The notes under the pieces: model-generated
The model's database searches: none
What the model was told of the DNA's origin: nothing
Seen by the model: the letters and a program-made list of their open reading frames with translations, nothing else
Position numbers and translations under genes: made by a program
DNA from: Eubacteriaceae bacterium CHKCI004
Lineage (GTDB): Bacteria; Bacillota; Clostridia; Lachnospirales; Lachnospiraceae
Reading direction: 5' to 3'
Assembly: GCA_900016875.1 (NCBI GenBank)
Contig: FCNR01000016.1
Coordinates: 1 to 52,334 of the forward strand
Length of the DNA stretch: 52,334 nt
In this document: piece after piece, positions 1 through 52,334 of the stretch
Numbering within the stretch: position 1 is the stretch's first letter
Layout: each line of letters opens with the position of its first letter

Positions 1-509
1 CAAGGAGGGAAATACCCGGCATATATGCCAGAAATCCCAGCATAATACTACAAAATATGAATTTTTCAAGGTACTATAGGTACAGGGCGCAACTAATTAT
101 ATAGTTTCGACCCCAACATCATAATATACTAGTATAAACAATTTTTCAATGAAATAAACATTAAAAAATTATTAACCATTTGTTTTATTAAAATATTTAT
201 CTATAGAAAAGTCAAGAGTTAAAATTTTTTCATACATACACTATACTAAATTGTCTGTTTTGTTTAAAAATGATAAATATTTTCCATTTACTTGTCAGGC
301 TGATATGCTATAATTGTAAAAGTAATTGAGAATAAGTATCGGTTACGACAATTTTAAATGGGAAAATTATTTTAGGAAATCATTTTATTTACAGCCTGTT
401 ATCTCCATTTTTGTATATAGCAGGATCTATTTAACTTCTATTTTCTATTATATCCATAATTTTATTTAAAAATGAATATGAAAACATATTTACAGAACAG
501 GAGAAAAGA
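1..509. other. AT-rich leader region, no gene
   Basis: No coding frame of note is seen here. A 12-base palindrome (GGCATATATGCC, 18-29) lies inside a flanking GGGA/TCCC pair and may be the tail of a structure belonging to a gene left of the window. From about 120 to 300 the sequence is extremely AT-rich. I see no cobalamin riboswitch box, although a cobalt transporter operon follows. Confidence 0.6.
287..314 (+). promoter_or_regulatory. Putative promoter of the cbi operon
   Basis: TTTACT (287-292) and TATAAT (309-314) are separated by 16 bases. An imperfect inverted repeat just downstream (about 327-342, TTGAGAATAAGTATC) resembles the 7-1-7 pattern of Fur/PerR-type metalloregulator sites. 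That resemblance is weak and no regulator is assigned. The predicted transcript would have a 5' leader of about 190 bases. Confidence 0.4.
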
Positions 510-1349
510 ATGAACAGGATATCCGGAGGCGGACATGGGCAGAGAGGATTCGGGCACAAACACGGCGGTTCGATTTTGTCAGTGGATTATTTTGCCTATG
601 CGTCTGCTTTAAGAAAATGGAATGCGTCCTTTAAGGTGGTATTTGCCATAATAAGCCTTTTGCTGTGCATTATACTGGACAATATTTATGTTTCCGCAGT
701 GGTGATTTTGGTAATGGGATATCTTACGGTGGTGATCGGGGGACTGTCTTTTCACCATTATATTTCTATGATGCTCATCCCTATAGTGTTTTTAATATTT
801 GGAAGCATTGCCATCGCCGCAGGGTTTTCACTGGAGCCGGTGGGACAGTATCAGTTCAGAGTGTTTCATCTGTTTTACATATATTGCTCAGATCATAGTC
901 TTCTGCGGGCGGCGGGGCTTATATTAAAGGCTCTGGGAGCTGTGAGTGCTCTTTATATGATGACGCTGACGACGCCTCTGGGGGAACTCATTACAGTGTT
1001 TAGAAAAGCGCATGTTCCAAAGGTGATCGTGGAATTGATGAACATGATATACCGTTACATTTTTATCATGATGGAAACGCACAGCCGGATGAAAAATTCG
1101 GCGGAATCCAGACTTGGATATGTGGATTTCAGAACTTCCTGCTATTCTTTTGGACAGGTGGCCAGTAATCTGCTGATTGTGTCACTGAAACGGGGAAATG
1201 ATTATTATAATGCTCTGGAGTCACGGTGCTATGATGGCGAGCTGCGTTTTCTGGAAGAAGAGAAACCGGTAAAAGGGAAACAGGTTGTGCTGGCGGCGGC
1301 GTTTGTACTGGTTCTGTTGGGAATCAGGATTCTGACCGGAAGTTGTTAA
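510..1349 (+). CDS. cbiQ: Cobalt ECF transporter T component CbiQ
   Basis: This is the transmembrane coupling (T) subunit of an energy-coupling factor transporter; it links the substrate-binding CbiM/CbiN to the ATPase in the membrane. The 279-residue protein has several hydrophobic segments, beginning near residues 40-75 and ending with one at the C terminus. Near residue 240 it has ESRCYDG, which matches the position of the Ala-Arg-Gly-type coupling motif of this family. The N terminus is Gly/His-rich (GGGHGQRGFGHKHGG), which might bind metal; that is inference. The start is preceded by AGGAG with good spacing. It is the first gene of a Q-O-M-N operon, whereas the commonly described order is M-N-Q-O. 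Cobalt rather than nickel is inferred from CbiN downstream. Confidence 0.88.
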   Translation: MNRISGGGHGQRGFGHKHGGSILSVDYFAYASALRKWNASFKVVFAIISLLLCIILDNIYVSAVVILVMGYLTVVIGGLSFHHYISMMLIPIVFLIFGSIAIAAGFSLEPVGQYQFRVFHLFYIYCSDHSLLRAAGLILKALGAVSALYMMTLTTPLGELITVFRKAHVPKVIVELMNMIYRYIFIMMETHSRMKNSAESRLGYVDFRTSCYSFGQVASNLLIVSLKRGNDYYNALESRCYDGELRFLEEEKPVKGKQVVLAAAFVLVLLGIRILTGSC

Positions 1350-1418
1350 GATTTCCGCGTTTTTGAATCAGCATTAATTTAAGAAAAAATTGGACAGATT
1401 AAGGCAGTGTGAAACAAG

Positions 1419-2288
1419 ATGAATTTGTTTAAGAAGAAAAAAGAACTACATAAGGAAACGGACGCCCCTATCTTAGAAGTACGGGATCTGCATTTTACCT
1501 ATAATGATGAAAAGCATGCCCTGAACGGTGTAGATCTGAAGATTTATGAAGGTGAAAAGATTGCTGTGCTGGGGTCCAATGGAGCGGGAAAGTCGACATT
1601 TTTTCTGAATATCAACGGTGTGCTGAAGCCTCATGAGGGAGAGATATTTTATCGTGGAGAGAAAATCACAAAAAAGAGATTAAATCATCTGCGAAAGAAT
1701 GTAGGTATTGTGTTTCAGGATGCGGATAATCAGATTATCGCTTCCACGGTTATGGCAGAGGTTTCTTTTGGACCCATGAACCTGAAGCTTCCCAGGGAAG
1801 AGGTGCTGCGCCGGGTGGACAAGGCTCTTGATTATATGAATATAACAGAGTTCCGGGATCGGCCTCCTCATTATCTGAGCGGCGGAGAGAAGAAACGTGT
1901 CAGTATCGCGGATATTATCGCCATGGAATCGGAGGTGATTATTTTTGATGAACCGACGGCAGCTCTGGATCCTCTCAATGCACAGATGCTGGAAGAGGTT
2001 CTCCACAAAATGGGGCAGGAGGGCAGGACGATTCTTCTGTCAACCCATGATGTGGATTTTGCCTATCGCTGGGCGGAGAGGGTGATCGTGTTCTGCCAGG
2101 GAAAAGTGATTGCGGACGATACGCCGCTTCGTGTATTTAAGCAGGAAGAGATATTGAAAAAGGCTAATCTGAAGCATCCGGTATTATTTGATGTTTATGA
2201 TATTTTGAGGGAAAAAGGGATAGTTCCTGACGGAGATTTGTATCCGAAAAATGTGCAGGAATTTGAGACAATGATGAAAAGCCTGTAA
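1419..2288 (+). CDS. cbiO: Cobalt ECF transporter ATP-binding protein CbiO
   Basis: This is the ABC ATPase that powers the cobalt ECF transporter at the inner face of the membrane. The 289-residue protein has Walker A GSNGAGKST (52-60), a Q-loop with VFQDADNQ (about 98-105), the signature LSGGEKKRV (153-161), Walker B with IIFDEPT (about 174-180) and the switch histidine in STHD (H210). All catalytic motifs are intact. A C-terminal extension of about 60 residues after the nucleotide-binding core is usual for CbiO/EcfA proteins. It lies 69 bases after cbiQ and 30 before cbiM in the same direction, consistent with one transcript. Confidence 0.93.
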   Translation: MNLFKKKKELHKETDAPILEVRDLHFTYNDEKHALNGVDLKIYEGEKIAVLGSNGAGKSTFFLNINGVLKPHEGEIFYRGEKITKKRLNHLRKNVGIVFQDADNQIIASTVMAEVSFGPMNLKLPREEVLRRVDKALDYMNITEFRDRPPHYLSGGEKKRVSIADIIAMESEVIIFDEPTAALDPLNAQMLEEVLHKMGQEGRTILLSTHDVDFAYRWAERVIVFCQGKVIADDTPLRVFKQEEILKKANLKHPVLFDVYDILREKGIVPDGDLYPKNVQEFETMMKSL

Positions 2289-2318
2289 TCAGGTAAAAAT
2301 AAAGGAAAAGAGGAGAAA

Positions 2319-3056
2319 ATGATGTTAAAAAGAAAAGAAAAGCTGAGTATCCTGGGGTTTGCTCTATTAGTTATGATCGCGGTGGCGCCTGTGTCAAACG
2401 CCATGCATATCATGGAAGGATACCTTCCGCTGGCTCATTGCATTTTGTGGATGGTCATCTGTATCCCATTTCTTGTGATTGGTCTGCTTAATATTAAGAA
2501 AACGCTGGGAGAGGACAGGAGAACGCTGATGCTTCTTGCTCTGACAGGAGCCTTTGTGTTTGTACTTTCTTCTCTGAAGATTCCGTCTGTAACCGGAAGT
2601 TGTTCTCATATGACCGGTACAGGACTGGGCGCGATTTTGTTCGGCCCTTGTGTGACCAGTATACTCGGAATCATTGTTCTGTTATTCCAGGCTGTTCTGC
2701 TTGCTCACGGCGGGCTGACTACTCTGGGCGCCAACTGCTTTTCCATGGCCATCGCGGGACCGATCCTGGCTTATGCGGTATATAAACTGTTAATAAAAAT
2801 GAATGTGAATAAAAAAGTGACAGTTTTTCTTGCCGCTTTCCTGGGAGACTTGTTTACATATTGTGTAACCAGCGTGGAACTGGCGATCGCTTATCCGTCT
2901 GAGGTTGGCGGATTCGGAGCTTCCGTTATAAAATTCCTTGGAATCTTCGCCACCACACAGGTGCCTCTGGCAATCATTGAAGGTATTCTTACGGTTGTCA
3001 TTGTGATCGCGCTGGAGACATATGCCAGAAATGAACTGAAAAGTCTGAGCTTTTAA
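2319..3056 (+). CDS. cbiM: Cobalt transporter substrate-capture protein CbiM
   Basis: This is the integral-membrane S component that captures cobalt. The first 28 residues form a signal peptide ending SNA, after which the mature chain would begin MHIMEGYLP. In this family the exposed N-terminal Met-His amino group forms the metal site, so the cleavage predicted here recreates the known ligand geometry. Several further membrane segments follow, including the conserved [12 protein letters not shown] stretch near residue 92. AGGAG (2311-2315) is 3 bases from the ATG at 2319 and 6 from a second ATG at 2322, so the true start may be one codon later. Confidence 0.92.
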
Positions 3057-3152
3057 CATATAAGAGATAATTCTGATGTGTGTTGAAATAATTAAGAATA
3101 CATCCGGTTTCCGGGCTGGTATGATCGGAATCCGGTGAAAGGGGAGTATAAA

Positions 3153-3518
3153 ATGAGTAAGAATACAAAAACAGTGATTATATTGCTGGTCATTGCGGTT
3201 TTGATCGCCATCGTACCTTTATTTGCGCTTCGCAACGCTGAATTTGGCGGCTCAGATGACGCGGGAAGCCAGATGATTTCCGAGATACAGGGAAAAGAAT
3301 ATGAGCCTTGGTTCACACCGGTGCTGGAAAATGCTCTGGGCGGGGAGCTTCCGGGAGAAGTGGAAAGTATGATATTCTGTGTGCAGACAGGTATAGGCGT
3401 CGGTATCGTTGCCTTTGTGCTGGGCCGTTATGTGGAACGGAAAAAATGGACGGATAAACTGCAGAAAGAGAATAAAGGGAATAACGTGGAGCAGAACGCC
3501 AAGACGGACATGGCGTGA
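3153..3518 (+). CDS. cbiN: Cobalt transport accessory protein CbiN
   Basis: CbiN is a small two-helix membrane protein that helps load cobalt into CbiM. The 121-residue protein has an N-terminal membrane helix (about 6-26), then an external loop with AEFGGSDD and the conserved YEPWF motif, then a second helix (about 80-98). These features are specific to CbiN and mark the operon as cobalt rather than nickel. The ATG at 3153 follows GGGGAG (3141-3146) with good spacing; a GTG at 3135 is in frame but is itself upstream of this site. The C-terminal tail is charged and Asn-rich. It is the last gene of the operon. Confidence 0.9.
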   Translation: MSKNTKTVIILLVIAVLIAIVPLFALRNAEFGGSDDAGSQMISEIQGKEYEPWFTPVLENALGGELPGEVESMIFCVQTGIGVGIVAFVLGRYVERKKWTDKLQKENKGNNVEQNAKTDMA

Positions 3519-3535
3519 TACATTTTCCACAAAAT

Positions 3536-3573
3536 AAAATCCGGAGGCCTTCACAGCCGCCGGATTTTTATTC
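3536..3573. terminator. Bidirectional terminator between cbiN and the LOG gene
   Basis: AAAATCCGG ... CCGGATTTTT forms a stem with A-rich and T-rich flanks on either side. It can end the cbi operon on the plus strand and the convergent LOG-family gene on the minus strand. Confidence 0.75.
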
Positions 3574-3589
3574 ATTTTATGAAACTCAA

Positions 3590-4144
3590 TTATTGTTCTA
3601 TCATTTCCTCGATGGCGTCTACGGTCTCCTCAGCTGTGCTGCACACCCGGAAAAGGGTCAGTGCCCGCTCGCGGATAAATCCCTTTTCGGTACATTCCTT
3701 CAAGAAAAGGATCATGTCGTCATAGTAGCCGTCTATGTTGTAAATTGCGATTGGCGCAGACTGCCTTCCCAGTTCCACCAATGTAAGTATCTGAAAGAAT
3801 TCATCAAAAGTGCCAATGCCGCCGGGAGCAATGACGAAAGCGTCAGCGTGGCTTTCCATGACATCTTTCCGCTGGCTCATGGTTTCTGTACGGATAATTT
3901 CCGTACAGTTTTTGTTGATGATTTCAAATTCATCCATAAAGTTTGGTACAACGCCGATGACGGTTCCGCCTTCCCGCGCGGCGCCGCGGGCACAGGCGCC
4001 CATAACTCCGCTGGCGCCTCCGCCGTATATAATCTGGTGGTGACGACGGGCAATCTCTTCTCCAAGCTTTTCTGTTTCTGTGATAAATACAGAGTCGATC
4101 TTATCGCTGGCGGCTCCGTATACGCATATGGTCATTTTACCCAT
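3590..4144 (-). CDS. LOG family protein (TIGR00730 type)
   Basis: It belongs to the LOG/lysine-decarboxylase-like family, whose characterised members are cytokinin-riboside-5'-monophosphate phosphoribohydrolases; in gut bacteria the true substrate is unknown. The 184-residue protein has a Rossmann-like fold with GGGASGVMG (41-49), a conserved SQRKDVM (90-96) and the family hallmark PGGIGTFDE (107-115). I place the start at the sixth codon of the longest frame because GGAGGT lies inside the first codons of that frame, 7 bases before this ATG. It is monocistronic, converges on cbiN and is divergent from the corrinoid activator. Confidence 0.85.
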   Translation of the reverse strand: MGKMTICVYGAASDKIDSVFITETEKLGEEIARRHHQIIYGGGASGVMGACARGAAREGGTVIGVVPNFMDEFEIINKNCTEIIRTETMSQRKDVMESHADAFVIAPGGIGTFDEFFQILTLVELGRQSAPIAIYNIDGYYDDMILFLKECTEKGFIRERALTLFRVCSTAEETVDAIEEMIEQ

Positions 4145-4203
4145 AATCAAGACCTCCATTTCTGCTGTTGTCTGTAAAACAAATTCAGCATATATGTATT
4201 AAA

Positions 4204-4232
4204 ATTATACCATTCAAAAGAATGAAAAACAA
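4204..4232 (-). promoter_or_regulatory. Promoter of the LOG-family gene
   Basis: Read on the minus strand, TTGTTT (4232-4227) and TATAAT (4209-4204) are 17 bases apart, about 60 bases upstream of the chosen start. Confidence 0.6.
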
Positions 4233-4328
4233 CAGCAGACAAAGTCTTTTCATGAAAAACATATATTTTTCATATATTTGCCCGTCCGCAGAAAAGCCGT
4301 GAAATCTGGAAATATTTTAATCAGGAAG

Positions 4329-4356
4329 TTTACAAATACGACGGCCATTGTATAAT
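4329..4356 (+). promoter_or_regulatory. Promoter of the corrinoid activator gene
   Basis: TTTACA (4329-4334) and TATAAT (4351-4356) are 16 bases apart. Transcription would begin near 4363, which excludes the TTG at 4348 as the protein start and supports the GTG at 4408. Confidence 0.65.
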
Positions 4357-4407
4357 AACAGAAAAAAGATGACAGGAAGTAAGTATCTGAAAAGAAGGAG
4401 GCAGAAT

Positions 4408-6144
4408 GTGAGATATCATATAAGATTTATGAATCAGAATACAGAGATTTTTGTGGAGAGGGGAACGTTGGCTCAGGCATGCGCCGGAGCAGGTTATCCG
4501 CTTAATCTGGTCTGCGGAGGAAAGGGTACTTGCGGTAAATGTAAGATTAAAGTGAAAAGAAACGGAGTACTGACGGAGGTTCTGGCCTGCAGGGAGAAAG
4601 TGCGGCAGGATGAGGAGGTGTATCTGGAAGAAAATGACTATATTCATGAAGGAAATGTTCTCACAAAAAGCAGTTTGTCCGGCGTTGGTTTTTGTCCGTC
4701 CGTGAGGAAGGTGTATCAGAGAAAAGAGGAGCTCATGCCGGAACACAGCGGCTCTTTTCTGGCGTGTGCGGGCATTCCGGTCATGCGGAAGTTTGCTGCG
4801 TTCAGTGCGGATTATGATTTTGAAGGATGTACTTTTGTATACTATGAGGACAGAATCATCGACGTACAGGAGGGAAACACGGTAAATGTTTGTTATGGAG
4901 CGGCAGTTGATATAGGAACCACCACCGTCGTGTGCTATATTTATGATCTGGCAAATAATCATCTTGTGACGACAAAATCAGGGCTTAATAAGCAGATTAT
5001 TCATGGGGCCGATGTGATAGCGAGAAATGCTTTTGCCCGGGAGTGTCCGGAGAATCTTGAAGAATTACAGCGGCTCATTCAGGAAACGATCAATGGGATG
5101 CTTGATGAGGCGATGGAAGAGAATCCGCAGATCAGGGAGAATCTTTACCATATGGTTATCTGTGGCAACAGCACCATGCAGCATTTGTTTTACGGGCTGA
5201 ATCCGGCAAATCTTGGCGTGAGACCCTTTGCTAATATCACGGCGGAACCGGTCGTCAGCAGCGCAAAAGAGGCGGGTATAAACATTGCGCCGGAGGGTGT
5301 GGTGGAATTCCTGCCGCTGCTGGGAGGCTTTGTGGGAGCAGACACGGCCGCTGTCCTGCTGACGCTGGAAGAGGACGAAAAAAAATATATCATGGTAGAT
5401 CTTGGAACTAATGGGGAAATAGGCGTGGGAAACTACGACAGATTTCTTATTGCATCCACTGCCTGCGGGCCGGCATTGGAGGGAGGAAATATTGCCTGTG
5501 GTATGAGAGGCGCCGCGGGAGCCATTGAAAAAATCTCCATTGATGGTGATGAGGTCAAACTGAAAGTGATTGGAAATACCAGTCCCGCAGGATTATGCGG
5601 TTCTGCTGTCGTCGACGCTGTGGCGGAGCTCCGGAAGGTGGGACTCATTGATGAAACAGGTCTTCTGCTTTCCGCTGAGAAGTATGAAAAGACACATCCG
5701 GGAAGCCGTCTCTGTGAGAGACTTCGGGAAGTGGGAGAATATAATATGGCATTCTTTTTTACGGATGGAGAAAACGCAGTTTATCTTAGCCAGAAGGATA
5801 TCCGGCAGATTCAGCTTGCCAAAAGCTCTATCTATTCCGGCTGTATGACTCTGCTGGCAGAGTATGGCATGACGCCTGATGATGTGGATTCTCTGATACT
5901 GGCAGGCGCTTTCGGCAACTACATAGATATCGATAATGCTCTTTCTATTGGCATGCTGCCGCCTGTAGCCAGAGAAAAGATCCTGTCTGTCGGCAACGGC
6001 GCTGGCAAAGGGATACAGGCATTGCTTCTGGATTCTTCCTTCCGCAGAAAGCTGCAGAAGATACGGGCAAACAGTACGCACATTGAACTGGCAGACAACC
6101 AGAACTTCATGGAGCAGTATATAATGAATATGAATTTCAGATGA
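4408..6144 (+). CDS. RACo-like reductive activator of corrinoid proteins (2Fe-2S + ASKHA ATPase)
   Basis: This family uses ATP hydrolysis to drive electron transfer that re-reduces inactive cob(II)alamin to cob(I)alamin in corrinoid methyl-transfer proteins. In the 578-residue protein, residues 1-80 form a plant-type ferredoxin domain with ligands C36, C42, C45 and C61 (C-x5-C-x2-C-x15-C). A linker follows, then a DUF4445/ASKHA ATPase domain starting near residue 167 with DIGTTTV and containing later glycine-rich phosphate loops (VDLGTNGE, LAGAFGN). The GTG start at 4408 is 6 bases after AAGGAGG (4395-4401); an overlapping ATG is followed directly by TGA. No methyltransferase or corrinoid protein lies beside it, so its partner is encoded elsewhere. 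The nearby cobalt transporter is thematically consistent. Confidence 0.85.
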   Translation: MRYHIRFMNQNTEIFVERGTLAQACAGAGYPLNLVCGGKGTCGKCKIKVKRNGVLTEVLACREKVRQDEEVYLEENDYIHEGNVLTKSSLSGVGFCPSVRKVYQRKEELMPEHSGSFLACAGIPVMRKFAAFSADYDFEGCTFVYYEDRIIDVQEGNTVNVCYGAAVDIGTTTVVCYIYDLANNHLVTTKSGLNKQIIHGADVIARNAFARECPENLEELQRLIQETINGMLDEAMEENPQIRENLYHMVICGNSTMQHLFYGLNPANLGVRPFANITAEPVVSSAKEAGINIAPEGVVEFLPLLGGFVGADTAAVLLTLEEDEKKYIMVDLGTNGEIGVGNYDRFLIASTACGPALEGGNIACGMRGAAGAIEKISIDGDEVKLKVIGNTSPAGLCGSAVVDAVAELRKVGLIDETGLLLSAEKYEKTHPGSRLCERLREVGEYNMAFFFTDGENAVYLSQKDIRQIQLAKSSIYSGCMTLLAEYGMTPDDVDSLILAGAFGNYIDIDNALSIGMLPPVAREKILSVGNGAGKGIQALLLDSSFRRKLQKIRANSTHIELADNQNFMEQYIMNMNFR

Positions 6145-6191
6145 GAAAGGCAAAGTTATAAGCAATAGAAGCTGTATACACTCGATTTTTC

Positions 6192-6220
6192 TTGCAGTTT
6201 CCAGGGTTTGAATATATAAT
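6192..6220 (+). promoter_or_regulatory. Promoter upstream of the pyruvyl transferase-like gene
   Basis: TTGCAG (6192-6197) and TATAAT (6215-6220) have ideal 17-base spacing. It may be the main promoter of the sulfation block. The following leader (to 6340) is AT-rich and has no other clear signal. Confidence 0.6.
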
Positions 6221-6340
6221 AAATTAACGTGTAATAATTATGTAATAATCTATAACACAAAAGTGAAAATACCGCACAGAGACCTGCAGATGCCGGAGAG
6301 GGACATGGCGGCGGCAGGGCGGTATCTGAAAGGAGTAAAT

Positions 6341-7741
6341 GTGAAAAAAATATTGATGCGCTCGGCTATGCCTTTTGGAGAAGAACGTACCATTTCCGAG
6401 ATCCTCATAGAGAATCTTATTGGAAACAACACCGGTAATCTGATTTTCCAGTCCAGCCTGGCGCGGGCAGTGATGACGGGAGATACAGAGATTACCACCA
6501 TAAGGACAGATTTGATATATTCAGAGGAACAGGTGGAACGATGGAACGCGGAATATGATATGTTTCTGATTCCGCTGGCCAATGCCTTCCGCACCACATT
6601 TAAAAAAGAACTGAAAATGCTCACAGACCTTGTGAAGCGTCTGACCATCCCTTGTGTGGTCGTGGGCGTGGGACTTGCCAGAAGCCTGAGGTCAAACAAA
6701 TGGACCTTCCTTCACGATGAGGAATCCACCGCTTTTGTGCGGGCGGTTCTGGAGAAGTCTTCCATCATCGGCGTGAGGGGTGAGATCACAGCAGAATATC
6801 TGAAACAGAAAGGGTTCCGTCCGGAGAAGGATTTCACTGTCATCGGATGTCCCTCACTGTATATGTTTGGAGATGCTCTTCCGGTACCGAAGCAGACGGA
6901 GCTCTCTCCAAAGTCAAAGGTGACCATGAATTTTAAAGCAGGTCTTCCGGAGAATCTGTATACTTTCCTGCGGGAGCAGGGAGAACGTTTTGACCATTCT
7001 GTTTTTATTACGCAGGTGATTGAGGAGATAAGAACGGTCTACGTAGGAGAACCGTATTTTACTGAGGAAAATAAAGATAAGATTCCGGCAGATTATCCTA
7101 TGCATTTCGATCACCCGATGATGCAGGATGACCGTATCGTCGGAGTTTTGGATATTGATTCCTGGTTCAATTTTCTCAGTCAGCAGGATTTTAACTTTGG
7201 TAGCCGTATTCACGGAAATATTGCCGCGGTTCTTTCTGGTGTTCCGTGTTATATTTATGCCGGGGACTGCAGAGTAAAAGAACTGGCGGATTTTCATCAT
7301 ATCCCGTGTATAACAGCAGGTGATCTCGAAGACGGAATGGATGTGATCGACATGTATGAGAAGGCAGATTACAGCCGTCTGCATGCAGGACATAAAGATC
7401 GTGTGAGTCATTATCTTGATTTTCTGGACGTCAATAAGGTGCCGCGGCTTTCCCGGGAACAGCTCAGTGGAGCGGACACGCCTTTTGACCGTATGAATGC
7501 GCAATTGAAGAAACCGGGACTCATTCATCCGTTTCCGGTAGTCGGCACGTTACAGCAGGAGCGGCGTCTGGCAGAATATTTCGGAAAATACCGCCGGGAA
7601 AGTATGGAAACTCTCCAAACAGCGGATAATCAGAGTAAGAAGATCGCTTCTTTAAATAAGGAGAAGGAAGTGCTTCAAAGGGAGCTGGCGGAGATAAAAA
7701 ACAGCCGCCTTTATAAAATAAAATCTTTCATGAAGCGTTAA
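6341..7741 (+). CDS. Polysaccharide pyruvyl transferase family protein
   Basis: Family members (CsaB/WcaK type) transfer pyruvate ketals from phosphoenolpyruvate to sugars of cell-surface polymers; the substrate here is unknown. The 466-residue protein has an N-terminal Asn/Gly-rich segment (NNTGNLIFQ, near residue 27) and the family signature FGSRIHGNIAAVLSGVPC (about 287-304) that holds the conserved Arg and His. The last 50 residues form a short coiled coil and a basic tail (SRLYKIKSFMKR), as in many bacterial glycosyltransferases. The GTG at 6341 follows AAGGAG with good spacing; the longest frame begins 26 codons earlier without a comparable site. It is followed 196 bases later by cysD, which suggests surface-polymer modification as a shared theme. 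Confidence 0.78.
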   Translation: MKKILMRSAMPFGEERTISEILIENLIGNNTGNLIFQSSLARAVMTGDTEITTIRTDLIYSEEQVERWNAEYDMFLIPLANAFRTTFKKELKMLTDLVKRLTIPCVVVGVGLARSLRSNKWTFLHDEESTAFVRAVLEKSSIIGVRGEITAEYLKQKGFRPEKDFTVIGCPSLYMFGDALPVPKQTELSPKSKVTMNFKAGLPENLYTFLREQGERFDHSVFITQVIEEIRTVYVGEPYFTEENKDKIPADYPMHFDHPMMQDDRIVGVLDIDSWFNFLSQQDFNFGSRIHGNIAAVLSGVPCYIYAGDCRVKELADFHHIPCITAGDLEDGMDVIDMYEKADYSRLHAGHKDRVSHYLDFLDVNKVPRLSREQLSGADTPFDRMNAQLKKPGLIHPFPVVGTLQQERRLAEYFGKYRRESMETLQTADNQSKKIASLNKEKEVLQRELAEIKNSRLYKIKSFMKR

Positions 7742-7862
7742 CATTTCAGTGATATAATAATTGCGACGGGATGCGGCAGGTGTCCCGGAATCGTTAATAC
7801 CAGAGGCAGGGGCCGGGAAAGCTCCTTCTCTGTTGTTATATATTTTACTATTAATATTTTCT

Positions 7863-7906
7863 GACGCCGGGAGCCTGTGGAAAATGTACAGGAGCCCGCA
7901 GGCGTC
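7863..7906 (+). promoter_or_regulatory. Long hairpin in the cysD leader
   Basis: GACGCC (7863-7868) pairs with GGCGTC (7901-7906), then GGG with CCC, then CCTGT (7874-7878) with ACAGG (7888-7892), with a symmetric AG/AG internal loop and a GCA bulge. No T-tract follows, so it is not an ordinary terminator. It ends about 32 bases before the cysD start codon, leaving the AGGAGT site (7925-7930) free. It could stabilise the transcript or act as a cis-regulatory element; no known riboswitch consensus is recognised. Confidence 0.55.
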
Positions 7907-7937
7907 CCGACAAATCTACAGAATAGGAGTAAGATTC

Positions 7938-8840
7938 ATGAGTGATATGACACATCTTGATGCGTTGGAAGCGGAAGCGATATACATCATGCGTGAGGTT
8001 GTAGCAGAATGTGAGAAGCCGGTAATGCTGTATTCCATCGGTAAAGACTCTTCTGTCATGCTGCATCTGGCTTTAAAGGCATTTTATCCGGAAAAACCGC
8101 CGTTTCCGTTCCTTCACGTGAATACCACATGGAAATTTAAGGAAATGATTGAATTCCGCGATAAAACAGCAGAAAAATACGGCCTGGAAATGATTGAATA
8201 TATCAATCAGGACGGCGTTGCCCAGGGAATCAACCCTTTTGACCATGGCGCAGCATATACAGATATTATGAAGACTCAGGCGTTAAAGCAGGCTTTGGAT
8301 AAATACGGATTTACCGCAGCTTTCGGCGGCGGCCGGCGTGACGAGGAGAAGTCCCGTGCCAAGGAGCGTATATTCTCTTTCCGTAATTCCAGCCATGCAT
8401 GGGATCCAAAGAATCAGCGTCCGGAAATGTGGAAGCTTTATAATACACAGATTCATCAGGGTGAGGAAATGCGTGTTTTCCCAATTTCCAACTGGACAGA
8501 GTCAGATATCTGGCAGTATATTAAGAGAGAAAATATTGAGATCGTACCGTTATATTTTGCAGCGGATCGTCCGTTTGTCAGAAGAGACGGCAATATCATC
8601 ATGGTGGATGATGACAGAATGCGTCTGAGAGAGGGCGAGAAGATTGAACATGGAAGTATTCGTTTCCGTACTCTCGGATGCTATCCGCTGACCGGTGGTA
8701 TTGAGAGTACAGCAAATACTCTGGATGCTATCATCGATGAAACTCTGAGTGCTGTATCGTCAGAACGTACCAGTCGTGTGATCGACAGTGACGGCGGAGC
8801 AGCCAGCATGGAAAAGAGAAAGAGGGAGGGTTACTTCTAA
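7938..8840 (+). CDS. cysD: Sulfate adenylyltransferase subunit 2 (ATP sulfurylase small subunit)
   Basis: CysD catalyses adenylation of sulfate to APS, together with the GTPase CysN. The 300-residue protein is full length for the family (about 300). It has the N-type ATP pyrophosphatase loop SIGKDS (33-38), [11 protein letters not shown] near residue 72 and the [15 protein letters not shown] block at about 130-145. The ATG at 7938 follows AGGAGT; the longest frame adds 59 residues that do not belong to the family and overlaps the leader hairpin, so it is rejected. The stop is 1 base before the cysNC start, so the two are translationally linked. Codons such as CGT, GGT and ATC are frequent, which suggests strong expression. 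Confidence 0.95.
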
Positions 8841-8841
8841 A

Positions 8842-10668
8842 ATGAATAGTCTTCTTAAATTTATTACCTGCGGAAGTGTGGACGACGGTAAGTCCACATT
8901 AATCGGACATATGCTTTATGACGCCAAGTTATTATTTGCAGATCAGGAAAAAGCGCTGGAACTGGACAGCAAGGTAGGTTCCAGAGGCGGCGCCATCGAT
9001 TATTCTCTCCTGCTTGACGGTCTCATGGCAGAGAGAGAACAGGGAATTACTATCGACGTGGCATACCGCTATTTCACAACGGAAAACCGTTCTTTCATCG
9101 TGGCAGATACGCCGGGACATGAAGAATATACAAGAAATATGGCGGTAGGCGCTTCCTTTGCGGATCTGGCAGTTATTCTCGTGGACGCTACTCAGGGTGT
9201 TTTGGTACAGACAAGAAGACATACAAGAATCTGTTCTCTTATGGGTATCAAACATTTTGTGTTCGCTGTTAATAAGATGGACCTGATCCATTATGACGAG
9301 AACCGTTTTGATAAGATTCAGAAAGAGATCAAGATGATGATGGGAGAGTATGATTATAACTCCATCAAGATTCTTCCGGTTTCCGCTACAGAAGGAGATA
9401 ACGTCACAGTAAAATCCGGCCATATGCCTTGGTATAAAGGCGAGTCTCTGCTGACTTATCTTGAGAATATAGATGTTCATGAAAATCCTTCCGAGACAGG
9501 ATTTACTATGCCGGTTCAGCGTGTGTGCCGTCCGGACCGCACATTCCGTGGATTCCAGGGTCAGATCGAGACTGGCGAGATTCGTGTGGGCGACGAGATC
9601 ACCGCTCTTCCTTCCAATGAGAAGGCTGTGGTAAAAGGTATCATCGACTGTGGTAAGGAAGTGGAATCTTCCGATTCCGGCCACGCTGTAACCATCTCTC
9701 TCGACAGAGAAGTAGACGTATCCAGAGGCTGCGTGCTGGCAAAGGATACAAGTCCGGTTGTGGGGAATCTGTTTACGGCGGAGCTGCTGTGGATGGATGA
9801 CTCTTATCTGGTTGCCGGAAAGAACTATCTCTTAAAGCTTGGCACAAAGATGGTTCCGGCAGTTGTTATGAATATCAAATATAAGATTGACGTCAACACA
9901 GGAAATGAAGTGCATGCCGATACGATTTATAAGAATGAGATTGCAGTTTGTGATATCTCCGTTTCCGATAAGATCGTGTTTGACAAATTCAAGAAGAATC
10001 AGGCTCTTGGTTCCATGATTCTCATTGACCGTATCACAAACATGACTTCCGCCTGCGGCGTTGTGATGCATTCTCTGCGCCGTACGGATAACCTGACCTG
10101 GCATGAGATGGATATCACGAGAGAGTTCCGTGCTCAGCAGAAAGGACAGCAGCCGAAGACTATCTGGATGACCGGTCTGTCCGGCTCTGGTAAGTCCACA
10201 TTGGCTAATGAACTGGAGAAACGTCTGGCAGCTCTCGGCAAGCACACTATGCTTCTGGACGGTGACAACGTACGTATGGGTCTTAACAAGAACCTTGGCT
10301 TCAAGGAGGCTGACCGTATTGAGAACATCCGCCGTATCTCCGAGGTGGCGAAACTGATGAATGATGCCGGTCTTATCGTCATTACCTCCTTCATCTCCCC
10401 GTATGTGAGAGACAGAAGAAAGGCAAAAGAGATCATCGGTGATGACAGTTTCATTGAAGTATATGTGAGCACACCTCTGGAAGAGTGTGAAAAACGTGAT
10501 GTGAAAGGTCTGTACAAGAAGGCCAGAGCCGGCGAGATTCCGAACTTCACAGGAATTTCCAGTCCTTATGAAGTACCGGAGCATCCGGATGTGACCATAG
10601 ACACCAGCGCTATGCCTCTGGAGGACTGCGTGGACGCGCTTCTGAAACAGATTGAGGGACAGATCTAA
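8842..10668 (+). CDS. cysNC: Bifunctional CysN-CysC: ATP sulfurylase GTPase subunit fused to APS kinase
   Basis: The N-terminal part (about 1-420) is the CysN GTPase that drives sulfate adenylation; the C-terminal part (about 435-608) is APS kinase, so CysD plus this protein would convert sulfate to PAPS. G1 is GSVDDGKST (11-19), G3 DTPGHE (89-94) and G4 NKMD (144-147). The APS kinase has GLSGSGKST (445-453), followed by the conserved DGDNVRMGLN segment. All motifs are intact in both halves. The ATG at 8842 follows the cysD stop directly, with AGGGAGGG upstream. Its TAA overlaps the ATG of the sulfotransferase gene (TAATG), a strong sign that PAPS made here is passed to that enzyme. Confidence 0.95.
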   Translation: MNSLLKFITCGSVDDGKSTLIGHMLYDAKLLFADQEKALELDSKVGSRGGAIDYSLLLDGLMAEREQGITIDVAYRYFTTENRSFIVADTPGHEEYTRNMAVGASFADLAVILVDATQGVLVQTRRHTRICSLMGIKHFVFAVNKMDLIHYDENRFDKIQKEIKMMMGEYDYNSIKILPVSATEGDNVTVKSGHMPWYKGESLLTYLENIDVHENPSETGFTMPVQRVCRPDRTFRGFQGQIETGEIRVGDEITALPSNEKAVVKGIIDCGKEVESSDSGHAVTISLDREVDVSRGCVLAKDTSPVVGNLFTAELLWMDDSYLVAGKNYLLKLGTKMVPAVVMNIKYKIDVNTGNEVHADTIYKNEIAVCDISVSDKIVFDKFKKNQALGSMILIDRITNMTSACGVVMHSLRRTDNLTWHEMDITREFRAQQKGQQPKTIWMTGLSGSGKSTLANELEKRLAALGKHTMLLDGDNVRMGLNKNLGFKEADRIENIRRISEVAKLMNDAGLIVITSFISPYVRDRRKAKEIIGDDSFIEVYVSTPLEECEKRDVKGLYKKARAGEIPNFTGISSPYEVPEHPDVTIDTSAMPLEDCVDALLKQIEGQI

Positions 10669-12134
10669 TGCCAACACTGTATATACACATGGGAACGCCG
10701 AAGACGGCGACCACATCCATTCAGATGTTTTTCGTGGAGAATCAGGAGCGTTTCCGGGAAAAGGGATACAGCTATCCGCTGCTGGATTTCGTGTATCCCC
10801 ATGTGGCCCACCGGAGGAACGGACATTTCCTCGTGGGAAGGGTGTATTATCCCGACAAGACAGAAAATGTGGCCATGGAAGAGGAACTGTGGGAGCGGGG
10901 CCTCGATATGGTCCACAAGGAGTTTGAGAAATATCCTAACGTCATTTTATCCGACGAGAATATCTGGCACGCCTCTCTCGGCTCCAAGTTTGAGTTTTGG
11001 GAGAAGATAAAGGCCGACGCCAAAGAGCATGGATATGATATCAAGGTCATCGTGTACCTGAGACGCCAGGACGGCATGGCCAATTCCTGGCTCAGCCAGC
11101 AGGTGAAGGAAGGATGGAACACCAACGCCTGCATCAAATGGGTTTCCTTCAAGAAAAAAACCCGGAGGATTGTGCTCCACTACTATAATCATCTGGAGAA
11201 GATCGCCGGAGTCATCGGGAAGGAAAATATCATTGTCCGCGTATTTGAGCGGGATAAGTTTAAAGGAAATGGAAACACTATTTTTTCTGATTTTTTGGAG
11301 GCAGTTGGATTGGAATATAAAGACGAATATCAGATAACAGAAGCAGAAGCGAACAAATCCCTCACAGGAAACAGCCAGGAGATCATGCGGATCGTCAACT
11401 CCGTGCTTCCGGATAATCCGAGGGTTGTCGCTTTCATGAGAAATGCCGCCATGACCTGCGAGGAATTGAAGGATGCGGAGAACAATTTCACCATGTTTTC
11501 CAAGGAAGAACTGGAAGCATTTCTGAAACGGTATGAGAAATGTAATGAGTCCATCGCGAAGGAATATCTGGGCCAGGATGAGCCTCTGTTCAGCACCAAG
11601 ATAAAAGAAGGGGAATGCTGGACGCCGCAGAACCGGTTCATGTATGAGGACATCATCCGTTACTTTGCGGACGTGGTGGTAAGGCAGCAGGAATGCATTG
11701 ATAAGATGACGCAGGATATGAAGCGTCTGAAGGAGAGCCGCATCGAGGCTGTAAAGCAGTACGCCGAAGAGTTTCACCTGGAAAAACAGGAAGAGATGGC
11801 GGCTCAGGGAATCACACCGGAAGAAGAAGAGAAGTTTGAGACTGTCAGCGAGGTGGTATTAAACCAGCATAAAGACATAGAGGACATGGCCGAGACCACC
11901 AAACGTATTGAGACGGCAGACAATCGTATTCATGCGTTGAGAACAGAGAATCTTCTTTTGAAAAATGAGATTTTTGATTTGAAGAGAGAAAATGCTGAGA
12001 TTCGAAAAGAAGCGAAGGACAGAGACCGGGAGACAAAGAAAGAGCTTGAGAAGATGATAAAAGAGCTGAGAGAAGATGTCTTCTTCTATAGGCTTAAAAG
12101 AAAAATCCGGCATATTTCGGGGAAAGATCAGTAG
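10668..12134 (+). CDS. Sulfotransferase-like protein with C-terminal coiled coil
   Basis: The protein probably transfers sulfate from PAPS to a surface glycan or lipid; the acceptor is unknown. The 488-residue protein begins with a strand and a PAPS-type phosphosulfate loop, MGTPKTATTSIQ (8-19), characteristic of sulfotransferase-fold proteins. A second conserved-looking stretch, KVIVYLRRQDGMANSWL (about 126-142), fits the 3'-phosphate-binding Arg/Ser region. Residues about 340-475 are strongly charged and predicted coiled coil, ending in a basic tail (RLKRKIRHISGK). No signal peptide is seen, so it acts in the cytoplasm or at the inner membrane face. Its ATG overlaps the cysNC stop by one base. 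The sulfotransferase assignment rests on the P-loop-like motif plus the PAPS-synthesis context. Confidence 0.8.
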   Translation: MPTLYIHMGTPKTATTSIQMFFVENQERFREKGYSYPLLDFVYPHVAHRRNGHFLVGRVYYPDKTENVAMEEELWERGLDMVHKEFEKYPNVILSDENIWHASLGSKFEFWEKIKADAKEHGYDIKVIVYLRRQDGMANSWLSQQVKEGWNTNACIKWVSFKKKTRRIVLHYYNHLEKIAGVIGKENIIVRVFERDKFKGNGNTIFSDFLEAVGLEYKDEYQITEAEANKSLTGNSQEIMRIVNSVLPDNPRVVAFMRNAAMTCEELKDAENNFTMFSKEELEAFLKRYEKCNESIAKEYLGQDEPLFSTKIKEGECWTPQNRFMYEDIIRYFADVVVRQQECIDKMTQDMKRLKESRIEAVKQYAEEFHLEKQEEMAAQGITPEEEEKFETVSEVVLNQHKDIEDMAETTKRIETADNRIHALRTENLLLKNEIFDLKRENAEIRKEAKDRDRETKKELEKMIKELREDVFFYRLKRKIRHISGKDQ

Positions 12135-12136
12135 AG

Positions 12137-13585
12137 ATGAACACGAAAAAATTTATGTCAATGATTACGACCATGTTAAAAATCGGTTTTATAGGATTTG
12201 GGGGCGGTACCGCCCTCATTCCTGTTATAGAAGAAGAGATTGTTGAGAAAAACAAGGTCGTGACGGAAGAACAATTTAACAACGAAGTCATGATTGCCAG
12301 CATCACTCCGGGAGCGCTCCCGGTGGAGATTGCCAGCGGCATCGGATATCAGACCGCCGGAAATAAGGGTATGATGGCCGCAGCCTCTGCCATGGCATTT
12401 CCGGGGGCTTTTCTTACAGTATTATTCCTCGTCATTTTTTCCAGCGCGGGAGAGACGCTGAAAACACAGATCAGCTATTTGGCGGTGGGTATTTCCGCCT
12501 ACATAATCCTCACGCTGATCAAATACTGTACAGGCACATTACAGCAGGCAAAAGACAGAAACGAGTCCATCCTGTATTTTATCATTATGATGGGAGTCTT
12601 TCTTCTCTCCGGGGAAGCAAGCATCTATCAGATACTGGGACTGTCTATCACGCCGATTTTTGGTATTTCGACTATTCAGATACTGGGAGCGGCTTTTTTT
12701 GTCATTCTGTTCACGAAAGGACAGCCAAGGGATGTAAAGCGTGCCGCTCCGGCGCTCATTATTGCTGTCCTGTATTTTCTGTGCGCCGGAAAAGCTCATA
12801 TTATTCCTGAGGTGCTGCAGCCATTTTTCGTAACATTGATGATTGTTTTATCGGTTATCGGTATGGTGCAGACTCTTATGGACAGTCAGCAGAAACGAGC
12901 TTTTGCCGGAAAAGCTCTGGCTGTTTCTCTCGTCTGCTGGGGATTATTTACGGTAGTTCTGTCTTTCCCGGCCATCATTTTTCTGTCGGGAACAGCCCGC
13001 TATATCGGAGATGGATTTCTGTCATCTGTCTTATCCTTCGGAGGAGGAGACGCTTACTTGTCTGTGGCGCAGGGAATGTTCGTGGACAGCGGCATGATCA
13101 GCTACCAGGACTTTTACGGCAGCATTGTTTCTGTTGCCAATGCCCTGCCGGGTTCCATCCTCTGCAAGATTCTTTCCGGATGCGGCTACGTCCTGGGCTT
13201 TGAGCGCGGCGGTTCCGTAGTCTTGGGGCTGTTCATGGCCATCTGCGGCTTCGCCTGCAGCGTAGCGGCTTCCGGAGCCATCGTCATTGTCGTCCGGATG
13301 ATCTACGACAAATACGAAAACCTTCGCATCTTCGCGGTGGTCAAACATTTCATCCGTCCGATCATCTCAGGACTGCTCCTGAACGTGGCCTTGTCCCTCT
13401 ACCTTTCCGGTATTTTGGAAATTGCCAGCGGGGGACTGACCATGACGATCCTTTCTATTATTACGCTGATTGTCATCGCTCTGGTCTTTGCCCTGGAACA
13501 GAAAAAAGACGTGCACCTGCTCTGGAAGATTCTGCTGTCAGCGGCCATATCATTCGTGGGATGCAATGTGTTTGCGGGGATGTAA
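12137..13585 (+). CDS. CHR-family (chromate/sulfate-type) anion transporter, two-domain
   Basis: ChrA-type proteins are membrane transporters named for chromate efflux; chromate and sulfate are structural analogues. The 482-residue protein has about 10-12 hydrophobic segments and two CHR half-domains. The first has GFGGGTALIP (17-26) and a TPGALPVEIA stretch; the second has SFGGGDAYLSVAQG near residue 300. Many Firmicutes encode the halves as two small genes, so this fused long form is notable. It starts 2 bases after the sulfotransferase stop and is surely co-transcribed with it. That context makes sulfate uptake for PAPS synthesis at least as likely as chromate resistance. The direction of transport cannot be told from sequence. 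Confidence 0.82.
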   Translation: MNTKKFMSMITTMLKIGFIGFGGGTALIPVIEEEIVEKNKVVTEEQFNNEVMIASITPGALPVEIASGIGYQTAGNKGMMAAASAMAFPGAFLTVLFLVIFSSAGETLKTQISYLAVGISAYIILTLIKYCTGTLQQAKDRNESILYFIIMMGVFLLSGEASIYQILGLSITPIFGISTIQILGAAFFVILFTKGQPRDVKRAAPALIIAVLYFLCAGKAHIIPEVLQPFFVTLMIVLSVIGMVQTLMDSQQKRAFAGKALAVSLVCWGLFTVVLSFPAIIFLSGTARYIGDGFLSSVLSFGGGDAYLSVAQGMFVDSGMISYQDFYGSIVSVANALPGSILCKILSGCGYVLGFERGGSVVLGLFMAICGFACSVAASGAIVIVVRMIYDKYENLRIFAVVKHFIRPIISGLLLNVALSLYLSGILEIASGGLTMTILSIITLIVIALVFALEQKKDVHLLWKILLSAAISFVGCNVFAGM

Positions 13586-13705
13586 AATAAGGGATATAAG
13601 ATAGGTGATATAAGACAACACGAAGGCGATAAACGGCAAGCAATAAAAAATAGGAAATTAAACAACAGGAATAATCAATAGGAATAATAAGTAGAAATAA
13701 TAAGG

Positions 13706-13787
13706 AGCCCCTGGTGGTGATATGTGCTTTTCATACTGGCTTTACCTGGTAGAAAGTATATGTCAAAGACTGCCGGGGGCTTTTTTT
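13706..13787 (+). terminator. Long branched terminator or terminator-ended small RNA
   Basis: AGCCCC (13706-13711) pairs with GGGGCT (13776-13781) and is followed by a run of T. Inside it, a second long helix pairs bases 13719-13732 with 13752-13764, using several G-U pairs, and a short ACC/GGT tip closes the top. The whole is about 76 bases, much longer than the other terminators in this window. Confidence 0.65.
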
Positions 13788-13967
13788 GTGGGTGATGATA
13801 TGCAGGTATTATCAAAGGGTAGATGCAGAGCAGCTTTTGGATAAGGCGGCTTTTCCCAAAAATGTGGAAAATTATTTGTATTTTGTGATATAATATAAAA
13901 AATATAATTAATATAATTATGGAAATGGGCAAAAATGTAAAAAGATATAAAAATTCCCAATAATGTG

Positions 13968-13996
13968 TTGATTCCTGTCTGTTCGCCATGTATAAT
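13968..13996 (+). promoter_or_regulatory. Promoter of the Rpn-type nuclease gene
   Basis: TTGATT (13968-13973) and TATAAT (13991-13996) are exactly 17 bases apart. The -35 box lies within the first copy of a 12-base direct repeat (ATAATGTGTTGA at 13960-13971 and 14037-14048), whose second copy abuts the ribosome binding site. Confidence 0.65.
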
Positions 13997-14060
13997 GTCG
14001 GTGTAAGCTATCAGATTTTCCGAAGGAGAAGCTCGCATAATGTGTTGAAGGAGGCGAACA

Positions 14061-14900
14061 ATGAGCAAAGTGGAACTTTCCGATACTTACGTAAGAGAAA
14101 CCGACAGCCGCATCAGGCACCGGGAGTTTTTATTACAGGGAATCGAAAAGCTGACCCTGCTGCATGATACTTTTATGAAGGTGGCACTGAAAGACGTGGA
14201 AGCCTGCCAGCATGTCATCCGCATCCTGATGGATGATCCGACCATAGAGATCGTGGAAGTAAGGAGCCAGTATCGGATATCGAAGCTGGTGTCAAAGGAC
14301 GCGGTGCTGGATATCCTGGCGGAAGACAGCTGGGGACGGGTCTATAATCTGGAGATCCAGAGGAAGACGACCATCGATCATGCCCGGCGTACCCGGCGGT
14401 ACAGCGCCCTGGTGGATGCGGAATATCTGGAAAAGGGGAAAGAATACAACGAGATGCCGGAGGTGTATGTGATCTACATCAGTGAAACGGATATCTGGGA
14501 GACAAGGGAAACAGAATCCCCGGTGGAGAGACATTTAAAAGGACAAATAGAAGAATATAATGATGGACAGCATACCATATATATCAATGCGGCCATCGAC
14601 GACGGCTCACCAAAAGCCGCTTTGATGCGATACTTTAAGACCTGCGACCCGGACGACATGAGCCAGGGAGCATTATCCCGGCGGGTACACTACCTGAAAC
14701 GGGAGAAGGGAGGAATCGGAGAGATGTGTGAATATTCAGAGAGGATCTTTAACGGAGGTAAGGAAGAGGGACGCCGTGAGGGACTTCGGGAAGGCTGTGA
14801 GAAGATGATGCATTTGATGAGAGAACAGGGGATAGATGAAGCGATCATTGAAAAGATTATGGCGAATGTTACAGAACAGGAACCAGTGCAGAGGATGTGA
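14061..14900 (+). CDS. Rpn family recombination-promoting nuclease / PD-(D/E)XK transposase-like protein
   Basis: It belongs to the PDDEXK-type 'Rpn/YhgA-like' group, whose studied members are DNA endonucleases that promote RecA-independent recombination; many copies are annotated as putative transposases. In the 279-residue protein, the core around residues 72-100 has D in VLDILAED, then NLEIQRK, giving the D...E-x-Q/K pattern of the nuclease fold. The C-terminal third is helical and charged (KEEGRREGLREG), as is usual for the family. AAGGAGG lies 8 bases upstream of the ATG. No terminal inverted repeats were recognised around it, so it is listed as a gene, not as a mobile element. It has its own promoter and terminator. 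Confidence 0.82.
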   Translation: MSKVELSDTYVRETDSRIRHREFLLQGIEKLTLLHDTFMKVALKDVEACQHVIRILMDDPTIEIVEVRSQYRISKLVSKDAVLDILAEDSWGRVYNLEIQRKTTIDHARRTRRYSALVDAEYLEKGKEYNEMPEVYVIYISETDIWETRETESPVERHLKGQIEEYNDGQHTIYINAAIDDGSPKAALMRYFKTCDPDDMSQGALSRRVHYLKREKGGIGEMCEYSERIFNGGKEEGRREGLREGCEKMMHLMREQGIDEAIIEKIMANVTEQEPVQRM

Positions 14901-15011
14901 TGAAGGAGATAATGAAACAAATTAAGTAAGAAGATAGCATTTATTTCGGAAAATTATATCCGGGGAATCGTGTACACTGAATTGGCAGGTGAATTAAGCA
15001 TATAATTATAA

Positions 15012-15068
15012 AGCGCCCTGAAAGTATCCCATAAAGTGTGGGAAGTTCTTTCAGGGCGCTCTTTTTTT
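15012..15068. terminator. Bidirectional terminator between the Rpn gene and the MoxR operon
   Basis: A perfect 13-base stem, AGCGCCCTGAAAG (15012-15024) with CTTTCAGGGCGCT (15048-15060), is followed by seven T. The loop contains a further TCCCA/TGGGA pair. It serves the convergent genes on both strands. Confidence 0.88.
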
Positions 15069-16668
15069 AAAACTCATACGCCGAAGCGTCTGAATAAATA
15101 TCATCCCGGTTCAGCTCTTTCAGGATGGCGGCCCGGCGGCTGCCGACCAGAAGAGTCTTATTATACTGGAAGTATTTCTCACAGCCATTTTCTGTGATGA
15201 AAGCAGAGATTTCCGAGTCCATGGTGAGCTCCGTGACGAAGATGACCATCTCTTGTCCTTCTCCGAAGGCGTCTTCCATGAAAGTGAAGCTGTAGTTGAG
15301 AGCTTTAGAGGCCTGCGAGATGGCGGCTGTCCGTTGTTCACATAGCTTATCAAAGCCGGCCTTCACCTGTCCGAAAGCCTCTTTTGGGGAGGCAACGGTA
15401 TCCGGCGTCCATTCCCGGAGAAGCTCCATCACTTCCAGGTGCTGTTTTTTATCTTCCGGGGATACAAGACCGGTTTTTTCCGTCAGAGCAAATGCATTGT
15501 CCTTCTCAGAAAGCATCTGCTGCCACAGCTGCCAGGAATCGCTGCCGGAAGCGGTGCGAGACTGTGGTTCGGAATCTGACGAATTGCCAGCATCCGCTGC
15601 TCCTGCGGACACGTTATCTGTCAGGGTGCCCAGCCCCTTCCGATATTCCTTGAGGAATTCGTAACATTCCGTCGTAATCCGGTCTTTTCCCATGGCGGCG
15701 GCGATATAGTTGTGAAGTCCTCCGGTGAGAAGTTCCACGCAGCTTAAGCGTTCATCGAAGGAAGCGCGGAACAGCCGCTCGAAGATGGAAGTCTTCACTT
15801 CTCCGGTGAGAATCCGGCTGATGTCGTATTCATCCCGGTATTTCTGGTAGAGATCGTAGTAGGCGGCCACGTCCTTGGCGATATCTTCGTGCTGCAGGAA
15901 TTGGTGGATGATGTCTTCATCCACAGGGATGGACAGCGCCTCGTAGGAATAGATGAGATAGCTCAGATCCTCCCAGCCTCTGGCCGTGACAAACTGCATG
16001 CCGTCCACGTCGTTTTCTGTCCGGTAAAAGTTCTGCGGGCGCAGCTCCAGGTAGCTTAAGATAAACGGATGAATGTGGCGGGTGCGGGCATAGCTGCGGA
16101 AGGCTTCCAGATCCGCTTCGATATCGATCTTGCGCACGCGGTCCAGGGTTACGAAGTCAAAATCCCGGACGCTCTTATTATATTCCGGCGGATTGCCGGC
16201 GGCGGTGATGATCCAGCCCTTCGGAACCGCCTGATTGCCGAAGGTCTTGCACTGCAGGAACTGCAGCATGGTCGGCGCCAGCGTCTCAGAGACACAGTTG
16301 ATCTCATCGATAAAAAGAATACCTTCTTTCTTACCTGTCTCCTCCATATAGCGATAAATGCTGCTGATGATCTCGCTCATGGTGTATTCGGTGACGGAGC
16401 GGGTGACGCCGTCAAATACCTCTTCCTTGATGAAAGGAAGCCCCACAGCGCTCTGTCTCGTATGGTGGGTAATGGTATAGGCGATGAGACCGATGCCGCA
16501 TTCCTTCGCAATTTGCTGCATGATCTGTGTTTTTCCAATGCCGGGAGGCCCCATCAGAAGGATGGGACGCTGACGGATCTCCGGAATACGGTACTGGCCG
16601 TATTCATCCTTGTCCAGATAAGCCCGGACAGTATTTTTGATATCTTCTTTTGCTTTCTTTATATTCAT
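15067..16668 (-). CDS. MoxR-like AAA+ ATPase of the LRR-VWA-AAA operon
   Basis: MoxR-type ATPases act as chaperones or activators, typically working with a VWA-domain partner encoded next door, as here. The 533-residue protein has Walker A GPPGIGKT (40-47), Walker B LFIDEIN (118-124) and sensor 1 TAAGN (155-159). The C-terminal half (about 340-533) is unlike the AAA core, with an acidic/Ser-rich linker near residues 360-375 and a further helical domain of unknown role. The ATG at 16668 is preferred over a TTG three codons upstream because AAAGGA lies 9 bases before it. It is the last gene of a three-gene operon, 37 bases after the VWA gene. The biological target is unknown. Confidence 0.82.
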   Translation of the reverse strand: MNIKKAKEDIKNTVRAYLDKDEYGQYRIPEIRQRPILLMGPPGIGKTQIMQQIAKECGIGLIAYTITHHTRQSAVGLPFIKEEVFDGVTRSVTEYTMSEIISSIYRYMEETGKKEGILFIDEINCVSETLAPTMLQFLQCKTFGNQAVPKGWIITAAGNPPEYNKSVRDFDFVTLDRVRKIDIEADLEAFRSYARTRHIHPFILSYLELRPQNFYRTENDVDGMQFVTARGWEDLSYLIYSYEALSIPVDEDIIHQFLQHEDIAKDVAAYYDLYQKYRDEYDISRILTGEVKTSIFERLFRASFDERLSCVELLTGGLHNYIAAAMGKDRITTECYEFLKEYRKGLGTLTDNVSAGAADAGNSSDSEPQSRTASGSDSWQLWQQMLSEKDNAFALTEKTGLVSPEDKKQHLEVMELLREWTPDTVASPKEAFGQVKAGFDKLCEQRTAAISQASKALNYSFTFMEDAFGEGQEMVIFVTELTMDSEISAFITENGCEKYFQYNKTLLVGSRRAAILKELNRDDIYSDASAYEF

Positions 16669-16705
16669 GGGTATCAATCCTTTAAATTAATTTTTTACAA
16701 ATGTA

Positions 16706-18076
16706 TCATATTCCCAGCTCATCCTCATCCAGATGGATGCGCATGGCCCAGGGTGGAACCTCCGGGATGTCGCCGCCAAATGCGTTCTGCTGCGGGGAAT
16801 TTCCCGCTGCTCCGCCGGACGCCGAAACATTTCCTCCGTGTCCGGGCGTATCGACGAAGACGAACGCCGTCTCATAAGGCGGCCGTTTTGCCGGATAAAT
16901 GCCTTTTCCGTCGGTGAAATAAAGCAGTCCCCGCAGGTTGTGGAAAGCGCCCTCATCCAGCAAGCGGTCCACGTAGGCAAAGGCGGGGCGGAAGTCGGTG
17001 CCGCCGCCTCCAATCAGGGAAAAGTTCTGCAGAAGCCGGTTGATATCCTCCTCGGATTCGATGACGGCGTCAGCGTGAACCTGGTTGTCACATTGAATAA
17101 TGCGAATGTGACTTTTCCGGAAAAAACTGTCCCGCTGGCGGATGATCTGAAAGGTTTCTTCGAGAAAACGTTTGACCAGGGGGCCGTTGGTGGAGTAGCT
17201 GGTGTCGATAACGATGACGAACTCGGAGATTTTCATGATTTCCCGGCTCTCCAGCGGCTCGATAAGAGGCATGTTTTTATAGAGCCGGAGCCCGTAGGTA
17301 TAATAATTCAGATCAAATTCATCATAGTCGCATTGGAGTTCCTCTTTTAACACGGTGAATTTGCGGAGAAACTCCCGGTAGGAGCGCCGGGAGCGCCCCT
17401 GAGCAATCTGCGTCTGCACCGAGGAAACGGCGTCGCCGTCCTGCTTGCCACGAAGCTCCATTTCTTTGGAGACGCGCCGGCCGATCTTCTCCCAGTTTTC
17501 GCCGGCCTGGGCGGAAGAAGGCGATTTGCCAGGTTCCTTTGGCCAGAATCGGTGATCGTCGGTGTAGAACTCAAACTGAAGAGCTGCCTGCTCCTCGTAG
17601 TCAGTCACCGAAAGCAGATCGTGGTAGATGGCAGCGGCGGTCACCGGTATATTTTCTTCTTTTAAGTGTGCATAGTAATTCATCCGGCGCAGGGACAGTG
17701 TCCGCTTGGTGGATTTCTTGTCAAACGAATCGATCATCCACTCCACCGCAATGTCGCAGGCCAGATTCCAGAGCACCGGTTCCCGGTTGCCCCGCATCCA
17801 CAGGTGCCGGAAAATGCAGTGCAGAACGCTGTGGAGATAGGCCCGGTCTAAGAAAAGTGGGTTATTGCGGAAGACCCGCAGAATCTGCTCACGGGAGAAA
17901 AAAAGGTAAGTGCCGTCCGTGGCCAGAGTATGAATTTGTTCGTTGGCAGAGAAAGTGAGGGCAGAAAGCGCCATGTCCAGATACCGGAAATCCAGATAGA
18001 GTTCGCTGCGGATCACATCCAGAATCTGCATACACATTTCATTTTCCCACTCGGTCTGCGTTTGTCTGTGTGCCAT
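16706..18076 (-). CDS. VWA-like domain protein with degenerate DUF2201 metallopeptidase-type domain
   Basis: The family pairs an N-terminal putative zincin-like domain (DUF2201) with a C-terminal VWA-like domain, and works with MoxR ATPases. In this 456-residue protein the expected HExxH site reads HSVLH (82-86), followed by H91 and later by the conserved LACDIAVEWMID segment. Two or three possible metal-binding His are kept but the catalytic Glu is replaced by Ser, which suggests binding without proteolysis. The VWA-like part begins near residue 285 with VIDTSYS, a DxSxS MIDAS motif. The C-terminal 40 residues are Gly/Pro-rich and low complexity. No signal peptide is present, so it is cytoplasmic. 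The gene upstream is 62 bases away and encodes an LRR protein. Confidence 0.78.
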   Translation of the reverse strand: MAHRQTQTEWENEMCMQILDVIRSELYLDFRYLDMALSALTFSANEQIHTLATDGTYLFFSREQILRVFRNNPLFLDRAYLHSVLHCIFRHLWMRGNREPVLWNLACDIAVEWMIDSFDKKSTKRTLSLRRMNYYAHLKEENIPVTAAAIYHDLLSVTDYEEQAALQFEFYTDDHRFWPKEPGKSPSSAQAGENWEKIGRRVSKEMELRGKQDGDAVSSVQTQIAQGRSRRSYREFLRKFTVLKEELQCDYDEFDLNYYTYGLRLYKNMPLIEPLESREIMKISEFVIVIDTSYSTNGPLVKRFLEETFQIIRQRDSFFRKSHIRIIQCDNQVHADAVIESEEDINRLLQNFSLIGGGGTDFRPAFAYVDRLLDEGAFHNLRGLLYFTDGKGIYPAKRPPYETAFVFVDTPGHGGNVSASGGAAGNSPQQNAFGGDIPEVPPWAMRIHLDEDELGI

Positions 18077-18138
18077 GATTTTCTCTTTTCTAAGTAAATG
18101 TATCTGTTTTCTGAAATATCATCGGGAAGCCGCCGCAT

Positions 18139-19221
18139 TTAAAAGTCATCAAAAGAAAAGCTTTTCCTGGCAAAGCTGCCGTTTTGGTGCTTTTCTTCCA
18201 TGAGCCGGGCGCTTCCCTCGCCCCAGTCGGCCGCCACGCAGGCGGAGATGGCCTGACTGTAATCCTCGCCGGTAAAATACCGGCAGAGAAAGAGAAGCAG
18301 CTGCAGGTCTTTGTCCCGCACAGCCATGGAAACAGCTGTGTGCAGGCGGGCCTTCAGGGCGTCTTCATACAGGGCGCACGCTTCTTCTTTCAGACCGTTC
18401 GGCCAGCGCAGCCTTGTGAAGGCAATCTGACAGAGTGACTCATCAGATTCCAGCTTCAGGGCGTTCTCGAAGCACTGATCGTACTTTTCGTAATTAACCC
18501 GGCCGTTCTCAAAACATTTCCTCATGCGGAAGCCCTCACCGTGAATGCTCCGGCTGAAAAGATGAGCCGGTGATATCTCATCCAGCCATTCGTAGTATTC
18601 CGGAAAAAAGAGCGCGGCTAAGATAGAGTCTTCTTCTTCCGGCGTAAACAGGACCAGCAGGTTCTCCTCGAACCGTTCCAGCAGCAGTGACAGCCCTGTG
18701 GATTCCGTGTCCTGACCACGAAGAATCAGCTGGCTTAGGCTGGTGCAGTTCATAAATTCATCGCTGCCGATGGAGCGGATGCCCGGCCCCACAGAGAGTG
18801 TGTGAAGCTTCCGGCAATTATAAAACGCTGCGTTGTGAAGCGTTGTGACGGAAGCCGGGAGCCGGATAGCCTCCACCAAAGAGCCGCTGAGGCAGGAGAG
18901 ATGGCCATAAGCGGCACTCCCGGTCGGCGCGTCAGCTTCGTATAGGGCAGGATGTTCTGCATTTGGCTGTGTCGCGTTCTGACCAAACGGATTCCCCAGC
19001 TGCTCTCCTGTATAAAAATGAAAATACTGTTCCGGCAGATGCGGCTCGGAACGGGAGAAGCAGTAGGCGCCAATCTCTGTCACCGGCCTGCCCTCTATGG
19101 TTTCCGGCAGGGCAACGACTGGATGTTCTCCGTATACCCGCAGGATGCGGGCGCCGTCGCCGGCAGGCTCCCATAGGATATCAAGTTTTTGGTATGTGAA
19201 TTCTTCGGTTATAGTTATCAT
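18139..19221 (-). CDS. Leucine-rich-repeat (LRR_5/BspA-like) protein of the MoxR-VWA operon
   Basis: In the 360-residue protein, the N-terminal half (about 20-175) has BspA-type leucine-rich repeats, with signatures such as VTEIGAYCFS, VTTLHNAAFYNCRKL and IRSIGSDEFMNCTSL. The C-terminal half is helical, with tandem helix-turn-helix-like units that resemble TPR or ankyrin-type solenoids only loosely. There is no signal peptide, unlike the secreted LRR_5 proteins elsewhere in this window, so it is probably cytoplasmic. As the first gene of the operon it is a candidate client, adaptor or target-recognition subunit for the VWA/MoxR pair. No strong Shine-Dalgarno sequence is visible before the ATG. 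Confidence 0.65.
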   Translation of the reverse strand: MITITEEFTYQKLDILWEPAGDGARILRVYGEHPVVALPETIEGRPVTEIGAYCFSRSEPHLPEQYFHFYTGEQLGNPFGQNATQPNAEHPALYEADAPTGSAAYGHLSCLSGSLVEAIRLPASVTTLHNAAFYNCRKLHTLSVGPGIRSIGSDEFMNCTSLSQLILRGQDTESTGLSLLLERFEENLLVLFTPEEEDSILAALFFPEYYEWLDEISPAHLFSRSIHGEGFRMRKCFENGRVNYEKYDQCFENALKLESDESLCQIAFTRLRWPNGLKEEACALYEDALKARLHTAVSMAVRDKDLQLLLFLCRYFTGEDYSQAISACVAADWGEGSARLMEEKHQNGSFARKSFSFDDF

Positions 19222-19542
19222 GATTTTTTTATTTGTTGTTGTGTGTCTATGTTGTTCGTTTTTTTAGCAGCATACGATGTATTTCATATTGCACGCGGCC
19301 AGCTGCATGCATCCGGCGGCATTACATTTTCTGCGCTGTACTTGTATTGTTACCGCCCTATAGCATACCACGGAAGAATTTTTTCTACAATAAAAGGGAC
19401 AAAAAAATTTTTCTGTGATACACTAAGAACACCTGTTGAGGTGATGAAACAAGAAAATCAGTTTGCGGGCGTGTTCACTCTTCGTGTTTAGCCGGATGAT
19501 AAATGCGCCGGCACGCTAAGGGATATACAGGAGGATAATGAC
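19222..19542. other. Divergent intergenic region between the LRR operon and proC
   Basis: No gene is supported. It contains the minus-strand promoter at 19362-19390. A short inverted repeat, ACCTGTTGAGGT (about 19430-19441), lies on the proC side. I could not identify a convincing proC promoter. Confidence 0.5.
19362..19390 (-). promoter_or_regulatory. Promoter of the LRR-VWA-MoxR operon
   Basis: On the minus strand TTGTAG (19390-19385) and TATGCT (19367-19362) are 17 bases apart. The predicted leader is about 130 bases long. Confidence 0.5.
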
Positions 19543-20322
19543 ATGAACAAATTAGGTTTTATCGGCATGGGCAATATGGCAAAGGCCATTGCGGCAGGAA
19601 TTATCAAGAGCGGAAAGGTCAGCGGGGCGGACATCTATGCTTACGCGCCGCATCAGGATAAACTCAGAAAAAATGCGGAGGCCATCGGATTTACCGCCTG
19701 CGGGAGCATGGAAGAGCTTCTGGGGGCAGCGGATACGGTTGTAATGGCGTGCAAGCCGTATCAGATTGAGGCAGTGCTGGAGGAAAACAGAGGCGCTCTT
19801 GCCGGAAAAGCGCTGATCTCCATTGCGGCGGGGTGGGATTACGCCAGATATGAACCGCTGGTGGACGAGCGCACACGAGTACAGTTTATCATGCCAAACA
19901 CACCGGCTATGGTGGGAGAGGGCGTTATGCTCTTTGAGGAGACAAATTCGCTGAAAGAGGAAGAGAGACAGGAACTGATGGATATGTTTTCTGCGCTGGG
20001 ACTGGTGGAGGAGATACCGACACATCTGATGGGAATCGCGGGCACGCTCACCGGCTGCGGCCCGGCGTTTATCGATCTTGTCATCGAGGCGCTGGGAGAC
20101 GCCGGCGTCAAATACGGCGTGCCGAGAGCGCAGGCGTACGCGCTGGTATCGCAGATGATTCTTGGCAGCGCGAAGCTGCAGCTGGAGACCGGAGAGCATC
20201 CTGGCGTCTTAAAAGACAATGTCTGCTCCCCGGCAGGAACGACCATCCGCGGCGTAGCCGCTCTGGAGCGGGCCGGATTGCGCGCCGCCTTCCTGGATGC
20301 AGTGGACGGGATCATGGAATAA
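19543..20322 (+). CDS. proC: Pyrroline-5-carboxylate reductase
   Basis: ProC reduces pyrroline-5-carboxylate to L-proline with NAD(P)H in the last step of proline synthesis. In the 259-residue protein, the Rossmann motif GMGNMAKAI (8-16) is at the N terminus, and the family-conserved PNTPAMVGEG occurs near residue 118. The C-terminal dimer domain includes LTGCGPAFID and the signature with CSPAGTTIRG. It is slightly shorter than the usual 265-280 residues, at the C terminus. AGGAGG lies 9 bases before the ATG. It stands alone; proA/proB are not in the window. It is followed after 92 bases by an S66 peptidase gene. Confidence 0.93.
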   Translation: MNKLGFIGMGNMAKAIAAGIIKSGKVSGADIYAYAPHQDKLRKNAEAIGFTACGSMEELLGAADTVVMACKPYQIEAVLEENRGALAGKALISIAAGWDYARYEPLVDERTRVQFIMPNTPAMVGEGVMLFEETNSLKEEERQELMDMFSALGLVEEIPTHLMGIAGTLTGCGPAFIDLVIEALGDAGVKYGVPRAQAYALVSQMILGSAKLQLETGEHPGVLKDNVCSPAGTTIRGVAALERAGLRAAFLDAVDGIME

Positions 20323-20414
20323 GATTGTAATAGACGGCCTGTGCTGAACCTGCGATGAAAAGGAGACGGGGCAGTGAGGCGAAGAATCAATAAAAAGGAA
20401 AGGAAAAGGACATT

Positions 20415-21437
20415 ATGAAGTATGGTAAGTTTCTGCCGGAAAAAGGTACCATAGGCTTTGTGGCTCCATCTTTCGGCTGTAATATTGAACCGTATAAGAC
20501 GGCTTTCGACCATTCTGCGGAGATCTGGGTACAAAAGGGTTATAATCTGAATTGCGGACCGAATGTATATGAGGGTTCCGGTATCGGTATCAGCAATACG
20601 CCGGAAAAATGTGCGGAAGAATTTAACAAGTGGTATGTTTCAAAAGAAAATGACGTACTCATTTCCTGCGGTGGCGGAGAGCTCATGTGCGGCATCCTTG
20701 ATTATGTGGATTTTGACAGCATCCGTCAGGCGGAGCCCAAATGGTTCATGGGATATTCCGACAACACGAACCTTACATTTCTTCTGACTACCCTCTGCGA
20801 CACGGCGGCTGTATACGGCCCATGTGCAGCGGCATTCGGCATGAAACCGTGGCATGAGAGCCTGAACGACGCTTATCGGCTGCTCACCGGACAGAGCCGG
20901 GAGGTACACGGATACGCTCAATGGGAGAAGGAGAGTCTCAAGACGGAGGAAAATCCGCTGGAACCTTATAATCTGACCGAAGAGAAGATTCTCCGGCGTT
21001 TTCCGGACGCGGACTGTCAGATGGAAGGACGTCTGCTGGGCGGTTGTCTCGATTGTCTGGTTACTCTCTGTGGAACCAGCTTTGATAAAGTCGATGCATT
21101 TAATGAGAAATATAAAGAAGACGGAATTATCTGGTTCATGGAGTCCTGCGACTTAAATGTCATGAGTATCCGCCGGGCACTGTGGCAGCTGGAGCACGCA
21201 GGATGGTTTAAATACACGAAAGGATTCCTGATCGGACGTCCGCTCTGCTTCGGCGAGGAGCTGATGGGAATGGATCAGTACCGGGCAGTGACGGAAGTTC
21301 TGGCTCATTATAATGTGCCGATCATCATGGACGTGGATCTGGGACATCTGGCGCCGATGATGCCGCTGGTCTGCGGAAGTGTCGGCCACGTGAAGGTGGA
21401 AGGAAATGACATTTCCATCAAAATGGAGTACCGGTAG
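20415..21437 (+). CDS. S66 family LD-carboxypeptidase / MccF-like peptidase
   Basis: Family members are serine peptidases with a Ser-Glu-His triad; some (LdcA) trim murein tetrapeptides during recycling, others (MccF) cleave the isopeptide or carboxamide bonds of microcin C-like compounds. In the 340-residue protein, GYSDNTNL holds the nucleophile S115, MESCDLN holds a candidate Glu near residue 240, and DLGHLAPMMPL holds the His near residue 310. No signal peptide is present, as expected for a cytoplasmic enzyme. AAAGGA precedes the ATG. The closest class (LdcA or MccF) cannot be decided by eye; the length agrees with both. Confidence 0.87.
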   Translation: MKYGKFLPEKGTIGFVAPSFGCNIEPYKTAFDHSAEIWVQKGYNLNCGPNVYEGSGIGISNTPEKCAEEFNKWYVSKENDVLISCGGGELMCGILDYVDFDSIRQAEPKWFMGYSDNTNLTFLLTTLCDTAAVYGPCAAAFGMKPWHESLNDAYRLLTGQSREVHGYAQWEKESLKTEENPLEPYNLTEEKILRRFPDADCQMEGRLLGGCLDCLVTLCGTSFDKVDAFNEKYKEDGIIWFMESCDLNVMSIRRALWQLEHAGWFKYTKGFLIGRPLCFGEELMGMDQYRAVTEVLAHYNVPIIMDVDLGHLAPMMPLVCGSVGHVKVEGNDISIKMEYR

Positions 21438-21552
21438 TTAGATGTCTGCATGTAAATGTTCCGCATGCTATGGAGAGCGTCCGATGATGACAGTGCAGCA
21501 GGAACCGGTGAATCTGTGAAATGCAAATATATATAAATAGGAGAAAACGATC

Positions 21553-22308
21553 ATGAAACTGATATCCTGGAATGTAAACGGGCTGCGTGCCTGTATGAAA
21601 AAAGGACTTGAAGAATATTTTAAGGAAGTGGACGCAGATATTTTCTGCGTGCAGGAGACGAAGCTGCAGGAGGGACAGATTGATTTTCAGCCGGAAGGTT
21701 ACGAATGTTACTGGAATTACGCGGAGAAAAAAGGGTATTCCGGCACCGCCGTGTTCACAAAGAAAAAGCCTCTGGAAGTGGTTTACGGCATTGGTATTGA
21801 CGAGCATGACCATGAGGGCAGAGTTATCACGCTGGAATATGAAGACTTTTATTTTGTGACCGTGTACACTCCGAATTCTCAGTCGGAGCTGGCAAGGCTT
21901 CCTTACCGGATGCAGTGGGAGGACGCCTTCAGGGATTATCTGAAAGAGCTGGACGCTCATAAACCGGTGATCATGACGGGGGACTTGAACGTTGCCCATC
22001 AGGAAATTGACCTGAAGAACCCGAAGACCAACAAAAAGAACGCCGGATTTACCCAGGAAGAACGGGATAAATTTACCGAGCTACTGGACGCCGGCTTCGT
22101 GGACAGCTTCCGCTACTTCTATCCGGACAAGACGGGAGCTTATTCCTGGTGGTCATATCGCTTTAAGGCCCGGGAAAAAGACGCCGGATGGCGGATTGAC
22201 TACTTTGTGGTATCGGACCGGATCAAAGAGCAGATGAAAGACGCTCTCATCTACAAAGAAGTCATGGGTTCTGATCACTGTCCGGTGGGACTTGAGATAG
22301 AGTTTTAA
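21553..22308 (+). CDS. xth: Exodeoxyribonuclease III (AP endonuclease family)
   Basis: This Mg2+-dependent enzyme cleaves at abasic sites and degrades DNA from 3' ends in base-excision repair. In the 251-residue protein the order of motifs is complete: SWNVNGLRA (5-13), VQETKLQ with the metal Glu (near 34), YTPNSQ near residue 107, GDLNVAH near 140, a WWSYRF segment, and SDHCPV at the C-terminal catalytic His. AGGAG lies 8 bases before the ATG. It has 115 bases of spacing from the S66 gene and is followed by a REP-like spacer and a terminator. Confidence 0.95.
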   Translation: MKLISWNVNGLRACMKKGLEEYFKEVDADIFCVQETKLQEGQIDFQPEGYECYWNYAEKKGYSGTAVFTKKKPLEVVYGIGIDEHDHEGRVITLEYEDFYFVTVYTPNSQSELARLPYRMQWEDAFRDYLKELDAHKPVIMTGDLNVAHQEIDLKNPKTNKKNAGFTQEERDKFTELLDAGFVDSFRYFYPDKTGAYSWWSYRFKAREKDAGWRIDYFVVSDRIKEQMKDALIYKEVMGSDHCPVGLEIEF

Positions 22309-22340
22309 GAGGTATACCTGAAAATTCAGCTAAGAACAAA

Positions 22341-22479
22341 GAGTTCTGCTCGGCAGAACTCTCGCGCCGAGCGCGGTCGCTTTAGCGACAAAGTTCGTTT
22401 GCGCGCGAGTGCGCATCCCGCCCGGAAGGCTTTTATTATATTATAGGAATTCCAGTGGAATTTCCTATAATATAATAAA
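22341..22479. repeat. Palindrome-rich REP-like spacer element
   Basis: Four nested inverted repeats lie in 139 bases. GAGTTCTGC/GCAGAACTC spans 22341-22361. CTCGCGC (22361-22367) pairs with GCGCGAG (22403-22409) and encloses GTCGCT/AGCGAC (22376-22389). An AT-rich near-perfect hairpin of about 23 base pairs spans 22432-22479, with one bulged base. The GC-rich and AT-rich halves differ sharply in composition. It resembles dispersed intergenic palindromes, but copy number cannot be judged from one window. Confidence 0.6.
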
Positions 22480-22520
22480 GAATCGCCTTGTCTTTTCAGA
22501 GACAGGACGATTCTTTTTTT
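22477..22520. terminator. Bidirectional terminator between exonuclease III and murG
   Basis: AAAGAATCG (22477-22485) pairs with CGATTCTTT (22508-22516), with an inner TGTCT/AGACA helix. T-tracts suit the plus strand, and A-rich sequence before the stem suits the minus strand. Confidence 0.8.
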
Positions 22521-22533
22521 GAGCTTTGGGCTC

Positions 22534-23598
22534 TTATTTTGAATATTTTATAATCAGATCTGTAATGATCGCAATGGAATCATTGAGCTTACTCTCCTGG
22601 AGAGCCTGTCTGTATTCTTCGCGTTCATCGTAGACATACTGTACCGCTCTTAAAAGACTGTCGTCAGTCATGTCCTCCTCCTGCAGAACATAGCTGTAAC
22701 CGGATTTCTCAAAGGAGGCGGCGTTTAAAATCTGATCGCCCCGGCTCTGGGATGCCGGAAGAGGAATCAGGATATTCGGTATTTTGAGAGCCAGCAGTTC
22801 GCAGATGGCATTGGCGCCTGCCCGCGAGATGATCAGATCGGTGATGGCAAACAGGTGCGGCAGTTCTTTTTTGGCGTATTCGAATTGTTTATAGCCCTCT
22901 TTGCCTTCCAGGAAAGCGTCATAATTGCCCTTGCCGCAAAGATGAATCACGCAAAACTGTTCCAGCAGAGCGTCCAGGTTGGCTCTCAGCGCCTTATTGA
23001 TAGCAGCGGCGCCCTGACTTCCGCCCATGGCCATGAGAACAGGTTTGTCGCCTTTGAAGCCGCAGAGCTTCAGACCTTCTTCCCGGCTGCCGTCAAATAA
23101 TTCTTTGCGGATTGGGGAGCCGCTTAAAACGGCCTTATCCTCCGGGAGATGCTTAAGGGTCTCCGGAAAATTACAACAGACCTTTGTGGCGGACGGGATG
23201 CACAGCTTGTTGGCAAGTCCCGGCGTCAGGTCAGATTCGTGAATGATAACAGGTACGTGCCGTCTTTTGGCTGCCAGCACCACCGGAACGGCAACAAAAC
23301 CGCCCTTGGAAAAAATAATATTCGGTTTCAGCTTTTTAATGAGGCGGGAGGCCTCCGCGTATCCTTTCAGTACCCGGAACGGGTCTGAGAAATTCTTAAT
23401 GTCAAAATACCGGCGGAGCTTTCCGGAAGAGATTCCGTGATAAGGGATTCCCATATCCTCAATTAATCTCCGTTCAATTCCGTTATAAGAGCCAACATAC
23501 TGAATATCGTAGCCGGCTTCTTTCAGTCCGGGAATTAAAGCCATATTAGGTGTGACGTGTCCGGCAGTGCCTCCGCCGGTTAAAAGAATACGTTTCAT
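22534..23598 (-). CDS. murG: MurG: UDP-GlcNAc lipid I N-acetylglucosaminyltransferase
   Basis: MurG adds GlcNAc to lipid I to give lipid II at the inner membrane face, the last cytoplasmic step of peptidoglycan synthesis. The 354-residue protein is typical in length. The donor/lipid loop [11 protein letters not shown] (8-18) is at the N terminus, followed by [11 protein letters not shown] and the conserved KGGFVAVP stretch; the second Rossmann half has [11 protein letters not shown] and the UDP-binding [16 protein letters not shown] lies before the ATG. It sits outside the dcw cluster, as a second or relocated murG often does in Clostridia; whether another copy exists cannot be told here. It is followed upstream by the TSCPD gene, with 20 bases between. 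Confidence 0.93.
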
Positions 23599-23618
23599 AC
23601 AACATGCCTCCTGAAATA

Positions 23619-23870
23619 TTATTGAACCTGCTGTTTATATGCTGTCAGGGCGAGAGCAAGCTGGTCCGGGCAGGATGTTCCTCTTCCGCCGCAGTCGATG
23701 CCCTTTAAAGTATTTATGACCTCGTCTATATTTCTTCCTTTTACAAGGGCGCTGATTCCGGTGGTATTGCCCATGCAGCCGCCGACAAAATGAACTTCTT
23801 TGATAATATCATTGTCAACGTCAAATTGTATTTCTCTGGAACAGGTTCCCCTGGTCTTGTAGCTGTACAT
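23619..23870 (-). CDS. TSCPD domain protein (TIGR03905 type)
   Basis: This 83-residue protein consists of a single TSCPD domain, a Cys-containing module otherwise found at the C terminus of some ribonucleotide reductases and standing alone in Firmicutes. It has [12 protein letters not shown] at the N terminus, GGCMGNTTG near residue 30 and the family-naming segment GTSCPDQLA near residue 65. The four or so conserved Cys suggest metal or redox function; the role is not established. It is likely co-transcribed with murG, because its stop is only 20 bases before the murG start. A good Shine-Dalgarno sequence precedes the ATG (GAGGAA). Confidence 0.88.
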
Positions 23871-24017
23871 AGTTTATTCCTCTTTTCTGTGAAATATATA
23901 GTGAAAACAGTATAGCACTTTTTTTTGCAAAATCACAGAGTGAAATTTTATATGGTGTACACAAAATGAAAAAATATGTTATACTAAATAAAATGTACAA
24001 ATGGAGGATAGACAGAT

Positions 24018-24722
24018 ATGGTTTGTATTGGCGTGATAGGAGCGATGGAAGAAGAGGTTTCCTCCCTGATTCAGCAGATGGAGGACGCTGAAGCAAAGAC
24101 TATGGCAGGTATGACATTTTATCACGGAACACTCTGGAAACAGCAGGCTGTTGTGGTAAAAAGCGGAATAGGAAAGGTTAACATGGCAATCTGTACACAG
24201 ATTCTTGTCAATGTCTACGAGGTGGATATGGTCATCAACACAGGCGTTGCAGGAGGATTGTACAAAGATATCAATGTGGGTGATATTGTTATTTCCAGCG
24301 ATGCTCTGCAGCATGATTTTGATGTGACGGCCCTTGGGTATGAACGGGGAATAATTCCGGATATGGAGACATCTGTTTTTCAGGCGGATACAGAGATGGT
24401 AGAGATGGCAAGAGAGGCCTGCGAGATCGTAAACCCGGAGATTCAGTGTTTTGTAGGAAGAGTGGTTTCCGGCGATCAGTTCATTTCTGATAACAAGACG
24501 AAGAAGGATCTGATCGACACCTTCGGCGGCTACTGTGCGGAGATGGAAGGCGCGGCCATGGCTCAGGTGGCGTCTCTCAATAAGGTGCCTTTTGTGATCA
24601 TCCGTGCCATTTCCGATAAAGCGGATGACAGCGCGCAGGTGTCCTATCAGACATTTGAGGAGCAGGCTATTGTTCATACAGTGAAGCTGCTGGCAGCCAT
24701 GTTCCTGAAAATGAGCAAATAA
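24018..24722 (+). CDS. mtnN: 5'-methylthioadenosine/S-adenosylhomocysteine nucleosidase
   Basis: The enzyme hydrolyses MTA and SAH to adenine and the ribosyl-thio product, clearing SAM by-products and feeding methionine salvage or autoinducer-2 synthesis. The 234-residue protein is full length. Conserved points are GAMEEEV with the catalytic Glu (near 12), NTGVAGG near residue 75, SGDQFIS near 154, the substrate Glu in AEMEGAA (near 174) and the catalytic Asp in RAISDKAD (near 197). GGAGGA is well spaced before the ATG. A TATACT -10-like box (23980-23985) is the likely promoter. luxS and SAM-cycle partners are not in the window. Confidence 0.94.
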   Translation: MVCIGVIGAMEEEVSSLIQQMEDAEAKTMAGMTFYHGTLWKQQAVVVKSGIGKVNMAICTQILVNVYEVDMVINTGVAGGLYKDINVGDIVISSDALQHDFDVTALGYERGIIPDMETSVFQADTEMVEMAREACEIVNPEIQCFVGRVVSGDQFISDNKTKKDLIDTFGGYCAEMEGAAMAQVASLNKVPFVIIRAISDKADDSAQVSYQTFEEQAIVHTVKLLAAMFLKMSK

Positions 24723-24736
24723 AAGTAGATTATGAT

Positions 24737-24775
24737 AAATCCCTTCTCTTTTTGCAGGAGAAGGGATTTTTTTTA
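24737..24775 (+). terminator. Terminator after mtnN
   Basis: AATCCCTTCTC pairs with GAGAAGGGATT, followed by a run of eight T; a strong intrinsic terminator. Confidence 0.9.
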
Positions 24776-24789
24776 CGAACGAATCCCCC

Positions 24790-24818
24790 TTTTCAAACGA
24801 AAACTGATTGCTTATAAT
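24790..24818 (+). promoter_or_regulatory. Putative promoter of the membrane protein gene at 25013
   Basis: TTTTCA (24790-24795) and TATAAT (24813-24818) are 17 bases apart. The leader to the start codon is about 190 bases and contains no recognised element. Confidence 0.45.
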
Positions 24819-25012
24819 TGGGACAAATCCAGCCAGACAATTTATGGAAAAAGATTTCAGAGGCGGCGGTGCGGTGGAAAAATCCCGGCGGAATGTTTTC
24901 CATAGCAGCAGGAGAGACGAGGGACCGGTGACGTTTGTCCAGCCGCGGGAAAGCAGGGTCTTCGGCGGATTTGCAGCAAATGGCTTTTTTAATTTGGACA
25001 GGAGGGAAGGAA

Positions 25013-25684
25013 ATGTTCGAATACATAATAAATAGTTCGATGTTTATGAAAGCAATCATAGCGTGCAGTTTTCTCGGTGTAATCAGCTGGTTTGTTCTGG
25101 AAGTTTCCTACAGAAGTATGATAAAGGCCACGGCGCAGATAGGTAAAACAAAGAAAAAATGGCTTGTTTCCCTGAAAAAAAGATATGAGGACTATCATGA
25201 GATGAATGTAAAGGTAAATAATGTATCCACCTTTGTGGACAGGCTGTTCCAGAGGAAAAAGATACTGGGATTCACCTGTTCTTTCTGGTTGACGCTGGAG
25301 AGACTTTCCATAGCCGGCTGCGCCATAGCAGGGGCAGCCGGCGCTCTGGCAGCCTCCCAGCAGGGAGCGGTTCTGTCTGATGTGATGATATGTTATCTCA
25401 CCGGCATAACCGCAGCTTGCGCCCTGTTGTTTCTCGATACATTTCTCAGGGCGAATGAAAAGAAGCATATGGTTATTGTAAACATGAATGATTATCTGGA
25501 AAATGTACTGGAGAATACCATAAGCGGCAGGGAGGCCGTGGAAGATTCGGCCAGCCAGAAAGCCCGCAACCGGCGGCTGCTCCGGTACGCCGAGGAGAAC
25601 AGGAAGAAAAAGAGGGCGGAATCTCCTGTTTCCCCGGAGGAGGAGAAGCTTCTGGAAGATGTGCTTCAGGAATTTTTTGCCTGA
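25013..25684 (+). CDS. Hypothetical membrane protein
   Basis: I do not recognise this family. The 223-residue protein has an N-terminal membrane helix (about 12-30), a cytoplasmic basic stretch (30-75), two closely spaced helices (about 90-108 and 115-135), and a charged helical C-terminal tail of about 85 residues. It has no signal peptide and no catalytic motif. The start at 25013 follows AGGAGG; the longest frame begins 26 codons earlier with no comparable site. Its 3' end overlaps that of the convergent deacetylase gene by 19 bases, and no terminator lies between them. The layout (TM, cytoplasmic helix, paired TM, tail) loosely resembles type II secretion/TadC-like inner-membrane platforms, but it is too short to assign. 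Confidence 0.7.
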   Translation: MFEYIINSSMFMKAIIACSFLGVISWFVLEVSYRSMIKATAQIGKTKKKWLVSLKKRYEDYHEMNVKVNNVSTFVDRLFQRKKILGFTCSFWLTLERLSIAGCAIAGAAGALAASQQGAVLSDVMICYLTGITAACALLFLDTFLRANEKKHMVIVNMNDYLENVLENTISGREAVEDSASQKARNRRLLRYAEENRKKKRAESPVSPEEEKLLEDVLQEFFA

Positions 25685-26577
25685 GACAGATTGTAAAGGG
25701 ACTGGAAGGAATATCCTTCCTTCTCAAGATTGGTCAGCACGGTATCAAGAGCCTGCGCGTTGGATTCTGATATATTGTGGATCAGCGGAATAGCCCCCGG
25801 GTGTATGTATTTGTCAAATCGTTCTATGACATAATCTGCTCCCGGCTGGTTGTTTACGTCATAATCCGGATAGGCGAGGCTCCAGAACACGGTGGTATAC
25901 CCCATATTTTTTGTGATCTGCAGAGTACGTTCACTGTATTCCCCTTTTGGCGGCCGGAAGAAAGGATCCATTTCATATCCGGTCGCTTCTTTCATGTAAT
26001 TGGCGTTGTCCGCAATCTCTTCCCGGATAGTGCGCTCGTCGTTTTCCGGCATGCAGATGTGGTTGGAGGTGTGATTCCCTACCACATGCCCTTCTTCTTT
26101 CATTCTTTTTATCAAGTCAGGCTGATCCTCAATGAAATGCTTGCATACAAAAAAGGCGGCGGGAGCTTTGTGCTTTTTAAGAACATCAAGTATGCCCGGA
26201 GTATAACCATTCTCATAACCGCAGTCAAAAGTGAGAAAAACCGGCTTTTCTCCGTCGGTAATATCTGTTTTTGCGTACCAGGCATCATACTTCGTCAGAT
26301 CAATTTCATTCTGAACTTCCGGTATTTCATGATTTTCATTGCGTTTAAACCACCAGGAGGCCATAGTGTTGGGCAGGGTGGAAGGGTCCGTATATACACC
26401 GTTGTCCTTTTCGGTAGTCAATTCAGAAGTTTTTTCGGGAGAGGAGCTTTCAGAAGCGGCCGGCGCCTGGCAGGCGGAAAAAAATATACTTGCAAAAAGA
26501 AACAAAAAGAAAAGCGGAATAGAGAAAAAATTTGTTTTTTTCATAAAACTTACAAAAGCCTTTCGTAAATTTTTCAT
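25666..26577 (-). CDS. PdaA-type polysaccharide deacetylase, probable lipoprotein
   Basis: Relatives of PdaA remove the N-acetyl group of muramic acid during muramic-delta-lactam formation in the spore cortex. The 303-residue protein has a signal sequence ending in a lipobox-like FSAC (C36), a Ser/Thr-rich linker and a NodB domain from about residue 95. Motif 1 reads TFDCGYENGY, with the PdaA-style GYENGY in place of the usual DDGP; GNHTSNH has the metal His pair; RPPKGEYSE is motif 3; the C-terminal IPLIHN holds a catalytic His. A sporulation role is inferred from the subfamily motif. Secretion and anchoring follow from the N terminus. Its 3' end overlaps the neighbouring membrane protein gene. 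Confidence 0.82.
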   Translation of the reverse strand: MKNLRKAFVSFMKKTNFFSIPLFFLFLFASIFFSACQAPAASESSSPEKTSELTTEKDNGVYTDPSTLPNTMASWWFKRNENHEIPEVQNEIDLTKYDAWYAKTDITDGEKPVFLTFDCGYENGYTPGILDVLKKHKAPAAFFVCKHFIEDQPDLIKRMKEEGHVVGNHTSNHICMPENDERTIREEIADNANYMKEATGYEMDPFFRPPKGEYSERTLQITKNMGYTTVFWSLAYPDYDVNNQPGADYVIERFDKYIHPGAIPLIHNISESNAQALDTVLTNLEKEGYSFQSLYNLSQAKNS

Positions 26578-26649
26578 AATAAATATATTAAAATTTTGGA
26601 AGAATTATACATAATTCAATTTAGACTTTATTTTTTTAAGCAATGTTAG

Positions 26650-26655
26650 TATAAT
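26650..26655 (+). promoter_or_regulatory. Putative -10 box of the OPT transporter gene
   Basis: TATAAT lies 44 bases upstream of the start codon in a very AT-rich stretch. A -35 box at 17-base spacing would read TTTATT, which is weak. Confidence 0.4.
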
Positions 26656-26698
26656 AGCTTTTATACTACATTACTTTACTAGAATAGGAGATAAAAGT

Positions 26699-28609
26699 AT
26701 GGACAACAAAAATGAGTTCAAGCCTTTTATTCCTGCGGATAAGATTGTTCCGGAGTTTACCGTTACCTCCATTGTTTTAGGTCTTATCCTCGCAGTAGTA
26801 TTTGGCGCAGCAAACGCTTATCTGGGTCTCAGGGTTGGTATGACAGTATCTGCATCCATTCCTGCAGCGGTTATTTCTATGGGTGTGATCCGTGTGATCA
26901 TGAAAAAAGATTCCATCCTGGAAAATAATATGGTTCAGACCATTGGTTCCGCCGGAGAATCTCTGGCAGCAGGAGCGATTTTCACTCTTCCGGCTGTTTT
27001 TATGTGGGCAGCGGAAGGTAAAACCAGTGAACCGGGATTTTTCTCTATTGCAATCGTTGCTCTGTGCGGCGGCATTCTCGGCGTTCTTTTTATGATTCCA
27101 CTGCGTACTGCATTAATTGTGGAAGAACATGGAACCCTTCCATATCCGGAAGGAACTGCCTGTGCGGAAGTTCTTCTGGCAGGTGAGGAAGGCGGCGAGA
27201 AGTCTAAGGTAGTTTTTGCCGGACTGGGCATCGCAGCTGTTTATAAGTTTATTGCGGACGGACTGAAATTATTCCCAAGTGAAGTTAATTTTGACATTTA
27301 TGCTAAGAATTATACCTGTGGATTTGGTCTGGATGTACTTCCGGCTCTGTCCGGTGTTGGTTACATCTGTGGCCTGAAGATTTCCAGCTACATGTTTGCC
27401 GGAGGTATTCTTTCTTATCTGGTATTGATTCCTGCCATTTCATTTTTCGGCGGAGACGCTTTATCTACAGTGACAGACGCTGCAGGCAATGCGCTTCCGT
27501 TCAATGAGCTGGATCCGTCCAGCATCTGGGGAAGCTATAACCGTTATATCGGAGCGGGAGCAGTGGCAGCCGGCGGTATCATCAGCCTGATTAAGACGTT
27601 CCCTACCATGATTAGAACCTTCAGCAAGGCTATCAAGGGCTTTGGTAAGAATGTAGCGGGAGGCGAGAGAACTCAGCAGGATATTTCTCTGCGGACAGTC
27701 CTCATCGGTATTATTGTGGTAGCCATCGTGATGTGGCTGGTTCCGGTTATTCCGATCAGTCCGCTCGGAGCAGTTATTATCGTTATTTTTGGTTTCTTCT
27801 TTGCTACAGTTTCTTCCCGTATGGTTGGTATCGTGGGAAGCAGCAATAACCCGGTATCAGGTATGGCTATTGCCACACTGATTATTACTACGTTTGTCTT
27901 TAAGGCTTCCGGTATGACCGGCATCCAGGGTATGGTTGGAGCAATCACTGTAGGTACAGTCATCTGTATTATCGCAGCCATTGCCGGAGATACTTCACAG
28001 GATCTGAAGTGCGGTTATATCGTAGGAGCAACTCCGAAGCTGCAGCAGATCGGTGAGATTCTCGGTACTGTTGTGGCAGCTCTTGCCATCGGCGGCGTTA
28101 TGTACCTGCTTAATGCGGCATGGGGCTTTGGCTCTGAGATGATTCCTGCTCCGCAGGCTTCTCTGATGAAGATGGTAGTAGAAGGCGTTATGGGCGGAAC
28201 TCTGCCATGGACTCTCATCTTCATGGGTGTGTTTATTGCCATTGCAGTAGAGATTCTTGGAATTCCTGTACTCGCGTTTTCTATCGGACTTTATCTTCCA
28301 ATCCACCTGAGCGCACCGATTTTTGTCGGCGGTCTTATTAAATGGTTCATGGAAGAAAAGAGAAAATATGACAGTGAAGAACAGAAAAACCACTGTGTGG
28401 AATCCGGCGTACTTTACTCTGCAGGTATGATTGCCGGCGAGGGTATCGTAGGTATTCTTCTGGCGGTTATTACAGTATTCAATCTGAATATTGACATGTC
28501 CGGCATTTATGGCGACAACTTCTACGCTGTAGGTAACTGGGTGGGCATCATTGCGTTTGTACTGCTGCTGTCTACACTGTTTTATTTCTGCCGTAAAAAG
28601 AAGCACTAG
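26699..28609 (+). CDS. OPT family oligopeptide transporter
   Basis: OPT proteins import small peptides, or metal-peptide and modified-peptide substrates, using the proton gradient. The 636-residue protein has about 15 hydrophobic segments; the N terminus reads FIPADKIVPEFT and then GAANAYLGLRVGMTVSASIP, the usual opening of bacterial OPT transporters. A cytoplasmic loop (about 300-325) and a second conserved block (NPVSGMAIATL) follow. No peptidase domain is fused. AGGAG lies 7 bases upstream of the ATG. Downstream are a PqqD-like gene, a small membrane protein and the dipeptidase pepD, so the cluster probably handles imported peptides. Confidence 0.92.
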   Translation: MDNKNEFKPFIPADKIVPEFTVTSIVLGLILAVVFGAANAYLGLRVGMTVSASIPAAVISMGVIRVIMKKDSILENNMVQTIGSAGESLAAGAIFTLPAVFMWAAEGKTSEPGFFSIAIVALCGGILGVLFMIPLRTALIVEEHGTLPYPEGTACAEVLLAGEEGGEKSKVVFAGLGIAAVYKFIADGLKLFPSEVNFDIYAKNYTCGFGLDVLPALSGVGYICGLKISSYMFAGGILSYLVLIPAISFFGGDALSTVTDAAGNALPFNELDPSSIWGSYNRYIGAGAVAAGGIISLIKTFPTMIRTFSKAIKGFGKNVAGGERTQQDISLRTVLIGIIVVAIVMWLVPVIPISPLGAVIIVIFGFFFATVSSRMVGIVGSSNNPVSGMAIATLIITTFVFKASGMTGIQGMVGAITVGTVICIIAAIAGDTSQDLKCGYIVGATPKLQQIGEILGTVVAALAIGGVMYLLNAAWGFGSEMIPAPQASLMKMVVEGVMGGTLPWTLIFMGVFIAIAVEILGIPVLAFSIGLYLPIHLSAPIFVGGLIKWFMEEKRKYDSEEQKNHCVESGVLYSAGMIAGEGIVGILLAVITVFNLNIDMSGIYGDNFYAVGNWVGIIAFVLLLSTLFYFCRKKKH

Positions 28610-28644
28610 CAATTGACATAAAAAACGGGACGTACTATGATAAA

Positions 28645-28680
28645 GGGGCATTGCCGCGGGAGGCGCGGCAGTGTCCTTTT
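28645..28680 (+). terminator. GC-rich hairpin between the OPT gene and the PqqD-like gene
   Basis: TTGCCGCG pairs with CGCGGCA over a GGAGG loop, with further GG/CC pairs, followed by only four T. It may act as a partial terminator or attenuator that lowers expression of the downstream genes. Confidence 0.55.
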
Positions 28681-28699
28681 CCTTATAGAAAGGAGCACT

Positions 28700-29059
28700 A
28701 TGAAGAAGAATAAAAGAGAGAAGGAAAATTATCTGGACAGAATCCCGAAGATTAATGACAAAAAGTGGGAGCTGGATGACGAAGGGTATGTGGAAGTGAC
28801 GGTAGAAAATACCGGATTTTACAATACCATCGCTCAGAAGTTTTTCAAGAAACCAAGATTCAGTTTTATAAAACTGGATCAGTATGGAAGCTGTGTATGG
28901 CAGCAGATTGATGGAAAGAAAACCATTTATGAAATCGGGCAGATTTTAAAATCAGCGCACAAAGGGGCGGCGGATCAGCTTTATGAAAGGCTTGCTTCGT
29001 ATTTTCGCATCCTGGAAAGTAACGGGTATGTTATTTTTCTGAAAGAAAAGGAAGGCTGA
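28700..29059 (+). CDS. Orphan PqqD-like peptide chaperone
   Basis: PqqD-family proteins bind precursor peptides and present them to radical-SAM enzymes in modified-peptide biosynthesis. The 119-residue protein has a basic N terminus, then the winged-helix core with LDQYGSCVWQQIDGKKTIYEIGQIL (about 62-86), the family's hallmark, and ends in LESNGYVIF. No radical SAM gene and no precursor peptide is seen nearby, so it is either a stand-alone member of unknown role or works with a distant enzyme. The start at 28700 follows GAAAGGAG; the longest frame adds 21 codons through the upstream hairpin and is rejected. It is followed by a small membrane protein 30 bases later. Confidence 0.82.
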   Translation: MKKNKREKENYLDRIPKINDKKWELDDEGYVEVTVENTGFYNTIAQKFFKKPRFSFIKLDQYGSCVWQQIDGKKTIYEIGQILKSAHKGAADQLYERLASYFRILESNGYVIFLKEKEG

Positions 29060-29089
29060 ACGGCAGATGTTCTATAGGAGAAAAAATCT

Positions 29090-29443
29090 ATGAAAATCAG
29101 CACAATTATTTTGGGAATTATTTTTTTCGCTCTGGTGACCATGCTCATTTACGGCTGGGGAATCGTGCGGCAGAAAAAGCAGTCTGGTGATCTGATGAAC
29201 ATGCTGTTCAGCAAAGGGCAGAGCCGGGTGAAAAAATATTTAAAAGCACACGATGCTATCACTCTGGGACAAACGGCAAAGCTCTGTGAAGGTCTGGAAG
29301 CCAGACAGCCTTTTTCAGCAAACAAGGCGGTAGTGAGAGACGCCAGAGATTTTGCGGGACAGCTTCTTTCCTACATGGTAAAGACAGGACAAGTGGAAAA
29401 GCGGGGGGCGGAATATATTCCGGCTGCCGGAAAGAAAAAATAA
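29090..29443 (+). CDS. Small membrane-anchored protein of unknown function
   Basis: This 117-residue protein has an N-terminal membrane helix (about 5-25) and a basic cytoplasmic domain of about 90 residues. The domain's predicted helices (LGQTAKLCEGLE, RDARDFAGQLLSYMVKTGQVEKRGAEY) have the look of a winged-helix fold, with the final strand pair in QVEKRGAEYIP. I do not recognise a named family. A Shine-Dalgarno AGGAG is present. It sits between the PqqD-like gene and pepD, 17 bases before the latter, and is likely in the same operon. Confidence 0.7.
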   Translation: MKISTIILGIIFFALVTMLIYGWGIVRQKKQSGDLMNMLFSKGQSRVKKYLKAHDAITLGQTAKLCEGLEARQPFSANKAVVRDARDFAGQLLSYMVKTGQVEKRGAEYIPAAGKKK

Positions 29444-29460
29444 AAAAACAGGAGGCTATT

Positions 29461-30918
29461 ATGGGAGTATTATCAGCATTAGAACCTGCAAAGGTATTTC
29501 AGTTTTTTGAGGAGATCTGTTCTATTCCTCACGGTTCAAGAAATGTGAAGCAGATCAGTAATTATCTGGTGGATTTTGCAAAAGAAAGAGGTTTAAAATA
29601 CCGCCAGGATGAAGAGTTTAACGTGGTAATATGGAAAGACGGCTCAAAAGGTTACGAGGACGCTGAGCCGGTAATTCTTCAGGGGCATATGGATATGGTG
29701 GCAGTAAAGACTGCCGACTGCCCGAAAGATATGGAAAAAGACGGACTGGATCTGGAAATCAATGGCGATCTGATCTCTGCCAAAGGTACTTCTCTGGGCG
29801 GCGATGATGGTATCGCTGTGGCGTATAGTCTTGCCATCCTTGATGATCCGGATATGGCGCATCCTCCGATTGAGGCTATCTTCACGGTGGATGAAGAAAT
29901 AGGTATGCTGGGCGCCGCATATATGGATGTTTCTGACATCAAAGGCCGTCTGTTTTTAAATATGGATTCTGAGGATGAGGGTATCTTCACGGTAAGTTGT
30001 GCCGGCGGTGCGACTGTGACCTGTCATCTGCCGTATGAGAGAGAAAATGTGGCCATGACGGCCATGAAGATTTCCATTGACGGGTTCTCCGGCGGTCATT
30101 CCGGTGTGGAGATTGACAAAGGACGGGCCAACGCCAATGTAGTTATGGGAAGACTTCTTTATGGCGTCATGAATGATATCAGAATTATTTCTGTCAATGG
30201 CGGCGAGAAGGATAATGCCATCGCATTATCCTGTCAGGCAGAGATTGCTGTTCCGGCCGGCAAAGCAGAAGAGGTAAAAAACAAGGTTCAGGAAACATTT
30301 GCAATCGTTGCAGAAGAATATAAAGTGACAGATCCGAAAGCGGCGATATGTGTGGAGAAACAGGCAGATACAGAAAATGCCGGTGAAGAATGCGCGGCAC
30401 TGACCGCAAAGGATACAGCCGCAGTGATCCAGGCTCTTCTTCATATGCCGGCAGGTATTCAGAGAATGAATCCGGAGATTGAAGGTCTCGTACAGACTTC
30501 CCTTAATCTGGGTATTCTTCGCACCAATGAATCCTCCGTGGATTTATCCTATGCAGTGAGAAGCGCCAGCGAACATGAGAAACAATTCCTCATTGATAAG
30601 ATGAATGCTTTGGCCGTTCTGCTGGGCGGTTCCACAGAGATTACCGGACCGTATCCGGGATGGGAATACCGTGCAGATTCCCGTCTCCGCGACGTACTGG
30701 TGGATACCTACCGTGAACTGTACGGAAAAGACCCGGTAGTAGAAGGAATCCATGCAGGTCTTGAGTGCGGCCTGTTTGCTTCCAAGATGGGTGATATTGA
30801 CGCCGTATCCCTCGGACCGCAGATGGAAGGCATCCACACTGTCAATGAAGTGCTGAGCATTTCTTCCGTACAGCGTACCTGGGAACTGGTGACAAAGGCT
30901 CTGGCGGCACTGAAATAG
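29461..30918 (+). CDS. pepD: Aminoacyl-histidine dipeptidase (M20 peptidase PepD)
   Basis: PepD is a cytosolic di-zinc peptidase that cleaves Xaa-His and other dipeptides, releasing amino acids from imported peptides. The 485-residue protein has QGHMDMV with a zinc His (near residue 78), the GTSLGGDDGIAVAY stretch with the bridging Asp (near 118), DEEIGMLGA with the catalytic and zinc Glu (near 146), and NMDSEDEG (near 173). The lid domain with SGGHSGVEIDKGRANA follows. Full length for the family. AGGAGG precedes the ATG. Its location after the OPT transporter suits peptide use. Confidence 0.94.
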   Translation: MGVLSALEPAKVFQFFEEICSIPHGSRNVKQISNYLVDFAKERGLKYRQDEEFNVVIWKDGSKGYEDAEPVILQGHMDMVAVKTADCPKDMEKDGLDLEINGDLISAKGTSLGGDDGIAVAYSLAILDDPDMAHPPIEAIFTVDEEIGMLGAAYMDVSDIKGRLFLNMDSEDEGIFTVSCAGGATVTCHLPYERENVAMTAMKISIDGFSGGHSGVEIDKGRANANVVMGRLLYGVMNDIRIISVNGGEKDNAIALSCQAEIAVPAGKAEEVKNKVQETFAIVAEEYKVTDPKAAICVEKQADTENAGEECAALTAKDTAAVIQALLHMPAGIQRMNPEIEGLVQTSLNLGILRTNESSVDLSYAVRSASEHEKQFLIDKMNALAVLLGGSTEITGPYPGWEYRADSRLRDVLVDTYRELYGKDPVVEGIHAGLECGLFASKMGDIDAVSLGPQMEGIHTVNEVLSISSVQRTWELVTKALAALK

Positions 30919-30957
30919 GATAAAAAGGATGGCAGTTCGGCCAGAAAGGTGAGAGAT

Positions 30958-32103
30958 ATGAACTATAATATTACAGAACAGGCGCTGGCTTTCGATCGCG
31001 TCCTTCCATGGGAAGGACAGGTGCCGGTCTGCGAGATTTGTCCGGACGGCCGGGCCTTCCTGCGCCTGGCGGCGCCGGAAGCGCAAAAAGTATCCGTAGT
31101 TATCATGGATGAAGAATATCCATGCACCCGCGGAGAAGACGGCGTCTGGGAGATGGAACTTCCTTTCAGGACAGGGCACCACTATGTTCAGTTTAAGCTG
31201 GATGGCGCAGAGGTGCTAACACCGCTTCTTCCCATCAGCTATGGCTACAGCCGGCCCTATAATTATGTGGAGCTGCCTGCGCCGGCGTATGCCGGAGAAA
31301 AATGTGCGGAAGCTTCCGATGAAGATTTCTGGCATATAAAGAACGTCCCTCACGGCAGCGTCCGCCGGGAATATTTTTACTCATCTGTGACAAAAGAATG
31401 GGAGAGCTGTGTTATTTACACGCCGGCTGATTATGAAAAACAGCCGGAAAAAACTTTTCCGGTGCTCTATTTACAGCACGGTCACGGCGAAAACGAAACA
31501 GGCTGGACCACTGCCGGCAAGCTCCAGTTCATCCTCGACAACCTCATAGAGGAGGGGAAAGCAGTGCCGTTTGCTGTCGTCATGTGCAACGGCATGGTGC
31601 AGACCGTCACGGAAGACGGACGCCGTATTGTTGACTTTATGCTTTTAGAGCCGCAGCTCTTAAATGACGTGATTCCTTTTGTGGAGAGCAAATTCCGTAT
31701 CGGCGGCAGCAAAGAGCGCCGCGCCATGGCGGGACTCTCCATGGGCTCTCTCCAGACCAGCATTATCGGCTTCACCCACCCGGAATACTTCTCTGCCCTC
31801 GGTGTGTTCAGCGGTTTCGTCACCGATATGATGCAGGGTGCTGAGCTTGACATGGTGGACCGTGGTCCGGGCGATAATGCGCATCTGCGCATCCTCGAAG
31901 ACGCGCAGACATTTGCCTGTACTTTCCCGGTATTTTTCCGGGCTATCGGCGATGAAGATCCGTATAAACACTTCTTCGACGCTGACGACAGAATGCTGGA
32001 AGAATATGGCATTTCTCATATCCGCCGTATCTATAATGGCGTCCATGACTGGAATGTCTGGCGGCAGTGCATCCGGGATTTCGCGCAGATGATTTTCCGG
32101 TAG
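30958..32103 (+). CDS. Alpha/beta-hydrolase esterase with N-terminal E-set domain
   Basis: The protein resembles the esterase D / enterochelin-esterase-like group; characterised relatives hydrolyse feruloyl, acetyl or siderophore esters, and the substrate here is unknown. In the 381-residue protein, residues about 10-95 look like an immunoglobulin-like carbohydrate-active-enzyme N module. The hydrolase domain has LQHGHGENE (oxyanion region), the nucleophile elbow GLSMGS near residue 260, and a C-terminal HDWNVWR with the catalytic His. No signal peptide is seen, so it acts inside the cell. The ATG at 30958 follows AAAGGTGAG; a GTG nine bases upstream overlaps that site. It is 39 bases after pepD, possibly in the same operon. 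Confidence 0.85.
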   Translation: MNYNITEQALAFDRVLPWEGQVPVCEICPDGRAFLRLAAPEAQKVSVVIMDEEYPCTRGEDGVWEMELPFRTGHHYVQFKLDGAEVLTPLLPISYGYSRPYNYVELPAPAYAGEKCAEASDEDFWHIKNVPHGSVRREYFYSSVTKEWESCVIYTPADYEKQPEKTFPVLYLQHGHGENETGWTTAGKLQFILDNLIEEGKAVPFAVVMCNGMVQTVTEDGRRIVDFMLLEPQLLNDVIPFVESKFRIGGSKERRAMAGLSMGSLQTSIIGFTHPEYFSALGVFSGFVTDMMQGAELDMVDRGPGDNAHLRILEDAQTFACTFPVFFRAIGDEDPYKHFFDADDRMLEEYGISHIRRIYNGVHDWNVWRQCIRDFAQMIFR

Positions 32104-32199
32104 GCGGCTGAAAACGATGGAAGATTCTGTCGGTCAGCGGATTTGGAAAATATAAATTTGTCCGACAAATAACTGAATAAGACAGGGAAAGATATTTAG

Positions 32200-32264
32200 A
32201 AAACGTGTGTCAAAAACAGGTTGTGATTCGTCACAGAAAACAGTTTTGGCGCACGTTTTTTTAT
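32200..32264 (+). terminator. Terminator after the esterase gene
   Basis: AAAACGTG... pairs with ...GCACGTTTTTTT through an extended helix with several G-U pairs, capped by an inner TGTGA-TTCG-TCACA tetraloop helix. Confidence 0.75.
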
Positions 32265-32332
32265 GTTACAATATCCACAGATATGTAAGAATTATTTTGC
32301 AATATTATATAAAACAGGGGAGAGGAAGCCGT

Positions 32333-35300
32333 ATGAAAAGAATATTGTGTTTCATTTTGACGTCCATATTGATTCTGAATACTGTGATCACGCCGGAAAT
32401 TTCCGCCCGGGCGCAGAATGTTGCCGGGGCGATGTCTGGAGTTGGTATGCGGGCAACTGGTGATAAGATTAGCGCTGCATCGCTGCAAGATGACGATGAG
32501 GAAAGTGTTAGCCGTCCTGCCATTATGAGACGGGCGGACAGGATTCTCGGATTACAGCAATATGATGAATATTTTATCACTGACTCAGATGCAAAAATTT
32601 ACAGGGATAACCTGAATGAAATTTATCCGGCATCTTATCTTGTGGAGGAAGCAAGGTCGCGATTGGGATACACAAGTCTGATGTCCGTCATTAATTTTGC
32701 CAATAATGAAGACTTTCGTTCGCATCCGGAATATTACTATGAGGCGGCATTGATGTCTCTTCTGTTTGAGCAGATGAACGATCAGAGCTTTTGGGATAGT
32801 AACGAGCAGGAAGTTGACAGAGAGATGATCAATATTGCAGAAGATTTGCTGGGAACAGCCGTTGGCGCGGAGACAGACGCGCTGGAAGAACTGCAAAAAC
32901 TGGGTAAAAATGATATTTCTGATACAGAGTACCTTGACGCATTGAAAGGATTGCAGGGACTGCAAAACGCGAAAGCAGTGCTATCTACAATTTTTGGCTA
33001 CGCGACGGACGCCCTTGAAGTGGTTCAGTACGCAGAAAGGTTGCAGAAAATCGTATCTTTGCAGGAAGAGATCGTTAACTTTCTTGAAGAAATGAAAGAA
33101 CGTACCAATAATGAGCATCTGAAAACAGCGCTGGATGAGATAGTGGCTATTTATCGGGAACAGCAGGAAGATCCGGATAATGCCATTAATATTGTAGTGG
33201 CACTGCAAACGGGAGAGATGGCTATGAGCCGCATCATGCAAAATTCGCTGGATGCTCTCTGGGAAGGATTGTGCGTGGCGTTCCCGGAATTGAAAGTCAT
33301 AGGACTTGCTCTTAACATTGAGGGTTTTATTTTGGAACAGGTATTCAGTCCGGATGCAATCAGCGATGCTTACGCGAAACTGGCGGCCATATGGGAACTG
33401 GAAAAAGTGGCAAGAGATGCGGTGTATTATCTGGGACTGGAATATAGTCAGAGTTGTGGAGAAGTAACACAAGAGAGTGAAAAGCTTGCCGGCGTGTTTA
33501 ATGCCGGATGGGATTTTTTCACGATTCTGCTGGACGCTGATTGTCAGGCTTCCCTGCTCTTTGCCAAAGTGACATACAATTCGGGACTTCACAGTTTTCT
33601 GGAAAGCTTTTCCGGAGGCGATAATTATAAACAATATGCCAATCAGGTAAAATTGTATCAGAATAAGCTCAGCATCTGGAAAAATGCGATCTGTATGTAT
33701 ATGGAAGGATTGAAGCCGGAGAATCGTAAGGTGAGCGGTGTTGTATTTCCGGAACACGAAGTAGAATTAGATCCAGGAGAGACTTATACTTTGAACCTGG
33801 AAGTGATTCCGGCAGATGCAAAAGATAATTATGTGAACTACAGGATTGTTACGGATGACGATGATTCCGGGAATGAGGATAACTATGATATGGTGAAGGA
33901 AAATAATATTGTCCGTATTGAGGGAAATAAACTGACTGCCATATCTCATGGAACGGTTCAGATTGAAGGCATTGCCGGAGATATCAGATCGAGAGATGTC
34001 ATGACTGTTCATGTTACGCTGGGAGGAATTTCAGAAAACGGATTGATTTTCCGCGTAGATGAAAATAACGAGGCCATTATCACGGGATACACAGGTACGG
34101 CGTCAAAAGTGGAGATACCTTCCTACATTTCCAATTCCAGAACGGATACGATAGAGGCGATGTATCCGGTTACAAAAGTGGAGAAATTTACCGGACAGAG
34201 CGGTAAGAACACAACTGTACAAGAGATTGTCCTTCCAACTTCAGTCAAAAAAATAGAAGATTATGCATTTTATCAATGTACGGCGATGAAGAAGATTAAT
34301 CTGGAAAATGTAGCACAGATTGGAGAGTATGCCTTCGGATATTGCAGTTCACTGGAAGAAGTTACTTTAAAACAGTCAAAGACAGATTTTACAAGGATGG
34401 AAGGATTCGCCTTTGCCTATTGTACTTCATTAAGAAAAATTGATTTATCAAAAATATTGCTGGCCAATATTCCAGAAGGATTCTGTTACAAATGTACCAG
34501 CCTGAAAACGATTCTCTGGCCGCCAAATGTAGTGAGGATTCGTTATTGGGCCTTTTACGATTGCGGCTTTGAAGAGCTGGAGCTTCCGGATACAATCGGC
34601 TGGCTGGAAGCATCGGCAGTCGCCGAATGTAAGAATTTAAAAATACTCGTATTGCCAAACAGCATAGTAGAGGTTGATCCGGATCCTCTCAAATTTGGCA
34701 ATGCGGACGATACGGTATATTATGTAGAACAATATTCGTATATATATCGTCGGCTGGAGCAGTGGAATAACGCCATGGGGTATGATTTCCATATGGAGTA
34801 TATAAAATATCTAACCACTCCAAAGCCATCCTACACGATATCGGTCGGCGAAACGTTGACGATTCCGTATCGGAAGAATCCTGTTTTGACAGGAGAAGTC
34901 ATCACATTTTCAAGCAGCGATCCGTCTGTGGCATACATCACCTCAAACGGTGTGCTGACTGGAAAAAGACCGGGCACAGTAACTCTGTCCCTGAAATCTT
35001 CTTATGGACAAACATTTTCCGGCTGTAAAGTGACGGTGACGGCAGGTTCCGGCTCCGGGACACAGGGAAATTCCGGTAACGGGGCGTCATCCGGCACAGG
35101 AGGAAATGGACAGCAGGCAGTCAGAACAGCGAAGACCATTAAAAAGACGAAGAAAACAAAAAATATTGCTACAGGTACCGTAGGAAAAACGTTGAAATTA
35201 AAAGTAAAGATGATGCCGTCCAACGCGAACGAAAAAATCACCTGGACTTCCAGCAAACCAAAGGTGGCAACAGTCTCTCAGGATGGAAAAGTCATACCGA

Positions 35301-37519
35301 AGAAAAAAGGGAAGACAAAGATTACTGCCCGAATCGCCAACGGCAAAAAAGTGACCTGGAAGATTAAGGTGAAAGAATTAAAGGCGAAGAAAATCAGCCT
35401 CAAGAAGAAAGTAACTTTGTATGAAGGCGAGACATTGAAGTTAAAAGCGAAGCTGAAGCCGAAAGGCTCCACAGCTAAAATCAAATGGAAGTCTTCCAAG
35501 AAAAAGGTGGCGTCCGTTTCCAAAAACGGAACGGTAACAGCCCGGAAAAAAGGCAAGGCAGTCATCACCGCTCAATTGCCAAACGGCAAAAAAGCAAAAT
35601 GTAAGGTTACGGTGAAGAAAGCTGTGCCGCAAAGCAGCGATTCGGCTGGCGGCAATAAAAACAATAATAGTGGTAATACCGGTGGTTACAATGGACAGAA
35701 TAATACCGGAGGAAACTCCAACAGCAGCAATACTCCGGGTACGCAGCCGGGCGGCGAGACAGGAAATTCTGGCGGTGGTTCCGGCACATCGGGCGATAGC
35801 CAGTCTCCGGGAGATTCCGGTGGTCAGAATCCGGACGAAGGACAGAATCCGGGTGGAGACAATTCCAACGATGAAAATGTACCGACCAAACTGACTCTTG
35901 CTACAGATAATCTCACATTAAAAGGAAGATGGCAGACCATTACTTTGTCGGCGGAAGAAGAGACAGAAATCCATGTTGGAGATGAGGTTGAGATTACTGC
36001 CGAGCCGGATAGTTTCTATGGAGACAGCCAGATACTGGACGCCGAGATCACAGAAGGCAACGATATGCAGAGGATTCACTGGAGCTCTGCGGACGAAACC
36101 ATTGTGAAGGTATATAACGGCGGACTGGTTCGGGGTGTTCGCACCGGAACGACCACGGTCACGGCGACGACCACCGATGGCACCACGGCAGAGTGTCAGG
36201 TCACAGTGGAAGGCGCAGACTTACAGTGGAAATCCTCCGATACGGAAGTGGCAGAGATTTCTTCTGTGGACAGCGACGACAGGACGGCGCACATTACTGC
36301 CGGGAAGGAAGGTACGGCCGATATTACCGTTTACAGCGGCAGTTATCAATCCACATGCCGTCTGACGGTGTCTGCTGACAGTACAGACCCGGAGGAACCG
36401 ACTGATCCGACAGACAGTACGGAGCCAACAGAACCGACTGATCCGACAGACAGCACGGAGCCGACAGAACCGACCGACCCGACGGACAGCACGGAGCCAA
36501 CAGAACCAACCGATCCGGATGATTCCGAGGACCCGGACAATCCGGACGCGAAGCCAATCTCCACAGCGGAAGACCTGAAAGCTATTGCCAATGATCTGGA
36601 TGGCGATTACATTTTGACAAATGACATAGATATCAGCGGAGAGAACTGGACGCCGATTGGTACGAGAGAAGAACCGTTTAATGGGACATTGGACGGGGAT
36701 GGACATACGATATCGGGGCTTACGATAAAGGAAGATTCTTTCACGACAACAGAAACAGATTATTACAGCAGTTATTGTTATTATGGCCTTTTTGGAATGG
36801 CAAAAAAATCCGGCGATCAAGTGAAGATAAGTCATTTGACTGTACAGGGAAATATTGTTTTAACAGAAGCTGCAGAGGATGAAACGGTTAAGAACCGGGA
36901 TATTTTTGTAGGTGGATTTGTGGGAGATGCAAAGTCAGGGATAGAGTTTGTAGATTGTACCAGTCAGGTGAATATTACCGTGGATATCAAACAGACAGAA
37001 AACAGAAGTACAACAGTGCGAGCCGGAGGGATCACCGGTGGTGGCAGCGAAAATAATGTCCATATATACTTTACAGAATGTTGCAATGAAGGAAATTTAG
37101 ATGTACAGATATATGGCGGGTCCGCATGGGCGATGATCGGCGGATTGCAGGGAGATTCAGGCGTGGATGTCAACTTCTATAATTGTAAAAATAGCGGAAA
37201 GATTCGTGGAAATGGACAGGCATCAGGTGGAGTTAGTGTGTATGCCGGTGGTATTGTGGGAAGATTTTTAGTTTCGCATGAGTTGATTCAATGTGAAAAT
37301 CACGGAAATGTGACTGCCTATGCAGATACGAAAGCAGACGATTCTGTGGTAGGAACTTTTCAAAGTGTCGCAGGAGGAATTATCGGATATTCAGGGAAAA
37401 CAGCGGTGGTGGTTACGGAACCTTTGAATACAGGAACAATTACTGCCATATCGCCGAATCCGATTGTGAAAGTTGCCTCCGGAGAGATTCAGGGAAAAAT
37501 AGTTGGAGACCCATGGTAA
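32333..37519 (+). CDS. Large secreted multidomain protein: helical N domain, LRR_5, Big_2 and GLUG repeats
   Basis: The function is unknown; it is probably an adhesin or surface-binding protein. The 1728-residue protein has a signal peptide (1 to about 27, ending ARAQ). A helix-rich domain (about 45-465) matches no family I recognise. An Ig-like domain follows (466-562), then BspA-type leucine-rich repeats (566-820) with signatures such as VKKIEDYAFYQCTAM. Three Big_2-type domains occupy 832-1096, the last two very Lys-rich; then come a Gly/Asn/Ser-rich linker (1100-1180), another Ig-like region (1186-1346), a PTDSTEPTEP tandem repeat (1355-1402) and GLUG-type beta-helix repeats to the end. 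There is no LPXTG or LysM anchor. The ATG at 32333 follows GGGGAGAGGA; upstream codons overlap the terminator. Confidence 0.85.
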   Translation: MKRILCFILTSILILNTVITPEISARAQNVAGAMSGVGMRATGDKISAASLQDDDEESVSRPAIMRRADRILGLQQYDEYFITDSDAKIYRDNLNEIYPASYLVEEARSRLGYTSLMSVINFANNEDFRSHPEYYYEAALMSLLFEQMNDQSFWDSNEQEVDREMINIAEDLLGTAVGAETDALEELQKLGKNDISDTEYLDALKGLQGLQNAKAVLSTIFGYATDALEVVQYAERLQKIVSLQEEIVNFLEEMKERTNNEHLKTALDEIVAIYREQQEDPDNAINIVVALQTGEMAMSRIMQNSLDALWEGLCVAFPELKVIGLALNIEGFILEQVFSPDAISDAYAKLAAIWELEKVARDAVYYLGLEYSQSCGEVTQESEKLAGVFNAGWDFFTILLDADCQASLLFAKVTYNSGLHSFLESFSGGDNYKQYANQVKLYQNKLSIWKNAICMYMEGLKPENRKVSGVVFPEHEVELDPGETYTLNLEVIPADAKDNYVNYRIVTDDDDSGNEDNYDMVKENNIVRIEGNKLTAISHGTVQIEGIAGDIRSRDVMTVHVTLGGISENGLIFRVDENNEAIITGYTGTASKVEIPSYISNSRTDTIEAMYPVTKVEKFTGQSGKNTTVQEIVLPTSVKKIEDYAFYQCTAMKKINLENVAQIGEYAFGYCSSLEEVTLKQSKTDFTRMEGFAFAYCTSLRKIDLSKILLANIPEGFCYKCTSLKTILWPPNVVRIRYWAFYDCGFEELELPDTIGWLEASAVAECKNLKILVLPNSIVEVDPDPLKFGNADDTVYYVEQYSYIYRRLEQWNNAMGYDFHMEYIKYLTTPKPSYTISVGETLTIPYRKNPVLTGEVITFSSSDPSVAYITSNGVLTGKRPGTVTLSLKSSYGQTFSGCKVTVTAGSGSGTQGNSGNGASSGTGGNGQQAVRTAKTIKKTKKTKNIATGTVGKTLKLKVKMMPSNANEKITWTSSKPKVATVSQDGKVIPKKKGKTKITARIANGKKVTWKIKVKELKAKKISLKKKVTLYEGETLKLKAKLKPKGSTAKIKWKSSKKKVASVSKNGTVTARKKGKAVITAQLPNGKKAKCKVTVKKAVPQSSDSAGGNKNNNSGNTGGYNGQNNTGGNSNSSNTPGTQPGGETGNSGGGSGTSGDSQSPGDSGGQNPDEGQNPGGDNSNDENVPTKLTLATDNLTLKGRWQTITLSAEEETEIHVGDEVEITAEPDSFYGDSQILDAEITEGNDMQRIHWSSADETIVKVYNGGLVRGVRTGTTTVTATTTDGTTAECQVTVEGADLQWKSSDTEVAEISSVDSDDRTAHITAGKEGTADITVYSGSYQSTCRLTVSADSTDPEEPTDPTDSTEPTEPTDPTDSTEPTEPTDPTDSTEPTEPTDPDDSEDPDNPDAKPISTAEDLKAIANDLDGDYILTNDIDISGENWTPIGTREEPFNGTLDGDGHTISGLTIKEDSFTTTETDYYSSYCYYGLFGMAKKSGDQVKISHLTVQGNIVLTEAAEDETVKNRDIFVGGFVGDAKSGIEFVDCTSQVNITVDIKQTENRSTTVRAGGITGGGSENNVHIYFTECCNEGNLDVQIYGGSAWAMIGGLQGDSGVDVNFYNCKNSGKIRGNGQASGGVSVYAGGIVGRFLVSHELIQCENHGNVTAYADTKADDSVVGTFQSVAGGIIGYSGKTAVVVTEPLNTGTITAISPNPIVKVASGEIQGKIVGDPW
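36398..36505 (+). repeat. 36-base tandem repeat encoding PTDPTDSTEPTE
   Basis: Three full copies begin at 36398, 36434 and 36470, with a partial fourth at 36506. Copies differ only at a few, mostly synonymous, positions (for example ACTGAT/ACCGAC). The repeat encodes a Pro/Thr/Glu/Asp spacer before the GLUG domain and is a candidate for length variation between strains. Confidence 0.85.
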
Positions 37520-37569
37520 TAACTTTAATATGTTCCCTGAGTAAATTCACCAGTCAGAATGAATGAAGA

Positions 37570-37666
37570 GGGCGTTGCGAACCGGCGCATCAATACAAAC
37601 CAGAGTGAATAAGTTAGATTATCCTTCTATTGTATTGACGAACGCCGACGCAGCGCCCCTTTTTTG
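37570..37666 (+). terminator. Long imperfect inverted repeat with T-tract after the secreted protein
   Basis: GGGCGTTGCG (37570-37579) pairs with CGCAGCGCCC (37649-37658), then an internal loop, then TCAATACAA pairs with TTGTATTGA. A run of T follows the outer stem. Arms are about 29 bases with a 39-base loop, unusually long for a terminator. Confidence 0.65.
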
Positions 37667-37721
37667 AGTAGAATTATCAATTGAGTGAATGTGTCATATA
37701 GAAAATATATTTCAATCGTCT

Positions 37722-38162
37722 TCACATCTTCCGCTTCAACCCAAGTGTGGCGATTAAAGCCTCCTGCAGAACCCGCGATACATTAATCCCTGCACGTTCT
37801 GCTTCATAGTTCAGCCATCCGGGAAGAGCAACATTGCGCCGTACCGTTTTTGAATCAGTTTTTCGTCTGTATTCAGAAAAATCCACATCCACATAGGTCA
37901 ATATTCCTTTGGAAAAATCAATATCATCTTTAAAAGATTGAACTTTTCCAATGGCGTTTTCCTGAGTAGAGGGAAGCGGGAGTGTTTCACCCTGATCTTC
38001 CAAAGTGATTCCTGCAAGTCCGATAGCATCCCGGGCCATTTCGATGGCATCCGCAAAATCAGCACCTTCCGTAAAGATTTCCATATCTGGGACGCAGACC
38101 AGAAAAGGATGTTCAGAGTCTTCGTGAGTGTTCAGAATAAAAGTTGGATAAACCTGTTTCAT
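37722..38162 (-). CDS. Orphan HicB-family antitoxin-like protein
   Basis: HicB proteins are the antitoxins of HicAB modules; they bind the HicA RNase and act as repressors. In the 146-residue protein the N-terminal half has the degraded RNase H-like HicB fold (YPTFILNTHED, then FLVCVPDMEIFTEGADFADAIEMARDAIGL), and the C terminus is a ribbon-helix-helix-type segment (VRRNVALPGWLNYEAERAGINVSRVLQEAL). No HicA-sized gene is adjacent on either side; the 49 bases upstream hold only a short frame ending at the ATG. It is therefore an orphan or a regulator. AT-rich sequence follows, and it lies between surface-protein genes and cysK. Confidence 0.82.
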   Translation of the reverse strand: MKQVYPTFILNTHEDSEHPFLVCVPDMEIFTEGADFADAIEMARDAIGLAGITLEDQGETLPLPSTQENAIGKVQSFKDDIDFSKGILTYVDVDFSEYRRKTDSKTVRRNVALPGWLNYEAERAGINVSRVLQEALIATLGLKRKM

Positions 38163-38211
38163 TATATGTCGTTGCCGCGTCTGTAGATATCATGATTACC
38201 TTTTTCCAGCC

Positions 38212-38481
38212 TCAATAATCCTCCTCAATCACCTGAAAATCCAGATAATCGAAATCAATCTGCTCAATAAAATTATCCTGATAGAACCGTGTCCGCGCGT
38301 GACGGATAAACTCCTGCTTATTTTTGTCAAGCCACATAGGCTTCTCCAGGTCAAACTCGTAACACGCCTGTTCCAGGCTGTCATAAACTTTGGCGGTTCT
38401 GGACATTTCCATATCATAATTCTCGATGACCGTATCCCGCAGCATACGGTTTTTCTTAAACAGTTTACACCATATTCTCAT
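38212..38481 (-). CDS. Conserved small protein of unknown function
   Basis: This 89-residue protein begins MRIWCKLFKKNRMLRDTV and ends with an acidic EQIDFDYLDFQVIEEDY. It has mixed alpha/beta character, is rich in aromatic and acidic residues, and has no membrane segment. I recall similar short proteins in many Firmicutes, but no function is known to me. AAGGAG lies about 9 bases before the ATG. It is on the same strand as the HicB-like gene, 49 bases upstream of it, so the two may be co-transcribed; a functional link is not established. Confidence 0.75.
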   Translation of the reverse strand: MRIWCKLFKKNRMLRDTVIENYDMEMSRTAKVYDSLEQACYEFDLEKPMWLDKNKQEFIRHARTRFYQDNFIEQIDFDYLDFQVIEEDY

Positions 38482-38615
38482 GAGAAATCTCCTTAATTCG
38501 TAAAATAGTTATTTTGTCTTTCGGCACATTTTCTCCATTATAAAAGAAAAAGAAATCGATTACAATATACCCTCGGGAAAACGTACATTTTACCGGCAAG
38601 TGTCATATAAAAATA

Positions 38616-38645
38616 TTGTCTAACGCTTTAGTTCTGTGCTATAAT
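38616..38645 (+). promoter_or_regulatory. Promoter of cysK
   Basis: TTGTCT (38616-38621) and TATAAT (38640-38645) are 18 bases apart. The leader to the ATG is about 65 bases. No T-box is visible. Confidence 0.6.
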
Positions 38646-38718
38646 CAAGTTTGTTGCATGGTATAAATGATAAATTTTTGACAATATAAAAATGAATCGT
38701 AAAGTGAGAGGAGAAATC

Positions 38719-39621
38719 ATGGTAGTAAAAAATGTTTTAGATATGATCGGCAATACGCCTCTGGTTGATTTGAGTCCAACCATGGGCTGCCAGATTTACG
38801 CCAAGGCGGAATTTTTGAATCTGGGCGGAAGCATCAAGGATCGTGTTGCCAAAAACATGATAGAAGCCGCCGAAAAGGAAGGCAAACTGAAAAAAGGCAT
38901 GACCATTGTGGAGCCGACCTCCGGCAACACGGGAATCGGTCTGGCGCTCTGCGGCGTCCGTATGGGCTATAAAGTAATTATCGTCATGCCGGAAAATATG
39001 AGCGAGGAGCGAAAGAAAATCATTCGCGCTCTTGGCGCGGAACTGGTGCTTACTCCGGCAAAATTAAGTCTTGACGGTTGTGTGGCGGAAGCCAACCGGA
39101 TTGTGTCACAGTCTGATGACTATTTCATGCCGCAGCAGTTTGAAAATCCGCACAACCCGGAGATTCATTATCTGACCACGGCACCGGAGATCTATGAAGC
39201 GCTGAACGGCAAGGTGGACATTTTCGTTTCCGGCCTCGGCAGCGGCGGAACCCTCCAGGGCATCAGCCAGTATCTGAAAGAAAAGAATCCAAATTTGATT
39301 GTCTGTGCCGTGGAGCCAAAAAATGTATCCGCTCTCCTGGGCGACGAGCCGGGACTGCACCAGATACAGGGTATCGGCGACGGATTTATCCCGGCGGTAC
39401 TTGACACTTCTTTGATCGACGAGGTTGTCACCGTCACAGACGACGACGCCATGAACACTACCAGAGAGCTGGCAAAGGTACAGGGACTCCTCTGCGGAAC
39501 CTCCTCCGGCGCCAATATCTGGGCATGTAAGAAGATGGCAGAGAAATACGGCAAGGACAAAGTCATCGCAACCGTTCTGCCGGACAGAATGGAGCGGTAT
39601 TTCAGTACCGGACTTCTGTAA
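38719..39621 (+). CDS. cysK: Cysteine synthase A (O-acetylserine sulfhydrylase)
   Basis: This PLP enzyme makes cysteine from O-acetylserine and sulfide. The 300-residue protein has the PLP lysine K40 in GGSIKDRVA, the substrate loop PTSGNTGIG near residue 73, the glycine-rich phosphate loop GLGSGGTLQG near 175, and GTSSGAN near 260 with the Ser that binds the PLP ring nitrogen. The length is near the usual 300-310. The ATG at 38719 follows GAGAGGAG; an ATG nine codons upstream has no site. No serine acetyltransferase gene is present. It precedes serC by 209 bases, which links serine synthesis to cysteine synthesis. Confidence 0.93.
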   Translation: MVVKNVLDMIGNTPLVDLSPTMGCQIYAKAEFLNLGGSIKDRVAKNMIEAAEKEGKLKKGMTIVEPTSGNTGIGLALCGVRMGYKVIIVMPENMSEERKKIIRALGAELVLTPAKLSLDGCVAEANRIVSQSDDYFMPQQFENPHNPEIHYLTTAPEIYEALNGKVDIFVSGLGSGGTLQGISQYLKEKNPNLIVCAVEPKNVSALLGDEPGLHQIQGIGDGFIPAVLDTSLIDEVVTVTDDDAMNTTRELAKVQGLLCGTSSGANIWACKKMAEKYGKDKVIATVLPDRMERYFSTGLL

Positions 39622-39830
39622 GAAGCCTCTGGCATTATTTTACGAGAAATGCAGGCGGTGTTTTGCAAGAAAACATTTGCCAAACTGCAATATTAGGTAT
39701 ATAATAAGCCGACAGGCACCGGTAGAGAATCCTTTGGTATTATGACCGGTGCTCTCTCATAAACTACAATTTATAGATGTTCACTATTCAACAATCAACA
39801 ATATATAGCAGACACAGGAGGATATGAAAA

Positions 39831-40913
39831 ATGGGAAGAGTATATAACTTTTCAGCAGGCCCGGCAGTTCTGCCGGAAGAGGTATTGCAGGAAGCTGCAG
39901 CAGAAATGATGGATTACAAGGGCAGCGGTATGTCCGTGATGGAAATGAGCCACCGCTCCAAAGAATTCGATACCATCATTAAAGAAGCAGAGCAGGATCT
40001 GAGAGACCTCATGAACATCCCTGACAACTACAAGGTGCTGTTCTTACAAGGAGGCGCTTCTCAGCAGTTCTCCGCCATCCCGATGAACCTGATGAAAAAC
40101 GGCGTTGCCGATTACATCGTAACCGGTCAGTGGGCAAAGAAAGCATACCAGGAAGCCAGCCGCTACGGCAAGGCAGTGAAGATTGCCTCCTCCGAGGACA
40201 AAACATTTTCTTACATTCCGGACTGCTCCGACCTGCCAATCGATGAGGACGCCGATTACGTATATATCTGCGAGAACAATACTATTTACGGAACCAAGTT
40301 CAAAACACTCCCGAACACCAAGGGCAAACCATTGGTAGCCGACGTTTCCTCCTGCTTCCTGTCCGAACCGGTAGACGTTACCAAATACGGTGTCATCTAC
40401 GGCGGCGTTCAGAAAAACATCGGCCCGGCCGGCGTGGTCATCGTCATCATCCGCGAAGATCTGATTCGCGACGATGTCATGGAAGGCACACCGACCATGC
40501 TCAAATACAAAACTCAGGCAGACAACGACTCCCTGTACAACACCCCGCCATGCTACGGCATCTACATCTGCGGCAAAGTCTTCAAATGGCTTAAAAAACA
40601 GGGCGGTCTTGCAGCCATGAAAGAATACAACGAGAAAAAAGCGAAGATTCTCTACGACTTCCTCGACCAGAGCAAACTCTTTAAAGGAACCGTCGTAAAA
40701 GAAGACCGCTCTCTCATGAACGTCCCATTCGTTACCGGTGACAAAGACATGGACGCCAAATTCATCGCCGAGGCAACAGCCGCAGGCTTCGTGAACCTCA
40801 AAGGCCACAGAACCGTCGGCGGCATGCGCGCATCCATCTACAACGCAATGCCAATCGAAGGCGTACAGAAGCTGGTTGACTTCATGGATAAGTTCGAGAA
40901 AGAAAATGCATAA
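39831..40913 (+). CDS. serC: Phosphoserine aminotransferase
   Basis: SerC transaminates 3-phosphohydroxypyruvate to phosphoserine in serine synthesis, with PLP. In the 360-residue protein, the N terminus FSAGPAVLPEEV is the family signature, QGGASQQFSAIPMNL supplies the phosphate-binding loop, and YGGVQKNIGPAG (near residue 190) holds the PLP lysine. It ends in the conserved RASIYNAMPIEGV segment. AGGAGG is 11 bases before the ATG. Codons become strongly C-ending in the second half of the gene, compatible with high expression. serA and serB are not in the window, at least not adjacent. Confidence 0.95.
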   Translation: MGRVYNFSAGPAVLPEEVLQEAAAEMMDYKGSGMSVMEMSHRSKEFDTIIKEAEQDLRDLMNIPDNYKVLFLQGGASQQFSAIPMNLMKNGVADYIVTGQWAKKAYQEASRYGKAVKIASSEDKTFSYIPDCSDLPIDEDADYVYICENNTIYGTKFKTLPNTKGKPLVADVSSCFLSEPVDVTKYGVIYGGVQKNIGPAGVVIVIIREDLIRDDVMEGTPTMLKYKTQADNDSLYNTPPCYGIYICGKVFKWLKKQGGLAAMKEYNEKKAKILYDFLDQSKLFKGTVVKEDRSLMNVPFVTGDKDMDAKFIAEATAAGFVNLKGHRTVGGMRASIYNAMPIEGVQKLVDFMDKFEKENA

Positions 40914-41474
40914 ACCTGTAACGGTCGAAAGCACTGCAGCGTTTGTTCTGAACAGCCGCCAGTTCGCAGAGCAAAGTATACAGTAAAACAAAATAAAATA
41001 ATATAATCACAGACAGGCAGAACTCCAGGCAGCGCTTACAATTCAATGCGCGCCGCGGGGAGCTGCCTGTTTTTTATATCTATTTCCCTAATATTTGTCT
41101 AATTCCCAAACATTTCTCACCTAAGATATTTTCCGGAGCATATCAGCGTCACCTTCCTTCACCATGGGTCTTTCAGTAATCCTTGATTGGTAAGAGGTGG
41201 AAAATGAGCTCTTGGTTATAAATGCAAATTATGTTTCAAAAATTGTTTTTTATAAATAATATATACAATTACAGAGAAAAGATGTTATAATTAATACGCA
41301 ATATATAAAACGAAATGCTTGCGTGTTTAATGTGATAGTCAATATTACTATATATATTTGAATAAACAGCAGGCATGGCAGCAAGTTGACCTGGTAATCT
41401 GATCAGATCATGAGGGCACAGTCACATGATTTTTGATTGGACAGCCATACAATCAAGACAATTGGAGGGAGAAT
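40914..41474. other. Intergenic region with terminator and possible promoter
   Basis: No gene is seen. The serC terminator lies at 41011-41076. TATAAT at 41286-41291 is a possible -10 box for the following surface protein, without a good -35 box. A TCTGATCAGA palindrome (41397-41406) lies about 70 bases before the start codon and could be an operator. Confidence 0.5.
41011..41076 (+). terminator. Terminator after serC
   Basis: ACAGGCAG pairs with CTGCCTGT, then six T; the loop holds CTCC/GGGG and GCGC/GCGC pairs, making a long branched stem. Confidence 0.75.
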
Positions 41475-44400
41475 ATGAGAGGAAAGGAAACATTGTGGAA
41501 ACAAACAACGAAGCTTCCGCTACTTATACTGTTTATGGCAGTATTTTTGTGGGGAGGGGTACTACGAGTAAATGCGGCGGACGCATTCACCGGAGAGGCA
41601 ACGCAGCTGCCGACGATAACAATTACGCCGTATATTGATAATGAAGAATATACATGGCAGTATCTGCCGTTGGAGATCGACAGTAAACATACTTTGTCGG
41701 TGGTGGCTGTAGCCTCAGATGGGAGCACGCCAACATATGTGTGGAAGGATAAAGATGGAAATCCGATAGAAAAAGAATCTACAAATGCGCTGGAGATAAC
41801 AAAAGGAATAGGGAATGAGAGTTATTCCGTAGAGGTAACAACGGAGAGCGGAGGATTTGAATTTTTTTCTTTTTTCTTGAATCCGGAAGAAACGCTGCAG
41901 GTGACGCAGTGGATTGGCGAGGAGCAAACAACTTCAGTTTCCTGTCAGCCGGGGCAATCTGTTACGCTTGAGGTAGATGCTAATAGTACATATGATAATA
42001 ATAATATTAAATATCAGTGGTATGCTGAAGATTTAGGCCATCCTATAAAACATGCCAAAGAGTCGAAATATACGCTACAAAAACACAATAAAGGACGAGA
42101 AATCTATTACTGTGAAATTAATGATGGAAATTATATATTTGTGGCTTATTTTGAGGTGCGTTTGAAGGATACGTTGTCGGTAATGCAGTATGTGAATGGA
42201 TCTCCTTACTATGAATTTACAACCATGGAATGTGAGGAGAATGAAGTATGTCACCTGGAAGTGAGCGCAACTAGTACTATAGAGGGCGCGGATATAAAAT
42301 ATCAATGGTCTTATTCTGGTTTGGACGGATCTCATGATTTAGATGGTGACGGGCCAACCTATGATTTTAAGGTAGAGGAAGGAGAGTGGCAGGTAAAGTG
42401 TTTAATTGATGATGGGAATGATAGCATGTCATACTCATTCCGGTTAAGGACGGAAAATAGTTTATCTGGAGAGCAATATATCAATGATCGAAAAGGCTCT
42501 TATGGAAGATTTGTGAGAGGGGAACCCATCGAGATGGAAGTGCGAGTCAATTCATCATTAAATGATACTCTGACCTATCAATGGTATCAGGGCTACTGGT
42601 GTGATGATAGTACTATAATGAATGGCGAGCAAAATTCAAGCTTGAACATTGAGAAAGGAGAGGATACGGAAAGTCAGTATATTTGTAAAGTCAGTGATGG
42701 CGTATTTACAAGAGAATACAGATTTAATATTAGTTCAATCAATACACTGCGTTTGACGGGCTATATTAATGATTATGTGGACAATGACGATATGTATTAT
42801 TTTGCGCCAGAAGAAGTAGTGACACTGAGAGTAACTGCAAATTCCAGTTATGAAAATGAGCAATTGGAGTATCAGTGGTGTGAAGAAACGGAAGAGGGTA
42901 GTATTAATCTGACGCCGGAAGATGGCAGTCCTAATGTTTGTAAAGTGATAAAGGGAGAGGGAACAGATTATTATAGATGTTTGGTCAGTGATGGGAACAC
43001 ACAGGGAGTGTACTATTTTAATCTGTATGAAGAAAAGGATGGTGGAACCTTTATCTGTATTCCGTATATAGATGGGGTGAGATATGATAGTGGCATGGGC
43101 GAAGAACAGTATGTATATAAATATGACTGTAAGATTGGGCAGACATTGACACTTCGGGCTGAGGTATTGGCCGGAGGAGAAGATGCGATTTCTCGCCAAT
43201 GGGAAGTTTATGATGATCAGAATGGATGGACATCTTTGGGAGAAAAAGAGGAAACCATCACTGTGAAAATAGATAGCAATTCTACAAAAGAATATCGTTG
43301 TAAAGTTACTTGTGGCAATAAAACAGGCGAATTGTATTATAATTTGACTGCTCAGGATACCGAAGAGCCAGGAGATAATGGAGAACTGCAGGTGATTTCG
43401 TATGTTAATGGAAAGCAATCTTCCGAAATCGAAGGAAAAATTGGAGAAAAGGTAAATTTGTCTTTAGAAGTTATAAATGCCCCGGAAAATATTACATATC
43501 AATGGTATAAAAAAGAAGATATGGATACAGCGGATGTAATATTAAAAGGTGAGACAGACACGAAATATATACATACGATTCAGAAGGGAATTGGTTCTAT
43601 ATCCTGTGGTATATATTCAAATGGCAAACAGATTTATTCGATGATATTTGATGTGAGAGTTGCTGAGGAGAGTCAGAATACCCTGACTGTGAAAGAATAC
43701 TCTATCAACGGTCAGCCAACGAATAAATTGGAATGTAAACCAGGACAGGAGGTTACTCTCAAAGTAAATGCCACCTCGACAACAGGTAATGATATTTCAT
43801 ACACATGGTATAGAGAAGGTGGAGTGAAACTGGGAGGAGGGGATTCGTATACTTTCAGCCAGACTCAGTACCAGAATATTTACTGTTTGATATCTGATGG
43901 TGTATCGGATGTATACCAGTGGTTTGAGCTGGATATAGATTATTATGATTGGTTTGTCTCACAATACATAGACGGAGAAAAAACGAATGAGGCAATACGT
44001 AAAGAAGGTACTCCTGTAAAACTGGAAGTTAAGGCTGACGGAGAAAATGCAGATAAATTGACCTACCAGTGGTTCAATAATAAAAATAACATATTGGGTA
44101 CGGAATCTGATTTATCGGTGGAAACCGGAGCTAAAGAGGAAACATATAAATGTAAAGTCAGTGATGGCTATCAAACAGAAGTGTATTGGTTTTACCTGAA
44201 ACCGGAAGGCGATATTATAGTAACGCCGAGAATTAATGGGGAGAAAGCGGATGAAATTACACTTGATGTAGGTGATACAGCGGAATTAAAAGTAGATGTC
44301 AGTGGAACAACAGACGGAATCACTTATCAGTGGTATGTATCTAAGGACGAGTCGGCTTTCAGACCGCTTGGAACATCTGCTGTACAGAGGGTAATAGGAG

Positions 44401-45176
44401 ATAATTCTTATGCTGCTTATCTTTGTGTTGTACGTGTAGGAACTATAGAAGAAAAAGTTTATTTTTATACTTATTATGAAGGTGATGCGGGAGAACATGT
44501 GCATGTATGGAACGACGGCGTCATCACCAAAGAACCAACCCAAACTGAAACAGGCATAAAAACCTACACCTGCCTGACCTGCGGAGAGACAAAAGAAGAA
44601 ATATTGGATAAATTGCCGCCTACAACGGAAGATACCAAACCATCCAACCCGACAACCGGGACCAAGCCTTCCACCCAGCCATCCCAGCAGACCCCGTCTG
44701 CTCAGCAACCACAGACTCCGTCTGCATCGGCCTCCAGCCCTGCACCGGCCATTGGCGCAACCCTTGTCTCTTCCGACAAGAAAACGGTTTACAAGGTAAC
44801 CGGAAGCAACACGGTAGAGTACAAGAAGGCTGGTTCCAATAAGGCGAAAGTGACCATCCCGTCCACAGTAACCTATCAGGGACGGAAATACCAAGTAACT
44901 TCAATTGGTACAAAAGCATTCAAGAATAACAAGAAGCTTAAAAAAGTGGTCATTCCATCTACGGTGAGAAAGATTGGTAAACAGGCGTTTATTAACTGTA
45001 AGAAGTTAAAATCCATTACCATCAAGACAAACAAGCTGAATGCCAAAGCAATCGGCAGCAAGGCGTTCAAAGGAATCAACGCCAAAGCGACCATTAAAGT
45101 GCCGAAGAAGAAACTGAAACTGTACAAAAAGATTCTCAGAGCGAAGGGCGTCAGCGCCAGTGTAAGAATCAAATAA
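41475..45176 (+). CDS. Secreted protein with about ten Ig-like repeats and C-terminal LRR_5 domain
   Basis: The function is unknown; it is probably a surface adhesin. The 1233-residue protein has a signal peptide (1 to about 36, ending RVNA). About ten diverged repeats of 90-95 residues follow (about 55-1002). Each opens with a Y-I/V-N/D-G-like segment (YIDG, YVNG, YIND), has a central YQWY-type core, and ends with a Y-x-C-x-V-S-D-G-like strand, the pattern of an immunoglobulin fold. A short HxHxW ... CLTCGE module (about 1013-1040) has a zinc-ribbon-like look. A Pro/Thr/Ser linker and a BspA-type LRR (about 1100-1210) follow, ending in a basic tail. The ATG at 41475 follows GGAGGGAG. No LPXTG motif is present. 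Confidence 0.85.
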   Translation: MRGKETLWKQTTKLPLLILFMAVFLWGGVLRVNAADAFTGEATQLPTITITPYIDNEEYTWQYLPLEIDSKHTLSVVAVASDGSTPTYVWKDKDGNPIEKESTNALEITKGIGNESYSVEVTTESGGFEFFSFFLNPEETLQVTQWIGEEQTTSVSCQPGQSVTLEVDANSTYDNNNIKYQWYAEDLGHPIKHAKESKYTLQKHNKGREIYYCEINDGNYIFVAYFEVRLKDTLSVMQYVNGSPYYEFTTMECEENEVCHLEVSATSTIEGADIKYQWSYSGLDGSHDLDGDGPTYDFKVEEGEWQVKCLIDDGNDSMSYSFRLRTENSLSGEQYINDRKGSYGRFVRGEPIEMEVRVNSSLNDTLTYQWYQGYWCDDSTIMNGEQNSSLNIEKGEDTESQYICKVSDGVFTREYRFNISSINTLRLTGYINDYVDNDDMYYFAPEEVVTLRVTANSSYENEQLEYQWCEETEEGSINLTPEDGSPNVCKVIKGEGTDYYRCLVSDGNTQGVYYFNLYEEKDGGTFICIPYIDGVRYDSGMGEEQYVYKYDCKIGQTLTLRAEVLAGGEDAISRQWEVYDDQNGWTSLGEKEETITVKIDSNSTKEYRCKVTCGNKTGELYYNLTAQDTEEPGDNGELQVISYVNGKQSSEIEGKIGEKVNLSLEVINAPENITYQWYKKEDMDTADVILKGETDTKYIHTIQKGIGSISCGIYSNGKQIYSMIFDVRVAEESQNTLTVKEYSINGQPTNKLECKPGQEVTLKVNATSTTGNDISYTWYREGGVKLGGGDSYTFSQTQYQNIYCLISDGVSDVYQWFELDIDYYDWFVSQYIDGEKTNEAIRKEGTPVKLEVKADGENADKLTYQWFNNKNNILGTESDLSVETGAKEETYKCKVSDGYQTEVYWFYLKPEGDIIVTPRINGEKADEITLDVGDTAELKVDVSGTTDGITYQWYVSKDESAFRPLGTSAVQRVIGDNSYAAYLCVVRVGTIEEKVYFYTYYEGDAGEHVHVWNDGVITKEPTQTETGIKTYTCLTCGETKEEILDKLPPTTEDTKPSNPTTGTKPSTQPSQQTPSAQQPQTPSASASSPAPAIGATLVSSDKKTVYKVTGSNTVEYKKAGSNKAKVTIPSTVTYQGRKYQVTSIGTKAFKNNKKLKKVVIPSTVRKIGKQAFINCKKLKSITIKTNKLNAKAIGSKAFKGINAKATIKVPKKKLKLYKKILRAKGVSASVRIK

Positions 45177-45500
45177 ACAAGAATCAGATAAGTAAGAAAC
45201 AAATAAACAGCAGCGCAGACCGGCGGGGATTATCTCCGCCGGTTTTTTGAATATTTTATTATCACATAAAAAATGGGATTTTTTCTATGTATAGAAGATT
45301 CATGATATAATCATTACATATTGTTGTTGATTTCTTAAAATAACATGTATTCAAAAATGAAGAGTAATCATCATTTTTTGTACATTGAAAGGCACGAAAA
45401 AACAGAAAATCCGTAGTTGGAAAACAAGATATTTTTGCTTTTTTTATTTGGAGGAAAATAGAGCAATATGATTAAGAGGTAAGGGGAAAGGAGATTTGTT
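45177..45500. other. Intergenic region with terminator and possible promoter
   Basis: No gene is seen. After the terminator (45219-45248) the sequence is AT-rich; TATAAT at 45306-45311 is a plausible -10 box, about 190 bases before the next start, without a strong -35 box. Confidence 0.5.
45219..45248 (+). terminator. Terminator after the Ig-repeat protein
   Basis: ACCGGCGGGGA and TCCGCCGGT form a GC-rich stem over a short loop, followed by T6. Confidence 0.9.
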
Positions 45501-46625
45501 ATGAAGAGGAGAGTAACGAGAAGATTCGGGGCAGTCCGCGTATTTGTGATATTAGGTTTGCTTTTGGCAGCCTTCACATTTTCTACAGCAAATGTAAAGG
45601 CTGCGCCAAAGCTTAGCAGAAAGAAAATAGTCTTAATTAAGGGGCAGAAACAACAGCTGCAAATCCGGGGGACAGCAAAAAAGATCAGGTGGCAGAGTGA
45701 AAACAAATCTGTTGTCAAGGTGAATAAAAAAGGGAAGCTTAAAGCGGTGGGAGAGGGAACGGCTAACATATATGCCAATGTAGGCAAGAAGAGCTATCGC
45801 TGCAAAGTGACCGTAGAAGCTCCGGAACTCAACGTGAAAAAGCTTGCACTTCAGCCGAAGCAGAAAGCGGTCATAAGGCTTCATGGAACAAAAGGAAAGG
45901 TACGGTTTTCTTCCAGCAATAAATCGGTCGCCGCAGTTACAGCGAAAGGCGTTATAAAAGCGAAGAAAAAAGGAAAAGCTGTAATTACCGCCAAAGTTCG
46001 AGGTGAAGAATATAAATGCAAGGTTACCGTAAAAAAGAATGTGTCCGGTGGACGTGGATCAGCTGGTAGAAAAACAGATTCTCCGGTGAATTATCCGGGA
46101 AACACACAGGAACCGGAAGAACCAAAAGGAAGCGGTTCTATTACTGGTATGGTCATGGGTCCGGATAGAATACAACCATTTTTGTCGGTAAACGATGAGA
46201 ATGCTATTGTTTTGCTCGTTCCGGCTTCCGGCGCGAAAGGTTTTACATTTACCGGAAATGATCTGAGCGCCTTTAACAATGCAGCGTATGGCACTTACGC
46301 GACAAGGGTTGATTCTGACGGGAGATATTGGATTAATAATGTGACGGAAGGAACCTATCAGCTGTTTATTATTTCCATGAAGTCCCATGGAGATATAGGT
46401 GTTTCTCCTACGATATTTCGTCAGCGCGAGGATATGACGCCTTCTTTACAGTACAATTATTACCGTTTTCCTCAGGTAATCCGTCAGTACTTCAATGAAA
46501 CTACGGCATCTCAGATTGAAAACTGGGCGATGAGCCGCACGGTAATCGGAACGAGAGTAACCATAGCAGAGGGGGTTACCACACAGTTTGGGTACGATTT
46601 TAAAGAGTATGGAAAATTTTTCTGA
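45501..46625 (+). CDS. Secreted protein with two Big_2-type domains and a C-terminal unknown domain
   Basis: The 374-residue protein has a signal peptide (1 to about 33, ending VKAA). Two Lys-rich Big_2/Ig-like modules follow (about 35-110 and 112-178); the second has SSNKSVAAVTAKGVIKAKKK, the usual Big_2 core. After a Pro/Glu linker with GSITGMVMG, a C-terminal domain of about 165 residues resembles carboxypeptidase-regulatory-like beta-sandwiches (DGRYWINNVTEGTYQLFI), then an unrecognised segment to FF. No anchor is visible. AAAGGAG is 8 bases before the ATG. Together with its neighbours it forms a run of secreted proteins with shared modules. Confidence 0.8.
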   Translation: MKRRVTRRFGAVRVFVILGLLLAAFTFSTANVKAAPKLSRKKIVLIKGQKQQLQIRGTAKKIRWQSENKSVVKVNKKGKLKAVGEGTANIYANVGKKSYRCKVTVEAPELNVKKLALQPKQKAVIRLHGTKGKVRFSSSNKSVAAVTAKGVIKAKKKGKAVITAKVRGEEYKCKVTVKKNVSGGRGSAGRKTDSPVNYPGNTQEPEEPKGSGSITGMVMGPDRIQPFLSVNDENAIVLLVPASGAKGFTFTGNDLSAFNNAAYGTYATRVDSDGRYWINNVTEGTYQLFIISMKSHGDIGVSPTIFRQREDMTPSLQYNYYRFPQVIRQYFNETTASQIENWAMSRTVIGTRVTIAEGVTTQFGYDFKEYGKFF

Positions 46626-46713
46626 AAATATTTTGTTTTCGAAGCAGTGAAATAAATATGGTAGGTTTTCTAAAAGCAGATTTTTGATACGGCGTAATGC
46701 AGGAGGTGCTTTT

Positions 46714-47787
46714 ATTAGGAGGAGAAAAAAGAAAATTTGGTTGCTATTGTTGAGTGTTTTTCTGGTTTGGGGTATGACCGGGATGCACGGAGAAAATGTA
46801 GATGCGGCCACAGAAACTATGGAGGTTTTGCTGAATTCTGAAATGACTCTTTATGATAACTTCTCTGGAAATGGGACAACTCACAAAGAGTGGTATGTTT
46901 CCGATAGCAGTAAGCTCAGCATTGTCAGAACCGGGAATGATGGGCGTTATTGTGTGATAAAAGGGATTGGTTTGGGCGATGCTACGGTCACCTGCGTTAC
47001 GACTTATACAATTAAAGTGGCGTCGCCATATGGGTTTACGTTGGAAACCAGATACCATAGAACGGTGCAGAATGTAAGCGTGGTCAGTTCCATGCCGTGG
47101 AAGTACATATATAATGAACCCCAATATAAGAATATGTCAGAGATCACGATTAAAGAGGGAGAGACACAATCTGTTAAGCTTTTTACAAGCAGCTATATCG
47201 ACTCAGGAAAAAAATCATGGAGCAGTACAGAGGATAATGTCGCGAAAGTGTTTTCCAGGCAGAATGATGGTAATGATAACTGGTGGACTATTCAGGGATT
47301 ATCCGAAGGAACAACGATACTGACATGCGAATCCAGGACTACAATCACGGATTCTTCGGAGAAGAAGAAATGGATTAATCGTACTATTTATACGATTCCG
47401 GTTATTGTACTTAAAAACGATACGCCGGTCGTTGACAGCAACGGTGAAGAAAATATTTCATCTGAAACGGGAAAACAGGCGCCCGGTCGGACAACAAAAG
47501 AAAACACGGGGAAACAACAGGACAGAAAAGCCGAGAAGAAAATCAAGAAGATCAAATTAAATACTTATAAGAAAAAGATCAAAAAGAAAAAGAAATATCG
47601 CCTGAGAGTAACGGTACTTCCAAAAAGTATCAAAAAGAAAGAAATCATATTTAAGAGTTCTAAGCCTTCTGTCGCTTCTGTCAACAAAAAGGGAGTGATA
47701 AAGGCGAAAAGAAAGGGAATAGCCAAAATTACAGTCCGTGTAAAAGGAAGCAGGAAAAAAGCGGTATGCAAAGTGATTGTTAAGTAA
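46714..47787 (+). CDS. Secreted Big_2 protein, probably initiating at ATT
   Basis: The function is unknown. The likely start is the ATT at 46714, 7 bases after a perfect AGGAGG (46701-46706). It gives M-RRRKKKIWLLLLSVFLVWG, an ideal signal peptide. The only upstream alternative, TTG at 46684, has no ribosome binding site and adds ten residues before the basic region. The 358-residue protein then has an unrecognised domain (about 40-235) with beta character, a Gln/Lys-rich linker and a C-terminal, extremely Lys-rich Big_2 domain (about 275-357) ending in VCKVIVK. No anchor motif is present. ATT starts are rare, so this is flagged. Confidence 0.72.
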   Translation: MRRRKKKIWLLLLSVFLVWGMTGMHGENVDAATETMEVLLNSEMTLYDNFSGNGTTHKEWYVSDSSKLSIVRTGNDGRYCVIKGIGLGDATVTCVTTYTIKVASPYGFTLETRYHRTVQNVSVVSSMPWKYIYNEPQYKNMSEITIKEGETQSVKLFTSSYIDSGKKSWSSTEDNVAKVFSRQNDGNDNWWTIQGLSEGTTILTCESRTTITDSSEKKKWINRTIYTIPVIVLKNDTPVVDSNGEENISSETGKQAPGRTTKENTGKQQDRKAEKKIKKIKLNTYKKKIKKKKKYRLRVTVLPKSIKKKEIIFKSSKPSVASVNKKGVIKAKRKGIAKITVRVKGSRKKAVCKVIVK

Positions 47788-47797
47788 ACAGTGGGAC

Positions 47798-47828
47798 CGG
47801 CGGGAACAGAAAATCCCGCCGGTTTTGT
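47798..47828. terminator. Terminator after the Big_2 protein
   Basis: ACCGGCGGGA and TCCCGCCGGT form a perfect GC-rich stem followed by TTTTG. Confidence 0.8.
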
Positions 47829-47911
47829 GCATGTACATTTTTCAGAAACTCATGCTGTGCCTGATATGTTCCCGGACAGACAGTGTGCTTGTTGGCTTCA
47901 CAATCAACTAT

Positions 47912-48490
47912 TTAGTGAATCATCAATTTTTCGCAGCTCATCACCGCCCCGCAGATAAATTCCGCCAGTGTATTCACCACAAAAAGTCTCGTGTAAGGCA
48001 GGTCGGCGGCGCAGTGCTCCGAAGCCTCGCCGATGATGCCCGTCAGAGACAGATTGCCCACCGGCGGCAGCGGCCGGCGGATGCCCTGACCCGGATATAT
48101 GGGTGAGTAAGAAAATGAAATGCAGCCTATTTTATCTGCCGGCCCTACGGCGGCGTCGATGACCAGCAGAAAAGGACGTGAATAATGACGGCGGATAGAA
48201 GCGAGGGTCGCGGAAAGGTTGACGGCATGAACAGGATGCTGCAGTGTACCGCAGACCGGATGAGTGTAGCCGCGTTCCCGGAGCTTGGTGCCCACCAGAG
48301 GCCCCAGACAGTCGCCGGTGATTTTGTCTGTGCCGATACAGAGAGCGATCAATGTATCGTCGTCTTTTTTTCGGAGATTGATTGCCTGTGCCAGTTCCTT
48401 CGCCATAAGAAGTTCCTGAACAGGCTTTGCGCCATGCGGCGTGTCAGGTATAAAATACCGGGCTTCTGGCTGCTTTCTTTGGAATATCAT
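47912..48490 (-). CDS. yyaC: Sporulation protein YyaC family
   Basis: YyaC-like proteins belong to a fold related to hydrogenase-maturation and germination proteases (GPR/HybD-like) and are found in spore formers; the role is not settled. The 192-residue protein has CIGTDKITGDCLGPLVG (about 53-69), where the Asp/Gly pattern is the family signature, then GTLQHPVHA, the DAAVG strand near residue 117 and GIIGEAS near 150. It is good evidence that the organism sporulates. It is monocistronic and divergent from the LysM gene. The 5' boundary is taken at the first ATG, preceded by AAGGAG. Confidence 0.85.
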   Translation of the reverse strand: MIFQRKQPEARYFIPDTPHGAKPVQELLMAKELAQAINLRKKDDDTLIALCIGTDKITGDCLGPLVGTKLRERGYTHPVCGTLQHPVHAVNLSATLASIRRHYSRPFLLVIDAAVGPADKIGCISFSYSPIYPGQGIRRPLPPVGNLSLTGIIGEASEHCAADLPYTRLFVVNTLAEFICGAVMSCEKLMIH

Positions 48491-48741
48491 GACACTTTCT
48501 CCTTCCCTACTGTTTTTCTTATGTATTTTTGACGTGCCGGAGAGGATTTAAACAATATTTTGCGTAAAAATGAAAGAAAAATACGAAACCTTTCGACAGG
48601 AAACGGAGGGGAAAGCAAAAAGGACATGCTATGATGAATCCACAAAAATATCAAACTGGAAACAGTTCCTGTATCTGTTGACGACAAAAGACCGACGGGG
48701 CAGGACTATTTATAAATTATTAGCAGAAAGGCGGAAAAATC

Positions 48742-50094
48742 ATGGCAAATGAACAGAATATCCAAAAAAATCCGGAGCAGCAGACAAGAATACTGCCTAA
48801 GAATTTCAGACAGATTGGCGAACCGGGAACAAAAAAAATCTATATGGAAGATTATGTGTATACATATTTAAATAAATTAGCGCAGCCGGGAAATTTGTAT
48901 GCAAGAGGAGCCATTTTATTTGGAAATACCTATCAGACGTCGGCGGGACTCTGTCTGTTTATCAGCGGAGCGGCGGCATGTCAGAATTTTGAATTTGATC
49001 TGGAAGAGAGCGTGTTCACGGAGGAGAACTGGAGCGAGATTTATCGCATCCGCGATACATTTTTTCCGAATATGGAGATTGCGGGGTGGTTTTTGTCGCG
49101 CATGGGATTTTCCGTGGAGCTTAATGATAAAATTATCCGGACGCATATGGATAATTTCAGCGGAGAAAATAAGGTGCTTTACATGATAGATGCTTTAGAA
49201 AATGAAGATGCATTTTATCAGTTTGAGAACTATTCTCTCAAAAAACAGAGAGGATATTACATTTACTATGAAACGAACAAAGAAATGAAAAATTATATGC
49301 TGGCAGAGGGTGAACTGGAACATAATCCGGAAGATAAAAGAAAATCAGCTACTATATTGAGAGATTCTTCTGTGGTTAAAAATTATAAAAAGGCAATGAA
49401 GCAGAAAAAATCTCTCCGAAAGAAGACCTCTCCTAAGTTTGGTCCGGCATCTCTGGCTGGTGTGTTGGTGATGGTTATGGTGCTGTTCTACGGTGTGCGT
49501 TCCGTGCAGCAGTTCCGCCAGGAGGAAAATGCGGAGGCGGTATTCCAGCAGCAGACTCTGGACAATCAGAGGGCAGAGAAGGATACCACGGCGTTGAGTG
49601 AGGACAGCGAGGAAGCGGATACCACGGAATCAGTGCTGAGATCAGCCGGGAATGATGCGCTGAACGATTCCACGGAGTCTTCTGGTAATACCGGTCAGAC
49701 AGATGGCTTTGCCTATGACAGTACCGGCAGTAGCGATCGGACCGGCAGTTCTTCCTATGACAGCAGCCGAACGGCAGGCAGCAGCGCCGGCCGAACTATA
49801 GCGGGAAGTTCGGAAGATGCATCGATTGGCTCGTCGGAAACCACAGAAGCAGCAGAAACCACGGAAGCAAGCGCAGATATTTTTACGCAGGAAGAACCGG
49901 ACGATGTGACGGAATCCTGGAGCTATATAGGCAATCAATATACGGTGCAGCGGGGGGATACGCTGGCGGGAATATCTATGAAAATATACCAGTCCTATGA
50001 TTACATTGACGCTTTGGCGGAAGCTAACCAGATAGCCAATCTTGATGAAATCTACCCGGGACAGGTGCTGAACATTCCGCCCATGGAAGATTGA
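48742..50094 (+). CDS. Membrane-anchored LysM protein with MPN/JAB-like N-terminal domain
   Basis: The protein probably binds peptidoglycan at the outer membrane face. In the 450-residue protein, residues about 20-195 form a compact domain with VYTYL, ARGAILFG and AGWFLSRMGF, then H-x-DNFSG near residue 136, and MIDALENEDAFYQFEN. I think this resembles an MPN/JAB fold, without the complete catalytic set. A membrane helix (about 232-252) follows, then a 150-residue Ser/Thr/Glu-rich linker, and a C-terminal LysM domain (about 398-446) with YTVQRGDTLAGIS. The topology is N-in, C-out. AAAGGCGG precedes the ATG. It is followed by the DUF5711 gene, with 190 bases between. Confidence 0.78.
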   Translation: MANEQNIQKNPEQQTRILPKNFRQIGEPGTKKIYMEDYVYTYLNKLAQPGNLYARGAILFGNTYQTSAGLCLFISGAAACQNFEFDLEESVFTEENWSEIYRIRDTFFPNMEIAGWFLSRMGFSVELNDKIIRTHMDNFSGENKVLYMIDALENEDAFYQFENYSLKKQRGYYIYYETNKEMKNYMLAEGELEHNPEDKRKSATILRDSSVVKNYKKAMKQKKSLRKKTSPKFGPASLAGVLVMVMVLFYGVRSVQQFRQEENAEAVFQQQTLDNQRAEKDTTALSEDSEEADTTESVLRSAGNDALNDSTESSGNTGQTDGFAYDSTGSSDRTGSSSYDSSRTAGSSAGRTIAGSSEDASIGSSETTEAAETTEASADIFTQEEPDDVTESWSYIGNQYTVQRGDTLAGISMKIYQSYDYIDALAEANQIANLDEIYPGQVLNIPPMED

Positions 50095-50121
50095 TCCAGG
50101 TATAGTCTTGGGGGAGAGTCA

Positions 50122-50148
50122 GCAAATGTATGTTCCTAGTACATTTGC
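50122..50148. promoter_or_regulatory. Perfect hairpin in the LysM-DUF5711 spacer
   Basis: GCAAATGTA (50122-50130) pairs with TACATTTGC (50140-50148) over a 9-base loop. No T-tract follows, so it is not a classical terminator; it lies about 30 bases before the -35 box of the next gene and could be an operator. Confidence 0.45.
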
Positions 50149-50176
50149 AGGAAATGTTCCGGGAAAATGATTCGAG

Positions 50177-50205
50177 TTGACGAAAAACTGAATGCAGTGT
50201 ACACT
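50177..50205 (+). promoter_or_regulatory. Promoter of the DUF5711 gene
   Basis: TTGACG (50177-50182) and TACACT (50200-50205) are 17 bases apart; the start codon is about 80 bases downstream. Confidence 0.6.
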
Positions 50206-50284
50206 AACTCTATCACTAAAAAAGCGATAATACCATAAAATAAAAGAAGCACAACTGTGACAAACAGGTAAAGAGAGTGGACAT

Positions 50285-51523
50285 ATGGCAAAAAATATTT
50301 ATAATTTTGAAATTTTCACCAACAAAAAAGATCAGCTTCGGAAAATACATAAAAAGCAGCGGCAGAAAGAATGGGCAAAAAGGATTTTTATCATCGTTAT
50401 CATCCTTTTCGCAGTGCTAATACTATATATGCTGAATAACAGCCGCTGTGAATACTATATATATAAAGAAGAAACACAGACGGAGAATAATGACAACGTA
50501 AAATATGAAACCTTTGCTAATGGATATATTAAATATGGTCAAAATGGCATCGAATATCAGAGAAGCTTTGATGTGGCGGAATGGAATATACCGGTCTCTT
50601 TCCAGAATCCGTTTCTTGTAAAAGCGGAACCTTATGTGTTGCTGGCGGATAAAGGAGGCAATACCCTGATGCTTTTTGATGTAAACGGCAAGGTGAGGGA
50701 TTTTACCGTCAGGTATCCGGTAGTACAGGCCAGTGTTTCTGAGCAGGGAACAGTGGAAGTGATTTTACAGGGAGAGGGAAGTAATTTCATTCAGGTATAT
50801 GATATAGAAGGCAATCTCGTATCAGATATGCGTTCTTCTGTGGATGAAACAGGATATCCGCTGACTGCGGCGATTTCTCCTGACGGCACAAAACTTGTGG
50901 TCAGTTATCTTGCCATTGATGGAATGAGTTCTAAGACCACGGTGGCCTTCTATGATCTCAGCCGACAGCTTCAAACAGACGGCGTAAGCCTTACAGGAGG
51001 ATTTGATTATGAAGATTTTCTGATAGCAAGACTGCATTTTGTGGATAATAATACAATGGTTGCTTTTGGAGAATCGGCGACATATTATTACAATATTTCG
51101 GGGGAACCGGAAGTAAAAAAGGAAGTTACTTTTGAGCAGAGTATAGAGAGCATCTTTATCGGAGAGGATTACATAGGATATGTGCTGGATAATTCTGAGA
51201 ACCCGGATGAGGGCAGATACAGAATTTGTCTCTATAACAAATCTGGCAGCAAGAAGCTTGATACGGATCTTGATATGAATTATGACTCTATAGAGATGCG
51301 GGGAAATGAGATTATCGCCGTTCAGAACAATGAATGTACCATTCTTAATGCCGGAGGAAAGATTCTGTTCCAGGAGGAGCTGGATGGAAATGCTATTGAA
51401 GAGATTCTCCCTGTGAGAGGATGGAGAACCTATCAGGTAGTATTCCAGGATAAGATAGTGAAAATGCAGCTTCGCTTCTGGGGCAGCGGCGCAGAAAATG
51501 AACAGGGAGAATCTCAGGAATGA
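50285..51523 (+). CDS. DUF5711 family membrane-anchored protein
   Basis: The function is unknown. The 412-residue protein has a basic N-terminal tail, a membrane helix (about 36-55) and a large extracytoplasmic domain of repeated beta-strand units (for example LLADKGGNTLMLFDVNGK, AISPDGTKLVVSYL, DDSIEMRGNEIIAVQNNE-type blades) that reads as a beta-propeller. No catalytic residues are evident. The family is common in Lachnospiraceae, often beside LysM proteins as here. AGAGAG lies before the ATG. Its terminator overlaps the end of the coding frame. A partner role in cell-envelope assembly is inferred from context only. Confidence 0.8.
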   Translation: MAKNIYNFEIFTNKKDQLRKIHKKQRQKEWAKRIFIIVIILFAVLILYMLNNSRCEYYIYKEETQTENNDNVKYETFANGYIKYGQNGIEYQRSFDVAEWNIPVSFQNPFLVKAEPYVLLADKGGNTLMLFDVNGKVRDFTVRYPVVQASVSEQGTVEVILQGEGSNFIQVYDIEGNLVSDMRSSVDETGYPLTAAISPDGTKLVVSYLAIDGMSSKTTVAFYDLSRQLQTDGVSLTGGFDYEDFLIARLHFVDNNTMVAFGESATYYYNISGEPEVKKEVTFEQSIESIFIGEDYIGYVLDNSENPDEGRYRICLYNKSGSKKLDTDLDMNYDSIEMRGNEIIAVQNNECTILNAGGKILFQEELDGNAIEEILPVRGWRTYQVVFQDKIVKMQLRFWGSGAENEQGESQE

Positions 51524-51536
51524 GGTTCTCCTTTTT
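51504..51536 (+). terminator. Terminator overlapping the DUF5711 stop
   Basis: GGAGAA-CTCA pairs with TGAG-TTCTCC over GGAA, each arm with one mismatch, followed by TTTTTATA. The TGA stop codon lies within the stem. Confidence 0.75.
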
Positions 51537-51620
51537 ATATACAAGAAAGTTCCGTTTGAGGAACACTTTGCTGTATTCTGCGTGCCTGAAAAAATAATTC
51601 AAAAAAACTGAAAAAAGTGC

Positions 51621-51649
51621 TTGACGATATAAAAACACTGTGGTAATAT
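51621..51649 (+). promoter_or_regulatory. rRNA promoter P1
   Basis: TTGACG (51621-51626) and TAATAT (51644-51649), exactly 17 bases apart, with an A-rich tract upstream. Confidence 0.8.
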
Positions 51650-51757
51650 AGTTTTCGTTGCGCAGGACGCCAATCTTAAGAAAAAAGAAATGATTTCTTA
51701 AGAAGTAAAATTGAAGTTGAGAACGTAAAAAACTTTTAAAAAAGAAGAAAAAAGTTC

Positions 51758-51786
51758 TTGACAAACGAAAGCGACTGTGATAAACT
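51758..51786 (+). promoter_or_regulatory. rRNA promoter P2
   Basis: TTGACA (51758-51763) and TAAACT (51781-51786), exactly 17 bases apart, preceded by an A-tract that may act as an UP element. Tandem P1-P2 spacing is about 137 bases. Confidence 0.85.
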
Positions 51787-51993
51787 TAAAAAGCTTTCGC
51801 ACTGAAAGCAAACAGCAAGTTGATAACTGAATAACAAAACAACCTCGAACGTTCAATTCAATTGAGTATTCGGATCCTGAAGCGAGTGATGTCAGCAAGA
51901 GGGATCCATGGAAGAGAACGAAGTTCGAACCTAAACAACAGTAATGAGCAGTTTAAGGACCAGTGGTTCTTGAGACTGGGGAGACATCTTATA

Positions 51994-52334
<341 letters not shown>

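Follow-up and report, generated by a model that had tools for sequence, protein, structure and literature searches.

Gene organization

What does a gut bacterium of the genus Anaerobutyricum do with a compact cassette of sulfate genes? The window, i.e. the whole stretch of 52,334 nucleotides that was analyzed, carries such a cassette with the following features, all on the forward strand.

6341-7741, forward: polysaccharide pyruvyl transferase-family gene (PF04230), accessory, seen in five of the eight cassettes of the genus
7938-8840, forward: cysD, ATP sulfurylase small subunit
8842-10668, forward: cysNC, ATP sulfurylase large subunit fused to APS kinase
10668-12134, forward: predicted PAPS-dependent sulfotransferase, catalytic domain at about residues 1-320, then an extension
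12137-13585, forward: CHR-family transporter with both PF02417 halves in a single frame, interpreted as a sulfate importer
13703-13788, forward: long hairpin with approximate ends and a T run after it, a possible terminator of the unit

An earlier note on this DNA had described the last four genes as one tightly packed unit preceded by a pyruvyl transferase-like gene. All genes were found at the places given there, with gaps of 1, -1 and 2 bases within the unit. cysD ends at 8840 and cysNC starts at 8842. The last A of the cysNC stop codon TAA (10666-10668) is the first base of the ATG at 10668, and the CHR ATG at 12137 comes 2 bases after the sulfotransferase stop codon, which ends at 12134. 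A 31-base string across the cysNC/sulfotransferase junction occurred only once in the window. Downstream of the CHR gene, the fold of the hairpin region (13695-13795) had a z-score of -6.35.

The match of the upstream gene to PF04230 (2.7e-16) covers profile positions 87-277 of 280 and is the only one in its own genome at E <= 0.001. Judged by eye, its best start is the GTG at 6341 after AAAGGAG. Co-transcription with cysD is uncertain, because 196 bases, with one weak terminator-like site among them, lie between the two genes. The order cysD-cysNC-sulfotransferase-CHR, whose conservation the note had proposed to check, was present in eight genomes of the genus, the window included, and was preceded by the pyruvyl transferase gene in five of them. 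Scanned neighbours were cobalt transport, LOG-type and RACo-like genes upstream and PDDEXK_2 and AAA ATPase genes downstream, where the scan ended before 16706. Apart from the single PF04230 gene, no glycosyltransferase or polymer export genes were found among these neighbours (up to 16706).

Sulfate activation

CysD scored 510 bits against NF009214 (cut-off 413) and CysNC 852 bits against NF004035 (cut-off 715). The APS kinase of CysNC is intact, as had been claimed: PF01583 was matched at 5.8e-68, the GLSGSGKST motif is unbroken, and TIGR00455 scored 249.6 (cut-off 138.7). The APS and PAPS chemistry of the CysD, CysN and APS kinase families is established. CysD and the CysN half would convert sulfate to APS, and the fused kinase APS to PAPS. 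No CysQ gene was found in the cassette. CysQ-like genes adjoin cysNC in L045, L110, L112, L115 and L120, and in L119 the CysQ-like gene is two genes upstream of cysD; L103-L122 are 20 regions chosen by hand.

The third protein

Pfam and NCBIfam scans gave no model match for the protein encoded at 10668-12134. It is filed as sulfotransferase-like by motif, profile and context and is not placed in a named family. The GTPKTATTSIQ motif reported earlier was located at residues 9-19. Relatives were aligned in A3, which consists of 35 hand-picked sequences from the search loci, without the 148-aa L055 fragment, the members of G135, G171, G192, G381 and G395 and several second copies. K12, T13, T15, Q19, E97, R132 and Q134 are invariant in the 35 aligned members and S140 nearly so; in alignment A5 (10 sequences, five of them distant) both R132 and S140 are invariant. 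We take GTPKTxTT and R-x7-S to be the 5'-phosphate and 3'-phosphate sites of sulfotransferases, respectively, the eight-residue Arg-Ser spacing of the latter being that of SULT1E1.

A profile match to three Pfam Sulfotransfer_1 proteins scored 40.2, compared to 24.6 for the best of 100 shuffles (none scored as well) and 12.7 for an APS kinase control. The match spans residues 119-293, without the P-loop end, at an hhalign probability of 53. Among the 35 relatives PF00685 gave one match, at 1.6e-4, and an NCBIfam scan of the same members gave only names at chance level. Sub-threshold Pfam matches to Sulfotransfer_1, _3 or _4 in four of ten proteins were discounted as evidence. PDB sequence searches with the window protein and with A3 gave no relevant match, and two viral-contig rescans returned the query's own record only.

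A first structure model, built from five close sequences, was poor (pLDDT 54.8) and was set aside. Kinase-type chains, two of zeta-toxin and one of a tRNA kinase, headed its fold search and were the sole matches under E 0.001; two sulfotransferases came next. The second model (pLDDT 73.8, pTM 0.78) was relied on. In its PDB fold search the top three rows, and 16 of the 50 listed, were SULT, NDST, 3-OST or retinol dehydratase chains. PAPS enzymes lead the search, but the E-values are weak: no Foldseek match reaches E 0.001, no TM-score exceeds 0.45, and P-loop kinases, zeta-toxin among them, follow closely. Motifs, profile match, weak fold search and context make the third protein a likely PAPS-dependent sulfotransferase.

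The protein probably acts in the cytosol, since it starts right at the P-loop-like motif without a signal segment. The catalytic domain is followed by a Lys/Glu-rich extension, probably a coiled coil as judged by eye, and a basic C-terminal tail, with a charge of +4 or more in 24 of the 35 members. Such a tail is compatible with membrane attachment, without being proof of it.

Distribution of the family

Searched with A2 at E 1e-5, the family was present in 22 of 397 Lachnospiraceae genomes (19 genera), two of the 22 belonging to the genus that supplied the profile sequences; for the genus and the phylum, A3 was used at E 1e-10. CysD, found in 75 of the 397 genomes overall, was present in all 22 family-positive genomes and in 53 of the 375 others (p 7e-18, relatedness ignored). 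APS kinase was likewise present in 22/22, versus 21 of the 53 other CysD-positive genomes (p 2e-7, relatedness ignored). The sulfotransferase gene lies within 5 kb of an APS kinase gene in 15 of the 22 genomes and not so in seven. Two paralogues on contig C66 adjoin a two-component system and not polymer genes.

Sulfation or cysteine synthesis

The cassette could serve ordinary assimilation, with PAPS or APS reduced via sulfite to sulfide for cysteine synthesis and with an unrelated third gene. A cysteine synthase-like gene (38692-39621, PF00291) is indeed present in the window. The earlier note had argued for sulfation partly from the lack of a sulfite reductase; this holds within the window but not genome-wide, as a 541-aa, sulfite reductase-like NIR_SIR protein is encoded on contig C42 and is 50.7 percent identical (BLAST) to one from an assimilatory operon. 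That ground was dropped. The absence of an APS/PAPS reductase is the stronger one: in the own genome, rated 99.98 percent complete, PF01507 found no CysH-type protein, only CysD and one weak protein on an apparent mobile element; TIGR02061 found no AprA; and the Lachnospiraceae-type AprA of G185, used as query, found none at E <= 1e-20. Assimilatory loci of relatives combine CysDN with AprAB and have no APS kinase, as in the G185 locus (CHR-AprA-AprB-CysD-CysN-sulfite reductase). APS kinase and a strong AprA occur together in only five of the 75 CysD-positive genomes. G319, of the same genus as the window, has both an assimilatory operon and a sulfotransferase cassette. Assimilation is accordingly rejected as very improbable and close to refuted, and both the own genome and the comparison with relatives give good support to the earlier preference for PAPS-dependent sulfation over cysteine synthesis.

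The transporter and the acceptor

The CHR protein matched PF02417 in two stretches (1.3e-37). It is best read as a sulfate importer because CHR genes stand beside both sulfotransferase-type (PAPS-type) and assimilatory loci. In 17 of 24 genomes with the one-frame CHR type, it lies no more than 6 kb from CysD or APS kinase. These 24 were picked by hand from the lower-scoring type, which is mostly a single frame of some 380-530 aa; the set takes in shorter frames (G209, G171) and a broken pair (G028) and leaves out split pairs and the weak G349 match. Alternatively, the protein might export chromate, another anion or sulfate and stand in the operon by accident only. According to PMC2751784, the CHR proteins characterised so far export chromate, and the window protein matches chromate-efflux NCBIfam models, below their cut-offs. 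Against this stand the 17 of 24 genomes that have this CHR type near sulfate-activation genes, where the contexts are of two metabolic kinds and one, assimilation, calls for import. In L049 and L117, of one genus, a substrate-binding protein gene occupies the position behind the sulfotransferase, with an ABC ATPase gene following it in L049. We regard export as unlikely.

As to the acceptor, the 'surface glycan or lipid' of the earlier note is plausible, given the neighbouring pyruvyl transferase gene and the loci near polymer genes, but unproven. A wall or surface polymer is favoured because teichoic-acid-type or pyruvyl transferase genes stand within 6 kb of the sulfotransferase at six of 33 loci, against 0.56 expected; this test covers two Pfam families, counts the window's own pyruvyl transferase, uses a limit set after the loci had been seen, and assumes uniform placement with rounded genome sizes. 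A small molecule or a lipid, e.g. a steroid or bile-type compound, could be the acceptor instead. Cytosolic action fits such a substrate, 27 of the 33 loci lie more than 6 kb from both polymer gene families tested, and the similarly built BT_0411-BT_0416 system yields cholesterol sulfate through BT_0416 according to PMC9417993. Against it stand, besides the six loci, the pyruvyl transferase gene adjoining five of eight genus cassettes and a run of five tandem copies in G168 that leads into pyruvyl transferase, CDP-glycerol glycerophosphotransferase and cytidylyltransferase genes. On this evidence a small-molecule or lipid acceptor is less likely. The most likely one, to which we give about an even chance, is a precursor, linked to the membrane, of a wall or surface polymer.

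Proposed function and significance

The four genes probably form a self-contained sulfation module for import, PAPS synthesis and transfer to an acceptor, not feeding cysteine synthesis. CHR would import sulfate, and the 10668-12134 protein, judged by motifs, profile, fold and co-occurrence, would act in the cytosol or on the inner side of the membrane and transfer the sulfate of PAPS to the acceptor. Tentatively, and with less confidence, part of the Lachnospiraceae might have a dedicated route for sulfating teichoic-acid-like wall polymers. An uncurated sulfotransferase family would act at the inner face of the membrane, its genes often in tandem and exchangeable in one slot of the cassette, and would be fed by a PAPS supply of its own and a sulfate importer of the CHR family. 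If so, sulfated wall polymers would be a trait of scattered gut Firmicutes.

A sulfotransferase-like family without a curated model, present in butyrate-producing gut bacteria, is hereby given a function that can be tested. APS kinase versus AprA distinguishes PAPS-making from sulfate-assimilating Lachnospiraceae. For this group, the results also suggest that CHR-family proteins bring in sulfate and are not chromate pumps. A surface acceptor could have a bearing on mucus binding, lectin recognition and phage adsorption of gut commensals.

Comparison with known systems

Among the matches listed in a literature search on sulfotransferases in Lachnospiraceae, Anaerobutyricum, the gut, Firmicutes and teichoic acid, no such system was described in titles or abstract openings, most subscription papers lying outside the coverage. 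In the NodPQ-NodH system of rhizobia, CysD- and CysNC-type PAPS enzymes serve one sulfotransferase. As far as gene types go, the dedication of PAPS enzymes to a single sulfotransferase is alike, whereas the target there is the Nod factor. The PF00685 protein beside cysD in G060 (L110) and two neighbours share the second half of the catalytic domain with the window protein by profile match, although the latter reaches no Pfam model.

The capsule cluster of Vibrio sp. KMM 8419 contains second copies of cysC, cysN and cysD together with sulfotransferases, a combination called a hallmark of sulfated polysaccharide synthesis by its authors (PMC11641403). That is a large Gram-negative capsule cluster, whereas only one polymer-type gene adjoins the cassette here. 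BT_0411-BT_0416 of Bacteroides thetaiotaomicron, another gut commensal, likewise combines a putative sulfate importer and putative PAPS synthesis genes with an adjacent sulfotransferase (PMC9417993). The likeness is one of described gene roles. No CHR protein is named in the available text, and the substrate of BT_0416 is cholesterol, whereas the acceptor of the present sulfotransferase is predicted.

Cassette layout and conservation

The window makes up the entire contig C80 of a 3.99 Mb genome, and the genes and sites around the cassette were as follows.

510-3056 and 4348-6144: cobalt transporter genes (CbiQ, ABC ATPase, CbiM), then a RACo-like ferredoxin activator, upstream of the cassette
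6341-7741, + strand: polysaccharide pyruvyl transferase (PF04230) gene, 196 bases upstream of cysD
7938-8840, + strand: cysD, 1 base before cysNC
8842-10668, + strand: cysNC, overlapping the sulfotransferase-like gene
10668-12134, + strand: sulfotransferase-like gene (488 aa), 2 bases before CHR
12137-13585, + strand: CHR transporter, last gene of the unit
13703-13788: long hairpin followed by a T run (-44.8 kcal/mol, z -6.35), between CHR and the next gene, of a PDDEXK_2 transposase family
51994-52334: start of a 16S rRNA gene, at the contig end

The tight packing of the four genes claimed in the earlier note was confirmed, with spacings of 1, minus 1 and 2 bases, and their order was conserved, the core cassette being found in eight genomes of the genus. 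The pyruvyl transferase gene accompanied it in five of the eight. Co-transcription of this gene with cysD is uncertain because of the 196-base gap, which holds one weak terminator-like site. Cobalt transporter genes also adjoined the cassette in relatives.

In one relative (G406, L149:3877-9271) the slot between cysNC and CHR was filled by a distant sulfotransferase relative, only 34-35% identical, in a cassette otherwise similar to that of the window (cysD 94%, cysNC 88% and CHR 61% identical). This suggests that the choice of acceptor is exchangeable while sulfate supply is kept constant. Two sulfotransferase paralogues were found on contig C66 of the same genome as the window (L041:8255-13609), interleaved with genes for a histidine kinase and two regulators, one of them an OmpR-type response regulator. 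Such blocks were present in several genus members, and in G398 and G397 directly upstream of the region that corresponds to the left end of the window.

The sulfotransferase-like protein

No Pfam or NCBIfam model matched the 10668-12134 protein. It was aligned with 34 relatives of 26-94% identity (alignment A3; four named records and 30 other loci from the family search). Invariant residues were G9, K12, T13, T15, Q19, N25, L55, E97, W100, Y130, R132, Q134, R191, F209, N229 and R241, and S140, eight residues from R132, was nearly so. We take the GTPKTxTTxIQ stretch to be the 5'-phosphate site and the R132/S140 pair the 3'-phosphate site of PAPS sulfotransferases. K12, R132 and S140 were invariant in a further alignment of 10 sequences (A5) that takes in five distant viral-contig proteins of 22-28% identity. 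Sulfotransfer_1 (PF00685) was reached by only one of the 35 members, at 1.6e-4. Profile comparison with three proteins adjoining cysD in G060, the one scanned being a clear PF00685 member, gave a score of 40.2 (E 1.4e-4, probability 53, residues 119-293), against at most 24.6 for 100 column-shuffled versions and 12.7 for an APS kinase profile.

A second AlphaFold model, built from 10 sequences, had a pLDDT of 73.8 and a pTM of 0.78. In the fold comparison with PAPS-dependent sulfotransferases, the top three Foldseek matches were one Anopheles SULT chain plus two chains of human NDST1 with PAPS, but none of the listed matches had E <0.001, and zeta-toxin kinases followed closely. Of the 50 listed matches, 16 were to SULT, NDST, 3-OST or to retinol dehydratase, which shares the sulfotransferase fold.

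Sulfation or cysteine synthesis

Profile A2 of the family matched 22 of 397 Lachnospiraceae genomes, in 19 genera; CysD was above cut-off in 75 of the 397, including all 22 (Fisher p 7e-18, ignoring relatedness). APS kinase was above cut-off in 43 of the 75, namely in 22/22 A2-positive genomes and 21/53 others (p 2e-7, again ignoring relatedness). These 21 may employ other sulfotransferases; one of them is G060, with its PF00685 protein adjoining cysD. The sulfotransferase lay <5 kb from APS kinase in 15 of the 22 genomes; APS kinase was on another contig in six and 20.9 kb off in one. Within the genus, A3 matched 15 of 24 genomes, and in a phylum sample 4 of 398, the genome of the window among them. 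Contig searches returned four relatives: two Candidatus Anaerobutyricum MAGs, Eubacterium sp. An11 and one Eubacteriales MAG. Anaerobutyricum is placed in Lachnospiraceae.

The cassette is very probably not for cysteine synthesis, as the earlier note had inferred from the lack of both reductases in the window. The hits of a PF01507 search of the genome were CysD and one weak PP-loop protein located on an apparent mobile element, with no CysH-type protein among them, and a TIGR02061 search found no AprA. The sulfite reductase part of that argument falls away: contig C42 (L009:9268-10893) encodes a 541-aa NIR_SIR protein, 50.7% identical to the sulfite reductase of G185. In this genome without a detected APS/PAPS reductase, the gene is flanked by symporter-like and guaA-like genes, labelled by eye.

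The assimilatory operon of G185 reads CHR-AprA-AprB-CysD-CysN-sulfite reductase, and APS kinase was not found in that genome. Its AprA matched 37 of the 75 CysD-positive genomes, two of them weakly (28-31%), with no match in the genome of the window. APS kinase and strong AprA occurred together in five of the 75 and neither in two (p 2e-13, ignoring relatedness). Strong AprA was present in four of the 22 sulfotransferase genomes, each time away from the APS kinase locus. A second CysD accompanied AprA in G319, G103 and G286; in G171 the sole full CysD was with AprA on another contig and APS kinase stood alone (L103:14777-16981: sulfotransferase, short CHR half and stand-alone APS kinase, adjoining a glycerophosphotransferase gene). 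Both loci are found in G319, of the same genus as the window: AprA-AprB-CysD-CysN-Cys/Met PLP enzyme and a separate cysD-cysNC-sulfotransferase-CHR.

Transporter and CysQ-like genes

The one-frame, lower-scoring type of CHR was examined in 24 genomes hand-picked from the CHR search results. In 17 of them CHR lay no more than 6 kb from CysD or APS kinase; six of these have AprA and lack APS kinase, and 11 have APS kinase. CHR is best explained as a putative sulfate importer, since one transporter is common to assimilation and PAPS making. In L049 and L117, of one genus, an NMT1-type binding protein followed the sulfotransferase in place of CHR, in L049 with an ABC ATPase next. Inositol-monophosphatase-type (CysQ-like) genes are expected where PAP needs clearing. 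They were found at 5 of 20 selected loci (L110, L112, L115, L119, L120), and in L045 one lay between cysNC and the sulfotransferase; none was found within the window cassette.

Neighbouring polymer genes

A PF04464 (CDP-glycerol glycerophosphotransferase) or PF04230 gene lay within 6 kb of 6 of 33 sulfotransferase loci from the 22 genomes, where uniform placement would predict 0.56 (p 3e-5, for two Pfam families, a 6-kb limit set post hoc, rounded genome sizes and the window's own pyruvyl transferase counted); the other 27 had neither within that distance. Five tandem copies in G168 are followed by pyruvyl transferase, CDP-glycerol glycerophosphotransferase, IspD-type cytidylyltransferase and epimerase genes, and glycerophosphotransferase genes lay near the sulfotransferase in G171, G152 and G195 (two loci). 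The scanned neighbours of L044, L047, L050 and L057 were mostly housekeeping-like. L119:1235-8222 (G022) combines PAPS genes and the CysQ-like gene with a gene of the NKWYS capsule family and a fused PEP mutase/cytidylyltransferase gene, and is possibly a sulfated or phosphonate capsule locus.

Comparison with known systems

NodPQ-NodH follows the same logic as the window cassette. So do BT_0411-0416 of Bacteroides (PMC9417993) and, in Vibrio KMM 8419, a cluster for a sulfated capsule (PMC11641403). No such system in Lachnospiraceae was described in the literature searched, judged from listing-level text. The general kind is already known; this variant is new in that its sulfotransferase family has no curated model, its putative importer is a CHR protein and its hosts are Lachnospiraceae.
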